Assembly (NCBI GenBank): GCA_030378005.1
Contig: JAUCGF010000073.1
Span: 1-64,000 of the forward strand
Reading direction: 5' to 3'
Length of the DNA: 64,000 nt
DNA from: Desulfococcaceae bacterium HSG9
Lineage (GTDB): Bacteria > Desulfobacterota > Desulfobacteria > Desulfobacterales > JAUCGF01
Translations under genes and position numbers: made by a program
Notes under the pieces: model-generated
Database searches by the model: none
What the model was told of the DNA's origin: nothing
What the model saw: the letters and a program-made list of their open reading frames with translations, nothing else
Part shown: positions 1 to 64,000 of the stretch, piece after piece
Numbering within the stretch: position 1 is the first letter of the stretch
How the letters are laid out: every line of letters starts with the position of its first letter

Positions 1-869
1 ACAAAAAAACATCTCGTTTTGGATTATATGGCAAAGAACTGATTGCAAACATAGATAATTACCAAAAATACCATCATGTTGAGGGGATAAGCTATTATAC
101 CTGGAGATCCGGAGTCAAACACGATGCGGCAAAAGTGATGGAGTTGACCCTGAAAAACAAAGAACTGATAAATGGTCTGAATGAAGTTGTCAATATAGAG
201 GATAACTATTTATACCCACTATTAAAATCTTCGGACTTGGGAAATAAACGCTTGGAACCTCGCAAATTTGTTGTTGTAACGCAACATAACGTAGGAGACC
301 GTACTGACGATATAAAAAACATTGCTCCGAAAACTTGGGTCTATCTGGAAAAACACTCTAAAATCTTAAACAACCGTAAAAGTATTATTTATAAAAAAAG
401 ACCGCGATTTTCAGTCTTTGGCATTGGCAATTACAGTTTCGCTCCCTGGAAAGTGGCAATTTCCGGACTATATAAAAACATTTCTTTTTCTGCTGTCGGA
501 AATATTAATGGTAAATCCATAATGGTTGATGATACTTGTTATTTCATTCCTTGTGCGTCTGAGGAAGAAGCTGTCTTTGTAGCTGATTTGTTAAATTCTA
601 AAGCATCCATAAACTTTATGAAATCTTTAGTGTTCTTTGATGCAAAACGACCTGTCAATATTGATATTTTAAAGAGGATTGACATAAAAAAACTGGCCGA
701 AACAGCAAATTCAACCGAAAAAATCATTCAGTATCTTAAACATGCTCAACAATTTATGTCACCACAGCAACTACTTGTATTTGAAAAGGAAAGTGAATAT
801 CGATCCGGTCATGCAAGTGGACATGAAGGAATTCCGCAAAGCTCTACCCCTTCATGCCACTCAATTTAG
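1..869 (+). CDS. C-terminal part of a class I DNA adenine methyltransferase / restriction-modification enzyme (5' truncated by window edge)
   Basis: The frame is open from base 3 to the stop at 869, so the gene starts outside the window; the GTG at 135 is not the real start. The visible ~288 residues resemble the target-recognition and C-terminal region of Eco57I/type II-like N6-adenine methylases. Recognisable stretches are YYTWRSGVKHD near the left edge, SFAPWKVAISGLYKN in the middle, and FFDAKRPVNIDILKRIDI near the end. The catalytic NPPY motif and SAM-binding region would lie upstream and cannot be seen. The last ~20 residues (Ser/Gly/His rich) do not look like the family and may be an appended tail from a local rearrangement. 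Likely role: host DNA methylation in a restriction or defence system. Family assignment is by memory of conserved strings. Confidence 0.7.
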   Translation, partial: KKTSRFGLYGKELIANIDNYQKYHHVEGISYYTWRSGVKHDAAKVMELTLKNKELINGLNEVVNIEDNYLYPLLKSSDLGNKRLEPRKFVVVTQHNVGDRTDDIKNIAPKTWVYLEKHSKILNNRKSIIYKKRPRFSVFGIGNYSFAPWKVAISGLYKNISFSAVGNINGKSIMVDDTCYFIPCASEEEAVFVADLLNSKASINFMKSLVFFDAKRPVNIDILKRIDIKKLAETANSTEKIIQYLKHAQQFMSPQQLLVFEKESEYRSGHASGHEGIPQSSTPSCHSI

Positions 870-1049
870 TGTTAACTTGCTTATGTAGCCATCTTATTTT
901 CAAGAGATTAGGGTTAATTAGGGGAAAATATTGATTTTACAATTTGTTTTTTTGAAATTTGGGATTTATCTGAAAATAGCTATAAGGGAGGTGATATTAA
1001 ACCCGGTAACGATATTAACAAATTAAAACAACATAATATTAGGAGGAAA

Positions 1050-2108
1050 ATGAAAGTGAAAAAATTATTACAGATAGGCGCCTTAATCGTAGTCACTGTA
1101 TTTATCACCACTTCTTCAATGGTAAGTTTACCCGCGAATGCCGCTGATAAGGTGTATCGCATGAAAATACAATCAGCCTTTCCACGCGGCGATCTGTCTA
1201 TGGAGCTTTTGAAAGATTTTGCCGCTGCGGCCAAAAAACGAAGCAATGGACAGATTAATATTACTGTGTTTGCCGATCCGGAACTGGTTCCGGGAGAACA
1301 ACTTTTTGAAGCCACCAAGAAAGGCACGTTGGATATGCTCCATGCCGTGTCCGCGATGTGGGGTGGAATCGTTCCGGTCAGTGAAGTCGAGTTTGGCCTG
1401 CCTTATGCTTTTAACTTGCCTGGTAAACCGGATGTTTACAAAAGCGCCGAAATCATTCGCAGCTTTTTTTTAGACACCGGTTTTGCTGAACTGTTGCGTG
1501 AAGAATATGCCAAGCAAGACTTGTACTGGTTAGATGTCCATTCCTACGGCCCTCTGTTCACCATGTCAACCAAAGAAATTAAAACTTGCGATGATTTGAA
1601 GGGCTTAAAAATCAGAGTGGAAGGCTCATGGTCGGATTATTATAATACGCTCGGTGCCAGCGGAACCTTTATCAGCGGCATGGAAGCTTATATGGGCTTG
1701 AAACTTGGCACTATCAACGCATCGCAATGGGACGTCAGCGCCGTTACCGGTCTCAAATGGCATGAAGTCGCGCCTTATCGAATCATTGGCGGCCAAAATG
1801 ATGTTGTCCCCGGCCAGATATTGGTGAATAAGAAAAAATGGGATTCCCTGCCCGACGATCTCAAAAAAGCTTTGTCCGGTGCGGCTGAAGACTATTTTCA
1901 CGCACTTAACAAAGTCTATGAAGGCGAGTTGAAGAAAGTCGATGAACTGGTAAAAGCCGGCAAAGTTAAGAACAGCCCGATTGATGACGCTTGCGACAAA
2001 AAACATGAAGAAGCGGCCAAAAAATTGTGGGATACCATCGGTAAGCGTGATCCGGCGGCGGCCAAAGCAATCAACATCATCAAGGACTGGCGCAAGACCC
2101 TTAAATAG
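1050..2108 (+). CDS. dctP: TRAP transporter substrate-binding protein DctP
   Basis: This is a periplasmic binding protein of the DctP family, 352 residues, the usual length. The N-terminus has a signal peptide: KVKK, a hydrophobic core, then a likely cut after ANA near residue 31. Family features include the 'SAFPRGD..' first strand, 'GLPYAF' and 'LKGLKIRVEGSW', the region that normally carries the Arg contacting a substrate carboxylate. It delivers an organic acid to the DctQM membrane complex encoded just downstream. The ATG is preceded by a strong AGGAGG ribosome site. Substrate cannot be read from the sequence; keto acids, dicarboxylates or similar compounds are typical. Confidence 0.93.
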   Translation: MKVKKLLQIGALIVVTVFITTSSMVSLPANAADKVYRMKIQSAFPRGDLSMELLKDFAAAAKKRSNGQINITVFADPELVPGEQLFEATKKGTLDMLHAVSAMWGGIVPVSEVEFGLPYAFNLPGKPDVYKSAEIIRSFFLDTGFAELLREEYAKQDLYWLDVHSYGPLFTMSTKEIKTCDDLKGLKIRVEGSWSDYYNTLGASGTFISGMEAYMGLKLGTINASQWDVSAVTGLKWHEVAPYRIIGGQNDVVPGQILVNKKKWDSLPDDLKKALSGAAEDYFHALNKVYEGELKKVDELVKAGKVKNSPIDDACDKKHEEAAKKLWDTIGKRDPAAAKAINIIKDWRKTLK

Positions 2109-2226
2109 ATTGTAGTGCGATTTTTGGCTACCAAATCTTAACGTAAGACAAAAAAATCGGGTTTCTAAAGCGAGGAAAAGCTATGGGAGTTACAATGGCT
2201 GAGAAATCCGATTTTTAGGCTAACAT

Positions 2227-2260
2227 CTCGTTACGAGGCTCTGTCTCGTAACGAGTTTTT
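2227..2260 (+). terminator. Perfect 11-bp hairpin with T-tract between dctP and dctQ
   Basis: CTCGTTACGAG, a 7-base loop and CTCGTAACGAG form a perfect stem followed by TTTTT. It looks like a factor-independent terminator or attenuator after dctP, which would let the binding protein be made in excess over the permease. A second, weaker inverted pair (about 2150-2165 with 2202-2217, built on AAATCGG/CCGATTT) lies just upstream and resembles the dispersed palindrome family found elsewhere in the window. Confidence 0.7.
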
Positions 2261-2296
2261 AAATCAACAATCAAAAAATTTCCGGGAGCGCTTCTG

Positions 2297-2785
2297 ATGA
2301 TTCAAATCATAGACAAATTCTTCAACGGAGTTGATAAAACAGTTGAAAAATCAGGACGTATTTTCAGCTACCTGATTTGTGTGATCATGGTGATTACCGT
2401 TACAGATGTGACCGCCCGCTATGTCTTTAACCGTCCGCTTGTTTGGGGCTGGATGATGAATCGGATTTTATTTGGCGTTTTTATCCTCTTTGCCGGTGTT
2501 TATGCGATGTACAAAGGCGAACATATCCGGATTGAAATCGTTTACGATTATTTTCCTCCCTGGTTAAAAATATTTGCCCGATGGCTTGCCCTGACAGCCA
2601 CTGTTTCTTTTCTAAGCGTCTTGGTATGGCAAAGCGGATGGATGGGTTGGAACTCCCTGATGATGCAAGAAAAAGCGACGGGCGCGTTTCGCATCCCGCT
2701 CTATCCTTTTAAGCTGCTCATACCCGTAGTGGCTTTCCTGTTTTTACTTGAAAGCATCTCTTATTTTCGTCGCAGTAAATATTGA
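2297..2785 (+). CDS. dctQ: TRAP transporter small permease DctQ
   Basis: A 162-residue inner-membrane protein with four predicted hydrophobic segments (roughly residues 22-42, 57-75, 96-116 and 138-156), the layout of DctQ small subunits. It contains the family-typical 'DVTARYVFNRPLVWG' stretch near residues 35-50. DctQ partners with the large DctM permease to take up substrate with sodium. It sits between dctP and dctM on the same strand. The start has GGGAG about nine bases upstream. Confidence 0.92.
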   Translation: MIQIIDKFFNGVDKTVEKSGRIFSYLICVIMVITVTDVTARYVFNRPLVWGWMMNRILFGVFILFAGVYAMYKGEHIRIEIVYDYFPPWLKIFARWLALTATVSFLSVLVWQSGWMGWNSLMMQEKATGAFRIPLYPFKLLIPVVAFLFLLESISYFRRSKY

Positions 2786-2811
2786 GCACATCCGTTTTTC
2801 TTTTTCTTTTT

Positions 2812-2907
2812 CTTGCTCTTAATCTTACTCTTGCTCGTATTATTCGATTTAAGATTAAGATTAAGATTAAGAGTAAGAGTAAGAGTAAGATTAAGAGTAA
2901 GAGTAAG
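2812..2907. repeat. Hexamer-type tandem repeat forming a long hairpin
   Basis: Six-base units TTAAGA/TTAAGAG-like are repeated about nine times on the right (2851-2907), with complementary units on the left. 2816-2832 (CTCTTAATCTTACTCTT) is the exact reverse complement of 2881-2897. It fills the dctQ-dctM gap. The same hexamer vocabulary recurs at 17255-17302, 32795-32865 and near 36441-36450, so it is a dispersed family. Confidence 0.85.
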
Positions 2908-2946
2908 GCTTTACAATATACGCTCTGTTATAGAGGATAAATCTTA

Positions 2947-4248
2947 ATGAGTATTGAACTGACCACGCTGCTTCTGTTTGGCGGACTTATTTTATTTCTG
3001 GCAATGGGCGTTCCGGTTATTTTCGCCCTGGGCGGTATCAGTGTCCTGATTATTTTTTTGATAGACGGAACTGCCGGCTTGTATGTTGTTGCAACTACCG
3101 CTTATCGCCAAATCACCGATCCCGGCCTGATCACCATTCCTTTGTTTCTCCTCATGGGAAATTTTTTAATTCATTCCGGTATTTCAGATCGTCTTTTTAA
3201 AGCCTTGAATCTCTGGCTCACACATGTCAGGGGAGGACTTGCGATTGTGTCCGTAGGTGTATGCGTGGCTTTGGCCATGTGCGGAGGCTTCGGCCCCGGC
3301 ATCCTGACTATGGGCCTTATCGCGGTTCCCGCTATGCTCAAACACCGCTACGATAAATCCCTTGCTTTGGGCAGTGTGATGGCCGGAGGCGTTTTGGGTG
3401 AAATTATCCCGCCCAGTATCATTATGATCATCTTTGCCTATATCTCACGTATTTCCATTGGTAAAATCTTTTTCGGCGGAGCGATTCCCGGGCTTATCAC
3501 AGCCAGTCTGTATGTCATCTATATAACCATCAGATGCCATATTCAACCGGAGTTAGCACCACGAGCCAGTGGAACCGTCACCTGGAAAATCAGATTGACT
3601 TCTCTTAAAGATATCGTGCTTCCCTCCTTGCTGATCGTACTTGTTTTAGGCTCAATATTTCTCGGAATCGCCACTCCGACCGAAGCCGCCGGTGTGGGTG
3701 CTTTCGGCTCTTGTATGATTTGTGTCATTTACGGCCGGTTAACCCGCAAAGTCATTTCTGACGCCTGTCTTGAGACCATGAAAATCAGCGGCATGGCCTT
3801 ATGGATTCTGGTTGCGGCCACTCTTTTCGGAGTTGTCTATACCAGTGCTGGCGCTCAGGCAATGCTCATGGAATTTATCCAAAACCTGACGATTAATCGT
3901 TGGCTTATTCTGCTCACGATGCAAGTTATTCTCCTGATTTTCGGCATGTTTATGGATGACTATGCGCTGTTGACAATCTGCGCTCCAATTTTTATCCCCA
4001 TCGCTGTTTTTCTGGGTTTCGACCCCACCTGGTTCGCTATCATCTTTATCCTCAATATGCAGGTGGCTTATCTGACGCCTCCTTTTGGCTGGGCTTTGAT
4101 TCTGATGAAAGGTGTAGCACCTCCCGAAATCACCACCAAAGATATCTGGCGCTCCGTGCCGCCGTTTGTGGCTATCCAACTCTTAGTATTATTCCTGACA
4201 ATGCTATTTCCCCAACTGGCTTTGTGGTTGCCGGAAATGATGTTTTGA
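2947..4248 (+). CDS. dctM: TRAP transporter large permease DctM
   Basis: A 433-residue integral membrane protein of the DctM/ion-transporter superfamily, about 12 hydrophobic segments and standard length. Family motifs include 'LAMGVPVIFALGG' at the N-terminus, 'GGFGPGILTMG', 'GGVLGEIIPPSIIMIIFAYISRISIGKIFFGGAIPG' distributed through the first half, 'IATPTEAAGVGAFG' and 'NMQVAYLTPPFG' near the end. It forms the sodium-driven channel of the transporter with DctQ. A GAGG ribosome site lies about ten bases upstream of the ATG. It ends the dctPQM operon and is followed by a long inverted repeat. Confidence 0.95.
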   Translation: MSIELTTLLLFGGLILFLAMGVPVIFALGGISVLIIFLIDGTAGLYVVATTAYRQITDPGLITIPLFLLMGNFLIHSGISDRLFKALNLWLTHVRGGLAIVSVGVCVALAMCGGFGPGILTMGLIAVPAMLKHRYDKSLALGSVMAGGVLGEIIPPSIIMIIFAYISRISIGKIFFGGAIPGLITASLYVIYITIRCHIQPELAPRASGTVTWKIRLTSLKDIVLPSLLIVLVLGSIFLGIATPTEAAGVGAFGSCMICVIYGRLTRKVISDACLETMKISGMALWILVAATLFGVVYTSAGAQAMLMEFIQNLTINRWLILLTMQVILLIFGMFMDDYALLTICAPIFIPIAVFLGFDPTWFAIIFILNMQVAYLTPPFGWALILMKGVAPPEITTKDIWRSVPPFVAIQLLVLFLTMLFPQLALWLPEMMF

Positions 4249-4294
4249 GAGGCTGCAGGCCAAAATAAAAAACGCAATTTCAGTAGATCGAAAA

Positions 4295-4377
4295 GGAGCG
4301 CTGAACTTACAGTTTAGCATTGTTTTTCATGGAATTTCATGTTTCTGCTCCGTGTTAAACTGTAAGTTTAGCACTCC
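4295..4377. repeat. Long inverted repeat of the GGAGYGCTGAACTTACAG family after dctM
   Basis: The left arm 4295-4319 (starts GGAGCGCTGAACTTACAG) and the right arm 4353-4377 (ends TAGCACTCC) match as inverted repeats at about 22 of 25 positions around a ~33-base loop. It probably also ends dctPQM transcription. Related copies occur at about 6022-6090, 9691-9714, 21027-21062 and, inside genes, at 54306-54329 and 55961-55984. The flanking CAGTAGATCGAAAAG (4281-4295) recurs inverted at about 9593-9607. Confidence 0.75.
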
Positions 4378-4454
4378 TCTTCTTATGAAAATGGCTAAGT
4401 TATTTTGTCCCCTGTTCCGTACCAAAATTTTTTGATATTTGAAATGAGTGAATA

Positions 4455-4538
4455 ATGAATCGTGATGTTAAAGAAGCCCTCTTTGAGGATGTCAAAAAAG
4501 AACCTTTTGCTCAGGCGCTGGGTTTGAATCACCCTTGA
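4455..4538 (+). pseudogene. Possible N-terminal remnant of a PaaI-type thioesterase
   Basis: A 27-codon frame starts at the ATG and reads 'ALFEDVKKEPFAQALGLNHP' before a TGA. This resembles the first helix of PaaI/hotdog thioesterases, but nothing recognisable of the fold follows in any single frame. It is probably a decayed gene or chance; the call is weak and based only on a short string. Confidence 0.25.
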
Positions 4539-4601
4539 TATGGGCTTTCAGCGTTGTGGAATCCTGATCGCCAGCTTCATGGACAAAGCGTACGATTTTT
4601 C

Positions 4602-4629
4602 TTGACATACAAGGCATATAACATATACC
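4602..4629 (+). promoter_or_regulatory. Candidate sigma-70 promoter for the FAD oxidoreductase
   Basis: TTGACA at 4602-4607 and TATACC at 4624-4629 are separated by 16 bases. The pair lies about 85 bases upstream of the start at 4715 in an otherwise non-coding stretch. The -35 box is perfect and the -10 box is a partial match. Confidence 0.5.
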
Positions 4630-4714
4630 TCTTCAGCCGAAAAGGGAATTATTAAAATCGTTAGAATCAGAAAATCAAACCAGGTTTTTCAATGAAAACG
4701 TATGGAGAATGATG

Positions 4715-6001
4715 ATGGCTCAATTTTCGAATATCAGAGAAGCGACTTACTGGATGGACCCTCATCCGACAACGAAAAACTATGCCAATAAAGAGTTGCC
4801 GCAAAAAACCGATATACTGATTGTGGGCAGCGGCTATACCGGTGTTGTCACAGCGCTGCAATTGAAAAAAGCGGGCGCAGATGTAACGCTGATAGAAAGA
4901 GGCCGAATCGGGGCCGAGGCCAGCTCTAAAAACGGCGGGATGGCTCTTACCGGATTGAGTGTCAGCTTATACAAAGTAATGAAAAAATTCGGCAAGGAGA
5001 AGATGGTCCGGTTCTTTCAAGAATCTCTTGAATCCATCGACTGTGTGGAACAACTAATAAAAGAGGGGGCTATTGATTGTCACTTTGAGAGAAACGGTTT
5101 TATGGAAGCCGCTTTCAAGCCGAGCCATTATGATGGTTTGAAAGAAGAGCAGGAATTTCTTGCCGAGTATTTAAACCATACGACTCATCTGATACCGCCT
5201 GAAAAGATGCGTGATGAAATCGGGTCGGATTTTTATCACGGCGGCTTGGTCGAACCATTGAGCGCCGGCCTGCATCCCGCTAAATATATCGCCGGCCTGA
5301 TTCGCATGGCCGATGCCGCCGGAGCGGATATTCATGAATATGTCGAAGCACAGAAAATCAAGAAAGTCCAAGGTAAATTTAAAATCAATACCAGCCGGGG
5401 GCCTATTTTGGCAGAGCGTGTGGTTGTCTGCACAAACGGCTATACCACCAACCTCACGCCCTGGCAGATGCGCCGTGTGGTACCGGTGGAAAGCTTTATG
5501 ATCGCCACCCAAGAACTGCCTCCGGAGACAGCCAAAGCGCTTTCACCCAATAACCGAATGCTTTTTGACACCAAGAGATTTTTGTTTTATTTCCGCCTTT
5601 CACCGGACGGCAAGCGGATGCTCTTTGGCGGGCGCCCCAAACAATCATGGAAAACGACCATAGACAAGGCTAAGATCATGCGCGAAGATATGCTCTGCGT
5701 TTACCCGCAACTTGAACCATACACCATTGATTACTGCTGGTTCGGGAAAGTCTGTTTTACCGCAGACCGTTTCCCGATTATAGGTGAGCGCGACGGTATC
5801 GCTTATGCAATGGGCTACTGCGGGCATGGTGTCGCCATGGCAACTTACTTGGGCTTTAAACTTTCGGATATGATACTAGGAAAAGGGCTACACAGCGCCT
5901 TTGCTGAAAAAAAATCTATACCGATTCCTCTATACCAGGGAAAACCGTGGTTCTTGCCGTTTGCGCATTACTATTTCAGAATGCTTGATATGATACAGTG
6001 A
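4715..6001 (+). CDS. FAD-dependent oxidoreductase, DAO family (PuuB/glycine oxidase-like)
   Basis: A 428-residue flavoenzyme of the D-amino-acid oxidase (DAO) fold. The FAD-binding dinucleotide motif 'DILIVGSGYTGVVTALQL' is near residues 33-50, followed by 'LIERGRIGAEASSKNGGM'. C-terminally there is 'FPIIGERDGIAYAMGYCGHGVAMATYLGFKL', the second FAD contact. The closest recognisable relatives are gamma-glutamylputrescine oxidase-type enzymes, which oxidise amines or amino acids. Three ATG codons follow each other at 4709, 4712 and 4715; the GGAG at 4704-4707 best fits the third. It stands alone between a candidate promoter and a palindromic repeat. Exact substrate unknown. Confidence 0.85.
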   Translation: MAQFSNIREATYWMDPHPTTKNYANKELPQKTDILIVGSGYTGVVTALQLKKAGADVTLIERGRIGAEASSKNGGMALTGLSVSLYKVMKKFGKEKMVRFFQESLESIDCVEQLIKEGAIDCHFERNGFMEAAFKPSHYDGLKEEQEFLAEYLNHTTHLIPPEKMRDEIGSDFYHGGLVEPLSAGLHPAKYIAGLIRMADAAGADIHEYVEAQKIKKVQGKFKINTSRGPILAERVVVCTNGYTTNLTPWQMRRVVPVESFMIATQELPPETAKALSPNNRMLFDTKRFLFYFRLSPDGKRMLFGGRPKQSWKTTIDKAKIMREDMLCVYPQLEPYTIDYCWFGKVCFTADRFPIIGERDGIAYAMGYCGHGVAMATYLGFKLSDMILGKGLHSAFAEKKSIPIPLYQGKPWFLPFAHYYFRMLDMIQ

Positions 6002-6021
6002 CTGTTTTGATCCAAATCTTG

Positions 6022-6090
6022 TACTTTAGCGCTGTTTTACAGGGCGATCCATGCTTCGCCCCTGTATTGAACGGTAAATTCAGTACTCCT
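6022..6090. repeat. Composite palindrome between convergent genes, likely bidirectional terminator
   Basis: TACAGGGCGA (6038-6047) pairs with TCGCCCCTGTA (6056-6066) with one bulged C. The flanks (GCGCTG... and ...TCAGTACTCC) are degenerate arms of the GGAGYGCTGAACTTACAG family seen at 4295 and 21027. It separates the convergent genes ending at 6001 and 6109. Confidence 0.6.
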
Positions 6091-6108
6091 TTTTTGCCAT
6101 TCATCTGT

Positions 6109-7281
6109 TTAAGACCATACGTTCAACATCAACGGAATCGCAACCAGCGTCCCCAGAGTGCTTCCCAGATTGGTAAACGCAACGACCAGCAAAATACGGG
6201 TGACTTTATTGCGCCAGAAGCCCTTGACCGATAGAATATCTTCAGGCAGGCGTTCAAGATCAAGAACTTTGGGACGGCGTGAAGACGCTTCCACCAATCC
6301 GGAAACCCATCCGGCGGCCAACATCGGATTCAAAGAAGTCAATGGCGCCGCCAGGACCGAAGATAAAATCGTGAGCGGATGCGCCAACGCGATGAGCGCG
6401 CCCAATCCTGCCAAGACGCCGTTGGCTAAAACCCACCATCCGATCATATCGCGTCCGGTGTCAATACCGCCCCAAAAAAAACCGGCGATAAAAAGAGCGA
6501 CAATGCTGATCGGAATCCCCCATTTTAAAAACGAAGTCAGCTTTCCTTTAGGCGGCAGTTTTTCAAGATCAGCCAAATCGACCTCCTGATTCCAAAATTG
6601 CTTAATTCCAGGTACATGGCCGGCACCCACCGCTGCGACGATTTTCTTTCCGGGAGCTGTTCTTATTTTATAGGCCAGATAACGGTCGCGCTCCGTAATC
6701 AAAACATCTTTAAGAATTGGAAGGGATTGTCCAACTTCCGCCAGAAGTGATTCCAACACATCGGTTTCCTTCATTTTTTCAATATCTTCGGTACTGATAT
6801 CTTCAACTTCGCCCATGGAAAGAAGGAGTTGAACCAGAATTTTAAACTTGTCCTTAAATCCCATAAGGCGCCATGTACGCGACAAAGTGACGCGGATATC
6901 GCGGTCGGCCAGATGAATATGCGCGTTGACAGCTTCGCCGGCTTCAATCGCTTTGATCATTTCTTCGCCCGGCTTGACATCCAGCTTTTGCGCGATCCGT
7001 TTTTGAAAGGAAGCCAGCATCAGATTGGCAAGTAAAAGGAACGCTTTTTTATCCTTGATTACTTTGATTATATCCATATTTTGCCATTTGTTTTTCTGCC
7101 GCAGCGAATCAAAACGGGACGCGCACAGTTCCACCGCAACCGTATCCGGTTTTTCTTCTTCAATAACAGAAGCGACCAGTTCAACACTCTCTTTAGAAAC
7201 GTGGGCAGTGCCGATAAGGATTATCACTTTGTCTTCAAACTGAAGGGTATGTATCATTGAGTTCTTGTCTGTAAGAGGCAT
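6109..7281 (-). CDS. TraB/PrgY family membrane protein
   Basis: A 390-residue protein with a soluble N-terminal TraB domain (about residues 1-240) and a C-terminal hydrophobic part with several membrane segments (about 250-275, 280-320 and 365-388). TraB-family signatures visible are 'IILIGTAHVSKESVE' (GxxH), 'PDTVAVELCASRFD', 'LITERDRYLAYKI' and 'VAAVGAGHVPGI'. Family members are related to the TIKI/EreA/haem-binding hydrolase fold and include the pheromone-shutdown protein PrgY; a peptidase-like activity is suspected but not settled. A second in-frame ATG at 7257 is an alternative start; neither has a strong ribosome site. Confidence 0.85.
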   Translation of the reverse strand: MPLTDKNSMIHTLQFEDKVIILIGTAHVSKESVELVASVIEEEKPDTVAVELCASRFDSLRQKNKWQNMDIIKVIKDKKAFLLLANLMLASFQKRIAQKLDVKPGEEMIKAIEAGEAVNAHIHLADRDIRVTLSRTWRLMGFKDKFKILVQLLLSMGEVEDISTEDIEKMKETDVLESLLAEVGQSLPILKDVLITERDRYLAYKIRTAPGKKIVAAVGAGHVPGIKQFWNQEVDLADLEKLPPKGKLTSFLKWGIPISIVALFIAGFFWGGIDTGRDMIGWWVLANGVLAGLGALIALAHPLTILSSVLAAPLTSLNPMLAAGWVSGLVEASSRRPKVLDLERLPEDILSVKGFWRNKVTRILLVVAFTNLGSTLGTLVAIPLMLNVWS

Positions 7282-7734
7282 AACAGGGGTTCTTTCTTTG
7301 AAAAAATTTATTTTTTATAAGTTTTCAGATAATCAATGTCATAAAGTCTGGTTTGAAATCAATCCGTCACCCCTCCCAGGAGGGAATATCTAAGGAAAAA
7401 GCTTTTATGCTGTTTTATTTCTGAAAAACTATAGTTATGTCGAATTCACGTTAATATAAGAAGATGGAAATACGGAAATAATAAATCTAAATTTAAGTAC
7501 TGAACAAACAGTGTCAAACGGATATTTATGATTCCGCGTAATACACTCAGGAAGCAGATATAAATAATCCGGGGAAATCGTATAAGTTACTTGGTATTTA
7601 ATAAAATCACAAATGATAAAAAACGGCTGATACCGTTGAATTTGAAACATTTCGTAATTATATTTTGATTTAGCAAAAGATATTCTGACTGACAAAACAA
7701 TTATCTTTTTACGATGAAAGGGCCATTATAAACC
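7282..7734. other. Intergenic region with no gene recognised
   Basis: 453 AT-rich bases lie between two divergently transcribed genes (TraB-like, minus; meaB, plus). No tRNA, riboswitch or palindromic repeat of the local families was seen. A minus-strand frame here has no ribosome site and no recognisable protein pattern. Promoters for both flanking genes are expected here but no clear -35/-10 pair could be chosen. Confidence 0.5.
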
Positions 7735-8709
7735 ATGACAATTGATTATGCCGCCGAAGTTCTCAAAGGCTCCCCTCGTGCATTAGCGCGGGTGATCACT
7801 TGGTTGGAAAACGAAGATGAACGCGCCGCCGTATGTATGGAAAAACTGTACCATCACACCGGTAACGCTCATATCATTGGAATTACCGGCTCACCTGGCG
7901 CCGGCAAAAGCTCGGTTACCAATAAACTGACTCAGGTGTTCCGCAGCCAGGGTCTGACAGTGGGCATTGTTGCTGTTGATCCCACCAGTCCCTTTACCGG
8001 CGGCGCTTTATTAGGCGACCGCGTGCGTATGAACGATCTGACCACGGACAAAGGTGTTTTCATTCGCAGCATGGCCACACGCGGGTTTTTAGGCGGATTG
8101 ACTCAGGCCATGAGTTCGGTGATTAAAGTGCTGGATGCTTCCGGCAAAGATATTGTCATTGTCGAAACCGTGGGCGTGGGCCAGGATGAAGTGGATATTG
8201 TGCGCGTGGCCGATACAACCTGTTTGGTGCTGGTTCCCGGTTATGGCGATATTATCCAAAGCATGAAAGCCGGCGTGATGGAAATCGCCGACATTTATGT
8301 GATCAACAAATATGACAACTCCGGCGCTGACCAACTGTTCGCCGAAGTGTCCCACCGTGTAAATCAGGACACTCTGATTAAGCACTCCAAAGATGAAACA
8401 CGCGCCTGGACGCCCCCTGTAACCAAAACCGTGGCAATCGACCCCAAAGGAGTGGCCGAATTGGTCGAAGCTATCCAAATCCATCAACGCTATCTGGAAC
8501 AACGAGGCGATTTGCTGGAAATACGCAAAGCGCGCGTTCGTGAAGAAACCTTGCAGATGATTCACTACGAACTGTTCCGCGTCCTTAAAAACAAGTTGTC
8601 CGAAAACGGCCGCATGGAAAATCTGGTGGAGGCCATCGTTGCCAATCAGGAAAATCCCTACCATGCCATGCAACAGGTGATTGCTGAGTTTATCCACATG
8701 CCTGAATAA
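7735..8709 (+). CDS. meaB: Methylmalonyl-CoA mutase-associated GTPase MeaB
   Basis: A 324-residue G3E-family P-loop GTPase of the MeaB/ArgK group. The Walker A GSPGAGKS is at residues 52-59. It also shows 'VAVDPTSPFTGGALLGDRVRM', 'ETVGVGQDEVDI' and the base-specificity motif NKYD. MeaB chaperones adenosylcobalamin-dependent methylmalonyl-CoA mutase, gating cofactor loading and protecting it from inactivation. No mutase subunit is visible in this window, so the partner is encoded elsewhere. Length is typical. A small cupin gene follows 63 bases downstream on the same strand. Confidence 0.93.
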   Translation: MTIDYAAEVLKGSPRALARVITWLENEDERAAVCMEKLYHHTGNAHIIGITGSPGAGKSSVTNKLTQVFRSQGLTVGIVAVDPTSPFTGGALLGDRVRMNDLTTDKGVFIRSMATRGFLGGLTQAMSSVIKVLDASGKDIVIVETVGVGQDEVDIVRVADTTCLVLVPGYGDIIQSMKAGVMEIADIYVINKYDNSGADQLFAEVSHRVNQDTLIKHSKDETRAWTPPVTKTVAIDPKGVAELVEAIQIHQRYLEQRGDLLEIRKARVREETLQMIHYELFRVLKNKLSENGRMENLVEAIVANQENPYHAMQQVIAEFIHMPE

Positions 8710-8772
8710 AGGAATTTATTTCGTCCTTATTCCTAATATTTAACGAAAAACCAAATTATAAAGGAGATTAAA

Positions 8773-9123
8773 ATGAAAGTTATCCATTATACAGAAGCAG
8801 AATCCAAACAATTTGAAGCGGACGGTGTCAAAGGCGTAACCGGACGGGTTGTAATCGGTCAGGCGGACGGTGCTGAAAATTTTTGTATGCGGGTGTTTGA
8901 ATTGGCCGAAGGCGGTTATTCGCCTTGTCATTCCCACGATTGGGAACATGAAATTTTTGTTCATGCCGGCCATGGCGAGGTGTTACGTCAGGGCGAATGG
9001 CAAACAGTGACAGCAGGCAATGTTGTTTATATTCCCGGTAATGAAGAACATCAGTTCAGAAATGCGGGCCAAAAACCTTTCGTTTTTGTCTGTCTGATTC
9101 CTTCCGGCGCACCGGAATTATAG
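8773..9123 (+). CDS. Small cupin-domain protein
   Basis: 116 residues forming a single cupin barrel. The first metal motif is 'PCHSHDWEHEIFVHAGHGEV' (His residues and Glu in the usual HxH...E spacing) near residues 52-71, and the second ends in 'YIPGNEEHQFRNAG' near residues 86-99. AAGGAG precedes the ATG at good spacing. Such single-domain cupins bind a metal and act as small isomerases, dioxygenases or ligand sensors; no specific substrate can be named. Placement 63 bases after meaB suggests co-transcription. Confidence 0.85.
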   Translation: MKVIHYTEAESKQFEADGVKGVTGRVVIGQADGAENFCMRVFELAEGGYSPCHSHDWEHEIFVHAGHGEVLRQGEWQTVTAGNVVYIPGNEEHQFRNAGQKPFVFVCLIPSGAPEL

Positions 9124-9162
9124 TGTTTGGCAGTTAGAAATCAAATCCTTGAAAATTCTGCA

Positions 9163-9195
9163 AGAAATCGGATTTTTCTAAAAAATCCGATTTCT
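9163..9195. repeat. 33-bp perfect palindrome, family A (intergenic copy)
   Basis: The arms AGAAATCGGATTTTT and AAAAATCCGATTTCT (15 bp, perfect) surround a 3-base centre. It lies 39 bases after the cupin stop. Close relatives of the same length lie in frame inside kinase genes at 43579-43611 and 54346-54378, with a diverged one at 55833-55865. At this site it could also terminate the meaB-cupin transcript. Confidence 0.85.
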
Positions 9196-9242
9196 AAAAT
9201 ACCGGAAAACTTTTGTCCAGGTACTTAAAGGATTTCAAAAAT

Positions 9243-9518
9243 TCATTCGATCTTTGTTGCCCTTCTTTTATCCGTAACGTTTTGCGTTCGCCTTTTGTGA
9301 ACCTGTTTACCGGCTAAGAGTCCCATAATGGCAAACAGAATGATTACGGCGATAAAGGGTTTTTCCAATTGCCACGTTTTTCTAAGCACCATCAAGACCG
9401 GCACCGGCAAATGAATGTAGAGTAATTTTAAGGCTGTCTTTTTCGATCCTGCCACCAGTATTCCCATGGGGATGTTGATTAAAAAAGCGATCAAAATGAT
9501 AGCTGAATATTTTTCCAT
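9243..9518 (-). CDS. Small hydrophobic membrane protein of unknown function
   Basis: 91 residues, with hydrophobic segments at about 5-24 and 55-72, a Pro-rich middle ('YIHLPVPVLMVLRK') and a strongly basic C-terminal tail. AGAGGA sits about seven bases before the ATG on the minus strand, which supports it as a real gene. The layout resembles small conserved inner-membrane proteins seen in delta-type proteobacteria, but no function is known to me. Confidence 0.6.
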   Translation of the reverse strand: MEKYSAIILIAFLINIPMGILVAGSKKTALKLLYIHLPVPVLMVLRKTWQLEKPFIAVIILFAIMGLLAGKQVHKRRTQNVTDKRRATKIE

Positions 9519-9658
9519 ATCAGCTATCCTCTTTTTTCTTGCATCTGCAATATATCAATCTCAGCGCTCCTTTGGCGGCATTTCATAAAACTTTTCGATC
9601 TACTGAATCTGAAAGAAGTTCATACAGTTTCTGATATTAGGGTTAACTAAGGAATCAA

Positions 9659-9766
9659 GATGAAATAACTTCCTCCATTTTCACCATACGAGGAGTGCTG
9701 ACTTCAGTTTGCGTCATGGGCATCGCAAGCTAAAGCTTGCATTCCGAATGGGGGAAGTTATTTCGC
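9659..9766. repeat. Composite inverted-repeat element, family E (GATGAAATAACTTC ends)
   Basis: The left end GATGAAATAACTTCCTCCAT (9660-9679) and the right end AATGGGGGAAGTTATTTCG (9747-9765) are inverted repeats with few mismatches. Inside are a family B copy (GGAGTGCTGACTTCAGTTTG, 9692-9711) and a small perfect hairpin GCAAGCTAAAGCTTGC (9725-9740). Similar ended elements occur at 32757-32886 and 36397-36471. It looks like a small non-autonomous element that has collected other palindromes. The rest of 9519-9877 holds only short palindrome debris (AGCGCTCC at 9563). Confidence 0.65.
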
Positions 9767-9877
9767 ACCCAATCCTAAGCAATTTCGGTATCTTTCATAT
9801 AAATAGCACATTTTTTCAAAAAATCAAAAACATTTTACGCATCTTTCATTGAGCCGTTTACACTCCCAGCCTGATAT

Positions 9878-10663
9878 CTAGCTGCCGCCGAACCCTCCCA
9901 TAGAAGCATTGCCGAAACCGCCAACACTCTGAGAAGCGCGCACGGCTGACTGGGAAAACAAATTAAAGGCGCTGCGAATTTCAGACGCGCTGTTTCCGGG
10001 CGTCAGAATCCATTCATCCCGAATGCCCATATCGGTAAAAACCTGATTAAAATCAGTCAGGCCATCATCAATGCCCATAGCTGCGATAATATGATCTTCA
10101 GTTGCCAGCATGTCATCTGTGAGCGCCTTCACATCCGACGCTTTGGCGCGCACCGAATGCTGGTCCGAACCATCCGTGATAATGAGTGTCACCGTGCGGA
10201 CATGCAAACCGTTATCTGCGAAATCCTGTGCTTTGGCCAATACCGTGCCGAGCAAAACAATCGTTTGGTCGTAAAGCGGTGTGCCTTCATTGGGGTTGTA
10301 GTTACGCCGGTCCATGCGTTTTGTGTTGGCCAGGGATGTATAAGGATATAGCACTTTTCCGTTTAAATAACGCGTGTGAACCAAAATGTTATCTTTCTGA
10401 CCGGAAGCCAGTAAGGCATCCAGTGCCGTATTGTGGCCATCCCTGACGACCTGGGAGTTTCCGTTGAAACGGATCGAACCTGAATCATCCGGCATCATCG
10501 TGACCAACACCGCTTCACTGGCTTGCACATCATCAACACTGACGCCCAAAGCGTTCTGAATCTGCGCACCAATGTCTGCAACGGTCAGCGCATTCATGCT
10601 GTTTTGGGTAATCAGACCATCGTCTCTGGCATTTTGGAACAGTTCGTTTATTTTTTGGCTCAT
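9878..10663 (-). CDS. vWA-domain protein (TerY/YegL-like)
   Basis: 261 residues with one von Willebrand factor A domain carrying a complete MIDAS: D59-x-S61-x-S63 ('DDSGS'), T128 ('NEGTPLYD') and D164 ('IITDGSD'). The C-terminus ends in an Ala/Ser helix ('FSQSAVRASQS') and a Gly-rich tail, as in TerY/YegL-type proteins. An AAGGAGG ribosome site lies directly upstream. It is the last gene of a minus-strand cluster with a PP2C phosphatase and a protein kinase. In the known TerY-P triad (vWA + PP2C + kinase) the vWA protein is thought to be the phospho-regulated effector or scaffold. Role here is inferred from context. Confidence 0.82.
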   Translation of the reverse strand: MSQKINELFQNARDDGLITQNSMNALTVADIGAQIQNALGVSVDDVQASEAVLVTMMPDDSGSIRFNGNSQVVRDGHNTALDALLASGQKDNILVHTRYLNGKVLYPYTSLANTKRMDRRNYNPNEGTPLYDQTIVLLGTVLAKAQDFADNGLHVRTVTLIITDGSDQHSVRAKASDVKALTDDMLATEDHIIAAMGIDDGLTDFNQVFTDMGIRDEWILTPGNSASEIRSAFNLFSQSAVRASQSVGGFGNASMGGFGGS

Positions 10664-10715
10664 TTTTGGCCTCCTTTCTTATTGAAATAATTCAACCTGT
10701 GCAATTTAACTTCAC

Positions 10716-10889
10716 GTAGGGTGGGTATCGCCGGAAAACAAACTTGGAATTTAGCACCAGCCTTTGTCGGCGATGCCCACCGTTCTCAATAAAGTGGTGG
10801 GCAAAGGCCGCTTCTTTTAACGAAATATGCAACGGCACCTGATCATCATATATAAACCAGGATAAGTGTAAAAACTTTGCCCACCCTAC
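10716..10889. repeat. Large inverted element with GTAGGGTGGG ends, family D
   Basis: GTAGGGTGGG at 10716-10725 and CCCACCCTAC at 10880-10889 are perfect inverted ends. An inner pair, GGTGGGTATCGCCG (10720-10733) with CGGCGATGCCCACC near 10772-10785, gives a second stem. It fills the gap between the vWA and hydrolase genes. GTAGGGTGGGC-type palindromes are, from memory, widespread small repeats in several bacterial groups; here it may be a fold-back non-autonomous element. Confidence 0.7.
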
Positions 10890-10898
10890 ATTCTTAAA

Positions 10899-11963
10899 TT
10901 AAAGGGTGATCCCCGGCCAATCCGCAATCGGATCCGTTGATTTGACGATATTCATGCCTGCATTGGCAAAGCGCTGAAGCGCTTCTTCGCATTGAGGAGT
11001 GAAATCGGCGAAAAAACCGCCCTGGCCATCGGGTACGGTGACAGATGACATGCAATCAGAAAGAATATACACCTTTTTAACAAGGGCCGGGTCCTGCGCC
11101 ATAATTTCATCCAACAGGTCATCAATCGTGCTTTTGACACAGTGACTGGCCGCTTGGCCGACAATGGCTAACGCATCCGCAGCAAACAGGGTCTTGATAA
11201 ACCGGGTGTTTTTTTGGGACAACGGTTGACCATCGTGGCGCATCAACACTTCCGGACGCAGTACCGAGTAATTTTCGGTCAGTGGATTGCCGCCCTTGAT
11301 CTCCGTCCATGACTGCACGCCGCGTACAAAATTATGGAACAGGCGAGATTCATGGATAACGCCGGCCAAAGCATGTCCGTCGCTTCCGATAATGCAATGC
11401 GGCGGCCATAAGTAGAGTTTGTATTTGCCCGCTTTTTCCAATTCATCACAGTAAAATTCAACCTGTTTCAATAGCCACGGATAATTTCCGTTGCACACCC
11501 ACCAGGCGATGGCCGGGTTTGGCTGTACATCACCGTTACGAATCATTTCCACCGTTATTTCCGTATGAGGCGCCAAAGCCTGGCCATCGCTGTCTGTCCA
11601 GAATGAGGCAAAAAATATCTGAAAAGCGAAATGGGTGTCCATCGTAACGGTGAAATTTTTAATTTTATCAAGATTGCCATAAACAAACTCGGTAATACGG
11701 CGATTGTCATCAATCGCGCCCTGGCGATCTCGCCCTCCTACATACAGGCTTCCATCGGGAAAGCAGAAATCTTTTTGCAAGTCAATTCCCAAAAGATGCA
11801 AATCATAAGTATCAGCACCTGCAAATTTAATGTTATGCCTTTTACGCCATTCGGCAGCCTGTTCAAAGATCGCTTGCTGGTCGGGCCGATAACTGCTTTT
11901 CGCAGCATTTTGGCTGTTGTAAAAAGGTGGAAGGGATAATGTGTGATTCGTTTGTTGTGTCAT
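10899..11963 (-). CDS. Nicotinamidase/isochorismatase-like cysteine hydrolase
   Basis: 354 residues, longer than the ~200-residue core family. Key residues visible: catalytic Asp61 in 'LLGIDLQKDFC', metal ligands in 'TMDTHFAFQIF' (Asp109, His111), the 'LWPPHCIIGSDGHAL' loop at 185-199, and nucleophile Cys275 in 'GQAASHCVKSTIDDL'. The fold hydrolyses amides such as nicotinamide. Large insertions around 120-180 and 200-255 set it apart from PncA and make the substrate uncertain. AAGGAGG precedes the ATG. It lies between the kinase and the vWA gene of a phospho-signalling cluster, which is unusual for this enzyme and suggests a small-molecule (NAD-related?) arm. Confidence 0.85.
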   Translation of the reverse strand: MTQQTNHTLSLPPFYNSQNAAKSSYRPDQQAIFEQAAEWRKRHNIKFAGADTYDLHLLGIDLQKDFCFPDGSLYVGGRDRQGAIDDNRRITEFVYGNLDKIKNFTVTMDTHFAFQIFFASFWTDSDGQALAPHTEITVEMIRNGDVQPNPAIAWWVCNGNYPWLLKQVEFYCDELEKAGKYKLYLWPPHCIIGSDGHALAGVIHESRLFHNFVRGVQSWTEIKGGNPLTENYSVLRPEVLMRHDGQPLSQKNTRFIKTLFAADALAIVGQAASHCVKSTIDDLLDEIMAQDPALVKKVYILSDCMSSVTVPDGQGGFFADFTPQCEEALQRFANAGMNIVKSTDPIADWPGITL

Positions 11964-12000
11964 GGTAACACCTCCTTGTTTTAATGGTTAATTGTAGTTT

Positions 12001-12122
12001 TCAGTCTTCAGTATTCAGTCTTCAGTCTTCGGTCTTCAATATTCAGTATCAATTTATCTGCCGACTGCCGACTGCGAACTGCGAACTGCCAACTGCCGAC
12101 CGCTTACCGCCAACTGCTTACT
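12001..12122. repeat. Two adjacent heptad tandem-repeat arrays
   Basis: 12001-12049 is seven copies of a 7-base unit, consensus TCAGTCT. 12060-12122 is nine copies of another 7-base unit, consensus GCCGACT/GCCAACT. They are separated by ten bases and occupy nearly the whole gap between the kinase stop and the hydrolase start. The units vary by one or two bases. They are not CRISPR: no spacers. Confidence 0.9.
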
Positions 12123-12126
12123 GTTA

Positions 12127-13995
12127 TCATGTAATTTTCAACATAAGAATTTCTTGTTTATTAACAACGCACAGGCCATCAGGGGATGGCAACAAATGAC
12201 AGAAATCATCAATGAACGGACTCGTATCGGGAAATTCTTTAAGTGCCGTAATGCTTCCGTTTTGCAGTGCCAATCGTACAACGCCGTCAGCCGTAACAGC
12301 AAACAAACAATCTCCCATGGCGCATTTGCCGTAAAGCGTTCCCAGCCATGAACCATCGCCTTTTTCGCCTCGGGCGGTCGCCATGACAACCCCGTCGCGT
12401 CTGATTATCATGGCTTGATGAATAATTTTACCGTTTTCTTTGAACGCGCTAAAAAACCAGCCATATTGGCTTGCAAAATAGCACGTACAGTCAACCAGTT
12501 CACCACTAAAGCGCGGTAAATTTACCGAATCGTTAATTCCGCTCTTAATCGCATCAAAGACAAAGGCAATCTGAATTTGCGCTGCCCGGTAAAAGCCGAA
12601 ACCGAATTGCGGCCCTGCCCAAAAAAGCGTCTGTCCGGCGAGTACATCGCCGATATAAAACTGTCCCCAGCGGTCATTTCGGTAAAGCTGCCCGTTATGC
12701 AGCCAAAAATGACAGTCGTTATTCGTGTCAAAAACCGATTGCGTTTTGTAAGGATCCACACTGATTTGTTCGATGGGACGATTCGGTCGAATAACGGCTA
12801 AAACGTTGTTTTGTCCCATATATGTGGAAGTACCGCGCAACCGGAAGCGGATATCCGGATGCAGATCGCCTTGAATCACGGTTTGGCTGTTTTCACGCTT
12901 AAAGCATCCGTTTTCGTGATACAGCCATTGCAGACGCCCGGCTTGAAAAGTCGCCTCCAGGATGACGCCCTTGGTGTGAAATAAACGCTCCGCTGTGACA
13001 CGGCCACGAACCGTCACGGTTGCCTTGACCGCGGCAGGCGTGTATCCGAAGCAATGCGGACATTGCGCACGCGCATGGCTTGCACCGCATTTCAAACATC
13101 GGGTCCAATGAAAGTCTGCAAGCAGCGTTTCAGGAAAAACGGCTCTATTGTCCTTGATAAACACTTGCTTGAAATAATGCAACAGATCATCTGGTAAAAC
13201 ATCGTAAGCGAGCGCATGTTTCGGATAACGAACCTTTTGATGAAATATGGTGATGCGCTTTAAAGGACGCTGACAATGTGGCATCCGCTCCGAAGGACGG
13301 GCAGGCCGATAGATGCCTCCATAAGGATCGACAAATAAAAGGCATTGCATCAGCATGACCGTAAAAGCGTACCAATCGGAAGAATAATGGTAAGGATGAA
13401 TCGGCATTAACGATTTTTCCTGTGAATCGCATAGCAACGGATCGATAAACTTGGCTGTGAACATCCGGCATAGAAAGCCTTTGAATTGAAAACTGTCCGC
13501 ATCAATAATATACGCTTGAGTCTTATTTACAAGCACATTTAAGTCGTTAAAATCACCTATCACGGTGTTCGAGCGATGAATCGCCGCAATCGTTTTATGA
13601 AGATCACGAAAAACAGCGATAACATCCGCAGCAGAAACACCGGTTTGCCTGAAACGGATGTCCGCAAAGCGCATCAGCGGTTGTGTGTTTTTCAGAAGAG
13701 GCATGGTATAACCGATGATCTGTTTGCCAGATTTTTCAAAGACGAATTCCAGTGGCGCAATCACCTTAGCAGGCAGAGTCGTCGGGAAAGCGGGCAATTT
13801 ATTTTGATGCTCCGCGATTCGCTGCACGGCCCCTTGTTGTTCGGTCGGATTACCGGCATAATCAGGATGCTCCGGAGGCTTAAAAATTTTAACCGCCCGT
13901 TTGCCGTCAATCGCAAACACATCCGCCTCCCCGCCTTTGCCAATTGCTTGTCCAGGTTTGATTCGCAACCGTTTGTTATTTATATAAGCATCCAT
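12127..13995 (-). CDS. YegI-like Ser/Thr protein kinase with zinc ribbon and C-terminal propeller-like region
   Basis: 622 residues. The kinase domain spans about 1-290: Gly loop GKGGEADV (19-26), Lys36 in 'AVKIF', catalytic Asp148 in 'VIGDFNDLNVLV', and metal-binding 'DAD' (165-167). These are the shifted motifs of the YegI/TerY-P kinase group rather than classical HRD/DFG. A CxxC...CxxC zinc ribbon follows at residues 300-315. About 300 residues of short repeated strands ('GQLYRND', 'GRLQWLYHENG') suggest a beta-propeller. The ATG at 13995 follows GAGG at proper spacing and is preferred over the GTG at 14004. The gene begins 15 bases after the PP2C stop, so the two are probably co-translated opposing enzymes. 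Confidence 0.85.
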   Translation of the reverse strand: MDAYINNKRLRIKPGQAIGKGGEADVFAIDGKRAVKIFKPPEHPDYAGNPTEQQGAVQRIAEHQNKLPAFPTTLPAKVIAPLEFVFEKSGKQIIGYTMPLLKNTQPLMRFADIRFRQTGVSAADVIAVFRDLHKTIAAIHRSNTVIGDFNDLNVLVNKTQAYIIDADSFQFKGFLCRMFTAKFIDPLLCDSQEKSLMPIHPYHYSSDWYAFTVMLMQCLLFVDPYGGIYRPARPSERMPHCQRPLKRITIFHQKVRYPKHALAYDVLPDDLLHYFKQVFIKDNRAVFPETLLADFHWTRCLKCGASHARAQCPHCFGYTPAAVKATVTVRGRVTAERLFHTKGVILEATFQAGRLQWLYHENGCFKRENSQTVIQGDLHPDIRFRLRGTSTYMGQNNVLAVIRPNRPIEQISVDPYKTQSVFDTNNDCHFWLHNGQLYRNDRWGQFYIGDVLAGQTLFWAGPQFGFGFYRAAQIQIAFVFDAIKSGINDSVNLPRFSGELVDCTCYFASQYGWFFSAFKENGKIIHQAMIIRRDGVVMATARGEKGDGSWLGTLYGKCAMGDCLFAVTADGVVRLALQNGSITALKEFPDTSPFIDDFCHLLPSPDGLCVVNKQEILMLKIT

Positions 13996-14010
13996 TTGAA
14001 ACACCTCAAT

Positions 14011-14850
14011 TTAAGATTTCCGTCGCACCGCCAAAATGGTTGTATCATCCGGCAGCAGACCGTATTCTTTTTTGATGTCTGTAATGTAACCCTGGCCATT
14101 GCGAATATAACGCACCGTGTCACGGTTAATCAGCGTCAACCGACGTCTCAACAGATCAGGATTTTGAAAAAAAGCATCTTTATCAAAAAACTGACGCAAC
14201 GGGCCGACAGGTGTGTTTTTGCCAGGCAGGTTTTTATGTTCCGCATTTTGCAAATCAATCACACCATCCGTGCCAATTAATATTCGATCCAGATCGGCGG
14301 TGGGGATGGATTCACAAATTTTAAACGCGGTATCCTTTTTATTGGCGGTGTCAACAAGCCCGTAAGCGATATAGGGCGGCGCATTATTCGGAAACGGTCC
14401 CAGCGGAATTTCTGTGTCATTGATGATGATCAGGCCGTCACCGCTTGCAAATACGACCGTTTGCATGGGTGTGATTAAAAAACCGACGACCGTAAAAAGA
14501 AAATAATCCCGAATAATTTGCTGGCGGTCATTGCCTAACGCCTGAATTGACAAATTGATCTGAGAAAGCGTATTTAAGCGAATGTTTTCCCAAATAACCG
14601 GCGAATCCCACCCTTGATATGTATCAAGATCAGCCGTGGTTAGCATGCGCGCTATTTCAGCGGCCACAATGCGAGCGCCAAGTTGCGCGCCTGTCTCTGT
14701 ATGAGGATGACTGCCGCAACCATCACACACAATACCGATCAACGCCTGTTCATCGGCCTGCCAATAAATGGCGTCTTGGTTATTTTGGCCTGTCAGCCGA
14801 TGTCTGCGGCCGATTACCTGGCCGCCGGCTATTTCATATTGATTTAACAT
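14011..14850 (-). CDS. PP2C-family Ser/Thr protein phosphatase
   Basis: 279 residues with PP2C motifs: 'GRRHRLTGQNNQDAIYW' (the N-terminal 'NQDA'), 'IVCDGCGSHPHTETGAQLGA' with the metal-binding Asp43-Gly44, 'RILIGTDGVIDL' in the middle-to-late part, and C-terminal 'DDTTILAVRR'. These Asp residues bind the two catalytic metal ions. It is the first gene of the minus-strand cluster and presumably removes phosphates added by the downstream kinase, as in YegK/YegI or TerY-P modules. AAGGA precedes the ATG by about eight bases. Confidence 0.88.
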   Translation of the reverse strand: MLNQYEIAGGQVIGRRHRLTGQNNQDAIYWQADEQALIGIVCDGCGSHPHTETGAQLGARIVAAEIARMLTTADLDTYQGWDSPVIWENIRLNTLSQINLSIQALGNDRQQIIRDYFLFTVVGFLITPMQTVVFASGDGLIIINDTEIPLGPFPNNAPPYIAYGLVDTANKKDTAFKICESIPTADLDRILIGTDGVIDLQNAEHKNLPGKNTPVGPLRQFFDKDAFFQNPDLLRRRLTLINRDTVRYIRNGQGYITDIKKEYGLLPDDTTILAVRRKS

Positions 14851-15169
14851 CGTGAATCCTTTTTACTAAAGCGTAAATTTAACACTAACTAAGACACAAA
14901 AAAAATTATATGCCTTTTTGCTGTTATCGTAAATCGTTGAGGTTATCAATAATTGATTAGTGTGTTAAATACACTATATGCCTGAATTTCACGTTTGTCA
15001 AGTTTTATGGGGAAAAAAAATTGGGTAAGATTCTATGCTAAAAACAATAATGTGTATCAACACTGCAATTTATCCTTGATTTTTAATGCAAAACAGATAG
15101 TAATATACGATTTTAGGTTTGCCAAATTTGGTTGAATGATGTTGAAATACAATGAAGAGAGGAGTTTAA
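14851..15169. other. Divergent intergenic region between PP2C and EF-G genes
   Basis: 319 AT-rich bases must hold promoters for both directions. TTGATTAGTGTG and several TATA-like strings are present, but no pair with good spacing stands out. No repeats of the local families and no RNA gene were recognised. Confidence 0.5.
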
Positions 15170-17239
15170 ATGAGTCAAACGGTTGAAAATTTGAGAAATA
15201 TTGCGTTAGTTGGCCATGGCGGTTCGGGAAAAACATCCTTGGCGGAAGTACTGCTGTTCGATGCAGGTGTAACCAACAGACTAGGGCGGGTGGAGGATGG
15301 TAACACCGTGATGGATTTTGAAGCGGAAGAACTGAAACGCAACAGCAGTATCAACAGTTCTTTTCATCAGTACGCTTGGAATCAATATACGGTGAGTCTC
15401 ATTGATACGCCGGGTGATTCAAATTTTTTCGAAGACACCAATAACAGCATTCAAGCGGCTGATGGTATTATTGTCGTAATTGACGCTGTGGACGGTGTTA
15501 AGGTTCAAACAGAACAGGCATGGGAACTGGCGCAATCGTATCAATTACCCGGTCTGATTTTGATTAACAAATTAGACCGCGAGCGCGCTAATTTCAAACG
15601 TGCTGTTGAGGATGCCGCAAAATGTCTTGAAACCAAGCCGCTTTTGCTACAGTTGCCCATTGGTAAGGAAGCCGATTTTAAAGGCGTGGTTGATCTACTC
15701 ACCCGCAAAGCGTTTACTTATAAAGATGGTAAAGCCAGTGCCATTGATATCCCGGCAGACATGCAAGATGATGTTGAAGCAGAACGGGAAGCGTTGGTGG
15801 AAAATATCGCTGAAACAGATGATGACCTGCTGGAACGCTACTTTGAGGAAGAAACCCTTAGCGATGATGAACTCAGAGCCACCTTAAAAAAAGGTGTTTC
15901 AGAATGTGTGTTTACACCCGTTTTATGCTGTAGTGCGACTCATCATATCGGTATCGACCAGATTCAGGAGTGTATCGTTAATTACATGCCCTCTCCGGTG
16001 CAGCGAGGTGCACGGACCGGCCTAAGTGCGGATGGCGAAACGCAAATTGAATGCCTGCCCGATCCGGATGCGCCTTTTTCCGCATTCGTTTTTAAAACAA
16101 TTGCCGACCCGTATGCCGGACGGCTTTCCATTTTTAGGATTGTGTCCGGAACATTGGGCGGTGACGGCAATATCTATAACCCGGGAAAAGACGCCAAAGA
16201 ACGTTTTACCCAACTATTGCGCATTGCCGGTAAAGAGCAACAACCGATTCAAGAAGCCGGTCCGGGTGCTATTGCCGCGGTTGCCAAGCTCAAAGAAACG
16301 ACCACCGGTGATTCCCTTTGCGATGAAAGCAATCCGATTCGGTATGAACCGGTCAAGCCTCTGCCTTCTTTGATCTCTTTTGCGTTATTGCCCAAATCCA
16401 AAGGCGATGAAGACAAACTTTTCGGTTCTCTGGCCAAGATTTTGGAAGAAGATGTCGCTCTGAAATTGGATCGCAATGCGGAGACCAAAGAGATATTGCT
16501 ATCCGGCCGCGGACAGGTTCATATTGAAGCCACTATCGAAAAATTAAAACGTAAATACAATGTCCAGGTGATCTTGAACACACCCAAAGTGCCTTATCGC
16601 GAAACGATCAAAAAGAAGGTGCGCGTTCAAGGCAAACATAAAAAACAATCCGGCGGACATGGCCAATACGGTGATTGCTGGATTCAAATGGAACCTATGC
16701 CGCGCGGCCAGGGTTTTGAATTTGTCAACTCCATTGTGGGCGGTTCTATTCCCAAAACTTACATCCCAGCTGTTGAAAAGGGGATTGTTGAAGCTTCTGT
16801 AAAAGGAGTGCTGGCCGGATTTCCTTGCGTTGATTTCAAAGTTATCCTGGATGACGGCACCTACCATTCGGTCGATTCTTCTGAAATGGCTTTCAAGATC
16901 GCCGGTTCGTTAGCTTTCAAAAAGGCGATTGATCAAGCCAACCCCGTGCTGCTTGAACCTATCATGGATGTCACCGTAACAACCCCGGATGAATGTATGG
17001 GCGATATCATGGGCGATCTGAACAGTCGTCGCGGACGCGTGTTAGGCATGGACACTAAGGGCAAAAACCAAATCATCAATGCCCAGGTGCCTATGTCCGA
17101 ATTCTTAACCTACGCACCGGATTTAAACTCCATGACCGGCGGCCGCGGAATTTTCACTATGGAATTTTCCCGCTATGAAGAAGTCCCGGGACAGATATCG
17201 GAAAAACTTCTGGAAGCCTTGAATAAAGAGGATGACTAA
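15170..17239 (+). CDS. fusA: Elongation factor G-like translational GTPase
   Basis: 689 residues with full EF-G architecture. The G domain has G1 GHGGSGKT (15-22), G3 DTPGD (79-83) and G4 NKLD (133-136). Domain II, domain IV ('RGQVHIEATIEKLKRKYNV', 'SGGHGQYGDCWIQMEP') and domain V ('DVTVTTPDECMGDIMGDLNSRRGRVLGM', split by the limit on length here) follow. The P-loop GHGGSGKT differs from the AHIDAGKT of canonical EF-G. This marks it as the EF-G-like/EF-G2 paralogue, also found in other delta-type proteobacteria. It is not next to rpsL/rpsG/tuf, which also argues for the paralogue. It acts on the ribosome in translocation or a stress variant of it. GAGAGGAG precedes the ATG. Confidence 0.88.
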   Translation: MSQTVENLRNIALVGHGGSGKTSLAEVLLFDAGVTNRLGRVEDGNTVMDFEAEELKRNSSINSSFHQYAWNQYTVSLIDTPGDSNFFEDTNNSIQAADGIIVVIDAVDGVKVQTEQAWELAQSYQLPGLILINKLDRERANFKRAVEDAAKCLETKPLLLQLPIGKEADFKGVVDLLTRKAFTYKDGKASAIDIPADMQDDVEAEREALVENIAETDDDLLERYFEEETLSDDELRATLKKGVSECVFTPVLCCSATHHIGIDQIQECIVNYMPSPVQRGARTGLSADGETQIECLPDPDAPFSAFVFKTIADPYAGRLSIFRIVSGTLGGDGNIYNPGKDAKERFTQLLRIAGKEQQPIQEAGPGAIAAVAKLKETTTGDSLCDESNPIRYEPVKPLPSLISFALLPKSKGDEDKLFGSLAKILEEDVALKLDRNAETKEILLSGRGQVHIEATIEKLKRKYNVQVILNTPKVPYRETIKKKVRVQGKHKKQSGGHGQYGDCWIQMEPMPRGQGFEFVNSIVGGSIPKTYIPAVEKGIVEASVKGVLAGFPCVDFKVILDDGTYHSVDSSEMAFKIAGSLAFKKAIDQANPVLLEPIMDVTVTTPDECMGDIMGDLNSRRGRVLGMDTKGKNQIINAQVPMSEFLTYAPDLNSMTGGRGIFTMEFSRYEEVPGQISEKLLEALNKEDD

Positions 17240-17254
17240 CATAACTAGCCCATT

Positions 17255-17302
17255 TTTCTTGCTCTTAATATCGCTCGTGTCATTATGATTAAGAGCAAGA
17301 AA
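17255..17302. repeat. Perfect 15-bp inverted repeat with hexamer-family sequence
   Basis: TTTCTTGCTCTTAAT (17255-17269) and ATTAAGAGCAAGAAA (17288-17302) pair perfectly around an 18-base loop just after the EF-G stop. It can act as a terminator and belongs to the TTAAGA-type family at 2812-2907. Confidence 0.75.
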
Positions 17303-17368
17303 TAAGTTCTTATAAAATTTAAAATTTTGAAAACAGGGGTTAAATTGAAGCGGGATGAAGATGCAATG

Positions 17369-17466
17369 TGGCGGAAGTGCATGGGAATCGAACCCACCCG
17401 AGACGGTTCTAGCGCCTCACACCGGATTTGAAGTCCGGGAGCCTCACCAGTAAGCTGCGCACTTCC
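17369..17466 (-). tRNA. selC: tRNA-Sec (selenocysteine, anticodon TCA)
   Basis: Read on the minus strand from 17466, the acceptor GGAAGTGC pairs with GCACTTCC over eight base pairs, followed by discriminator G and an encoded CCA. The anticodon arm CCGGACTTCAAATCCGG gives loop CTTCAAA with anticodon TCA. A long variable arm and a GGGTTCGATTCCC T-arm follow. The total of about 98 bases, the 8-bp acceptor and the long variable arm are diagnostic of bacterial selenocysteine tRNA. It implies that UGA is decoded as Sec in this organism and supports the selenoprotein call at 40307-41110. Confidence 0.96.
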
Positions 17467-17540
17467 ATAATTTAAGTTGACGGCTTATTACATCAAGTTG
17501 TCACATATTGTCAATATATTTTAGGGGAAAACGATAAAAA

Positions 17541-18692
17541 ATGATGATAAACAGAGACCGATTGGCTGAAATTTTTAAATGTTTGGTAGAAATTGATAGT
17601 GTTTCAAGGGCTGAAAGCGCGGTTTGCTCTGAAATCAGGCAAAGGTTAGAACTTTTGGGAGCGAAAACCGTTATTGATAATTCGGCATCGCAAACGGGCA
17701 GTGATACGGGCAATTTGATAGCATTTTTTGAAGGCTGTAACAGCACCGCCACACCGCTTCTGCTGAATGCCCACATGGATACGGTTGAACCTGGCAACGG
17801 AATCAAAGCGGTTCTGAAAGATGGCGTATTCACCAGCGCAGGTGAAACGATTCTTGGTGCGGATGATAAAAGTGCCATTGCGATTCTTCTGGAGACGATG
17901 AACGTTTTGAAAGAAAATGGTCTTAATCACGCACCGCTTGAGCTTGTTTTCACGACTTGTGAAGAGGTCGGTCTTTTAGGCGCTCTTCATCTTGACTTGG
18001 ACCTGATTCAGGCTACTATGGGGTATGCTCTGGATGCATCCGATATTAACGGAATTATTACCCGTGCACCTTCCGCACGTTGGTTTGAATTTAAAATCCA
18101 CGGTAAATCTGCCCACGCCGGTGCAGCGCCTGAAAAGGGAATCAACGCGATAGCGATTGCCAGTAAAGCGATTGCCTCGCTCGAAATCGGACGAATTGAT
18201 CAAGAAACAACGGCTAACATCGGAGTTATCAAAGGAGGGCTGGCCGCCAATATTGTTCCGGATATGGTGACTGTTACCGGTGAAGTTCGTAGCCATGACA
18301 GCCTGAAACTTCAACAAAACGCGGATATCATGGTTCAAGCGTTTAAAGATGCCGTGGAAACCGCCAAAAAAACCGGCGAGGATTCCGAGCTTCCTTATTT
18401 GACTGTTGATACGATAAGTGATTTTTCTGGCACGAAAATCCCGGATAACCATCCGATCGTAATGCTTGCGCTAGATGCTGCCAAAAATTTAGGGCGTTCC
18501 TTAAAAATAAAAAGTTCCGGCGGTTGCGCTGATGCCAATATTCTTTTTCAAAAAGGACTTGCCATGGGCGTCCTCGGAACCGGAATGCGCAAAGTACATA
18601 CTGTAAGGGAAACAGTGGGGCTTGACGATATGACAGCAGGATGTCATCTTCTGCTTGAAATTATACAGGTTCATAGTAAAACATCATCATAA
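17541..18692 (+). CDS. M20-family metallopeptidase (PepT-like)
   Basis: 383 residues with the di-zinc M20 layout: 'LLLNAHMDTVEPG' (His-Met-Asp), 'TILGADDKSAIAILLE' (bridging Asp), 'FTTCEEVGLLGA' (general base Glu and ligand) and a late 'RKVHTVRE' His. A dimerisation lid domain interrupts between about residues 180 and 290 ('GKSAHAGAAPEKGINAI'). It belongs to the PepT-like aminotripeptidase group, so it probably trims peptides in the cytoplasm. Length is normal. It lies 74 bases from selC on the opposite strand and ends before a strong promoter for trxA. Confidence 0.9.
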   Translation: MMINRDRLAEIFKCLVEIDSVSRAESAVCSEIRQRLELLGAKTVIDNSASQTGSDTGNLIAFFEGCNSTATPLLLNAHMDTVEPGNGIKAVLKDGVFTSAGETILGADDKSAIAILLETMNVLKENGLNHAPLELVFTTCEEVGLLGALHLDLDLIQATMGYALDASDINGIITRAPSARWFEFKIHGKSAHAGAAPEKGINAIAIASKAIASLEIGRIDQETTANIGVIKGGLAANIVPDMVTVTGEVRSHDSLKLQQNADIMVQAFKDAVETAKKTGEDSELPYLTVDTISDFSGTKIPDNHPIVMLALDAAKNLGRSLKIKSSGGCADANILFQKGLAMGVLGTGMRKVHTVRETVGLDDMTAGCHLLLEIIQVHSKTSS

Positions 18693-18740
18693 TTAAAATC
18701 AAGCTTTAGGGTCAAAATCCGGATTGCCGGAATCCTACTC

Positions 18741-18769
18741 TTGACATTAAATCGTGACACCATTATATT
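18741..18769 (+). promoter_or_regulatory. Strong sigma-70-type promoter for trxA-trxB
   Basis: A consensus TTGACA (18741-18746) is separated by exactly 17 bases from TATATT (18764-18769), 35 bases upstream of the trxA start. The expected +1 is near 18776, leaving a leader of about 30 bases with an AGAAAGG ribosome site. Confidence 0.75.
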
Positions 18770-18804
18770 GAGTAAAATTTAATTAAGAGAAAGGTTAAAA
18801 TATT

Positions 18805-19137
18805 ATGAGTGACAGTAAAAATATTTTGGAGATTGATGATGACAGTTTCGAGGCCGAAGCACTGAGCGGTGACAAACCGGTGTTTGTTGATTTCTGGGCA
18901 CCGTGGTGCGGTCCCTGCCGCGCAATCGGCCCGATTTTTGAACAGTTAGCTGAGGCATATAGCGATCAGATGAAATTTGCCAAGTGTAACGTGGATAACA
19001 GTCCTGCTACACCTACTAAATATGGCATTCGCTCAATTCCAACGCTGATGATTTTTAAAAATGGCGAGGTTGCTGACCAAATCACCGGGGCTGTTTCCAA
19101 AGTGCGGCTTGAAGAATCAATTAAAAAAGCATTATAA
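18805..19137 (+). CDS. trxA: Thioredoxin
   Basis: 110 residues with the thioredoxin fold and active site WCGPC (Cys35, Cys38), preceded by 'VFVDFWAP' and followed by the cis-Pro strand 'RSIPTLMIFKNGE'. It reduces disulfides in cytoplasmic proteins, with electrons from the thioredoxin reductase encoded 15 bases downstream. The operon is driven by the promoter at 18741-18769. Confidence 0.97.
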   Translation: MSDSKNILEIDDDSFEAEALSGDKPVFVDFWAPWCGPCRAIGPIFEQLAEAYSDQMKFAKCNVDNSPATPTKYGIRSIPTLMIFKNGEVADQITGAVSKVRLEESIKKAL

Positions 19138-19152
19138 AATTTAGGTATTGCT

Positions 19153-20085
19153 ATGCAAAATGTCGATTACGATCTTGTCATTATTGGTGGAGGTCCGGCA
19201 GGATTGACTGCCGGAATGTATGCGGCTCGCTCACGCCTGAATGTTATACTGATTGAACGGATGGCTGCGGGCGGCCAAACTTTGGTAACGGATTGGATTG
19301 AAAATTATCCGGGTTTTCCAGATGGCTTGTCTGGTGCGGAATTATCCATAAAAATGAGCGAGCAAGCGCAAAAATTTGGCCTTGCTATCGAATATGGTGA
19401 AGTGCAATCCCTTGATCTGAAAGCTGATGTGAAAACAGTTCTGCTTGCTGATAAATCAATAACCTGCCATGCCATTATTCTTGCCACCGGCGCTTCTCCA
19501 CGCAAGCTTGGCGTTCCCGGTGAAGATATGTTAATCGGCAAAGGCATCTCTTTTTGCGGCACCTGTGATGGCCCTTTTTATAAAGATAAAACGGTCGCCG
19601 CGGTTGGCGGCGGCAATACAGCGGTGCAGGAAAGCGTTTTTCTAACCAAATTCGCTAAAAAAGTTATTTTAATCCATCGTCGTGATGAACTCCGAGCCAC
19701 GCGGATTTTGCAAGAACGTGCGTTTGAAAATGATAAGATCGAAATTTTATGGGATTCTGTCGTTACCAGCGTTAGTGGCGGCTTAATGAATTTAGATACG
19801 GTGAACGTTGAAAATGTCAAAACCGGTGAGGCTCAGAAACTGAGTGTTGACGGATGTTTTATTTGGGTGGGCATCCAACCTAACGCCGGTTTTTTGGGTG
19901 ATGCTGTTAAACTGGATGATAATGGGTTTGTCATAACCGATCAAAATATGGCTGCATCGGTTCCCGGTATTTTTGCCGCGGGCGATGGTCGCCGCACTCC
20001 ATTACGCCAAGTTGCGACTGCTGTCGGAGACGGTGCCGTAGCGGCTTTCATGGCTGAACATTATATTGAAAATATTAAAAAATGA
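19153..20085 (+). CDS. trxB: Thioredoxin reductase
   Basis: A 310-residue low-molecular-weight flavoprotein. It shows an N-terminal FAD motif 'LVIIGGGPAGLTAGMYAARS', the redox-active pair C135-G-T-C138 ('SFCGTCDGPF'), an NADPH-binding 'AVGGGNTAVQESVFL' near residue 152, and a C-terminal 'GIFAAGDGRRTPLRQVATAVGDGA'. It transfers electrons from NAD(P)H to thioredoxin. The 'HRRDELRAT' stretch after the second nucleotide motif favours NADPH. Its stop overlaps the start of the next gene by four bases (ATGA), suggesting translational coupling. Confidence 0.97.
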   Translation: MQNVDYDLVIIGGGPAGLTAGMYAARSRLNVILIERMAAGGQTLVTDWIENYPGFPDGLSGAELSIKMSEQAQKFGLAIEYGEVQSLDLKADVKTVLLADKSITCHAIILATGASPRKLGVPGEDMLIGKGISFCGTCDGPFYKDKTVAAVGGGNTAVQESVFLTKFAKKVILIHRRDELRATRILQERAFENDKIEILWDSVVTSVSGGLMNLDTVNVENVKTGEAQKLSVDGCFIWVGIQPNAGFLGDAVKLDDNGFVITDQNMAASVPGIFAAGDGRRTPLRQVATAVGDGAVAAFMAEHYIENIKK

Positions 20086-20747
20086 AGAAACATATTCTGT
20101 TCGGAATGATGATCGCAGTGTTTTTTTCCGGATGTGCATGGTTTGAACGCTGGTTTGAACATACAGAGGAAAAAACCGCTCATGAACTGGTTAACGACGG
20201 AATCAGTGATTATCGTGATGGGAATTATAAAGATGCGCTAGAATCCTTTGAAAAATTGAAAGATTGGTATCCTTTCAGTAAATATGCGATTCTGGCAGAA
20301 TTGAAAATTGCGGATGCCCATTACAATTTAAAACAATATGATGAAGCTGTGATCGCTTATGAAGATTTTGAAAACCTGCACCCTCGCAATGAAGCGATTC
20401 CATATATCGTTTACCAAATCGGAAGCTGTTATTTTAGACAAATTGAAACGGTTGACCGCGATCAGAACAACGCTAAAAAAGCGTTTAAGATATTCAATCG
20501 GCTAAAAAAGCAATTTCCTGACAGTGTTTACGCTGTAAAAGCACGCGAAAATATTAAACAATGCCTGAAAAGCTTGGCGGGTCATGATCTTTATGTGGGG
20601 CTTTTTTATTATAAAAGCAAACATTATAAAGCCGCTTTAGATCGATTCAAATCAATTATCACCAACTATGCCGATGTTGGGATACATAACGAAGCCCTGA
20701 AATATATTGTTTTGTGTGAAGCGACGATTAAAGAACAAACTGAATAA
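20082..20747 (+). CDS. bamD: Outer-membrane assembly lipoprotein, BamD/ComL-like TPR protein
   Basis: 221 residues. It has a lipoprotein signal with lipobox FSG|C (Cys18), then TPR repeats: 'NDGISDYRDGNYKDALESFEKLKDWYPFSKYAILAEL'-type helices (written here in part) at about 38-85, 'LKQYDEAVIAYEDFENLHP' and 'SKHYKAALDRFKSIITNYAD'. This pattern and length fit BamD, the essential lipoprotein that works with BamA to insert beta-barrel proteins in the outer membrane. The gene overlaps trxB by four bases. The presence of such a protein indicates an outer membrane. Confidence 0.85.
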   Translation: MKKHILFGMMIAVFFSGCAWFERWFEHTEEKTAHELVNDGISDYRDGNYKDALESFEKLKDWYPFSKYAILAELKIADAHYNLKQYDEAVIAYEDFENLHPRNEAIPYIVYQIGSCYFRQIETVDRDQNNAKKAFKIFNRLKKQFPDSVYAVKARENIKQCLKSLAGHDLYVGLFYYKSKHYKAALDRFKSIITNYADVGIHNEALKYIVLCEATIKEQTE

Positions 20748-20799
20748 ATGTCCTCTTCATATCGGATAATATTTGAGGGATTAAAAAGGAAAATAAATT

Positions 20800-20991
20800 A
20801 TGTCAAAAGTATGTGATATTTGTGGAAAAAAGCCAATGGTCGGAAATAATGTAAGTCACTCTCACAGAGTGACCAAACGGCGTTTTAATCCGAATCTTCA
20901 GAAAGTGCGCGCCGTCACTAACGGCCGCGTAAAACGCATCAAAGCATGCACCAATTGTATTAAATCAGGTCGTATTGTTAAAGCTGCCTGA
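20800..20991 (+). CDS. rpmB: 50S ribosomal protein L28
   Basis: 63 residues starting '[21 protein letters not shown]' (conserved L28 opening with CxxC) and continuing '[14 protein letters not shown]' and '[17 protein letters not shown]'. The two Cys pairs make this the zinc-binding (C+) form. It is a structural protein of the large ribosomal subunit. A hairpin at 21027-21062 ends the transcript. Confidence 0.96.
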
Positions 20992-21026
20992 CGGCCATAA
21001 TATCGACTCAAAGCTGTACACTTTTT

Positions 21027-21062
21027 AAAGGAGTGTTGAACTTACAGTTCAGCACTCCTTTT
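21027..21062 (+). terminator. Hairpin terminator after rpmB, also a family B palindrome
   Basis: AAAGGAGTGTTGAACT and AGTTCAGCACTCCTTT pair over 16 positions with one G-T wobble and a 3-base loop, followed by T residues. The sequence is the full-length form of the GGAGTGCTGAACT family seen at 4295-4377 and, shortened, inside kinase genes. Confidence 0.8.
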
Positions 21063-21096
21063 GAGTTGTTAATCTGATTGGCATATTTTTTATAAA

Positions 21097-21477
21097 TCAG
21101 AAGATAGCTTGCAGTATCTCGTCTAGTTCATCCAGTTTATAAGGCTTTTCAATCGTTCCGTTAAAACCGAATTTTTTATAATCAACCATCACCGAATCAT
21201 AAGAAAACCCGCTGCTTACGAGTGCCTTTACATCATGATCAATTTCACGTAACGGTTTGATCGTCTCTTCAGCACCCATTCCGTCAGGCACGGTTAAATC
21301 CATAATCACCAAATCAAACGGGGCGCCTTCGTTCTGAGCGGTTTTCAACGTTTCCAACACTTCTTGCCCGTTGTAAACAAACTCGGCCGTATATCCCAAA
21401 TTTTCAAACATTTCACGACAGACATCAATTACAATTTGATCATCATCCATCAGTAAAATCTTTTTTTTAGTTACCAT
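21097..21477 (-). CDS. Stand-alone response-regulator receiver protein
   Basis: 126 residues, a single CheY-like receiver. It has 'KKILLMDDDQIV' (acidic pocket), 'DLVIMDLTVPDGMG' with the phospho-accepting Asp, 'KALVSSGFSYDSV' (Ser/Thr switch) and 'NGTIEKPYKLDEL' (conserved Lys-Pro). No output domain is present, so it may relay phosphate or act by protein contact. The ATG at 21477 follows AAGGAAG; the longer frame reaching back into hypD (to 21540) lacks a ribosome site and is not used. The sequence resembles receivers normally found at the C-terminus of hybrid kinases. It ends a minus-strand gene cluster. Confidence 0.85.
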   Translation of the reverse strand: MVTKKKILLMDDDQIVIDVCREMFENLGYTAEFVYNGQEVLETLKTAQNEGAPFDLVIMDLTVPDGMGAEETIKPLREIDHDVKALVSSGFSYDSVMVDYKKFGFNGTIEKPYKLDELDEILQAIF

Positions 21478-21487
21478 TTTCGCTTCC

Positions 21488-22582
21488 TTAATCGAGTGAT
21501 TGATCGGCATATCTGTAATACGCTGCACAGGTTCCTTCACTTGAAACCATGCAAGCCCCTACGGGTGATTCCGGCGTACATCTTTTTTTATAAAGGGGGC
21601 ATTGCGGCGGAATTTTCATACCCGTCAAAATTTCACCACATGCACATCCCATTGGTTCATAGGAATTTGAAATCGGAATTTCAAATCGCTTCTCCGCATC
21701 AAAGCTGGCAAAGGCTTCATTTATTTTAAGACCACTTTGGGCGATGCGTCCAATCCCCCGCCAAGTTGTATCCACAGTCCTGAAAACCTGAGCCATAATG
21801 CTTTTTGCTTTGAGATTGCCTTCCGCCCCCACCGCGCGTGCATAGGCATTCACCAATTCCGGAACGCCGGCCTCTGTCTGACGGACTAACGTATTAATAG
21901 CCTGCAACAGGTCTGTCGGTTCAAATCCGGCAATGACACATGGAATTTGAAAGCGCTCAAAAAAGGAACGATACGCCGATGTTCCGATAATAACCGAAAC
22001 GTGGCCTGGAAGAATGAAACCATCTATACGGATACCGTTCGTTTGCATCAGCGCATCCAAGGCTGGCGGTACGATTTTATGCGCGGAAAAAACATAGTAA
22101 TTCTTTAATTCTGTCTCTTGGGCCATCAGCAGAGATGCCGCAATCGTAGGGGCGGTGGTTTCAAACCCTACGCCGAGAAATATGATATGTTTTGAAGGAT
22201 TTTCTTTGGCGATCTTCAGCGCGTCAGCGGCTGAGTAAACCACACGAATGTATTTGCCATCAGCCCGCTCAAGTTGCAAAGAAGATGTGGTTCCGGGAAC
22301 TCTCATCAAGTCCCCGAATGTTGTGATAATGACATCTTTTATACGCGCCAAAGCGATAAAAGCATCAATATCATTTTGGCTGGTAACACAAACCGGACAT
22401 CCCGGTCCCGAAAGCAACGTCAGCGTATCCGGCAATAATGTGCGAATGCCGTGTCTGAAAATCGACATCGTGTGCGTCCCGCACACTTCCATAAGGCGAA
22501 TCGGTTTTTTGCTGTGCGCTTTTATATTACGGACAATTGACCGAACCAGTTGTGGGTCTCTGTATTCATTGATATGTTTCAA
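21488..22582 (-). CDS. hypD: Hydrogenase maturation factor HypD
   Basis: 364 residues with HypD signatures: 'LMEVCGTHTMSIFRHGI', 'GPGCPVCVTSQNDID' (redox CxxC), 'FLGVGFETTAPTIAASL' and a C-terminal iron-sulfur cluster region with Cys in 'GCACGEILTG', 'CPLYKKRC' and 'VGACMVSSEGTCAAY'. With HypC it builds the Fe(CN)2CO unit of NiFe hydrogenases. The preferred start is TTG at 22582, giving the family-typical 'KHINEYRDP' opening. It overlaps the era stop as TTGA, with GGAG upstream. A longer frame to 22621 adds atypical residues. No other hyp or hydrogenase gene is in the window. Confidence 0.93.
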   Translation of the reverse strand: MKHINEYRDPQLVRSIVRNIKAHSKKPIRLMEVCGTHTMSIFRHGIRTLLPDTLTLLSGPGCPVCVTSQNDIDAFIALARIKDVIITTFGDLMRVPGTTSSLQLERADGKYIRVVYSAADALKIAKENPSKHIIFLGVGFETTAPTIAASLLMAQETELKNYYVFSAHKIVPPALDALMQTNGIRIDGFILPGHVSVIIGTSAYRSFFERFQIPCVIAGFEPTDLLQAINTLVRQTEAGVPELVNAYARAVGAEGNLKAKSIMAQVFRTVDTTWRGIGRIAQSGLKINEAFASFDAEKRFEIPISNSYEPMGCACGEILTGMKIPPQCPLYKKRCTPESPVGACMVSSEGTCAAYYRYADQSLD

Positions 22583-23469
22583 TATCCAAATCTCCGCAAA
22601 GCCTTGGTATCTCTGCTCCAATTCTTCTGAACATGCACAAAAAGTTTTAAAAAGATGCGTTCTTCCAACATTTGTTCAATATCTTTGCGGGCCGATTCTC
22701 CAATTTGTTTCAGTTTGCGACCTTTTTTACCGATAATAATGCCTTTGTGGGAGTCGCGTTCCACATGAATAGTAGCATCAATACGTCTTAAACGACCTTT
22801 TGCGGGAGTTTTAAATGATTCGACTGTAACGGCGACCGAATAAGGTATTTCCTGTCCCGTCAATCGAATCGCTTTTTCACGTATCATTTCAGCCGCTATG
22901 AAACGCTGGGGCAAATCGGTGAGACTGTCTTCAGGAAAATAAGGCGGCCCTTTGGGTAAGATAGACGCCATCGAATTGATCAGCACATCGACTTGGGAAC
23001 CATGTTTGGCCGACACCGGGATAACCGCTTCAAAAGGAAAGGCATGCCGCCATTGATCGATCTGATTGAGCAGAAGCGCTTTTTTTATCAGATCTGTTTT
23101 GTTAAGCGCCAGAATAACCGGTTTATTTTGCAATTTTAACTTGTCAATCAGAAAACGATCCGCATCCGGGTCAGATTCGGAAACATCTGAAACCATCAAA
23201 ATCAGGTCAGCATCCCCAAGTGCGGCCAGGGCGACATCGACAATTCTGACATTCAGCATTTTATGAGTTTTATGAATGCCGGGCGTATCAATAAATACGA
23301 TTTGGCAAAACGGCCGATGTACAATACCCAGTATTCGATTGCGCGTGGTTTGCGGCTTTTTCGACGTAATGGATATTTTTTGGCCTAGCATACGATTGAG
23401 CAAAGTGGATTTACCCACATTGGGGATTCCGATAATAGCGGCGAAGCCGGAGTGGAATTCAGCGTTCAT
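22579..23469 (-). CDS. era: GTPase Era
   Basis: 296 residues. The GTPase domain has 'IIGIPNVGKSTLLNRMLG' (G1), 'DTPGIHK' (G3) and 'NKTD' (G4). A C-terminal KH domain includes 'KGIIIGKKGRKLKQIGESARKD' (shown in part). Era binds 16S rRNA and finishes 30S subunit assembly. It overlaps engB upstream (ATGA) and hypD downstream (TTGA), so the three are translated as a coupled set. Confidence 0.97.
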   Translation of the reverse strand: MNAEFHSGFAAIIGIPNVGKSTLLNRMLGQKISITSKKPQTTRNRILGIVHRPFCQIVFIDTPGIHKTHKMLNVRIVDVALAALGDADLILMVSDVSESDPDADRFLIDKLKLQNKPVILALNKTDLIKKALLLNQIDQWRHAFPFEAVIPVSAKHGSQVDVLINSMASILPKGPPYFPEDSLTDLPQRFIAAEMIREKAIRLTGQEIPYSVAVTVESFKTPAKGRLRRIDATIHVERDSHKGIIIGKKGRKLKQIGESARKDIEQMLEERIFLKLFVHVQKNWSRDTKALRRFGY

Positions 23470-24080
23470 ATTGATATATCACTATATTTGTCTATTTCAG
23501 AGTCAAGCATTGCCATCAGTTGCTTCCAGACAATGTCACGCCCCTGACGGGTTTTAGCGGAAAACAGAATCAGTTGCGTCTTGGCAATTTCCATCTTTTG
23601 GGCAATCACAGTTTGTTGCCTGATTCGCTTTGTTTTGGAGAGTTTATCGCACTTGGTCAGAATAAGAACCGGTGGAATCTGATAATGTCGGAGCCATGAC
23701 AACAGGTCTTTTTCTTCTTGACGCGGTGTACGCCTGATATCCATCAGTAAAACAACACTTCTGAGTTGCAGACGCGCGGCAAGATAATTGTCAACCATCG
23801 GTTTCCATGATTTTTGCATAGATTTAGGCACTTTGGCGTAACCAAAGCCGGGTAAATCCACAAATGTGAAAGCCTCGTTGACAAGAAAAAAATTAAGCAA
23901 GCGCGTGCGTCCCGGCGTAGAACTGGTTTTCACCAAGCGTTTCCGGTTCAAAAGTGTGTTAATCAATGAAGACTTACCCACATTGGAACGTCCTGCAAAT
24001 GCGATTTCAGGATAGGCGGTGTCAGGATACTGATCCGGTTTTACCGCACTTTTAACAAATTCAGCCGATTTAATAATCAT
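23466..24080 (-). CDS. ysxC: Ribosome biogenesis GTP-binding protein YsxC/EngB
   Basis: 204 residues from the ATG at 24080. It has 'IAFAGRSNVGKSSLINTLLNRK' (G1, trimmed to the motif), 'TPGRTRLLNFF' (G2 switch), 'FVDLPGFGYA' (G3) and 'LTKCDKL' (G4). EngB helps 50S ribosomal subunit assembly. The longer reading frame to 24179 would add 33 residues overlapping the aminotransferase and is not family-like; the chosen start overlaps the aminotransferase stop by 11 bases and follows AGG. Confidence 0.94.
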   Translation of the reverse strand: MIIKSAEFVKSAVKPDQYPDTAYPEIAFAGRSNVGKSSLINTLLNRKRLVKTSSTPGRTRLLNFFLVNEAFTFVDLPGFGYAKVPKSMQKSWKPMVDNYLAARLQLRSVVLLMDIRRTPRQEEKDLLSWLRHYQIPPVLILTKCDKLSKTKRIRQQTVIAQKMEIAKTQLILFSAKTRQGRDIVWKQLMAMLDSEIDKYSDISI

Positions 24081-25248
24081 TTTTGCCTGACTTTTGTCTG
24101 AAATAATTTTCCAGCCGATCTGCCCCCTCTTTGATCTTTTCCATTGAATTGGCGTAAGATAAGCGTATATAGCCTTCACCGTTCAGGCCAAAATCAATTC
24201 CGGGCGTGACTCCCACATGCGCTTTTTCCAAGATGTCAAAAGCTAATTTAAATGAATCCTGCGAGATATGTTTAACATTGGCAAACACATAAAAAGCGCC
24301 AGTCGGCTCCACGGTAATGCCCAGCCCCATCTCTTTTATACGACTAATCATATACTGCCGACGTTTATTGTAAACAGCTTTCATCTGCGCCACATCAGCG
24401 GCAGCCTCTTTCAAGGCGGCGATTCCGGCATATTGCACCATGGCATTGGCAGAGATAAAGAAGTTCTGCTGAACTTTTTGAATAGGCCGAATGAACTGCC
24501 GAGGTATGATCATGTACCCCAACCGCAGCCCGGTCATGGCATAGAGTTTTGAAAAACCGTTAAAAACAAACGCATTATCGGTAAACTCAAGTATGGAATG
24601 CTCACGGCCTTCATATACTAAACCGTGATAAATTTCATCCGAAGCGATATAAAGGGAATCAGCGACAGACAGATCGGCAATAGCTTGCATCCGCTTCGCA
24701 GAAAGCAAATTACCTGTCGGGTTAGAGGGCGAATTGATTGATATGGCCTTGGTTCGTTTGGTAATCGCCTTACGAATCGCTTCCGGACGATATTGAAAGC
24801 CGTCTTCTTCATGTACCGGAACATTGACAGGTTCGCCCTGAACAAATTTGATAAAATTAGGGTAACAGGCGTAATGGGGATCTGAAATAATCACCTGATC
24901 TCCTTTTTCCAAAAGAGCGGAAAAGGCGACAAACATAGCCGGTGATGTTCCAGAGGACACAACGACTTGGTCGGAATCGACCGTAACATTGTAAGTCTTA
25001 AAATAGTGTTCGCATATAGCCTCTCTTAATAAATGAAGTCCCAAGCTGTGGGTGTAATGCGTATGGCCGTTTTCAAGTGCCTGACATGCAGCTTTTTTAA
25101 TACAAGACGGTGTGTCAAAATCTGGCTCGCCCACTTCAAGATGGACAATATCAATCCCTTGACGCTCCATTTCATGGGCCTTTTCCAGAACGTCCATAAC
25201 AATAAAAGAAGACATTTCGCGGGTTCGTTTGGAAATTAACTGTGTCAT
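24070..25248 (-). CDS. Pyridoxal-phosphate aminotransferase class I/II
   Basis: 392 residues of the AspC/AlaT fold-type I family. Visible are 'VHLEVGEPDFDTP', 'SSGTSPAMFVAF' (PLP phosphate loop), 'SINSPSNPTGNLLS', 'IASDEIYHGLVYEG', 'FNGFSKLYAMTGLRLGY' with the Schiff-base Lys, and 'GEGYIRLSYANS' with the substrate-carboxylate Arg. It transfers amino groups between an amino acid (Asp, Ala or aromatic) and a keto acid; exact specificity cannot be told. It lies 33 bases after hisI and overlaps engB, forming part of a minus-strand operon. Confidence 0.92.
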   Translation of the reverse strand: MTQLISKRTREMSSFIVMDVLEKAHEMERQGIDIVHLEVGEPDFDTPSCIKKAACQALENGHTHYTHSLGLHLLREAICEHYFKTYNVTVDSDQVVVSSGTSPAMFVAFSALLEKGDQVIISDPHYACYPNFIKFVQGEPVNVPVHEEDGFQYRPEAIRKAITKRTKAISINSPSNPTGNLLSAKRMQAIADLSVADSLYIASDEIYHGLVYEGREHSILEFTDNAFVFNGFSKLYAMTGLRLGYMIIPRQFIRPIQKVQQNFFISANAMVQYAGIAALKEAAADVAQMKAVYNKRRQYMISRIKEMGLGITVEPTGAFYVFANVKHISQDSFKLAFDILEKAHVGVTPGIDFGLNGEGYIRLSYANSMEKIKEGADRLENYFRQKSGKNDY

Positions 25249-25281
25249 ATTACTACCGATAGTTGATTATTTAACGTTGAA

Positions 25282-25665
25282 TTATAAATTATAGACATCT
25301 TTAGGATCAAACACCGGTTTGCCGATTATCTGCAACGCGCTGTTATCCGTATCCACTTTTTTAAAAAAACAACTCCTGTATCCCAAATGGCAGGATGCAC
25401 CGCCGACCTGCTCTACTTTCAAAAGCACCGTGTCATCATCACAATCAATGCGAATTTCTTTGACAATTTGTAAGTTGCCGGAAGTTTTACCCTTGGTCCA
25501 GAGCGTTTGCCGAGTACGGCTGAAATAGGTCGCCTCTCCAGATGTCAGCGTATGGCGCCAGGCGTCTTCATTCATAAAACCGACCATTAAAACTTCACCG
25601 GTCAGGTAATCCTGAGCTATAGCCGGTATAAGTCCGTCCATTTTTTCAAAATTAAGTTTGATCAT
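25282..25665 (-). CDS. hisI: Phosphoribosyl-AMP cyclohydrolase HisI
   Basis: 127 residues, the stand-alone cyclohydrolase form without a HisE domain. It shows 'LTGEVLMVGFMNEDAWR', 'SRTRQTLWTKGKTSGN', 'RIDCDDDTVLLKVEQVGG' (metal-binding Asp cluster) and 'CHLGYRSCFF' (zinc Cys). It opens the ring of phosphoribosyl-AMP in the third step of histidine synthesis. It is the first gene of the minus-strand operon and is divergent from the PBP1A gene; other his genes are not in the window. Confidence 0.96.
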   Translation of the reverse strand: MIKLNFEKMDGLIPAIAQDYLTGEVLMVGFMNEDAWRHTLTSGEATYFSRTRQTLWTKGKTSGNLQIVKEIRIDCDDDTVLLKVEQVGGASCHLGYRSCFFKKVDTDNSALQIIGKPVFDPKDVYNL

Positions 25666-25873
25666 CGTTATATACCTAATATTTTATGCATGCGAATTAA
25701 TAACTGAAAAATAGCATTATTTTAAAACAAAGTCAAAATAAAGTTAAATTAATTCTTTGCCCTCTGATTATCATCCTTGCTTAACGGATCAATATTTGAT
25801 AGCAAAACTGAAAGGCCATAGCTTTACAATTTTTGTAAAGAAAAGCGACTCCTGAAAAAATGGAAAATAAAAA

Positions 25874-28354
25874 ATGGAAAAACGGAAAAGTAAATCTGAG
25901 ATTTTAAAAAAACGCGCTCAAAAAAAACCCAGACGATTTTTCATCCGATTTTTGAAATGGGCTTTTCTGTTTGGCGTACTCTTTTTGATTGCGGCCGCGA
26001 CTGCTATTGTAGGCACTTATTCATATTTCAGCCAGGACCTGCCCCAAATAAAATCTTTAAGTGATTATAAACCGCCGCTGATAACAACGGTTTTTTCTTC
26101 AGATAATCGCAAAATTGCCGAATTCTACCGGCAGCGCCGCATTATCCTGAAGTTAGATAAGATGCCTGAACAATTGATTAATGCCTTTATTGCCGCTGAA
26201 GATTCACGTTTTTACCAACATCAGGGCATTGATTTGTTAAGTATTGCCAGGGCATTTATGAAAAATCTTGAGGCCGGGACAATCGTACAAGGCGGCAGCA
26301 CCATCACACAGCAGGTAACGCGATCTTTTTTTCTGACACCTGAAAGGAGTTACACGCGTAAAATCAAGGAAGCGATTTTAGCCTACCGCATCAATAAAAG
26401 ATTTAGCAAGAAACAGGTTTTATACTTATATTTAAACCAGATTTATCTGGGACACGGCGCTTATGGTGTTGAAGCCGCATCGGAAAATTATTTTGGCAAG
26501 GCCGTCAAAGAACTGAATCTGGCTGAGTGCGCTATCCTCGCGGGCCTTCCCCAGGCTCCCAGTCGTGACTCACCGTTTAGGCATCCTGACCGGGCCAAGC
26601 AACGTCAAATCTATGTTTTAAATCGTATGGTGACTGAAGGCTTTATCAATGAATTTCAGGCTGCGGAAGCGATTGATCAAAAATTGGATATAAAGCCGCG
26701 ACGCAATTGGTATATCGAAAAAGTTCCTTATTATACGGAACATGTCCGCCGTTATGTAGAAAAAAAATATGGTGCGGATATGCTTTATGAGGGCGGCTTG
26801 CAAATATACACCGCCGTGAACATTGAAATGCAAAAAGCGGCTCGGAGTGCAATTGATAATGGTTTAGGAGCACTGGATAAACGCCATGGCTACCGCGGTC
26901 ATTTAAAACATTTGAAACCGGAAGAGATTGAACCTTTTTGTCAAAAAAATAGCGTTGCGTTGGAAAAAACGCCTTTGGAACCCGGATTGATCATTAAAGG
27001 AGTGGTTATAGAAGTTAAAGGTAAAACCGGTGTTGTTGTTGTCCAAATCGGCAACAAACGTGGAATTTTGAAAAGAAAAGATATGAAATGGGCAATCAAA
27101 TCCAGGAAGCCCCTCAAAGCAATCTTTAAGCCAGGTGATCTGATTCTCGTTAAAATAAAAGCTGAACCGAAAAAGAAAAAAAAAGAAAAGGCCGAATCTG
27201 AAAAGAAAGGGGCATCCCAAAAATCATCTCCGGAACCTAAAGAAAAAGAATTGGCCCTGACTTTGGAACAAACACCGGAAGTACAGTCAGCACTTGTTTG
27301 TATTGAGGCTGAAACAGGCCATGTTGATGCCATGGTGGGAGGCCGCGATTTTTCACAAAGCCAATTTAACCGTGCGGTGCAATCCCGCCGGCAGCCGGGG
27401 TCGGCTTTTAAGCCTTTCATCTACTCGGCCGCCATAGATATAGGCCAAAACCCAAAGCATAAATCTCGGGCAACCGGGAACAAGGGTTATACGTCGGCAA
27501 CAATTGTCAATGACACCGCCGAGGTTTATAAACTCAAAGGTTCCAATGATTGGAAACCCAAAAACTATGACCGTAAATATCTCGGCCCGATGCTTTTATG
27601 GAAAGCATTGGCCAAATCTCGTAATACGGTGACGGTTAAAATTTTACGGGATATCGGCGTTGCATACGCCATTGATTATGCCAAAAAATTCGGCTTCACT
27701 TCTGAAATAAATCCCAATATGTCCATCGCACTGGGATCGGCAGGCATCTCTCTGCTCGAAATGACCGCCGCCTATTCTGTATTTGCCAACCTGGGCTATT
27801 ACATCAAACCGGTTTTTATAACCCAAATTGTAGATCGTGATGGTAAGGTTCTTGAAGAATCCGATTACGGTAGAAGAAAAGCCATTGAAAAAAATACCGC
27901 TTACATTATGACACGTTTACTCCGAGGGGTTGTCGAACGCGGCACCGGCCGCCGTGTATTGGCGTTAAAACGAATTGCCGCAGGTAAAACAGGCACCACC
28001 AACAATCTTTTTGATGCTTGGTTTATGGGTTACACACCGCGTTATATCACCGGTGTTTGGGTGGGATACGATCAGGAACGTTTCCTCGGACGAAAAGAGA
28101 CCGGTTCACGCGCGGCCAGTCCGATCTGGCTTGATTTTATGCAAACCATTCTTGAAGGCAAACCCAAGATGGACTTCCAATCTCCTCAAGGGGTTGTGGT
28201 TTATAAAATTGATGCCAAAACCGGTTTGCTGCCAATTCCTGAATCCGAAAAAATAATGGAATTATATTTTAAAGAAGGTACCGCTCCTACAAAACATACG
28301 CCTAAACCAGGGGCAATTACCGATTCGGAACAGTTGTTTAAATCGGATATTTAG
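25874..28354 (+). CDS. Penicillin-binding protein 1A (bifunctional transglycosylase/transpeptidase)
   Basis: 826 residues. A short basic cytoplasmic tail and one membrane anchor (about 28-52) come first. The GT51 glycosyltransferase follows with 'FIAAEDSRFYQHQGID' (catalytic Glu), 'GGSTITQQVTR' and 'LYLNQIYLGHGAYGVEAAS'. An OB-like insert (about 340-460) contains a Lys/Glu-rich stretch near 430-460. The transpeptidase has 'SAFKPF' (nucleophile Ser), 'SRNTV' (SxN) and 'AGKTGTTN' (KTG). It polymerises and cross-links peptidoglycan in the periplasm. Size and domain order are typical of class A PBP1A; the charged linker is a local elaboration. Confidence 0.95.
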   Translation: MEKRKSKSEILKKRAQKKPRRFFIRFLKWAFLFGVLFLIAAATAIVGTYSYFSQDLPQIKSLSDYKPPLITTVFSSDNRKIAEFYRQRRIILKLDKMPEQLINAFIAAEDSRFYQHQGIDLLSIARAFMKNLEAGTIVQGGSTITQQVTRSFFLTPERSYTRKIKEAILAYRINKRFSKKQVLYLYLNQIYLGHGAYGVEAASENYFGKAVKELNLAECAILAGLPQAPSRDSPFRHPDRAKQRQIYVLNRMVTEGFINEFQAAEAIDQKLDIKPRRNWYIEKVPYYTEHVRRYVEKKYGADMLYEGGLQIYTAVNIEMQKAARSAIDNGLGALDKRHGYRGHLKHLKPEEIEPFCQKNSVALEKTPLEPGLIIKGVVIEVKGKTGVVVVQIGNKRGILKRKDMKWAIKSRKPLKAIFKPGDLILVKIKAEPKKKKKEKAESEKKGASQKSSPEPKEKELALTLEQTPEVQSALVCIEAETGHVDAMVGGRDFSQSQFNRAVQSRRQPGSAFKPFIYSAAIDIGQNPKHKSRATGNKGYTSATIVNDTAEVYKLKGSNDWKPKNYDRKYLGPMLLWKALAKSRNTVTVKILRDIGVAYAIDYAKKFGFTSEINPNMSIALGSAGISLLEMTAAYSVFANLGYYIKPVFITQIVDRDGKVLEESDYGRRKAIEKNTAYIMTRLLRGVVERGTGRRVLALKRIAAGKTGTTNNLFDAWFMGYTPRYITGVWVGYDQERFLGRKETGSRAASPIWLDFMQTILEGKPKMDFQSPQGVVVYKIDAKTGLLPIPESEKIMELYFKEGTAPTKHTPKPGAITDSEQLFKSDI

Positions 28355-28403
28355 AAGTTTATCAGTCACAAATTTCAAATTATTCTGTAATACCTTGAAT
28401 TTA

Positions 28404-29258
28404 ATGTCATCTAAAGCATTCTTTACCTCTATGTTACGAATTATTTTAGCCGTTCTGGTGGGGTTTCCCCTGACCATAGCGGCCATCTTATACATTTTTC
28501 AGGAAAAATTTTTATTTTTACCACCCACTTCGGATGAAGCGATGCTCCAGCGTGTACGCAATAAATTTCCCAAATGCGAAATCACATTGACAACGCCGGA
28601 CCATGTCAAACTGCATGGGTGGTACATTCCCGGCAACACTACGCCGAAATCTCCGCTGCTTATCTATTTTGGTGGAAACTCTGAGGATATGACCGGCGTC
28701 TTAGAAGATCCTTTTTTTGAGCTGACCCGATTACGTCCATGCGCCTTGCTGTTAGTGAATTATCGCGGTTATGGGCTAAGTGAAGGCCTTCCCGGTGAAA
28801 AACAATTTTTCAAGGACGCCGTTTTTTTATACGATCATTTTGCCAATCGGAATGAAATTGATCAAACAGGTGTTATTGTGATGGGACGCAGTCTTGGAAC
28901 CGGTGTAGCCGTCCATTTAGCATCTCAACGAACGCTTAAAGGTATAATCCTCGTATCACCTTACGATAGTATTACCAATGTCGCTCAGGAGCTTTATCCA
29001 TACATTCCGGTGTCTCTTTTTATAAGACATCCTTTTGACTCCGCTTCCTTAGCTTCATCTGTCAAAATACCCCTTTTAGCTTTAACCGCTGAATCGGATT
29101 CAACGATCTCTTCAGAACGCTCCCACGCTCTGCTTGCCAAATGGGGCGGCCCCTGCCATCATGTCAGCATTCCCAAAGTGGACCATAATGACCTGAATCT
29201 CAGCAAGCTTTATTGGGAAAGCATCAGCAATTTTTTGCGACATGCAACAGGGCCGTAA
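28404..29258 (+). CDS. Membrane-anchored alpha/beta hydrolase
   Basis: 284 residues from the ATG at 28404 (a TTG at 28395 and an ATG at 28431 are alternatives; none has a clear ribosome site). An N-terminal hydrophobic anchor (about 10-33) precedes an alpha/beta hydrolase fold. It shows 'LLVNYRGYGLSEG', the nucleophile elbow 'VIVMGRSLGTGVAVHLA' (Ser in GRSLG), 'LALTAESDSTIS' (likely acid) and 'PKVDHNDL' (catalytic His). It resembles the BEM46/ABHD13-like group of serine hydrolases. Substrate unknown. It follows PBP1A by 49 bases and may share its transcript. Confidence 0.85.
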   Translation: MSSKAFFTSMLRIILAVLVGFPLTIAAILYIFQEKFLFLPPTSDEAMLQRVRNKFPKCEITLTTPDHVKLHGWYIPGNTTPKSPLLIYFGGNSEDMTGVLEDPFFELTRLRPCALLLVNYRGYGLSEGLPGEKQFFKDAVFLYDHFANRNEIDQTGVIVMGRSLGTGVAVHLASQRTLKGIILVSPYDSITNVAQELYPYIPVSLFIRHPFDSASLASSVKIPLLALTAESDSTISSERSHALLAKWGGPCHHVSIPKVDHNDLNLSKLYWESISNFLRHATGP

Positions 29259-29488
29259 GTTACCATCATATAATCAGTAGATGGAAATTTCACATATATT
29301 CTGTCAAGTAATATTTCATAACATATTGTATTTAATGTGTTATTGATATTGAAAAAGTGTATCATTTTTGATATTTATATTCAGATGATGTCTGTATCAT
29401 TTGGTAATTTTGCATTGCTTAAGCTCATGGCAACACATCTAGCCATATAAACGGAAAAAAACCAAAATTGGAATGCTATATAAAAGGT

Positions 29489-29564
29489 TGGTACGCCCGG
29501 CTGGATTCGAACCAGCGGTCTTCAGCTCCGGAGGCTGACGCCCTATCCCCTGGGCTACGGGCGC
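29489..29564 (-). tRNA. tRNA-Arg (anticodon CCG)
   Basis: Read from 29564 on the minus strand, acceptor GCGCCCG pairs with CGGGCGT (first pair G-U), discriminator A is followed by an encoded CCA. The anticodon stem TCAGC/GCTGA encloses loop CTCCGGA with anticodon CCG. The T-arm contains GGTTCGAATCC. Total 76 bases. It decodes CGG arginine codons. Confidence 0.96.
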
Positions 29565-29675
29565 AGATTGATATACAATTTTATATCAGCAACAAACTAA
29601 TGCGACCTGTTGTGTGACGCAATTATCTTATGTAAAAATTTAAGTCAAGATTAAAAGTGAGGTGTTAATAATCTT

Positions 29676-29867
29676 TCAAACAAAAATATCTCTGACATCC
29701 TCCATAATATGAGTATTACACTCATCATCATTTTTAAAAAAGAAATCCCTGTTTTCATCAGAAAAATCGACCTCAACAGCACATCCGTATTTATTCGCTT
29801 CGGACTTCACAATACGAGCGAAAATTTCAACACTGGTGTCTTCAATATTTAACGGTATTTTATTCAT
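29676..29867 (-). CDS. Small acidic protein of unknown function
   Basis: 63 residues starting MNKIPLNIEDTSVEIF, rich in Asp/Glu, no signal peptide or membrane segment, ending 'MEDVRDIFV'. AGAGGAG lies seven bases before the ATG at 29867; the ATG six bases earlier (29873) would be too close to it. The good ribosome site and lack of competing frames support a real gene. Not recognised. Confidence 0.6.
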   Translation of the reverse strand: MNKIPLNIEDTSVEIFARIVKSEANKYGCAVEVDFSDENRDFFFKNDDECNTHIMEDVRDIFV

Positions 29868-30019
29868 GATCATCTCCTCTTGGCGTTATCAGCCAAATAA
29901 TTTCAGGCTAAAATGGTTCTGATTCGCATGGTAAGAACACTTTGGAAAGTATGGAATAATCAAAAATTCAGGTAATACTGTGTAAATTTTTGGCAATAAT
30001 AAATAAGTTCATATTCTGG

Positions 30020-30889
30020 TTAATCAGGATTATCACCTATTTTAGCCAGCATTTTTTTTACATAAGCACTCAGACGTTCACGTTCTTTAATAGTATGATT
30101 AAAACTTAGTAGCACTAGAGCTTCATTATATTTATCCCAAGCCTCTTTTCTGAGATCATGGACGCGGTATAAATCGGCTTCATTCATCAAATTTTTAACG
30201 GCTTGTTGATCAGCAATAAGTCCGCTTGCTCCATTACTGTGCATCTTAGAATACTTATCTAAAGAAGCGAATCGCATTCTGACTGATGCATTCTTTATTT
30301 CTTTAACATTTTTTTCGATAGATTCGAGCGGCTCAGGCTCAGATTGTATGTTTGATAACAAATCCTGAGTCTGATTCATCTCTGTCATTATTTTTTTTAA
30401 CCTGTCAATTTGCTCGTTAATTGATTTTTTATCCTGATGCTCCAATTCGATACTCATAACTTCTTTATACGCATCCACAGCTTCGACAAACAATCCCATG
30501 GATTCATAAATTTCCGCATTAGACAACATGCCTGTAATCGGAGAATGAGTCTGATCTTTTTTAGGTGTCGGATCAATTTTTTCAGCACACATCGTTTCAC
30601 AGGCGACTACATGAAACCACATCCGAAATATATCATAACTGATTTTCAGCGACCCTTTCTGATAATTTCCGCCTGTGCATTCGTGGAGTGCATGATCACA
30701 AATGGTTTGATACGTATTGCTGATAAAATCGAATAGACCCGTATCGATTTCCGAATTAGCGAGCAAAACAACTTTGGTATATGATTTGGATTTCTGATCA
30801 GCATGCAAATAATCGTCCAAACTGACAATCGCGTCTGAAAATTCCTTTTTAGATTTAATAACTATCGCTGTTTGATTTATGGTTTGCAT
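30020..30889 (-). CDS. Hypothetical TPR/coiled-coil-like protein
   Basis: 289 residues, soluble and without a signal peptide. A central part reads as a TPR-like pair ('NAEIYESMGLFVEAVDAYKEVM', given in part), then a heptad-rich coiled coil at about 140-190 ('EQIDRLKKIMTEMNQTQDLL'). A further repeat-like helix pair follows at 220-270 ('EADLYRVHDLRKEAWDKYNEA'). The N-terminal ~100 residues are Cys-containing and not recognised. It may be a scaffold or signalling adaptor, which is only a guess from the repeats. GGAA lies about eight bases before the ATG. Confidence 0.65.
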   Translation of the reverse strand: MQTINQTAIVIKSKKEFSDAIVSLDDYLHADQKSKSYTKVVLLANSEIDTGLFDFISNTYQTICDHALHECTGGNYQKGSLKISYDIFRMWFHVVACETMCAEKIDPTPKKDQTHSPITGMLSNAEIYESMGLFVEAVDAYKEVMSIELEHQDKKSINEQIDRLKKIMTEMNQTQDLLSNIQSEPEPLESIEKNVKEIKNASVRMRFASLDKYSKMHSNGASGLIADQQAVKNLMNEADLYRVHDLRKEAWDKYNEALVLLSFNHTIKERERLSAYVKKMLAKIGDNPD

Positions 30890-31465
30890 AGTTCGTTCCG
30901 TATAGACCTTCAGTTAATTAATTTTACAAAAAAACGTTCGGGCTTCATTTATTTCTATGCAAATAACGTGCCATATATCGAAATTGTTCAGTTCAGTGCT
31001 TTTAAAGTGGATTTTATTTTAAAAACACTTATATTTTTAGTGACAAATATACTGCTTTGTTAAAATAAAGGTAAAAAAATGTTAAAAAAGTGTTAAAATT
31101 GTCTAGGCTGTTTCATATTAGGTGGCTTAACATGAATCATACGGTTTGTGCTGATAACCGCAATGATTGCAGGTAAAAGGGGATTGCAACCAATCCTTCC
31201 GGTTTTTCATGCAATGGTCTGGATTATAAAATGCAACTATTGATTGTATTTGCGAAAAATGATATGTAAAAAGAATTGTGGTGGAAGTCGATACACTATT
31301 ACTACAATTTGGAAGTTCCTCCCTCACCCAACAGCATGTCTTGGGCTTTCGATATATTCCGGTTTTTTATAGCGTAAAGATGGGAAGGGATTTCTAAATC
31401 GCTGTATTTATAAACCAATGAATATTGGCCAAATATCTATCAAAAATAAGGAAAAATAAAAGCGT
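30890..31465. other. Long AT-rich intergenic region, no gene recognised
   Basis: 576 bases between divergent genes. A small perfect hairpin GGATTGCAACCAATCC is at 31181-31196, and several TTAAAA runs lie near 31060-31100. A 66-codon minus-strand frame (31127-31327) has no ribosome site and no recognisable pattern. A leader RNA for the CNNM-type transporter gene is possible but no known riboswitch core was seen. Confidence 0.5.
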
Positions 31466-32713
31466 ATGTTAGAGCAGATTATTGTACTGTCAGTTTTGCT
31501 AGTCCTGTCCGGTTTTTTTTCTTCAGCGGAAACCGCATTGTTTTCTATCAGCCCAACCCAAGCGATCCATATTGCTAAAACAGGTCGTAAATCTTATGTA
31601 TTAATTAAAAAAATGAAAGATCAACCCCATCAATTGCTGTCCACGATCCTGATAGGCAACAATGTGGTAAATGTCGCCGCTTCAGCATTAGCGACATCAG
31701 TTACGATCTCGATGTTGGGAACATCGGATACCCTGGCGGCTTTTTCTAATTACGCCGTTGGAATCGTTACCGGGGGGATGACTTTTCTAATTCTGGTGTT
31801 TGGTGAAGTCATTCCCAAATCAATTGCCACACGCAACAACCTTTTGATTGCCCGATTCGTTATTTTCCCCATTTATTGGCTGTCAATTCTGTTTGCTCCG
31901 ATAACATGGCTTTTGAATTTTATCCCTAAATTAACCGGTCGCATCAAAAAAACACCTACGGCAACTGAAGAGGAACTGATCACTTTCGTGGAAGTTGTGG
32001 AAGAGGAAGGGGAGATCAAAGAGGAAGAAAAGGAACTGATCTATAATATTTTTGAATTTAACGATACTCACGCATCGGAAATCATTACGCCACGAACCGA
32101 CATGCTTGTTATTGACGCCAATGAGCCGCTGCAATTGGAAACCATTGTAACATCGGGCTTTACACGAATTCCGGTTATTGAAGGCGATATTGATCATGTG
32201 ATTGGCATTGTAAATGTAAAAGACCTCTTTATGCACCAAGTGGTATCCGGACCGGAGCTTAGTATTAAAAAAATTATGATAAATCCTTATTTCATTCCTG
32301 AAAACATTAAATTGGATAAACTGCTCCATCAATTTAAAAAACGCAAGCAGCATTTGGCGATTGTTGTAGATGAACATGGCGGTGTTTCCGGTCTGATCAC
32401 GCTTGAGGACCTGATCGAGGAGATTGTCGGCGAAATCAGTGATGAAACCGATAAAGATGAACCTCCTTATATCGTTAAGCTAAATGATGCCGAATGGCTG
32501 GTTCTGGGAAAAACTGAAATTGATGAAGTCAATGAAACAATTTGTATGAATATTCCTGATACAAGCGAATACGACACTTTTTCAGGATATATTCTTGACA
32601 TTATCGGCAAAATACCGGTGGAGGACGAAAAAATCACTTTGGACGGCTTTGAGGTCATTGTCAAAGAGATGGATGGCAACCGGATAAACAAATACATCGT
32701 TTGCAAGCAGTGA
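31466..32713 (+). CDS. CNNM/CorC-HlyC-type transporter (DUF21 + CBS pair)
   Basis: 415 residues. The N-terminal DUF21/CNNM membrane domain covers about 1-180 with three to four hydrophobic segments and motifs 'GFFSSAETALFSIS', 'LLSTILIGNNVVNVAASALATS' (in part) and 'GEVIPKSIATRN'. A CBS pair lies at about 205-330 ('ITPRTDMLVI', 'IGIVNVKDLF', 'VDEHGGVSGLITLEDLIEEIVGEI' in part). A C-terminal CorC/HlyC domain follows at 340-415. Family members export or sense Mg2+/Co2+; older annotations call them hemolysins. AAGGA precedes the ATG. Function assigned by family. Confidence 0.92.
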   Translation: MLEQIIVLSVLLVLSGFFSSAETALFSISPTQAIHIAKTGRKSYVLIKKMKDQPHQLLSTILIGNNVVNVAASALATSVTISMLGTSDTLAAFSNYAVGIVTGGMTFLILVFGEVIPKSIATRNNLLIARFVIFPIYWLSILFAPITWLLNFIPKLTGRIKKTPTATEEELITFVEVVEEEGEIKEEEKELIYNIFEFNDTHASEIITPRTDMLVIDANEPLQLETIVTSGFTRIPVIEGDIDHVIGIVNVKDLFMHQVVSGPELSIKKIMINPYFIPENIKLDKLLHQFKKRKQHLAIVVDEHGGVSGLITLEDLIEEIVGEISDETDKDEPPYIVKLNDAEWLVLGKTEIDEVNETICMNIPDTSEYDTFSGYILDIIGKIPVEDEKITLDGFEVIVKEMDGNRINKYIVCKQ

Positions 32714-32756
32714 TCGCATTTTTCTGCAACGTGAATTTACGTTGCAGTTAGGAATG

Positions 32757-32886
32757 AGGACGAAATAACCACCCCTTTGTACGTTGATTTTGAATTCTTA
32801 ATCTTAATCATACTCTTAATCCTAATCGTCTGGATTATGATTAGGATTAAGATTACGATTAAGAAATGGGGAAGTTATTTACTCCT
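32757..32886. repeat. Composite inverted-repeat element, family E, with a hexamer-repeat core
   Basis: The ends AGGACGAAATAACCACCCC (left) and GGGGAAGTTATTTACTCCTT (right) are degenerate inverted repeats. The core (32795-32865) is built from TTAATC/TTAAGA hexamers that fold back on themselves. Elements with similar ends occur at 9659-9766 and 36397-36471. It fills most of the gap between the CNNM-type gene and the LarA homologue. Confidence 0.65.
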
Positions 32887-32936
32887 TGCTCCTTATTCGG
32901 ATAGGATTCCTTATTAAACCACATTATGATAATTAA

Positions 32937-34241
32937 GTGAGCAATACATTGAAAACGCCTTTCATCTTTCATCAAAATAAAAAACAAACTGTCACAATTC
33001 CCTGTGATTGGAATTTAGTCACATATACCGATTTTGATGATACGGTTACATCGCCTGATATTACCGAATTAACACGTAATGCGTTGAAAATACCGGTGGG
33101 ATCGCCCCGTTTAAATGAAGCCCTTTCTTCCCAAGCCAAAATTGCGATTTTGATTGAAGATATCACCCGTCCGGCTCCCCAAAAAGAAATCCTGACGGTT
33201 CTTTTGGATGAACTGAAAAATGTCGGAATTATTCGGGAAAATATATCAATTATCATTGCGCTTGGAACCCATCGCGTATTGACGCCGGATGAGTTGGAAA
33301 ATACATTCGGCCATAACTTGTTAAGCCGGTATACTTTTATCTGCCATGATTGCAATGCAGATGATTTGGTGGTTATCGGTAAGCTTCGTAATGGTTTTCC
33401 GGTGCGAATCAACCATCATGTTTATGACGCAGATTTTAAAATTGGCATCGGAACGATTGCGCCGCATCCGTTAAGCGGGTTCGGTGGCGGCGGTAAAATT
33501 CTTTTCCCAGGCGTGGCTGATTCACATTCCATTCTTGAACATCATCTAAATTACGCCTTTGCTCCTGGTTCCGGTTTGGGGGAAATAACGAACAATCCCT
33601 TTTATGAAGAGATTGTTTCAATTACACGCGCAGCGAAACTGGATTTTATTATCAATTGTATTATTGACCAGCACGATCAAACTACGGCGATGATCGCCGG
33701 CGATCCGATTTATGCGCACCGCGCCGGAATCAAAATATGCCGAAAGCTGATTTCTTGCGCTTTCCCTTGTCAGGCGGATGTAACCTTGACAACGTCCTTT
33801 CCATATAAACAAGGCGCTCAATTTATAAAAGCGTTGGCACCGGCTGCACAGGTGACTAAAATGGGGGGGAATATTATTTTGGCGGCGGACATAGAAACTA
33901 TTCCCGATTTGCTCGTGGAAAGTTTGGCGGCGTTTCACACGGCCTATAAAGGAAATCTTCTAAAAGGACTCAAAAAACATTTCAACAGTCGGCACCTGCT
34001 GGCGGAAAAGGCCGCAATCGACTATAACATGGCAATCGGATTTACCTTGGCCATGCAGGATCAATTCGATATTATCCTGATATCCGACAGTGTGTCAAAA
34101 ACAAATACACAAAAAATGGGATTTATTTACGCTGAAAATATCGCCGATGCGATTCAATTCATCCAGATGAAGCATCGCCGACCGGATGTGCATATTATTC
34201 CGTCAGGCGGCATAATGCTGCCTGTCTTGCATTTGCCTTAA
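32937..34241 (+). CDS. LarA-like nickel-pincer racemase/epimerase homologue (DUF2088)
   Basis: 434 residues. The LarA fold is indicated by 'IEDITRPAPQKEIL' (DxTRP), 'IALGTHRVLTPDEL', 'FICHDCNADD' (catalytic His region) and 'PHPLSGFGGGGKILFPGV', containing the Lys that normally attaches the nickel-pincer nucleotide and a nearby catalytic His. Characterised members racemise lactate or epimerise other 2-hydroxy acids. The cofactor-making genes larB, larC and larE are not adjacent, so either they lie elsewhere or the protein acts differently. The start is GTG with no clear ribosome site. Confidence 0.82.
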   Translation: MSNTLKTPFIFHQNKKQTVTIPCDWNLVTYTDFDDTVTSPDITELTRNALKIPVGSPRLNEALSSQAKIAILIEDITRPAPQKEILTVLLDELKNVGIIRENISIIIALGTHRVLTPDELENTFGHNLLSRYTFICHDCNADDLVVIGKLRNGFPVRINHHVYDADFKIGIGTIAPHPLSGFGGGGKILFPGVADSHSILEHHLNYAFAPGSGLGEITNNPFYEEIVSITRAAKLDFIINCIIDQHDQTTAMIAGDPIYAHRAGIKICRKLISCAFPCQADVTLTTSFPYKQGAQFIKALAPAAQVTKMGGNIILAADIETIPDLLVESLAAFHTAYKGNLLKGLKKHFNSRHLLAEKAAIDYNMAIGFTLAMQDQFDIILISDSVSKTNTQKMGFIYAENIADAIQFIQMKHRRPDVHIIPSGGIMLPVLHLP

Positions 34242-34277
34242 AATTTTATTTTTAATTTGTATTCATGAGTGGGAAAG

Positions 34278-35510
34278 ATGCTAAGTGAAAAGGAAAAGCT
34301 GGAAAGACTGACGAATTTGGGCGTCGAACTTAATCAGGTTCGTGACCTTGACATTTTATTGGAACGCGTACTGCATAATGCCAGAAAATTTGTAAACGCC
34401 GATGCCGGTTCCATTTATATACGGGACGGGGACCAGCTTTCTTTTTCCTATACGCAAAATGAAACGCTCCAACGGCGTCTTCCTTCTAATGAAAAACTTA
34501 TCTATAACTTCTTTTCCCTTCCCATTGACAAACAAAGCATTGCAGGATGGGTTGCCATTACCGGACAAGTTCTCAATATTAAGAATGTTTATCATCTTGA
34601 TCATAAGGCGCCTTATCACTTTAGCGTCCATTATGACGAAACTTCCGGCTACACAACCCGTTCACTCATCACGGTGCCTTTAAAGACCGCGACAGGAGAA
34701 ATTTTGGGAATTCTGCAGATTATCAATGCGCAGGATGAAAACATGAAAGTTATTCCCTTTACTCCGGACGACGAAATATTGATGCTTCACTTTGCCAGTA
34801 TCGCCTCAGTTGCGCTCGAAAGAGCTCAGATGACGAGATCTATCCTCCTTCGAATGATTCGTATGTCGAAAATGCGCGATCCCAAAGAAACCGGAGCGCA
34901 TGTTAATCGTGTGGGAGGCTATTCGGTAGAGATTTACGAACAATGGGCCCGCCGGCATGCTCTGCCCATAAAAACAGTTGAGAGGGAAAGAGACTGCCTG
35001 CGAATGGCCGCCATGCTCCACGATGTCGGCAAAGTCGCCATTTCCGATGTTATCCTCAAAAAACCGGCAAGATTCAATGAAGATGAATATGAAATTATGA
35101 AACAGCACACCTTTCTCGGTGCCAGATTATTCTTAGATTCCCAGTCGGACTTTGACAAGGCCGCGTATGATGTCGCCTTGAATCATCATGAACGCTGGGA
35201 TGGTAAAGGATATCCCGGGTATATTGACTCAAAAACCGGGAAGCCTCAAGATGGATTCACAGATGCCAATGGCAATCCAATTGGGAAAAAAAGAGAGGAA
35301 ATACCTATTTTCGGACGTATTGTATCATTGGCTGACGTATATGACGCCCTGTCATTTAAACGGGTTTACAAAAAAGCCTGGAACGAGGAGGATGTTCTCG
35401 CCTTGATCGAACAGCAGGCCGGCAAACAGTTTGATCCCGAACTCGTGGAGATTTTCTTTTCCAGACTAAATGTGATACGGTCTATCCGGGAACGGTATTC
35501 GGAAAAATAA
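34278..35510 (+). CDS. GAF-HD-GYP protein, predicted cyclic di-GMP phosphodiesterase
   Basis: 410 residues from the ATG at 34278 (a GTG at 34269 is the alternative). An N-terminal GAF domain spans about 15-175 ('NADAGSIYIRDG', 'RSLITVPLKTATGEILGILQIIN' in part). The HD-GYP domain spans about 185-400, with 'MLHDVGKVAISD' (HD near residue 248) and 'HHERWDGKGYPG' (GYP motif), and later 'IVSLADVYDALSF'. It likely hydrolyses cyclic di-GMP in the cytoplasm under control of a GAF ligand. An insertion after GYPG ('SKTGKPQDGFTDANGNPIG') is typical of a GAF-HD-GYP subgroup. It precedes a run of solute-binding proteins and hybrid kinases. Confidence 0.92.
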   Translation: MLSEKEKLERLTNLGVELNQVRDLDILLERVLHNARKFVNADAGSIYIRDGDQLSFSYTQNETLQRRLPSNEKLIYNFFSLPIDKQSIAGWVAITGQVLNIKNVYHLDHKAPYHFSVHYDETSGYTTRSLITVPLKTATGEILGILQIINAQDENMKVIPFTPDDEILMLHFASIASVALERAQMTRSILLRMIRMSKMRDPKETGAHVNRVGGYSVEIYEQWARRHALPIKTVERERDCLRMAAMLHDVGKVAISDVILKKPARFNEDEYEIMKQHTFLGARLFLDSQSDFDKAAYDVALNHHERWDGKGYPGYIDSKTGKPQDGFTDANGNPIGKKREEIPIFGRIVSLADVYDALSFKRVYKKAWNEEDVLALIEQQAGKQFDPELVEIFFSRLNVIRSIRERYSEK

Positions 35511-35578
35511 TCTCAAAACACTTATTCAGGAATCAGAAGTAAAAATTAATATTATAACTTTTAACAAAGGAGGTAACA

Positions 35579-36361
35579 ATGAACAAGCACAAAATCGGGT
35601 TATGGGTTGGCATGGCAATCGCTGTTTTTTTAATTACAATCAAACCGGCTATTTCCGAAACGAAACAGGTTTCACTGACGTTCATGCAGTGGCCGCCGTT
35701 TGAATATGTTGAAAACGGCGTTCCCCAAGGAATTGATCTGGAAATTGCCAAAACGACACTAGAAAAAATGGGGTTTAAAGTAAATTTAATCAATTATCCC
35801 TGGAAACGCGCCTACAATGCCGCCAAACACGGTGAGGCGGATGGAATTTTTTCAATGGGCAAACGTCCTGAACGGGAAATTGACTTTATCTATCCTTCGG
35901 AACCATTGATTATTTCCGGATGGTATCTGTACTTCCCTAAAGATAAGGTCGTTCCTTTTGAAAAAGATTTTAAAGCACTTAAAAATCTCCGAATCGGAAT
36001 GTGCGACGGTTATATTTTCCCTAAAGCATTTATGGAATCTGATCTGTTTGAACGGGATAAAAGCAAAGATGATTTGCAGAACCTGAAAAAATTACGTGGT
36101 GGACGTGTTGACGCGATTGTTGGTGATAACATCAACTGCCAATTGCTGATAAAGAAACATGCAATGGCGGATCTGTTTAAAATGTATGAAAAAACGCCTA
36201 TTGATATTATCCCCATGTATGTCGGTTTCTCTAAAAAATCGAAAGCGCTGGCGCAGTATCCAAATCTAATCAAGGATTTCTCTGAAACCTTGAAAGGTCT
36301 CAAAAAAAGCGGTGAAGTTGATAAAATCGCTAAAAAATACGGAATCACATATCCAAAATAA
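35579..36361 (+). CDS. Periplasmic solute-binding protein, SBP_bac_3 family
   Basis: 260 residues with a signal peptide (hydrophobic core to about residue 28, cut near AIS|E). The family-3 binding fold follows: 'FMQWPPFEYVENGVPQGIDLEIA' (shortened here), 'YPWKRAYNAAKHGEADGIFS', 'MGKRPEREIDFIYPSEPL' and 'GGRVDAIVGDN'. A strong AAAGGAGG lies upstream. It has no transporter genes beside it, but a hybrid kinase follows at 36514, so it may feed a periplasmic sensor rather than an ABC importer (inference). Confidence 0.88.
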   Translation: MNKHKIGLWVGMAIAVFLITIKPAISETKQVSLTFMQWPPFEYVENGVPQGIDLEIAKTTLEKMGFKVNLINYPWKRAYNAAKHGEADGIFSMGKRPEREIDFIYPSEPLIISGWYLYFPKDKVVPFEKDFKALKNLRIGMCDGYIFPKAFMESDLFERDKSKDDLQNLKKLRGGRVDAIVGDNINCQLLIKKHAMADLFKMYEKTPIDIIPMYVGFSKKSKALAQYPNLIKDFSETLKGLKKSGEVDKIAKKYGITYPK

Positions 36362-36396
36362 ATCAAAACTGTTTGTTCAGGTGTCAGTAAGAAATC

Positions 36397-36471
36397 AGGA
36401 TGAAATAACTTCTCCATCAGTACTTTGATTTTAAGCGTTTAGATTAAGAAATGAGGTGGTTATTTCATCCT
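36397..36471. repeat. 75-bp inverted-repeat element, family E
   Basis: The left end AGGATGAAATAACTTCTCC (36397-36415) and the right end GGTGGTTATTTCATCCT (36455-36471) are inverted, with about 17 of 21 aligned end positions matching. A hexamer unit (GATTAAGAA) lies inside. It is the shortest member of the family also seen at 9659 and 32757. Confidence 0.7.
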
Positions 36472-36513
36472 TGATTCTAACAACATCTTGAACCCTGACA
36501 CCTGACATTTCAA

Positions 36514-39500
36514 ATGAACAAAATCACCAAAAATACAAAAACCTCCTCTCAAGCGAAAAAGCATTTTTTTAAAGCTCTGCAATCCCGTTATTATAGTTTG
36601 CGATTACGCTCCAAGTTTCTGCTTCCCACAATTTTGGTGATGCTTCTATCCATATTCCTGTTAAATGTATCGGTCATCGACAGTCAGAGAAAAAAAAGTG
36701 AAACGCAGCTTCAAAACAAGGCAAAACGTATCATAACCTTGTTGATTTCATCGAATGTTGATGCGATATGGAACTATCAAGAAGAAACCCTTGAGTTCAA
36801 TTGCAAATCATTTTTTTCCGATCCGGAACTGACAAAACTCAAAATTATTGATAATTATGGTGTGGAACTAATTAATTTATCAAAAGATATTGCAGGAACA
36901 CGCGATATTGAGATAGATACCATATTTACCAAAAATGATAAGAACATCGCCACGCTTAAAGTTGTTTTTACGAATCATTATATTGAGAAAAACCTGACGA
37001 CGATCAGAAATACGATTATTCTAATCTCTTTTATTCTGTTTATAATCTTCATGGTGCTGATAACAGCAGTTTCAAACATCGCTTTGATGCCGTTAACAAG
37101 ATTGATGCAGGGTGTTAAATATCTTGCTGACGGCGAATTTGGCCATCGGGTTGAAATCCGCTCTCAGGATGAATTCGGAAAACTGGCCGCGTCTTTTAAC
37201 GCCATGGCTGAAAAACTTCAGCGTGCGGGTAACGTCATCAAAAGGAAAATGGATGACCTTGAACAGGAAGTCTCAGAACGTAAACGCACAGAAGAAGCGC
37301 TTCGGCAGGCGGAAAAAAAGTATCGGGGCATTTTTGAAGATTCCAAAGATATGATTTTCATCACCAGTATTGATGGGCGAATTTTAGATTTCAATCCGGC
37401 CTGCATGTTGTTATCAGGATATAGCCGTAGCGAATTGTTGCGGCTTAACGTCTTGGATATTTATGTTAATCCTCGTGACCGAGGCCGGTTTAAAGATAAA
37501 ATTGACGAGCAAGGATCAGTTAAAAATTTTGAATTGGCGCTGCGACATCATAAAGGGCATCAAATCGATGTGTCAGTAAACGCTACGCCGCGTTATGCAG
37601 AGGATGGCTCGTTACTCGGCTTTCAAGGTGTTATGCGAGACATTACCGATCAAAAAATAGCGGAAGCTGAACGTCTGCGTTCATTGAAATTGGAAAAAGA
37701 GAAGGAATTGGCCGAGAAAGCCAACCAGATCAAGAGTGCCTTTTTGGCCAACATGAGCCACGAAATTCGCACGCCCATGAACGCGATCATCGGGTTTGCC
37801 CATCTTGCGTTACGCAATAAACCGGCACCTCGCCAGCATGACTATCTGAGTAAAATTTTATCTTCCGCTAACGCCCTGCTCGGGATTATCAACGATATTC
37901 TTGATTTTTCCAAGATCGAAGCCGGTAAACTAAATATGGAGAAAACTCATTTTTTGCTGAGTGATGTCATGGAAAATTTATCCACTCTGCTCGGCCCTGT
38001 GGCGGAGAGCAAAGGAATCGAAATACTGTTTGCCACAGACCCGGATGTGCCTTTGGCCTTTATGGGTGATTCGTTGCGACTCGGACAGATTCTCATCAAT
38101 CTGACGAACAATGCGATCAAGTTCACGGAAACCGGCGAAATCATCATTGCCACGAAATTGATTGGAATGGATGAATTTCATATAAAACTCAGCTTCTCTG
38201 TACGCGACACGGGCATCGGACTCACACAGAAACAGATTGCCGGACTTTTTCAACCCTTTACTCAAGCGGACACCACGACCACTCGGAAATATGGCGGAAC
38301 CGGCCTGGGATTGACTATCTGTAAGCGTCTTGTGGAAATGATGAACGGTGAAATTTCGGTGACTTCCCGGCCCGGACATGGAAGCGTGTTTGCGTTCACC
38401 GCAGAGTTCGGACGGACTGCTGTGACCCAAACAATAAAAAAAGGGCGCAAACGTCTCTTGCCGACTCCGGATTTGTCGAAACTGCGCGTTCTGGTAGTGG
38501 ACGATAATACCGCGGCACGGGTGATATTACGGGAAATTCTGGAATCGTTCTCTTTCGAAGTCACCCTCGCCGCTTCGGGCAGGGATGCCATCCGTGAACT
38601 TGAAAACACCCATAAGCCTTATGAACTTGTGCTGACAGACTATAAAATGCCGGGCATGGACGGCATTGAAACGATCAAACAGATTAAAAAACGTGCCGGA
38701 TTATCTCAAATTCCGATCATTATTATGATAACCGCTTATGGCCGGGAAGAAGTGCGAAAACAAGCTGTCCGTACCGGTGTTGATGCTTTTCTCATCAAGC
38801 CGATTGATCGATCCCTTCTTTTTGATACGATCATATCACTTTTCGTAGAACAGGACGAACTGAAACCGCGTGTCCAAAAGACGTCAGATGAAGCTGATGA
38901 TACTCATGATCTCGCTATGATTAAGAACGCCAAAGTGCTGCTCGTTGAAGATAATCAAATCAATCAACAGGTGGCGACAGAACTTTTGGAACAGGCCGGC
39001 ATGATCGTAACGATTGCGGAAAACGGCCTGGAAGCGGTCAAAGCGGTCAACCAGGCTGCGTATGATTTGATATTTATGGACATGGAAATGCCGAAAATGG
39101 ACGGCTATGAGGCATCACGGACAATACGCCTGGACACCCGATTTGCGGATATGCCTATCGTTGCCATGACCGCTCATGCGATGTCCGGAATCAGGGAAAA
39201 ATGCCTGGATGCCGGAATGAACGACTATCTGTCCAAACCAATCGATCCCCCGAAACTGTGCGCCGCGCTGGTCAGATGGATCAAACCGCAGACTGGAGAA
39301 ACACCGACGCCGCGCCGTGTGCAAGATGAAAAAAAACAGACGCAAGACATCCCTGATCAAATGCCCGATCTTGACATCGCCACCGCCTTGAAACGATTGG
39401 GAGGCAACCGCAAACTTTTGAAAAAGCTGTTAATCAATTTTGCGGATGACTACTCTGAAACAACAGACACATTGCGAAAAGCGCTTGACAGCGGTGACAT

Positions 39501-39978
39501 CGAATATATCCGGCGCACGGCACACACGATCAAGGGGGTGGCCGGTAATATCGGTGCGGATGAACTGGCAGAGGCCGCGCGTGAGTTAGAAGCCGCATCC
39601 GCAAACGGATATCCGGATAACGACGCCCTCAATGATTTTGAAACCGCTTTAAACCTGGTAACGAAATCTGCAGGCAGCCTGAAAACCGTTCCGAAAACAG
39701 TGCCGGCCGACATTCCTGCCTCCACTGTGCAACCGGCGGCAGACTGTGAAAAACTGGCCCCTCTGCTATCCGAACTGGACGACTGTCTTGAACACGGCCA
39801 GATTAAAGCGGCTCAATTGATAGATATTTTAAGACCGCTCTTGCCCGGCCCTGATTTCAGAGTTCCGCTGGAACGGCTTAAAGAGCATGTTGACGGCTAT
39901 GATTTTGATGAAGCGCGGGCTCCGGTTTCCGAAATTGCCGGATTACTGAATATTACGCTTGAAAATGGAATGACTTGA
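36514..39978 (+). CDS. Hybrid histidine kinase: HAMP-PAS-HisKA-HATPase-REC-REC-HPt
   Basis: 1154 residues. Two membrane segments (about 35-56 and 167-187) enclose a ~110-residue periplasmic sensor. HAMP (~190-240), a coiled coil and PAS (~270-385) follow. HisKA has His416 in '[15 protein letters not shown]', and the ATPase contains 'NLTNNAIKF', 'DTGIGL' and 'GGTGLGLTI'. Receiver 1 has Asp709 ('LTDYKMPG'), receiver 2 Asp856 ('FMDMEMP'), and HPt has His1004 ('[15 protein letters not shown]'). The full set makes a self-contained phosphorelay ending on HPt. It has two receivers where its paralogues at 41194 and 51955 have one, and its REC-HPt linker lacks their palindromic insertions. It follows a solute-binding protein gene. 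Confidence 0.95.
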
Positions 39979-39980
39979 AA

Positions 39981-40057
39981 CTTAAAATTTGTAACCGATA
40001 AGCATCATTCAGAAAGGAGGAAAAATGAAAAAAATTATTGTTTTTATCATTGAGTAA
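39981..40057 (+). pseudogene. Partial duplicate of the leader and first codons of the rhodanese gene
   Basis: 39991-40050 repeats, with few changes, the leader and start of the gene at 40307: GTAACCGATAAGCATCATTC, an AAAGGAGG ribosome site and ATG-AAA-AAA-ATT-ATT-GTT-TTT. After ten codons it stops (TAA at 40055-40057). This copy lacks the element at 40122-40281 and so preserves its unfilled target. It may be a decoy translation start or simply a tandem-duplication remnant. Confidence 0.75.
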
Positions 40058-40121
40058 GAGCTGGAGCTGGAAAAACAGGTAAGTTATCTAATCACTGTTC
40101 CTTAAAACGTGTAACCGATAA

Positions 40122-40281
40122 GGGAAGTTACAGAAAATAAACTACGCATATTGTGCAGGATTCAGGTCCGTATTCAAGGCGTGATGAAGTGTGCATATCG
40201 GGGGATATGTGCGCTTTATCGCAACGAAGAAGACTGGCCGAAAGACAAATAAGATACGTAGTTTATTTATTGTGACTTCCC
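40122..40281. mobile_element. 160-bp MITE-like element with ~26-bp terminal inverted repeats and TA/TAA target duplication
   Basis: The ends read AGGGAAGTTACAG...AAACTACG on the left and the complement of AGGGAAGTCACAA...AAACTACG on the right, matching at 23 of 26 positions when one flanking A/T is counted. It is flanked by TAA at 40119-40121 and 40282-40284. The neighbouring duplicate (39991-40010) reads straight through with a single TAA, showing the unfilled site. There is no coding capacity. The TA-type duplication suggests mobilisation by an IS630/Tc1-mariner-type transposase (inference). It sits in the leader of the rhodanese gene. Confidence 0.82.
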
Positions 40282-40306
40282 TAAGCATCATTCAGAAGGA
40301 GAAAAA

Positions 40307-41110
40307 ATGAAAAAGATTATTGTTTTTATGATTATATTGACAGGGCTGTTGAGCACAACTGTATCAGCAATGGAAAGATTTGATGTTGTGACGACAGTAC
40401 AAATCAAGCAGATGCTGGATGACAGGGCTGCCGGCAAAATCGAATTTGTTCTGGTCAATACGCTTGATGAGATTATTTTCAGGCATTCGTCGATACCGGG
40501 TTCCATCAATGTTCCCTGGTACAAAATTGATAAAAAAGTTCATAAGTTAGGTCCGGATAAAAATCAACAGATCATAACTTACTGTATGGGACACAGGTGA
40601 ATTTTTTCCTACAAGACGGCAGTTGCCCTCAGAAAATCAGGCTATAATAACATTAAAATCTACAACGGCGGACTGAAAGACTGGAAAAATGCGGGGTTTG
40701 CAACAGTGGCGATTGAGCCTCTCCCTGAATATGAACACAAAGAAAAGGTGATTCAGGCCGATACGCTTTTTGAAAAAATCAAACAGGCCGATTCATCGAA
40801 TTGTCTTGATCAAAATAAAGAAGCCATGTTGACAATAATCGACTTTCGGGCTTCTAATTTTGTTGAATCAGGAAGCCCTGTCCATTCTATCAAAACTGAC
40901 TGCAAAATTATAAAATGCTTGCTTGATGATTTCAGCAAACCTGAAGTACGAAGCCGAATTCCTAAGAAGGGGTTGGTTGTTTTGGTCTGTGAAACAGGCA
41001 ACCGCGCTTGGGCAGCCAAACGCTATTTATCACAATATGGGTTTACGAATATCGTCAACCTCAAATTTGGAATGCGAGCATGGATAAAAGCGGGCTATCC
41101 TTTGCAATAG
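40307..41110 (+). CDS. Periplasmic tandem-rhodanese selenoprotein (in-frame TGA at 40598-40600 read as Sec98)
   Basis: One reading frame of 267 residues if TGA 40598-40600 is selenocysteine. A signal peptide comes first (cut near VSA|M, residue ~21). The first rhodanese domain (~25-130) has active loop 'TYCMGHR-U-IFSYKTA', with Cys93 and Sec98, then 'GYNNIKIYNGGLKDWKNAGF'. The second rhodanese domain (~150-267) has active Cys228 in 'VLVCETGNRAWAA'. The residue at the Sec position is commonly Cys in this rhodanese subgroup (C-x4-C, from memory of the family). The frame downstream of TGA has no other stop and keeps conserved rhodanese residues, arguing against decay. A SECIS-like hairpin follows and selC is at 17369. 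Likely moves sulfur or selenium, or does thiol redox chemistry, in the periplasm. Its ribosome site AAGGAG is fine. Confidence 0.85.
40604..40636 (+). promoter_or_regulatory. SECIS-like hairpin just after the Sec codon
   Basis: In RNA terms, UUUUC (40604-40608) pairs with GAAAA (40632-40636) as a lower stem. GGCA (40618-40621) pairs with UGCC (40624-40627), or GGC with GCC leaving loop AGUU. The apical loop starts about 20 bases after the UGA, within the 16-37 base window known for bacterial SECIS elements, and contains GU. Bacterial SECIS sequences are weakly conserved, so geometry is the main support. Confidence 0.55.
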
Positions 41111-41193
41111 TTCGTTAAAAAAACAAATTTTATAATTTTAATAAGATAGCATCCTCCATAATACAGTTCCAATTTCCTGAAAAGATATTTCAA

Positions 41194-44100
41194 ATGAAAT
41201 TAAAATCTATAAAAACAAAGCTGTATCAAATTATAGTATTAGTCATATTGCTGCTGCTCGTCAATGTTATGAACTATTATTTAGATAAAATGATAGCTTC
41301 TGATGAATACAAATCAAATCAAATCATCAGACTGGAAAAGACCTTTTCCGGCATTCTTCTACAGGAAGGCTCTTCTTCGTATGACGCATCCCTGCATGGA
41401 GTTATTGCAAATCAATACTCCGTTTTGCGAAGAGAATTTACCGATTTTATTTCAGACACTGAAGATGAGCTTCTGGCTGAACGGACGTATGCTCTTGATA
41501 AAAAATTTGAAATTGATTCAGAATCGGTTTGGTTGAATTATACGGTGAATGATGCGCTGTTTGATTTGATAGAAAGTGTCAGATACATTCATAAACATCA
41601 TGTCGCATATTTTGAAAATCTTTTACGCAGCGAGCGTTTTACGCAGAAAGATGATACAGAAACCGGCTTTCAGAGCAACGATGCCAAATCGGTTCTGGAA
41701 ATAGAAATTATCAAAATTGTCTTCGCCATTCAGAACTCTTTAACGGACATTGTTCATACGTTTTTTACTTTAGACCACAAAGGTTACGATTTATCAGGCG
41801 TGGGTGAGGAGTTTTCCAAAAATATAAAACGTTTTTATGCTTCTGTAAATATGTTTGAAAACCACTCCCTTGATGCTCAAGACGGCATATTGGTAGAAGA
41901 GCTCTTAATAAAAGGAAGAAGTTTTGAAAAATCGTTTTTAGAACTTGTGTCTTATGAAGCAGACAAACGACAGCTTACAAAGAGACTGCAAGACATAAGA
42001 GACAGCCTTTTTAAAACGTTCAAACTTAAATATGAAATATTACAAATTTCAAAGCGACAAAGAGAAACATTTATCCGAAATTTGCAAATCATTGCATCTG
42101 TTTTGACTCTGTTTATAGTTTGCTGGATTATCTTTCTTGGAAAGCAGACAACGAATGATATTTCCAGAACGGTCACGGAGACCAAAAAAATCCAACACGA
42201 TTTATCTTATCAAATAAAAACCGACGCTTCCGTGAATGACGAATTCAAAGTTGTATTTACGACATTAAATTCAATGGCTTATAGAATACATGATAATATG
42301 CGGCAATTGAAACGCGAAATGGATGTTCGCATTCAGGCCGAGCGGGAATCGCGAAAAGCCAGAAAAATGGCTGAAGCCGCCAACCGTGCTAAAAGTGAAT
42401 TTGTCGCTAACATGAGCCATGAAATTCGCACCCCCATGAACGCGATCATCGGATTTACCCATCTTGCTCTGCGTACGAAGCCCACACCCCGTCAGCATGA
42501 CTATTTGAGCAAAATGTTGTCTTCGGCTAACGCTTTGCTTGGAATCATCAACGACATTCTTGATTTTTCCAAAATCGAAGCCGGTAAACTGGACATGGAA
42601 CACACCCGTTTTTTGCTGAAAGATGTCATGGAAAATTTGTCAGCTCTGCTTGGCCCCGTAGCTGAGGAGAAAGGCATCGAAATGGTATTTGACACACACC
42701 CGGATGTGCCTTCGACCCTGATGGGTGACTCCTTGCGACTCGGACAAGTTCTCATCAACTTGACGAACAATGCGATCAAGTTCACGCACACCGGTAAGAT
42801 CGTTATTGTTGCCAAACTGATCGAAATGGATGAAAACCGGGTGAAACTCAGCTTTGCCGTGCGTGATACAGGTATCGGGCTATCTGAAAAACAGATTGCC
42901 GAACTTTTCCAGCCCTTTACTCAGGCGGACACCACCATCACCCGGAAATATGGCGGAACCGGCCTGGGACTGACTATCAGCAAGCGTCTCGTGGAAATGA
43001 TGAGCGGTGACATTTCGGTGACATCCCGGCCCGGAGAAGGAAGCGTGTTTACGTTTACTGCGGAGTTCGAACTGACTGCTGTGACCCAAATAATAAAAAA
43101 AGGGCGCAAACACCCCTTACCGCCTTCGGAACCGATGACCCCGCAGATTGCGATACGAAATGACGCTGACGACTTGGCCAAAATCAAGAACGCCAGCGTG
43201 CTGCTGGTTGAAGATAATGTTATCAATCAGATAGTGGCGACCGAACTTTTGGAACAGGCCGGCATGATCGTAACGATTGCCTCTGACGGAAGGGAAGCGG
43301 TCAAAGTCGTCAATCAGACGCCAATATTCGATCTTGTTTTTATGGACCTGGAGATGCCTGAAATGGACGGTTATGAGGCATCACAGATAATACGCCGGGA
43401 TGGCCGATTTGCGGATATGCCTATCATCGCCATGACCGCTCATGCGATGTCCGGAGTCAGGAAAAAATGCCTGGACGCCGGAATGAACGACCATCTGTCC
43501 AAGCCCATTGACCCCCCGGAACTGATCGCCGCACTGGTCAGATGGATCAAACCGAAAATAAAAGAGACACCGGATCTCAGAAATCGGGTTTTTCCAAAAA
43601 ACCCGATTTCTAAACGACCGATTTCTTCTAACGGTCTCCCGCAACAAATGCCCGATCTTGACATTGACACCGCCTTGAAACGACTGGGAGGCAACCGCAA
43701 GCTTTTGAAAAAGCTTTTAGTCAATTTTGCGGATGACTATTCCGATATTACGGACACACTGCGGAAAGCGCTTGACAAAGGTGACATCGAATATATCCGG
43801 CGCACGGCGCATACAATCAAAGGCGTGGCCGGCAATATCGGTGCGGATAAGCTGTCTGAAGTCGCTGCGGAATTGGAAACCGCATCTGTAAACGGCTTTC
43901 CTGATGATGAAATTATAAATCATTTTGAAACCGTTTTAAACCGGACAACGGCATCAGCCGGCACACTGAAAACCGAGCCGCCAAAAGCGCCGGCGGCTGT
44001 ATCCGATTTATCTCTGAAATCGGATACCGACCGGGAAAAACTGGCCTCTCTGCTGTCCGAATTGGATGGTTATCTTGAACACGGCCAGTTTAAAGCCGCC

Positions 44101-44277
44101 CAATTGATAGATATTTTAAAACCGCTTCTGTCCGGTCCTGATTTCAGAGCGCAGTTGGAACGCCTCGAAGAACATATCGATGACTATAATTTTGACGAAG
44201 CGCGGGAGCCGGTGGCCGAAATTGCCGGGTTGCTGGATATTTCACTCATTACTTCCAAGCGATTGATACGGACATGA
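41194..44277 (+). CDS. Hybrid histidine kinase: periplasmic helical sensor-HAMP-HisKA-HATPase-REC-HPt
   Basis: 1027 residues. Membrane segments at about 8-27 and 292-316 bracket a ~265-residue, mostly helical periplasmic sensor, followed by HAMP. HisKA has His409 ('[15 protein letters not shown]'); ATPase has 'NLTNNAIKF', 'DTGIGL', 'GGTGLGLTI'. One receiver has Asp718 ('[11 protein letters not shown]'); HPt has His873 ('[15 protein letters not shown]'). The linker before HPt contains a family A palindrome read as '[11 protein letters not shown]' (43579-43611). From HisKA to the end it is closely similar to the kinase at 51955. Its stop overlaps an ATG at 44274, and it follows the rhodanese gene by 83 bases, so it might sense a sulfur, selenium or redox signal (guess). 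Confidence 0.94.
43579..43611. repeat. 33-bp palindrome, family A, in frame inside a kinase gene
   Basis: AGAAATCGGGTTTTT, CCA, AAAAACCCGATTTCT: perfect 15-bp arms. It is read in phase as [11 protein letters not shown] in the REC-HPt linker. Length 33 is a multiple of three and every forward and reverse frame through it is open. The kinase at 36514 has no such insert at the same linker. Confidence 0.9.
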
Positions 44278-44318
44278 GAAGAGTGGATGGGATCATCAAT
44301 GAATGGAAGATAAACCAA

Positions 44319-47300
44319 ATGAAAATGCTCTTAAAAATACAAATTTTAATTCTAATAATATCTACAGTTCCATCAACTGTATTTTCCCAGAATAAAAACA
44401 AGCTTCCAGCCCAGCCGAATCATGCTCAGGAGACAAATGGGCAAATTCAACTCACGAAGAAGGAGAGAGTATTTCTTCAATCCCACCCTGTTATCCGCCT
44501 TGGAATTGATGAGACGTGGGAGCCGTATGTCATGAAAGCAGACGGTACATTACGAGGACTTGATGTAGATTTTCTTAACTACATAAATAAAACAACAGGT
44601 GCGAACATTCAATTGGTCATAGGTGAATGGGCGGACATGGTAGAAAAAGCGAAAAAACATGAAATTGATGGGTTGGCTAGCTCGACACCTCGCAAAGAGA
44701 GAGCGCCTTATTTCAACTTTTCTGATGTGTATGTTTCAGACTTTTTCATTATCATTCTTCCTTCTGATAACACTCTGAATATTAACAAATTAGATGATCT
44801 CTCAGGGAAAACGATTGCCATTCAAAGGGAAAATAAAGCCTATGAATCACTTCTTAAGTCATATCCCGAAATCAACATTATAGAAGCAAATTCCGAAATT
44901 GAATCGGCAAGAATGGTGGTGGAAGGAAAGGCGGATGGCAGTCTTAGCAGTGTATCCACATACATTGCAATTCATAAGCATCTTTTGAAAACAATTAAAA
45001 TTGGCTATGTTGTTACTGAAGAATCATTAGATGTCGTGTATTCGATTCGGAAAGACTGGCCTGAATTGAAGTCTATCATTAACAAAAGCCTTGCTTCCAT
45101 GCTACCGGAAATCCGGAACAGCATCTACTTTCGCTGGTTTGGAGTTAAATATCCTGATATGGAAGAAGATAAAAAGCAGACTGTTTTTTCTCCCGAAGAG
45201 AATATATTTTTAAAAGAGCATCCAATTATCCGACTTGGAATAGATGGAACATGGGCACCCCATGTTATAATAGATAAAGATGGAAAATTATCCGGGCATA
45301 CTGTGGATTACTTGAATTACATTAATCGGGCTACAGGTGCCAATGTTCAATTAGTTACAGGCAAGTGGGCTGACATGAAGGAAAAAGCAAGAAAACATGA
45401 AATTGATGGGCTGGCACTAGAAGATCCGTCCGTAGAATCCCATCGTTTTTATAACTTTTCCGATGTATTTATTACGGAGTTTGTTATTGTCGTCACTTCA
45501 GCCAATAATACGATGAATATTAATAAATTAGATGATTTGGCTGGGAAAACGGTCGCTATGCAAGGGGGAAATGGTTTTTATCTTTCGATTCTCCAACCAT
45601 ATCCCGAAATCAACATTATAGAAGCAGATTCCGAATCTGAAGCGGTAAAAATGATGTTGGAAGGGAAAGCTGATGCGTGCCTTTCCGGCACGTCAACATA
45701 CATGTATGTCCATAAAAATTTTTTGCAATCCATTAAAGTTGCATACGTGATAATGGAAAAACCGTTGGATCTGGCATTTGCAGTTCGAAAAGACTTCCCT
45801 GAGCTGATCACAATAATCAACAAAGGCCTTGCTTCCATTACTCCGGAGGAAAGCAACAATCTTTACCTCCGCTGGTTTGGTGTTGAGCAGCCTGATATGG
45901 AAAAAAATAAGAAGGGAATTGTTTTTTCTCCTGAGGAGCGCAATTTTCTTAACGCACATCCGGTTATAAAACTTGCTGTTGATGCTGACTGGCCTCCCTT
46001 TGAATTCATAGATCAGGATGGCAATCATCAGGGTATTGCAGCAGAGTATATTCATCTTCTTGAAAAACAGCTTGGAGTTAAATTTGAAATATCCGAAAGC
46101 AAATCGTGGGCAGAATCTATTGAGAAAGGAAAGCAAGGGCAATTGGATACGTATGGCGCTATCTTAAAAACTTCTCAACGGGAAAAGTATCTGGATTTCA
46201 CACCTCCCTATCTTTCTTTTCCTATGGTCATTGTAACCACCGATAAAGTTACATTTGTTGACGGGATAAAAGATTTGAAAAATAAACCGCTGGCTGTAGT
46301 CGAAGGTTATGCCATTCATGAAATATTGACAGAAGCTGATCCAGACCTTGATATAAACCTTTTCCCCGCCATTTCCGAGGCATTAAAAGCGGTTTCTAAA
46401 AATAAAGCATACGCCTATGTTGGCAATCTGGCCGTTGTAAATCATATTATTAGAAGAGAAGGATTAGCTAACCTGCAAATATCGGGAGAGATACCTCATG
46501 ATTTTGATATATCAATGGCTGTAAGAAAGGGTTTGCCAGAGCTGACAACCAGTATCCAGAAAGTAATGAATTCCATTTCTCAAGAAGAAAAAGATGCCAT
46601 ACTCAACAAATGGATCACTCTCCAATATGCCCAAAAAATTGATTACTCCATAATATGGAAAATTTTTTTTGGTTTCGCAGTGCTTCTACTTGTCATACTT
46701 TACTGGAATCGTAAGTTAGCCATGGCGGTTAAAAAAAGAACAGTGGCAGAAGTAGCGGCAAAACAAGCTGAGGTTCGAGCGATTACCGCAAATCAGGCCA
46801 AAAGCGAATTTTTAGCCAACATGAGCCATGAACTTCGCACTCCCATGAACGCCATCCTCGGATTTTCTCAATTGATCAGTCATGACCAAAACCTTCCACT
46901 TGAACATCGAAAGCATCTTTCCATTATCCGGCGCAGCGGGGAACATCTGTTGACCCTTATCAACGACGTGTTGGATATGTCAAAAATCGAAGCCGGAAGA
47001 ACGACCCTGAATGAGAAAAGATTTGATCTGCATCGCCTGCTGGATGACTTGGAAAATATGCTGGGGTTGCGGGCAGAGAAAAAAGGGCTGTCACTGACTG
47101 TCAGGCATGATTCCGATGTTCCGCAATATGTCAAAACCGATGAAATAAAACTGCGACAGGTTTTGATCAATCTGATCGGAAACGCGATTAAATTTACAGA
47201 ACAAGGCGGCGTAGTTGTGCATATCGCAAAAAATCCGGATCTGCCAGAAGAACCGCAAAATTGTTCGCTTCATTTTGAAATCAAAGACACCGGCCCCGGA

Positions 47301-48224
47301 ATCGCACCGGATGAAATGGATGCCTTGTTTAAAGCCTTTGCTCAAACAAAAACGGGGGAACAAGTCCGAAATGGGACCGGTTTGGGACTTGCCATCAGCC
47401 GCAAGTTTGTTCAACTCATGGGTGGAGAAATTAAGGTGAACAGCGAGATTGGCAAGGGGGCGACATTTATATTTGATATTCTGATTCATGTTGCTGCCGA
47501 CGGAAACAAATCTTCCTTTCCAAGAGCTGCTTCCATAGCTCCCGGGCAGCCCCGGCATAAAATCTTAATCGCAGATGACAATCCGGATAATCGCAAATTC
47601 CTTTTCAAATTACTCGATCCTTACGGATTTGAACTTCGCGAGGCCGCCAACGGAAAAGAAGCGCTTGAAATTTGGCAAGCCTGGCGGCCGGATTTAATCT
47701 GGATGGATATCAAGATGCCGGTGATGGACGGATACGAGGCCGTGAGAACCATACGGAAGATTGAACAAGATAATCCGAATCTCCCCAAAACAGCTATCAT
47801 CGCCCAAACCGCCGGCACATTAAAGGAAGAGCGTAAGTCAGTCCTTGAAGCCGGCTGTGACGATTTTATGAGAAAACCTTTCAGAGTGTCTGATGTCTTC
47901 GAACTGATGCACCGGCATATCGGTGTCCGATTAGTCTATGAGGATGCCGCAATAAACAACGAAAAGCAAGCGGGGCCTGAAACGGACTCCGCACAGACCG
48001 GTTCGGAAGGCTTTTCCGGCATTCCCGATGATCTGCTAAAAAAATTGAAACTGGCCGCCATTGGTACGGATATGGACAGGGTTGACGAGATCATCAATGA
48101 GATACGTGGAATCAGCGAGGAACCAGCTGACAGACTGACCGCACTGGCTGATGATTTTGAATATGGAACCATCGTAAAAATTATCGAAGCAACAGAAACC
48201 GTTAGTGAGGAAAATAATGTTTGA
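44319..48224 (+). CDS. Hybrid histidine kinase with three tandem solute-binding (SBP_bac_3) domains
   Basis: 1301 residues from the ATG at 44319, which gives a proper signal peptide (MKMLLKIQILILIIST...) and has GGAAG nine bases upstream. A coupled ATG at 44274 overlapping the previous stop is the alternative. Three family-3 binding domains are in series, at about 54-277 ('VIRLGIDETWEPYVMK'), 294-525 ('IIRLGIDGTWAPHVII') and 539-767 ('VIKLAVDADWPPFEFID'). They are followed by a membrane helix (~779-797). HisKA has His837 and is followed by an ATPase; the receiver has Asp1130 ('WMDIKMPVMDG') and a ~90-residue C-terminal helical region follows. It probably senses amino-acid-like or other small ligands in the periplasm. 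The first two sensor domains look like recent duplicates; the third is more distant. Confidence 0.93.
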   Translation: MKMLLKIQILILIISTVPSTVFSQNKNKLPAQPNHAQETNGQIQLTKKERVFLQSHPVIRLGIDETWEPYVMKADGTLRGLDVDFLNYINKTTGANIQLVIGEWADMVEKAKKHEIDGLASSTPRKERAPYFNFSDVYVSDFFIIILPSDNTLNINKLDDLSGKTIAIQRENKAYESLLKSYPEINIIEANSEIESARMVVEGKADGSLSSVSTYIAIHKHLLKTIKIGYVVTEESLDVVYSIRKDWPELKSIINKSLASMLPEIRNSIYFRWFGVKYPDMEEDKKQTVFSPEENIFLKEHPIIRLGIDGTWAPHVIIDKDGKLSGHTVDYLNYINRATGANVQLVTGKWADMKEKARKHEIDGLALEDPSVESHRFYNFSDVFITEFVIVVTSANNTMNINKLDDLAGKTVAMQGGNGFYLSILQPYPEINIIEADSESEAVKMMLEGKADACLSGTSTYMYVHKNFLQSIKVAYVIMEKPLDLAFAVRKDFPELITIINKGLASITPEESNNLYLRWFGVEQPDMEKNKKGIVFSPEERNFLNAHPVIKLAVDADWPPFEFIDQDGNHQGIAAEYIHLLEKQLGVKFEISESKSWAESIEKGKQGQLDTYGAILKTSQREKYLDFTPPYLSFPMVIVTTDKVTFVDGIKDLKNKPLAVVEGYAIHEILTEADPDLDINLFPAISEALKAVSKNKAYAYVGNLAVVNHIIRREGLANLQISGEIPHDFDISMAVRKGLPELTTSIQKVMNSISQEEKDAILNKWITLQYAQKIDYSIIWKIFFGFAVLLLVILYWNRKLAMAVKKRTVAEVAAKQAEVRAITANQAKSEFLANMSHELRTPMNAILGFSQLISHDQNLPLEHRKHLSIIRRSGEHLLTLINDVLDMSKIEAGRTTLNEKRFDLHRLLDDLENMLGLRAEKKGLSLTVRHDSDVPQYVKTDEIKLRQVLINLIGNAIKFTEQGGVVVHIAKNPDLPEEPQNCSLHFEIKDTGPGIAPDEMDALFKAFAQTKTGEQVRNGTGLGLAISRKFVQLMGGEIKVNSEIGKGATFIFDILIHVAADGNKSSFPRAASIAPGQPRHKILIADDNPDNRKFLFKLLDPYGFELREAANGKEALEIWQAWRPDLIWMDIKMPVMDGYEAVRTIRKIEQDNPNLPKTAIIAQTAGTLKEERKSVLEAGCDDFMRKPFRVSDVFELMHRHIGVRLVYEDAAINNEKQAGPETDSAQTGSEGFSGIPDDLLKKLKLAAIGTDMDRVDEIINEIRGISEEPADRLTALADDFEYGTIVKIIEATETVSEENNV

Positions 48225-50466
48225 AAACAAAAAACTTGAACAATCTGATATTCTTGCAGTTGACGACAATCCCGATAATCTTCGCCTGCTCGCCGATATT
48301 TTAAAGAAGATGAACTTTAAGGTACGACCTGCGAAAGATGGCCAGACAGCCCTTAAATCCGCCATAAGCAATCCACCTGATCTGATTTTGATGGATATTC
48401 TCATGCCCGGGATGGATGGTTATGAGACATGCGCGCATATAAAAGCGGATGACAGAACACGGGAAATTCCGGTTATATTTGTCAGCGCCTTGGACGCTTC
48501 ATTAGACAAGGTAAAGGCGTTTAAGGTCGGCGGGGTTGATTATGTCAGCAAGCCCTTCAACGAAGAGGAATTGCTGGCTCGTATCACGACCCATCTGTCT
48601 TTACGTAATATGCAGAAATCGCTTGCGGAAAAAAATGCCTGTCTGCAAAGCGAAATCATCGAACGTAAGCGCGCCGAGAAAATTATAAAAGAGAGTGAAA
48701 AACGCTTTGCCACAGTTATGAACAGCATGGAAGCGGTGATGTATGTTGCGGACATGGAAACATATCAACTTCTGTTCGTCAATCAATATACGCGGGATAC
48801 GTTTGGTGCCAGCGAAGGTGATATTTGCTGGCGCTTGCTTCAGGCGAATCAGAACGGTCCCTGCGATTTCTGTACAAACAAGCACCTAATTAAAAACGGA
48901 GAACCGGTCGGTGTGTATTCATGGGAATTTCATAATACGCTGACCGGACACTGGTATCAGATTCGGGACAGGGCGATTTATTGGCCCGACGGTCGCCTTG
49001 TGCGAATGGAAATTGCAACGGACATCGACAAACTGAAACAGACCGAGGAAATTTTAAAGGCGGCAAAAAAGGCCGCCGAATCCGCCAACCAAGCCAAAAG
49101 CGCTTTTCTCGCCGGCATGAGCCATGAACTGCGAACGCCTCTCAACGGCATTCTCGGCTTTGCGCAAATTTTATCGCGAGATTCTTCTATCACTGATCAA
49201 CAGCGACATGGTTTGGATGTCATTAAGCAAAGCGGCAATCATCTGTTATCCCTTATTAGCGATTTGCTTGATCTCGCCAAAGTGGAATCCGGCAAAACAG
49301 AATTGTACGAAACAGATTTTAATTTGCCGTCATTACTGATCGGCGTCAGTGAAATTATCAATATTCGGGCGCAAAACAAAGGCATTGGCTTTTATTCGGA
49401 ATCTGCGGATGATTTGCCTGACAGCGTGCATGGTGATGAACGCCGATTGCGCCAAATCCTACTGAACTTGTTGGGCAACGCGGTCAAATTCACCGATCAG
49501 GGCCGCGTCGCTTTGAAAGTCAGCGTGAAAGAAAGTGAACACACGGATTCTCCTCTGATCTGTTTCAGAATAGAAGACACCGGCATTGGTATCTCTCCTA
49601 AAGATATTGAGAGCATTTTTAATCCCTTTGAACAAGTCGGAGATAAAAAGCGTCAAATCAGGGGAACCGGTTTGGGGCTGTCTATCAGTCAAAAATTAGT
49701 TGAATTGATGAGAGGGCGGTTGGAGGTCAGCAGTCAGATGAATGTCGGCACTCAATTCTGGTTTGAATTGCCTTTACCAATCATAGATTATTATATCGCT
49801 CCGATTAACGGACAACCGATTATCGGCGTGCAAGGCAACGTGCCCAAAATATTGATCGTAGATGATAATGCGAGCAGTCGGGATGTATTGGCGGATTTGC
49901 TTGCACCGTTAGGCTTTCATATCGAACTGGCTGAGGATGGGCTTGAAGGATTGGCCAAAGCTCTGAAATGGCTGCCGGATGTGATTATCACCGATTTGGC
50001 CATGCCCAAATCGGACGGCTATGAGTTGATTCGCCAATTGCGCCAATCCTCTGTATTGAAAAAAAAGATTATCATTGTCGTTTCCGCTAACGTGCATGAG
50101 GCGAATAAGAGTATAGCGATTGGCAGTGACGCTTTTTTACCCAAACCGGTCAGAATTGAAACGCTTCTTGAGCAATTGCAGCGCCATCTGAATCTGACCT
50201 GGATATATGAAGATAAGACTAAAGAAACTGTCACAGAAGGCAGCATCTCTCTGCCGATGGTATTTCCCCCTGCATCTGAATTAAAGAAATTATATGAATT
50301 ATCCATGATGGCTGATATTTATGAACTTGAGGAGCGCACAGCCATTCTTGATGATACGGATGCGAAGTATAAACCCTTTGTCACCAAAATGCGAGCCTTC
50401 CTTAAACAATATCGCATGGAGGAAGTGAGTAAATGGCTTGAAAGAGAAATAACGAATGACCGATAA
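48217..50466 (+). CDS. Cytoplasmic hybrid kinase: REC-PAS-HisKA-HATPase-REC
   Basis: 749 residues from the ATG at 48217, which follows GAGGAAA; a GTG at 48205 is the alternative. It overlaps the previous gene by eight bases. The N-terminal receiver has Asp60 ('LILMDILMPGMDG'). The PAS domain (~155-275) contains several Cys ('NGPCDFCTNKH'). HisKA has His303 ('MSHELRTPLNGILGFAQIL'); ATPase has 'NLLGNAVKF' and 'GTGLGLSI'. The C-terminal receiver has Asp593 and is followed by a ~95-residue helical tail. There are no membrane segments. The N-terminal receiver suggests it takes phosphate from the upstream kinase at 44319. From HisKA onward it is a close paralogue of the end of the 55131 gene. Confidence 0.93.
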   Translation: MFENKKLEQSDILAVDDNPDNLRLLADILKKMNFKVRPAKDGQTALKSAISNPPDLILMDILMPGMDGYETCAHIKADDRTREIPVIFVSALDASLDKVKAFKVGGVDYVSKPFNEEELLARITTHLSLRNMQKSLAEKNACLQSEIIERKRAEKIIKESEKRFATVMNSMEAVMYVADMETYQLLFVNQYTRDTFGASEGDICWRLLQANQNGPCDFCTNKHLIKNGEPVGVYSWEFHNTLTGHWYQIRDRAIYWPDGRLVRMEIATDIDKLKQTEEILKAAKKAAESANQAKSAFLAGMSHELRTPLNGILGFAQILSRDSSITDQQRHGLDVIKQSGNHLLSLISDLLDLAKVESGKTELYETDFNLPSLLIGVSEIINIRAQNKGIGFYSESADDLPDSVHGDERRLRQILLNLLGNAVKFTDQGRVALKVSVKESEHTDSPLICFRIEDTGIGISPKDIESIFNPFEQVGDKKRQIRGTGLGLSISQKLVELMRGRLEVSSQMNVGTQFWFELPLPIIDYYIAPINGQPIIGVQGNVPKILIVDDNASSRDVLADLLAPLGFHIELAEDGLEGLAKALKWLPDVIITDLAMPKSDGYELIRQLRQSSVLKKKIIIVVSANVHEANKSIAIGSDAFLPKPVRIETLLEQLQRHLNLTWIYEDKTKETVTEGSISLPMVFPPASELKKLYELSMMADIYELEERTAILDDTDAKYKPFVTKMRAFLKQYRMEEVSKWLEREITNDR

Positions 50467-50603
50467 AATTTTAATTGTTGATGATGAGCCTGACAATTTA
50501 GACGTATTGCGCAATTGTTTGCACCAAGCCGGTTTTAAAGTGTTGGCAGCTAAAAGTGGCTGAAATTGCCGGGTTGCTGAATATTACGTTTGAACGGAGA
50601 TAA
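50456..50603 (+). pseudogene. Deletion remnant of a REC-GAF-kinase gene (paralogue of the 61183 gene)
   Basis: 50456-50560 matches the start of the 61183 gene ([21 protein letters not shown]...). It then jumps directly to sequence matching a kinase 3' end ('[15 protein letters not shown]' stop, 50562-50603), as at 54980-55026. About 2.8 kb is missing and the two parts are out of frame, so the frame stops at 50561-50563. The flank after it (to about 50660) also matches the flank after 55026. The remnant overlaps the stop of the 48217 gene exactly as the intact copy overlaps the 55131 gene. Confidence 0.85.
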
Positions 50604-50771
50604 AAAGCAGCCATTTTTATTTCAAAAATACAAGTTGTCGTCATGCAAGGCGAATGCAAATCTGTTTAACATATTATCAGGGCAAAAGTACCTGATAATC
50701 ATGGTTGGCTTTTAGGCTCGTAATAGAGTTGGAAGTTATGCCGAATTATGATTAACATGAAAGGGGAAGAA

Positions 50772-51512
50772 ATGAGAAAACACATTTTAATGCTCGCTGT
50801 GATGTTTGTCGCTTTTTCTGCTCATGCGCAGGAAATTACAATTGGAACTGAGGATTTTCCGCCATTCAGTTATGAGGGCACAAATGGTAAAGTGACAGGA
50901 CTCTCTACTGAAGTTGTGCAAGCGGTCCTCGATGAAATTGGAGTTGAGGCTGAAATCGGTATATATCCTTGGCCAAGAGCGTTTAACATGGCCTTAGTGG
51001 AAAAAAACCATCTGTTATTTTCTGTCTCGAGAACGAAAAAGAGAGAAAAAATGTTTAAATGGGTTGGCACTGTTTGCCCTTACAATGTTTACATGTACAA
51101 ATTAAAATCAAGAAAAGATATCAAGATTGATTCAATTCCAGACATTAATAAATATAGTACCGGATCTGTACGTAAAGACATTAAAATAGAATATTTGATT
51201 AACAAGGGAATTACCAATGTGGATTATGTTCTCAATGATGAACAAAACATAAAAAAAATGGTTAAGGGGAGAGTTGATGTCATTCCTTATCATGAACTGG
51301 GATTTGCTTACAAGGTAAATTTGCTAAAGTATAAAGGGGTTACGATGGATGATTTTGAGAAAGTATATTTTTTAAAAGACATTTCTAAAGAGCTTTATAT
51401 GGCTTTTGGGACAAAAACTTCTGACAGAGTGGTAGAAAAATTTAGAAAAGGTTTAGAGAAAATAAAACGAGATGGGGCTTTTGATAGAATTCATAAGAAA
51501 TATTTACAGTAA
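50772..51512 (+). CDS. Periplasmic solute-binding protein, SBP_bac_3 family
   Basis: 246 residues from the ATG at 50772 (GGGGAAG just upstream); it has a clean signal peptide 'MRKHILMLAVMFVAFSAHA|Q'. An ATG at 50748 would add eight polar residues. The binding domain shows 'ITIGTEDFPPFSYEG', 'GLSTEVVQAVLDEIG', 'YPWPRAFNMALVEKN' and 'KGRVDVIPYHELGFAY'. It ends 'GAFDRIHKKYL', typical of this family. No ABC permease or ATPase is nearby; a hybrid kinase follows after a decayed stretch. It is probably a ligand receptor for a sensor, or an orphan importer component. Confidence 0.87.
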   Translation: MRKHILMLAVMFVAFSAHAQEITIGTEDFPPFSYEGTNGKVTGLSTEVVQAVLDEIGVEAEIGIYPWPRAFNMALVEKNHLLFSVSRTKKREKMFKWVGTVCPYNVYMYKLKSRKDIKIDSIPDINKYSTGSVRKDIKIEYLINKGITNVDYVLNDEQNIKKMVKGRVDVIPYHELGFAYKVNLLKYKGVTMDDFEKVYFLKDISKELYMAFGTKTSDRVVEKFRKGLEKIKRDGAFDRIHKKYLQ

Positions 51513-51594
51513 TAGTCTTGTTCATAACTCCGACCACCTATCGTTTTTTTGAGAGCAATGACGTTCAAGTCATTAAAACGCCACTATTTGCTAT

Positions 51595-51652
51595 ATCGGA
51601 TGAAGCGAAAGTCTGTGAAATGCAAATGCTGGCTTATAGCTCCCAAAATCTG
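51595..51652 (+). pseudogene. 58-bp fragment of an AAA-type kinase gene
   Basis: This stretch matches 57641-57698, inside the intact 55131 gene, at about 52 of 58 positions (SDEAKVCE... in translation). Neither side continues the similarity: the right side is broken exactly by the inverted-repeat element at 51652. It shows that another copy of the giant kinase once stood here. Confidence 0.8.
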
Positions 51653-51793
51653 GTAGTCCCTACAAAACAGTGCAGGTTGTATAAATCGCAACTATAATCC
51701 TATGTAACCTACTGATATTACATGATCGCCATTTTGAGTGATAGTATGTAACCTATTGATTTTATTGACCCGCACTGTTTTGTAGGGACTACC
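51652..51793. mobile_element. 142-bp element with 22-bp perfect terminal inverted repeats
   Basis: The left end starts GGTAGTCCCTACAAAACAG (51652-51673) and its exact complement lies at 51772-51793. Inside, two direct repeats of about 18 bases start TGTAACCTA (near 51703 and 51748). There is no coding capacity. Flanks can be read as a CTG duplication, or as TA if the element is taken to begin at GTCCC. It interrupts the kinase fragment ending at 51652. Confidence 0.75.
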
Positions 51794-51827
51794 TGAAATT
51801 GCGTATGATCACGAATAAAAAAAAACG

Positions 51828-51935
51828 GGTATTGCTTATAAATTCAAAAAACTACCGCCGTTTGATCACGGAAAGCAAATAATCATACAAAATGGTGTTT
51901 TTGATCGAATTAATAAAAAATGGTTATCACAATAA
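51828..51935 (+). pseudogene. C-terminal remnant of a solute-binding protein gene
   Basis: 35 codons read 'GIAYKFKKLPPF...[14 protein letters not shown]' and stop. The final '[11 protein letters not shown]' matches the family end also seen in the intact gene at 50772 ('GAFDRIHKKYL'). No start or N-terminal domain is present upstream. It lies directly before the next kinase. The remainder of 51513-51954 holds only the kinase fragment and the inverted-repeat element. Confidence 0.7.
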
Positions 51936-51954
51936 AAAATATTGGAAGGTATCT

Positions 51955-54900
51955 ATGCCGCGCAGCAATTTGATTAACCCCAAAGATTCTATCGCCGCCC
52001 AACTTTTAAAATGGGTGATTTGCTCGTATTTAATCATTACCTTTGCAGTAACATTGGTCCATTTATCGATTGGATATCTCAATACCAAAGACCGGGTGAA
52101 CAACGAACTCAAGGTGATCGGCAACACTTATGCACTTTCGCTTGCACAAGCACTATGGAATATGAGCCCGGAACAGTTGCAATCCATATTTTTAGGATTA
52201 GGGAAATTCCCATCCGTCGTAGGTGTTAAGCTGCTGGATGAGAGAGGTGAAGAAATCAGGGCTTCAGGAATGATTATCGCTCAAGACGGCACTGTTTTGA
52301 AAATCGCTTCAGATGGGAACCGTCTGCCGCTAAAAGGATATACGGGCTTATTTGAATTTTCATTTTCGATTATGCATAAGCGCGAAGATAAAGAAATCAA
52401 AGTGGGTAAAGCTTCGCTATATTCCGGTAACAAAGTGGTGTTCGACCGAGTCAAACTGAATTTTTTATTTATTATAATCAACTCTGTCATTACCGCTCTG
52501 GCAATGTGGATTATCGTATTATGGATCAGTCGGAAATTAACGCGTCCTCTGACTGAATTGACGGCCGCCACCGAACAACTCAGCATGGACCGATTGGATG
52601 AAATCAAAATAGATATCAAAACAGAGAAACATGATGAACTGAAAATACTGGAAGCGGCGTTTAACAATATGGTGCGCAAACTATCCGCTTCTAAAAAAAC
52701 CATACAAGAGTCCGAAAGCAAATACCGCAGCATTTTTGAAAATGCGGTCGAAGGCATTTTCCAAATCGCGCTGGACGGCCGTTTTATCAGCGTCAACAAT
52801 TCTATGGTGCAATATTTCGGATTCGAATCGCCCGCGGAAATGATGTCGTCTGTTACCGATATAGCTCTGCAATGCTATGCCGATCCTGCGGAAAAAGCCG
52901 AATCTCATAAAAACATTAACAAAAAAAATCGAATATCCGATATTGAACGGCGATTCAAACGCAAAGACGGCAGTTTGTTCTGGGGTTCCGAATCTGTGAG
53001 AGCGGTTCGCGATGTGGATGGCAAACTTCTGTATTTTGAAGGCACGCTCGTTGATATCACCGAACGCAAGGCCAAAGAGAGCGCCCTGAGAGAACGCGAG
53101 ATCGCCGAATTGGCCAACCGGGCCAAGAGCGACTTTTTAGCGAACATGAGCCATGAAATTCGTACCCCGATGAACGCGATCATCGGATTTACCCATCTTT
53201 CTCTGCGCATGAAAACCACACCGCGCCAGCATGATTATCTGAGCAAGACTTTATCTTCGGCTGAGGCATTGCTCGGAATTATCAATGACATTCTTGATTT
53301 TTCCAAGATCGAAGCCGGCAAACTGGACATGGAACATACCAGTTTTTTCCTGAAAGATGTCATGGAAAATTTGTCTGCTCTGCTCGGCCCCGCAGCAGAG
53401 GAGAAAGGCATCGAAATATTGTTTGTCACAGACCCGGATGTGCCTTCGGCCCTTTTGGGTGACTCTTTGCGTCTCGGACAGGTTCTTATCAACCTGACAA
53501 ATAATGCGATTAAATTCACGAACACCGGCAAGATCGTTATTGCTACGAAACTGATCGAAATGGATGTGAACCGGGTGAAACTCCGCTTTGCCGTGCGTGA
53601 CACAGGTATCGGGCTTACGCCAAAACAGATTGCCGGGCTTTTTCAGCCATTTACTCAGGCGGACGCCACCACAACCCGGAAATATGGCGGAACCGGTCTG
53701 GGCTTGACTATTAGCAAGCGTCTCGTGGAAATGATGAATGGCGATATTTCAGTGACCTCCCAACCCGGAAACGGAAGTGTTTTTGCATTCACCGCGGAGT
53801 TCGGACTGACTGCCGTGACCCAAATAATAAAAAAAGGGCGCAAACGCCCCTTGTCGCCTTCGGAACCGATGGATCAGCAAGCTCCGGTACCATACGATTC
53901 GGATGAAGTTGATAGCTTGGCCAATATTAAGAACGCCAGCGTACTGTTAGTTGAAGATAATGCTATCAATCAGCAGGTGGCGACCGAACTTCTGGAACAG
54001 GCCGGCATGATCGTAACGATTGCCTCTGACGGAAGGGAAGCGGTTAAAGTCGTCAATCAGACGCCAGTATTCGATCTTGTTTTCATGGATCTGGAAATGC
54101 CTGAAATGGACGGTTATGATGCATCGCGGGCCATACGTCTGGACACTCGATTTACGGATATCCCTATTATCGCCATGACTGCCCATGCAATGTCCGGAGT
54201 CAAAGAAAAATGCCTGGACGCCGGAATGAACGACCATCTGTCCAAACCCATTGACCCCCCGGAACTGAACGCCGCGCTGGTCAGATGGATCAAACCGAAA
54301 ATAAAGGAGTGCAAACTTCAGTTTGCAAAAGAGACACCGGATCTCAGAAATCGGGTTTTTCCAAAAAACCCGATTTCTAAACGACCGATTTCTTCTAACG
54401 GTCTCCCGCAACAAATGCCCGATCTTGACATTGACACTGCCTTGAAACGACTGGGAGGCAACCGCAAGCTTTTGAAAAAGCTTTTAATCAATTTTGCGGA
54501 TGACTATTCCGATATTACGGAAATACTGCGGAAAGCGCTTGCCAGTGGCGATACCGAATATATCCGGCGCACAGCGCATACAATCAAAGGTGTGGCCGGT
54601 AATATCGGTGCGGATAAGCTGTCTGAAGTCGCTGCAGAATTGGAAGCCGCATCTGTAAACGGCTTTCCGAATGATGAAATTATGAATCATTTTGAAACCG
54701 TTTTAAACCGGACAACGGCATCAGCCGGCACACTGAAAACCCAGCCGCCAAAAGTGCCGGCGGCTGTATCCGATTCATCTCCGAAATCGGATACTGACCG
54801 GGAAAAACTGGCCTCTTTGCTGTCAGAATTGGACGGCTATCTTGAACACGGCCAGTTTAAAGCCGCCCAATTGATAGATATTTTAAAACCGCTCCTGTCC

Positions 54901-55026
54901 GGTCCTGATTTCAGAGAGCCGTTGGAACGCCTCGAAGAACATATTGACGACTATAATTTTGACGAAGCGCGGGAGCCGGTGGCCGAAATTGCCAAGTTGC
55001 TGAATATTACGCTTGAGCGGAGATAA
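51955..55026 (+). CDS. Hybrid histidine kinase: periplasmic sensor-HAMP-PAS-HisKA-HATPase-REC-HPt
   Basis: 1023 residues from the ATG at 51955, which follows GGAAGG; the longer frame to 51892 runs into the decayed solute-binding remnant. Membrane segments at about 18-42 and 167-192 enclose a ~120-residue periplasmic sensor. HAMP and PAS (~250-370) follow. HisKA has His400, ATPase follows, the receiver has Asp712 ('[11 protein letters not shown]'), and HPt has His875. The REC-HPt linker carries two in-frame palindromes: family B (54306-54329, 'ECKLQFAK') and family A (54346-54378, '[11 protein letters not shown]'). It shares the REC-HPt cassette with the 41194 gene almost residue for residue. 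Confidence 0.94.
54306..54329. repeat. 24-bp family B palindrome inserted in frame in a kinase linker
   Basis: The core is GGAGTGCAAACTTCAGTTTG (54306-54325) followed by CAAA. The paralogous site in the 41194 gene reads AAAATAAAAGAGACACCG with no insert, so the filled copy is longer by exactly 24 bases (8 codons, [10 protein letters not shown] versus KE). Confidence 0.9.
54346..54378. repeat. 33-bp palindrome, family A, in frame inside a kinase gene
   Basis: Identical in arms and centre to 43579-43611 and read in the same phase ([11 protein letters not shown]). It probably arrived with the shared REC-HPt cassette rather than by a separate insertion. Confidence 0.9.
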
Positions 55027-55130
55027 AAAATGAGGGCAACGGCCGGCAGCTATTTTTATTTTTAAATCACAAGTTGTCGCCAGGCAAAGCTGATACAAAT
55101 TTATTATGACACAAGAGGAAAAATATAATC

Positions 55131-58100
55131 ATGATTACCATACCAGACTATCGGAATCCGTTAAAAATATATGAAAGTTCCAGCTCGCTTGTCTTTCGGG
55201 CTGTCAAGGAGGAAGACAATCAGCCGATTATCCTGAAAATGCTGAAAGAGGACTACCCTTCGTCTGACGAACTGACTCGCTATCGACAGGAATATGACAT
55301 CACCCGCAGCCTGACGGACCTGAGCGGTGTTGTTAATTTCTACAGTCTGGAGAAACACCGAAATACGTTGATGATGCGCCTTGAAGACTTTGGCGGTGAA
55401 TCTCTGAGAATATGGCTCGACCGGCAACGCGCTTTTACACTTGATGAATTGCTCACGTCAGCCATTCGCATCACTGAGATTTTGGGTCAGATTCATAAAC
55501 GGAACATTATTCATAAGGATATTTGCCCTTCAAATATCATTTTGAATCCCGCTTCGGGAGTGCTGAAAATTATTGATTTCGGGATTTCCACCCAATTGTC
55601 AAAGCAATATCGAACCCTTAAAAACCCGGATATGTTAGAAGGCACATTGGCATACATGTCTCCGGAGCAAACCGGGCGGATGAATCGCGCTTTGGATTAT
55701 CGCACCGATTTTTATTCACTGGGCGTCACTTTTTACGAATTATTCACCGGCAAGCTACCTTTTGAAGCGAAAGATGCGATGGAATCAGTGCATTGTCACA
55801 TCGCCAAACTGCCTGTGCCGCCCTGCGAATTACAAAATCGGGTTTTTTCAAAAAACCCGGTTTCCGTGCAAGAGATGATTTCTAATATCATAATGAAATT
55901 ATTAGAAAAAACAGCGGAAGCACGTTATCTGAGCGCCTGGGGACTCAAAGCCGATTTAGAGGAGTGCAAACTTCAGTTTGCGAAAACAGGTCTGATTCGT
56001 CACTTTCGTTTGGCCCAAAAAGACATTTCAGATCGTTTTCAGATTCCGCAAAAACTCTACGGACGTGAAACTGAAACAGAGGCATTGCTTTCCACCTTTG
56101 AGCGGGTGGCGGGTGGCAAAACGGAAATGATGTTAGTTGCGGGTTATTCCGGTATCGGTAAGTCAGCATTAGTCAAAGAGATTTACAAATCGCTGGCTGA
56201 AAAACGGGGATATTTTGTCACCGGTAAATTTGACCAATTAGATCGTAATATTCCTTATAGCGCGGTTGTCATGGCATCTCAAGAGTTAGTCCGACAACTT
56301 CTCAGCGAAAGTGAAAAACAACTTGCGGTTTGGAAAGAAAAACTGTTAGCCGCTTTGGGAAATAACGGACAAGTGATTATCGATATTCTTCCGGCAATCG
56401 AATCGCTTATCGGCAAACAACCGGCAGTTCCTCAACTGGGGCTGACTGAGTCTCAAAATCGCTTTGAGATGCTCTTCCAAAACTTTATGCACGTCTTTTG
56501 TCAACCAGAACATCCTTTAGTCGTTTTTTTGGATGATTTGCAATGGATCGATTCGGCAACACTTAAATTATTAGAACTGGTGATGAGCGACAGAGATAAT
56601 ACATCCTTCTTTTTTATCGGAGCGTATCGGGATAACGAAGTCGATCCGACCCATCCCTTACTCGCAACGCTTGACAAACTTCGTGAAGAACGTGTCACGA
56701 TGAACCGCATCACCTTACACCCTTTGGCATTCGAACATATTCAGCAATTGATTGCCGAGAGTGTGCATCACACCCCGGAAGCGGTCAGCGCGTTGACGGA
56801 TTCAGTCATGCGCAAAACGGGTGGCAATCCGTTTTTTGTGAATCTGTTTCTGCATACTTTGTATGAAGAGAATGCGCTTCATTTTGTCCCCCCGACATAT
56901 AAACAAAAAGCCTGTTGGCAATGGGATATTGACCACATTGAACGCCTTGACATCACTGATAACGTTGTGGAGTTGATGATTGGCAAATTGAAAAAATTGC
57001 CCGAATCCGCTCAACAGGTTTTACGCCTGGCCGCCTGTGTCGGTAATCAATTTGATTTGAATACCCTGTCTGTCATTTATGAAAAATCAACCGCCGCCAC
57101 ATTTCAAGATGTGATGCCGGTGTTGACAGAAGGGTTCATCCAGCCCCTATCCGAACCGGAAATGAGCGGCAGCGACATTCACACGTCACAATGGATTATT
57201 CACCATTTTCAATTTTTGCATGATCGCGTTCAACAAGCCGCTTATGCCTTGATTGACGATGAACAAAAACGCGCCGTGCATCTGCTGATAGGTCGTCTGC
57301 TATTAAAAAACACACCTGCTGACGCATTAGAAGGAAAACTGTTTGATATTGCAGGACATTTTAATCACAGTCTTGAATTGCTTGATAATCTGGCCGAACG
57401 GCGAAAAGTCGCCCAACTGAATTTAATGGCCGGGCAAAATGCGAAGATGGCAACGGCATATAGGGCTGCGGTCAGCTACTTAACAGCCGGGCGGGAATGC
57501 TTACCCGAAAAAAGCTGGGAAAATGAATATGACTTGACGCTCAATCTTTTTACCGAAGCGGCGGAAGCGGCTTACCTCAGTGGTGACTTTAAACAGATGG
57601 AACACCTGGCACAAGTGGTGTTACACCACGCACGAATGTTATCGGATGAAGCGAAAGTCTGTGAAATTCAAATACAGTCTTATATCGCCCAAAATCTGCA
57701 ACAAAAGGCTATTGAAACCGCATTAATTTTTCTCAAACGACTCGGTATCAGCTTCCCGGAAGAGCCAACACATGAAGATATCGGATTGGCTTTACAGACC
57801 ATGCATGTTTCTCTCTCCGGTAAGTCCATCCGAAATCTCATTGACTTACATAAGATGACGAATACTCATAACATATTGGCAATGCGAATTATGGGGGCAG
57901 TCGTTCCTACCGCTTACGCTGTGGCACCGGAACTGATGATTCTTCTGGTAGTGAAACAAGTTGCTTTATCGCTTGCTTATGGCAATATTGCTGAATCCGG
58001 TTTTTCGTATGTCTGTTACGGATTCATTCTCTGTGGTGTGGTTGGAGATATTGAAGCCGGATATGAATTTAGCCTGCTGGCGGCGGATTTGTTTAAACAA

Positions 58101-61100
58101 ATGGATGAAAAAAAATTTAAAACCAGGATAATTTTTGTATTTAATGGCTTAATAAGGGTATGGAAAGGACATGTGAGAGAAGCATTACAACCCTTGTTAG
58201 GAAATTATCAACTTGGCTTAGAAATTGGCGATTTAGAATATGCGGCCTTATCTACCCATGCTTTTTCCTACTTTTCTTATTTTATCGGGAAGCCGCTTGT
58301 CGCCCTTGAACGGGAAATAGCTCTGTACAGTCATACCATTGCCCATCTTAAACAAGAAGTTACCCTTAATTGGATTAACTTGTTTTGGCAAGTCGTGTTA
58401 AACTTACTGGGGCGTTCCAATCATCCGTGTCGTTTGATTGGTGAAGTGTATGACGAGAATATTCAGTCTGAGCTTGATCGGCAAGCCAATGATAGAACAG
58501 CGATTTATAATTTTCATATTAATAAATCTATCTTGCATTATCTGTTTCAAGAATACGCGCCGGCAATTGCACATGCTGAGATAGCGGAACAGCATTTAGA
58601 TGGCGTTACCGGTACGTTAGAGATGGCTATATTTTATTTTTACGATTCTCTGGCACGGTTGGCGGTGTATCCCGGTTTGCCCCAACAAGAACAGGATGCC
58701 GTTTTAACGAAAGTGGCAGCTAATCAGGAAAAAATGAAGCACTGGGCATTTCATGCCCCCATGAATTTTCAACACAAATACGATTTGGTAGAGGCCGAAA
58801 AAGCACGGGTGACGGGTCGGAATTGGCAAGCCGTCGAATTCTATGAAAAATCCATTACCGGCGCCAAAGAACATGAATATCTCAATGAAGAAGCGTTAGC
58901 ATACGAACTGGCTGGCCGGTTTTATCTAAATAAAGGCAACCCCAAAATAGCTCAGGTGTACATGCGTGATGCCCATTATGCCTATCAGCAATGGGGGGCA
59001 ACAGCGAAAGTACACAATTTAGAAGCCAGGTATCCACAATTTCTGGCCCCCAAAACCGCCCGTGTCATTCCAGCAGATGCCGCGATTTCAACAACGCGCA
59101 TGACTTCAACGTCAACAAACGATTCGGAGCAACTCGATTTGAACAGTATCATGAAGGCCGCTCAAACCCTGTCCGGAGAAATCGTGTTGAGCCGTTTGCT
59201 TGAAAACATGATGCACATCGTGATTGAAAATGCCGGGGCCGAAAAAGGTTTTTTGCTATTGCCTGAACAAGACAATTGGTATATTCAAGCACAGGGACAT
59301 ACTGACAGTTCGGAAACTGTCGTTTTACAGTCATTGCCCTTTGAAGAAAGCGGGCTGGTGTCGGCTGACATCATTTATTATGTCGCTCGCACCCAAGAAA
59401 ACGTGATTTTACACGATGCGACCCAAAAGAGCGATTTTATCCGTGACACCTACATTGTCAAACACCACCCCAAATCGGTATTGTGTATGCCGCTCGTCAA
59501 TCAAGGGCGGTTGACGGGCATATTATATTTGGAAAACAATTTGACGACCGGGGCGTTTACGCCCAGAAGGTTGGAAATATTAAACCTCATATCCTCGCAA
59601 ATTGCCGTTTCTATTGAAAATTCTTTGTTATACAACCACCTGGAAGAAAAAGTCACGGAGCGCACTCATGAATTATATGAGCGCACCAGTGAGCTGGAAC
59701 TGGAAATCGTCGTCAGAAAAAAAGCCGAAAAAGCCGCCGAAAAAGCCAATCTGGCCAAAAGCATGTTTCTCGCCAACATGAGTCACGAATTGCGAACGCC
59801 TCTCAACGGCATTCTCGGTTTTGCGCAAATTTTACAGCGCGAACCATCTGTCACCGCTGAACAGCGACATGGTTTGGAAGTCATTGAGCAAAGCGGCGAT
59901 CATCTGTTAGTCCTTATTGACGATGTGCTTGATCTTGCCAAAGTGGAATCCGACAAAATAGAACTGTACGAGACCGATTTTAATTTATCTTCATTGTTGA
60001 GCGGTGTATGCGAAATCATCAATATTCGGGCTGAAAATAAAAATGTTGATTTTTATTTGGAATCCGCAGATGATCTGCCCCGCAGTGTGCATGGTGATGA
60101 ACGAAGATTGCGGCAAATCTTACTGAACCTGTCAGGCAACGCTGTCAAGTTCACCGATCAGGGTAGCGTCGCTTTGAAAGTCAGTTTGAACAAAGGCGAA
60201 CATTTTGCAGTAGATCGGGTTAGCGATAGCGTAACCCGACATCAACAGCAGAATGAAGACAGCCATAAAGAATTGCCCCTGCGGGTGATTTCTTTCAAAA
60301 TAGAAGACACCGGCATCGGTATCGCTCCTGAAAACCTTGAACGTATTTTTGAATCGTTTGAACAAATCAGAAAGCAAGGATGTCAAACCAAGGGAACCGG
60401 TTTGGGGCTGGCAATCAGCAAGAATTTGATCGAGCAGATGGGAGGGCGGTTGAGCGTCAGCAGTCAGATGAATGTCGGCACTCGGTTTCAATTTGAATTG
60501 ACTTTACCAATTGTAGATAATAATATCAGTACGATTGCCCGGCGACAAATTATAGGAGTGCAGGGCGAACCGCCCAAAATCCTGATCGCGGATGACAATT
60601 CGGTCAATCGGGCCGTACTGTCAAAATTGCTTGCACGGCTGGGTTTTAATATCAAACTGGCTGAGGATGGACGCGAAGGACTCAGAAAATCTCTGAAATG
60701 GCGGCCGGATGTGATTATCACTGATTTGACCATGCCGGAAACGGACGGCTTTCAATTGATTCGCCAATTGCGCCGCTCCCCGGTATTGAAAGAAAAGATT
60801 ATCATTGCCACTTCAGCCAGCGAGTATGAGGCCGACAAGAGTATAGCTGCCGGCAGTGACACTTTTTTACCCAAACCGATCCGAATTGAAACGCTTCTTG
60901 AACAATTACAGCGGCTTTTAAATCTGACCTGGATATATGGAGATAAGGTGAAAGAAACCGCCGAAAAAAATCATGCTGACAAGATGATATTTCCCCCGGC
61001 TGCTGAATTAAAGCAACTATATGAGTTGTCCCTGATGGGTGACATCGATGAACTTGAAAAGCAGGCCGCCATTCTTGCTGAAGCGGATGTCAAGTTAAAA

Positions 61101-61190
61101 CCCTTTGTCACTCAAATGCTGGCCTTTCTTGAAAAATATCTGGTGAATAAATTTAGTGAATGGCTTGAAGGAGAAATGATGAATGACTGA
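55131..61190 (+). CDS. Giant Ser/Thr kinase-AAA ATPase-GAF-histidine kinase-receiver protein
   Basis: 2019 residues. The Ser/Thr kinase spans ~1-260, with Asp130 in 'IIHKDICPSNIIL', Asp149 in 'IIDFGIS' and 'GTLAYMSPEQTGRMN'. An AAA/NB-ATPase has Walker A 'GYSGIGKSA' (338-346) and Walker B 'VVFLDDLQWID'. A long helical-repeat region spans ~650-1300. GAF (~1350-1490) and a coiled coil follow. HisKA has His1552 ('MSHELRTPLNGILGFAQIL'), ATPase follows, and the receiver has Asp1865 ('IITDLTMPETDG'). This is the known 'trifunctional' kinase family found in bacteria with complex signalling. Three in-frame palindromes lie in it: 55833-55865, 55961-55984 and 60203-60251. It is cytoplasmic and overlaps the next gene by eight bases, suggesting coupled translation with its likely phosphorelay partner. 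Confidence 0.94.
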   Translation: MITIPDYRNPLKIYESSSSLVFRAVKEEDNQPIILKMLKEDYPSSDELTRYRQEYDITRSLTDLSGVVNFYSLEKHRNTLMMRLEDFGGESLRIWLDRQRAFTLDELLTSAIRITEILGQIHKRNIIHKDICPSNIILNPASGVLKIIDFGISTQLSKQYRTLKNPDMLEGTLAYMSPEQTGRMNRALDYRTDFYSLGVTFYELFTGKLPFEAKDAMESVHCHIAKLPVPPCELQNRVFSKNPVSVQEMISNIIMKLLEKTAEARYLSAWGLKADLEECKLQFAKTGLIRHFRLAQKDISDRFQIPQKLYGRETETEALLSTFERVAGGKTEMMLVAGYSGIGKSALVKEIYKSLAEKRGYFVTGKFDQLDRNIPYSAVVMASQELVRQLLSESEKQLAVWKEKLLAALGNNGQVIIDILPAIESLIGKQPAVPQLGLTESQNRFEMLFQNFMHVFCQPEHPLVVFLDDLQWIDSATLKLLELVMSDRDNTSFFFIGAYRDNEVDPTHPLLATLDKLREERVTMNRITLHPLAFEHIQQLIAESVHHTPEAVSALTDSVMRKTGGNPFFVNLFLHTLYEENALHFVPPTYKQKACWQWDIDHIERLDITDNVVELMIGKLKKLPESAQQVLRLAACVGNQFDLNTLSVIYEKSTAATFQDVMPVLTEGFIQPLSEPEMSGSDIHTSQWIIHHFQFLHDRVQQAAYALIDDEQKRAVHLLIGRLLLKNTPADALEGKLFDIAGHFNHSLELLDNLAERRKVAQLNLMAGQNAKMATAYRAAVSYLTAGRECLPEKSWENEYDLTLNLFTEAAEAAYLSGDFKQMEHLAQVVLHHARMLSDEAKVCEIQIQSYIAQNLQQKAIETALIFLKRLGISFPEEPTHEDIGLALQTMHVSLSGKSIRNLIDLHKMTNTHNILAMRIMGAVVPTAYAVAPELMILLVVKQVALSLAYGNIAESGFSYVCYGFILCGVVGDIEAGYEFSLLAADLFKQMDEKKFKTRIIFVFNGLIRVWKGHVREALQPLLGNYQLGLEIGDLEYAALSTHAFSYFSYFIGKPLVALEREIALYSHTIAHLKQEVTLNWINLFWQVVLNLLGRSNHPCRLIGEVYDENIQSELDRQANDRTAIYNFHINKSILHYLFQEYAPAIAHAEIAEQHLDGVTGTLEMAIFYFYDSLARLAVYPGLPQQEQDAVLTKVAANQEKMKHWAFHAPMNFQHKYDLVEAEKARVTGRNWQAVEFYEKSITGAKEHEYLNEEALAYELAGRFYLNKGNPKIAQVYMRDAHYAYQQWGATAKVHNLEARYPQFLAPKTARVIPADAAISTTRMTSTSTNDSEQLDLNSIMKAAQTLSGEIVLSRLLENMMHIVIENAGAEKGFLLLPEQDNWYIQAQGHTDSSETVVLQSLPFEESGLVSADIIYYVARTQENVILHDATQKSDFIRDTYIVKHHPKSVLCMPLVNQGRLTGILYLENNLTTGAFTPRRLEILNLISSQIAVSIENSLLYNHLEEKVTERTHELYERTSELELEIVVRKKAEKAAEKANLAKSMFLANMSHELRTPLNGILGFAQILQREPSVTAEQRHGLEVIEQSGDHLLVLIDDVLDLAKVESDKIELYETDFNLSSLLSGVCEIINIRAENKNVDFYLESADDLPRSVHGDERRLRQILLNLSGNAVKFTDQGSVALKVSLNKGEHFAVDRVSDSVTRHQQQNEDSHKELPLRVISFKIEDTGIGIAPENLERIFESFEQIRKQGCQTKGTGLGLAISKNLIEQMGGRLSVSSQMNVGTRFQFELTLPIVDNNISTIARRQIIGVQGEPPKILIADDNSVNRAVLSKLLARLGFNIKLAEDGREGLRKSLKWRPDVIITDLTMPETDGFQLIRQLRRSPVLKEKIIIATSASEYEADKSIAAGSDTFLPKPIRIETLLEQLQRLLNLTWIYGDKVKETAEKNHADKMIFPPAAELKQLYELSLMGDIDELEKQAAILAEADVKLKPFVTQMLAFLEKYLVNKFSEWLEGEMMND
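55833..55865. repeat. Family A palindrome (diverged), in frame in the Ser/Thr kinase domain
   Basis: AAATCGGGTTTTTT and AAAAAACCCGGTTT are near-perfect arms. It is read in the same phase as the other gene copies, giving QNRVFSKNPVS, between the kinase C-lobe helices where family members usually have a short loop (from memory of the family). Confidence 0.75.
55961..55984. repeat. Family B palindrome, in frame after the Ser/Thr kinase domain
   Basis: GGAGTGCAAACTTCAGTTTG as at 54306, followed by CGAA. It is read in the same phase as the other copy (ECKLQFAK) at the junction between the kinase and AAA domains. Confidence 0.85.
60203..60251. repeat. 49-bp family C palindromic repeat, in frame in the HATPase domain
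   Basis: The centre TCGGGTTAGCGATAGCGTAA with CCCGA forms a hairpin flanked by TTTTGCAGTAGA and CATCAACAGCAG. It is read as FAVDRVSDSVTRHQQQ. The paralogous spot in the 48217 gene (around 49535-49556) has a short loop and no insert. A second copy of the same length lies at 62934-62982. Confidence 0.85.
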
Positions 61191-64000
61191 TAAAATTTTA
61201 ATTGTTGACGATGAGCCTGACAATTTAGACGTATTGCGTAATTGTTTGCGCGAAGCCGACTTTAAAACGCTGGTGGCTGAAGATGGAAAAACGGCTGTCA
61301 AACGGGTCGATTATATCAAACCTGATCTGATTCTGTTGGATGTGAATATGCCGGGAATGGATGGGTTTGAAACTTGCCGCCGTTTGAAAAAAAATGAAGC
61401 GACAAAAGATACGCCTGTTATTTTTATAACTGCCAAAACTGAACCTGTTGATAAAGTCAAAGGACTTGAAATCGGCGCTGTTGATTACATTACCAAACCC
61501 CTCCAGACTGATGAGGTGATTGCGCGTGTCCGCAAGCATCTGACTATCAGCAATTTGCAAAAACAACTCGAAGCAAAAAATGCCCAATTGCAAGACCATG
61601 TTCACCACTTGGAGAGTTTGGCCGCTTTGGGAAAAACCATCAATGAAACCCGAAATATGGATCTGATGATGGAAAATGCCATGAAGGTGACATTATCGGT
61701 GTTCAAGTGTGATCGGGCTTGGCTCCTATATCCCTGTGATCCAAAGGCTCCTGGTTGGCGGGTGCCAATAGAGGTTACAACGTCAAAATATCCCGGTGCT
61801 AACATTTTAAACACAGATATCCCGATGGACCCGGCAGTATCTGAGGTTATGAAAAACAGTTTGTCCGCAACCGGTCCGATTGTCTTTGGGGCGGAACAGG
61901 AACACAAAATAGCCCCAATGGTTGTCAAACAGTTTTCAGTTCAATCTCAGATAAGCATGACCATATATCCAAAGCTCGGCAAACCGTGGCAGTTTGGGTT
62001 GCATCAGTGTTCTTATGCCAGAGTATGGACTGAAAACGAAATAAATCTTTTCAGTCAATTCGGACAACGCATTTCTCAGAGTCTCGGGATATTCCTTTCT
62101 TTGAATGAATTGCAAAAAGCCAAAGAGAAAGCGGATTCAGCCAACCGTGCCAAAAGTGAATTTATCGCTAGCATGAGCCATGAAATTCGCACACCCATGA
62201 ATGCGATCATCGGACTCACGCATCTTGCAATACGTACAAAGCCTGCGCCGCGTTTGAATGACTATTTGAGCAAGACATTATTTTCTGCCAAATCTCTGCT
62301 CGGAATTATCAACGATATTCTTGATTTTTCCAAAATTGAAGCAGGCAAACTGGACATGGAACACACTCGTTTTTTGCTGAAAGATGTTATGAATAATTTA
62401 TCCGTTATGTTCGGCTCTATGGCGAAGAGCAAAGGTATCGAAATATTATTTGCCACAGACTCTGATGTGCCTTCGACCCTTGTGGGCGACTCGTTGAGGC
62501 TCGGACAGGTTCTTATCAACCTGACAAATAATGCAATTAAGTTTACAAATGCCGGAGAAGTCGTTATTGTTACTAAAATGATCGACATGAATCAAAACCG
62601 GGTGAAACTAAGCTTTGCCGTGCGCGATACAGGTATCGGACTCTCTGAAGAACAGATTGCCGGGCTTTTTCAACCCTTTGCTCAAGGGGATGCCAGCACT
62701 ACCCGGGAATATGGCGGTACCGGCCTGGGGCTGGCTATCTGCAAACGCCTCGTGGAAATGATGAACGGTGACATTTCGGTGACGTCCCGGCTCGGACACG
62801 GAAGCGTGTTTACATTCACCGCGGAGTTCGAACTGACTGACGTGACCCAAATAATAAAAAAAGGGCGCAAACGTCCCTTGCCGTCTTCGGAACCGATGGA
62901 TCAGCAAGTTCCGGCACCATACGATTCGGATAATTTTGCAGTAGGTCGGGTTAGCGACAGCGTAACCCAACATCAACAGCAGGTTGATAGCCAGGCCAAA
63001 ATTCGCCTTGATCATATAAAGGGCGCCAGCGTGCTGCTGGCAGAAGATAACGAAATCAATCAACAGGTGGCGGCCGAACTCCTGGAACAGGCCGGCATGA
63101 TCGTAACCTTTGCGGTCGACGGCCGGGAAGCGGTCAAGGCCGTCAATCAGGATGCATTCGATCTTGTCTTTATGGATATTGAAATGCCGAGAATGGACGG
63201 CTATGAGGCATCACTGGCCATCCGCCAGAACGCCCGATTTGCGGATATGCCTATCATCGCCATGACGGCTCATGCGATGTCCGGAGTCAGGGAAAAATGC
63301 CTGGATGCCGGAATGAACGACCATCTGTCCAAACCCATTGATCCCCCGGAACTGATCGCCGCACTGGTTAGATGGATCAAACCGGAAGTTAGAGAAACAC
63401 CAGTGTCACGCCATGCAGAACGCGAAACAAAACATGCGCACGATCTTCTGGACAAAATCCCCGGCCTTGACATCGCTACAGCCTTGAAACGTTTGGGAGG
63501 CAACCGCAAGTTTTTAAAAAATATGTTAATCGATTTTACGGATAGCTACTCTGACACATCAGAAACAATACGGCTGGCGCTTGACAAAGGTGATATCGAA
63601 TATATCCGACGCACAGCGCACACAATCAGGGGCGTGGCCGGTTATATCGGGGCGGATGATCTGTCAGAGGCCGCGCGTGAGTTAGAAGCCGCTTCCGTGA
63701 ACGACCGTCCGAACGAGGACATCCTTTATCATTTTGAAACTGAATTAAACCAGGCTGTGGCATCGTCGAACACCCTGAAAGCCGCTCCGAAAAAAGCGCC
63801 GGCCGACGTTCCCGATTCTGTTGAAATACTGCCGGCAGATCGGGAAAAACTGGCCGCGCTGCTACCTGAACTGGACAGCTATCTTGAACACGGCCATACC
63901 AAGGCCGCCCAATTTATAAACATTCTCGGAGCGCTCCTGCCCGGCCCTGATTTCAGGGAACCGCTGGAACGCCTCGAAGAGCATATTGATGACTATAATT
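61183..64000 (+). CDS. Hybrid kinase: REC-GAF-HisKA-HATPase-REC-HPt (3' truncated by window edge)
   Basis: The frame is open from the ATG at 61183 to the end of the window (939 codons); by comparison with its paralogues about 25-30 residues are missing. The N-terminal receiver has Asp53 ('[11 protein letters not shown]'). The GAF-like domain covers ~145-300. HisKA has His333 ('[15 protein letters not shown]'), followed by ATPase ('GGTGLGLAI'). Receiver 2 has Asp665 ('[11 protein letters not shown]') and HPt has His813 ('[15 protein letters not shown]'). No membrane segment. The start overlaps the stop of the giant kinase, and the N-terminal receiver is a natural acceptor for it. A family C repeat is in frame at 62934-62982. 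A deletion remnant of a sister gene is at 50456-50603. Confidence 0.93.
62932..62982. repeat. Family C palindromic repeat, in frame before a receiver domain
   Basis: Same 49-base repeat as 60203-60251, read as [16 protein letters not shown] in the same phase, the only one of the three forward frames without a stop. The paralogous site at 53905-53907 has GAA between identical flanks (GATTCGGAT and GTTGATAGC), so the filled site replaces one codon with 17. Confidence 0.9.

Follow-up and report, generated by a model that had tools for sequence, protein, structure and literature searches.

The window analyzed here, a stretch of 64,000 nucleotides from Desulfococcaceae bacterium HSG9, contains a gene for a rhodanese whose reading frame is one of 267 codons with a lone in-frame TGA at codon 98 (Table 1). 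When TGA is translated as selenocysteine (Sec, U), the frame stays open for a further 169 codons, to a TAG stop codon at 41108-41110. The Pfam Rhodanese family (PF00581) matches the product in two stretches (E=3e-22; 79.4 bits vs a gathering cut-off of 22.2), and its structure model (pLDDT 86) finds rhodaneses in Foldseek. The N terminus, MKKIIVFMIILTGLLSTTVSA, resembles a signal peptide by eye. The TGA takes the second position of a C-x4-U pair in the active loop of the first domain (Y-C93-M-G-H-R-U98; YCMGHRU). The active-site position of domain 2 is occupied by Cys228 in the window, by T or S in most orthologues and mostly by D in other relatives. As judged from these residues, domain 2 is probably not catalytic, and since it mostly lacks a catalytic residue, the Cys/Sec pair of domain 1 is the likely reactive site. 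The description given by the first-pass annotation, a secreted tandem-rhodanese selenoprotein, is upheld by the conserved TGA, the Cys at its column in relatives, the selA, selB, selC, and selD genes, and the covarying SECIS-like hairpin, all described below. Directly upstream of the rhodanese start is a MITE-like element with 32-nt inverted repeats (40119-40285), which may influence the rhodanese promoter; five more copies at 89-94% identity, plus weaker ones, are found elsewhere in the genome.

Table 1. Features of the selenorhodanese locus and of selC in the window.
Feature	Coordinates	Strand	Basis
selC, selenocysteine tRNA	17369..17466	-	ARAGORN, Rfam
Shine-Dalgarno-like AGGAG	40297..40301	+	sequence
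CDS, predicted secreted two-domain rhodanese selenoprotein, 267 residues with Sec98	40307..41110	+	translation with TGA=U, Pfam
Putative signal peptide, residues 1-21, TVSA end	40307..40369	+	by eye; model shows helix 2-18
Rhodanese domain 1, bears C93-x4-U98 active loop	40382..40708	+	Pfam, structure model
Catalytic-position Cys93 codon, TGT in window, TGA in 5/14 orthologues	40583..40585	+	alignment
In-frame TGA = Sec98, TGA in 14/14 orthologues	40598..40600	+	translation, alignment
SECIS-like hairpin, loop AGUU at 40621-40624	40615..40630	+	covariation across orthologues; weak in window
Rhodanese domain 2, Cys228 at active-site position	40742..41101	+	alignment, structure model
Hybrid histidine kinase, 1027 aa, TM - extracytoplasmic domain - TM - HisKA - HATPase - REC - Hpt	41194..44277	+	ORF, Pfam
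All-helical extracytoplasmic domain of kinase, possibly HBM-like by structure, no Pfam domain	41281..42078	+	alignment, model

A search of the genome contigs with the single sequence returned no orthologues, and an alignment-based search returned six loci. The full set of 14 orthologues (the window gene and those at L006, L041, L037, L046, L042, L044, L065, L067, L068, L070, L071, L072, and L116) is 40-54% identical over full length, spans several families and reaches beyond the order; its sources include Desulfatibacillum alkenivorans, Desulfosarcina alkanivorans, and a Desulfobulbaceae MAG. TGA fills the Sec98 column in every member, and two of the 14 are interrupted elsewhere, by a frameshift (L046) and by a TAA (L070). 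More distant two- and three-domain rhodaneses have either TGA or Cys in this column, with Cys in L011, L017, L018, L025, L029, L032, L125, L127, and L131. Both occur in a three-domain paralogue encoded by the HSG9 genome (G000:C42, locus L039 5772-6930), as TGA in its first domain (FYCQGPTU) and as Cys in its second (FYCGGYKC). These relatives bear out the earlier proposal that Sec98 sits in the Cys column of a C-x4-C pair. The selC gene named in the first-pass annotation was recovered by both ARAGORN and Rfam, and selA, selB, and selD, which had been listed there as genes to look for, all occur in the same genome, each above its curated NCBI cut-off. The selD gene (G000:C162:19726-20652) has an in-frame TGA and so probably encodes a selenoprotein itself.

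A search for a SECIS element directly after the TGA had also been listed there as a check. In the orthologues a hairpin begins 15 nt past the UGA (15-30 nt), with AGUU or GGUC, i.e., a GU, in its loop. Across 13 orthologues 93% of cells pair and 11 cells are double-changed, a count reached in 0 of 500 shuffles, and sliding the partner by 1-3 columns leaves a far lower pairing signal. Codons +7 and +8 show perfect covariation at their wobble bases, A-U in eight orthologues and G-C in five. At 14 sites of more distant relatives, ten double-changed cells were counted, again matched by none of 500 shuffles. The hairpin occurs in TGA versions and has mostly disappeared from relatives with Cys. Folding at the Sec98 column in 53 distinct sites gave means of -8.7 kcal/mol for TGA (n=29) vs -3.5 for Cys (n=24; Mann-Whitney p=4e-8), and in the three-domain class alone -9.8 (n=6) vs -3.6 kcal/mol (n=18; p=0.001), both p-values being optimistic because the sites share descent. 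The same holds within the three-domain paralogue of G000:C42, where the hairpin is strong in the Sec copy only (-11.3 vs -3.4 kcal/mol). A codon-identity test on the hairpin region was only mildly raised (0.55 vs 0.41), for which reason covariation was used instead. Folded alone, the window hairpin has three closed pairs beside a mismatch (z=+0.5) and is among the weakest of the set. Such an element is thus borne out by covariation across the orthologues and is weak in the window sequence itself; on this comparative support the hairpin, with its position soon after the UGA and its G/U apical loop, qualifies as a putative SECIS element.

The presence of TGA in all 14 orthologues and in distant relatives, together with protein conservation on both flanks, indicates that the codon is not there by chance, and the window gene is almost certainly a genuine selenoprotein gene in which UGA98 is read as selenocysteine. 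It is scarcely credible that the TGA is a true stop codon, marks a decayed gene or stems from faulty assembly: standard gene callers would end the window gene there, and the window's own hairpin is weak, but the identical TGA recurs in all 14 orthologues and in more distant ones, the domain that follows it is conserved, selA, selB, selC, and selD are all present, and the hairpin covaries. A lesion was accordingly dropped as an explanation, being ruled out by the conservation.

In five of the 14 orthologues (L037, L046, L070, L072, and L116) the codon of the catalytic-position Cys is also TGA, giving a U-x4-U loop. Placed on a 13-member tree, this character needs four changes, at least three of which are forced by well supported branches. 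Cys and Sec have replaced each other several times at the catalytic position, which makes for natural comparisons of what Sec adds. An extra hairpin overlapping the second UGA folds at -3.3 to -6.1 kcal/mol in the four U-x4-U members compared; in C-x4-U members the same hairpin is generally weaker, mostly -0.2 to -0.4 kcal/mol with three exceptions. It is suggestive that this hairpin could serve the first UGA of the U-x4-U members.

In all 14 orthologues the next gene 3' of the rhodanese, on the same strand, encodes a histidine kinase. The first-pass annotation had regarded adjacency to a sensor kinase as unusual; this is overturned, the pair being the rule rather than an oddity. The spacing in most runs from an 11-nt overlap to ~40 nt, the genes often overlapping or lying 1-4 nt apart; the gap is 83 nt in the window, and in L046 it reaches ~270-290 nt. 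Common to the kinases is a membrane-anchored extracytoplasmic domain at the N terminus, ~270 residues long, with the motifs YIHxHHxxY and SLDAQDGxLxEELL, which no Pfam family recognizes and which the L116 kinase matches by profile (prob 98.6). The modules that follow it vary among HK-REC-Hpt, HK-REC, and PAS-HK-REC. Across the order (389 genomes), the rhodanese scores above 200 bits in 12 genomes (next best 107) and the sensor domain above 200 bits in 13, with 12 in common; the exception, G093, has a sensor-domain kinase and no rhodanese in the 464 nt upstream, which is all that its contig holds there. A distant partial kinase in G638 also has no rhodanese beside it. The distance matrices of rhodanese and kinase correlate (Mantel r=0.80, p=2e-4) and the supported clades of the two trees agree, as is seen in genes that are inherited together. 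The CxxCH motif, a possible c-type heme site, occurs in the N-terminal domain of the kinases of L035, L044, L065, L069, and L075 but not in that of some others. In the window, the kinase is followed by another hybrid kinase gene (44274-48224), whose product has three SBP_bac_3 stretches and whose start overlaps the stop of the first.

The AlphaFold model of the sensor domain is all-helical (pLDDT 81, pTM 0.61). A sequence search of the PDB with this domain found nothing convincing. Against the same database Foldseek gave McpS, TorS, TorS-TorT complexes (3o1h, 3i9w), and PilJ as best matches (E only ~1e-3, prob 1.00), and the leading matches are nearly all of one sensor kind, the helical bimodular sensors. 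The TorS kinase listens through a periplasmic protein, TorT. The likeness to the window pair is that of a soluble, predicted periplasmic protein beside a hybrid kinase whose sensor-domain model weakly matches TorS and TorS-TorT complexes. TorT, however, is a ligand binder of the periplasmic-binding-protein type, whereas the window partner is a presumably redox-active selenorhodanese; since its fold is that of a rhodanese, it may act in the way TorT does without being a TorT.

The association extends to the wider two-domain clade, most of whose members are selenoproteins. We read the regions of 14 evaluable more distant two-domain relatives, counting the near-identical L118 and L119 once; one further locus is incomplete. 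Ten of the 14 loci directly adjoin a gene for a membrane signaling protein. The neighbor is a kinase at L117, L120, L122, and L132 (the call at L132 resting on sensor-domain similarity), a SpoIIE-type PP2C phosphatase at L118/L119, a chemoreceptor at L121, L125, L127, and L131, and a Tll0287-HAMP protein at L123, while L124, L128, L129, and L130 have no signaling neighbor. The sensor domain of the phosphatase is 33-40% identical to those of the kinases of L120 and L122 and 40-44% identical to that of L132; the sensor domains of the four chemoreceptors form a separate family. At L121 (2858-8522) the selenorhodanese lies between CheA and the chemoreceptor in a che operon that also has CheW. In an automated control with a range of ±1.5 kb, HK or MCP genes were found near 15 of 29 two-domain loci vs 1 of 23 other rhodanese loci (p=2e-4), where the 29 include some genes fetched twice, the 23 come mostly from related genomes of the same order, and the HK and MCP profiles were built partly from the counted neighbors, most of which Pfam confirms.

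Comparison with described rhodaneses shows both likenesses and disparities. TsoB, the rhodanese/DsbD-fusion selenoprotein (NF045694), has a rhodanese domain with the same Cys/Sec spacing, and its U-x4-U is identical to that of the five orthologues named above. TsoB, however, is a 572-position DsbD-like fusion in a three-selenoprotein operon, whereas the window protein lacks a DsbD portion and is partnered by kinases; it matches NF045694 in the rhodanese region only (46.5 bits, cut-off 805) and is not a member. Nor is it a member of NF041203 (rhodanese_LYCAU; 56.8 bits, cut-off 115), the form 3 rhodanese-like selenoprotein, whose motif is CxU rather than C-x4-U. It falls below every NCBIfam cut-off; members of both alignments match the same NCBIfam families, the cut-offs being those for the first member only. 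The best solved relative by sequence and by fold is the Francisella two-domain rhodanese 6mxv, whose loop lacks a second Cys/Sec (the alignment has a gap there). ArsR-rhodanese regulators likewise place a rhodanese domain in a regulatory setting but are cytoplasmic fusions to a DNA-binding domain and have no Sec; a plasmid search returned only distant rhodaneses, among them ArsR-annotated proteins that match domain 1.

As the first-pass annotation had stated, rhodanese selenoproteins were reported earlier (PMC1088965, PMC2398784, PMC13188914). At least five forms are listed, the one with U-x4-U being TsoB, and forms 1-4 have PF00581 with Sec like the window protein, with no signaling partner mentioned (PMC13188914). 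Form 1 (reference WP_010941598.1) is given as UxxS and the window shows U-I-F-S, a likeness of the short motif alone. One survey lists, without detail, a putative histidine-kinase selenoprotein (PMC8318568). In the open-access literature, which leaves most subscription papers outside, we came across nothing that ties a selenoprotein to either a sensor kinase or a chemoreceptor, and so while rhodanese selenoproteins are known, their linkage to signal transduction appears to be new.

The regularity with which the relatives adjoin membrane sensor proteins makes it probable that the rhodanese forms the external half of a sensor for sulfur or redox conditions. We consider it reasonably probable that it acts, in the manner of TorT, as a periplasmic sensor subunit that detects sulfane sulfur or the redox state through its Cys/Sec pair. 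In such a scheme, the secreted protein would present Cys93 and Sec98 as a pair in the active loop of its first domain and serve the downstream membrane histidine kinase as its soluble sensory subunit, as TorT does for TorS. The Cys/Sec or Sec/Sec pair would react with periplasmic polysulfide, sulfane sulfur, thiosulfate or an oxidant and toggle between a reduced state and a selenenylsulfide or per-sulfurated one; domain 2 would help docking on the helical extracytoplasmic domain of the kinase and thereby alter kinase output. In the wider clade, the response of the pair would set the output of a kinase, a chemoreceptor or a phosphatase. The broader statement, that secreted two-domain rhodaneses, mostly C-x4-U or U-x4-U selenoproteins, are extracytoplasmic sensory subunits of kinases, chemoreceptors, and PP2C phosphatases in the Desulfobacterota, with Sec as the residue that reads the signal (probably sulfane sulfur or redox), is one we favor by a little. 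The first-pass suggestion of thiol redox or of selenium or sulfur transfer by the pair keeps its placement on the active loop, while the kinase pairing points to sensing and away from mere thiol redox or sulfur transfer.

Gene neighborhood fits both a sensor subunit and an enzyme whose gene the kinase controls and cannot tell the two apart. That the rhodanese is an ordinary periplasmic enzyme, a sulfurtransferase or thiol/selenol oxidoreductase regulated by a neighboring kinase that senses something else, is a less likely alternative, in keeping with the rhodanese fold and intact domain 1 active loop, the family members that have no signaling neighbor, and the C-x4-U and U-x4-U loops that TsoB and other presumed redox enzymes have (PMC13188914). 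Against this reading, the conserved partner is a specific sensor domain and not just any kinase, one sensor domain is retained though the output switches from kinase to PP2C phosphatase, chemoreceptors are also partners though they have no direct control of transcription, and the modeled sensor fold appears similar to the TorS domain on which TorT docks. It is rather improbable that the UGA itself is a selenium sensor, with scarce selenium causing a stop at UGA98 and translational coupling then lowering expression of the overlapping kinase gene. In several genomes the stop and start codons overlap or are at most 4 nt apart, and a second UGA has been gained or lost repeatedly, as would suit such a mechanism, but the plain-Cys relatives of L125, L127, and L131 still have chemoreceptor partners, the window has its 83-nt gap, and the signaling gene is upstream in L123 and L125. 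A role in delivery, in which the protein would carry per-selenide or persulfide to SelD or to tRNA modification, is very improbable: rhodaneses bind persulfide and Sec would suit selenium transfer, but the protein is predicted to be secreted while Sec synthesis is cytoplasmic, and the neighborhood lends no support, there being in most genomes signaling partners and no directly adjoining selenium-metabolism genes.

Most selenoproteins whose function is known are redox enzymes, and a conserved pairing of selenoprotein and sensor would, if true, be a new use of selenocysteine. The rhodanese-kinase pair is a testable candidate for extracellular sulfur or redox sensing in sulfate-reducing and related bacteria, and gene callers that end at the UGA conceal the presumed partner through which a number of kinases and chemoreceptors would sense.
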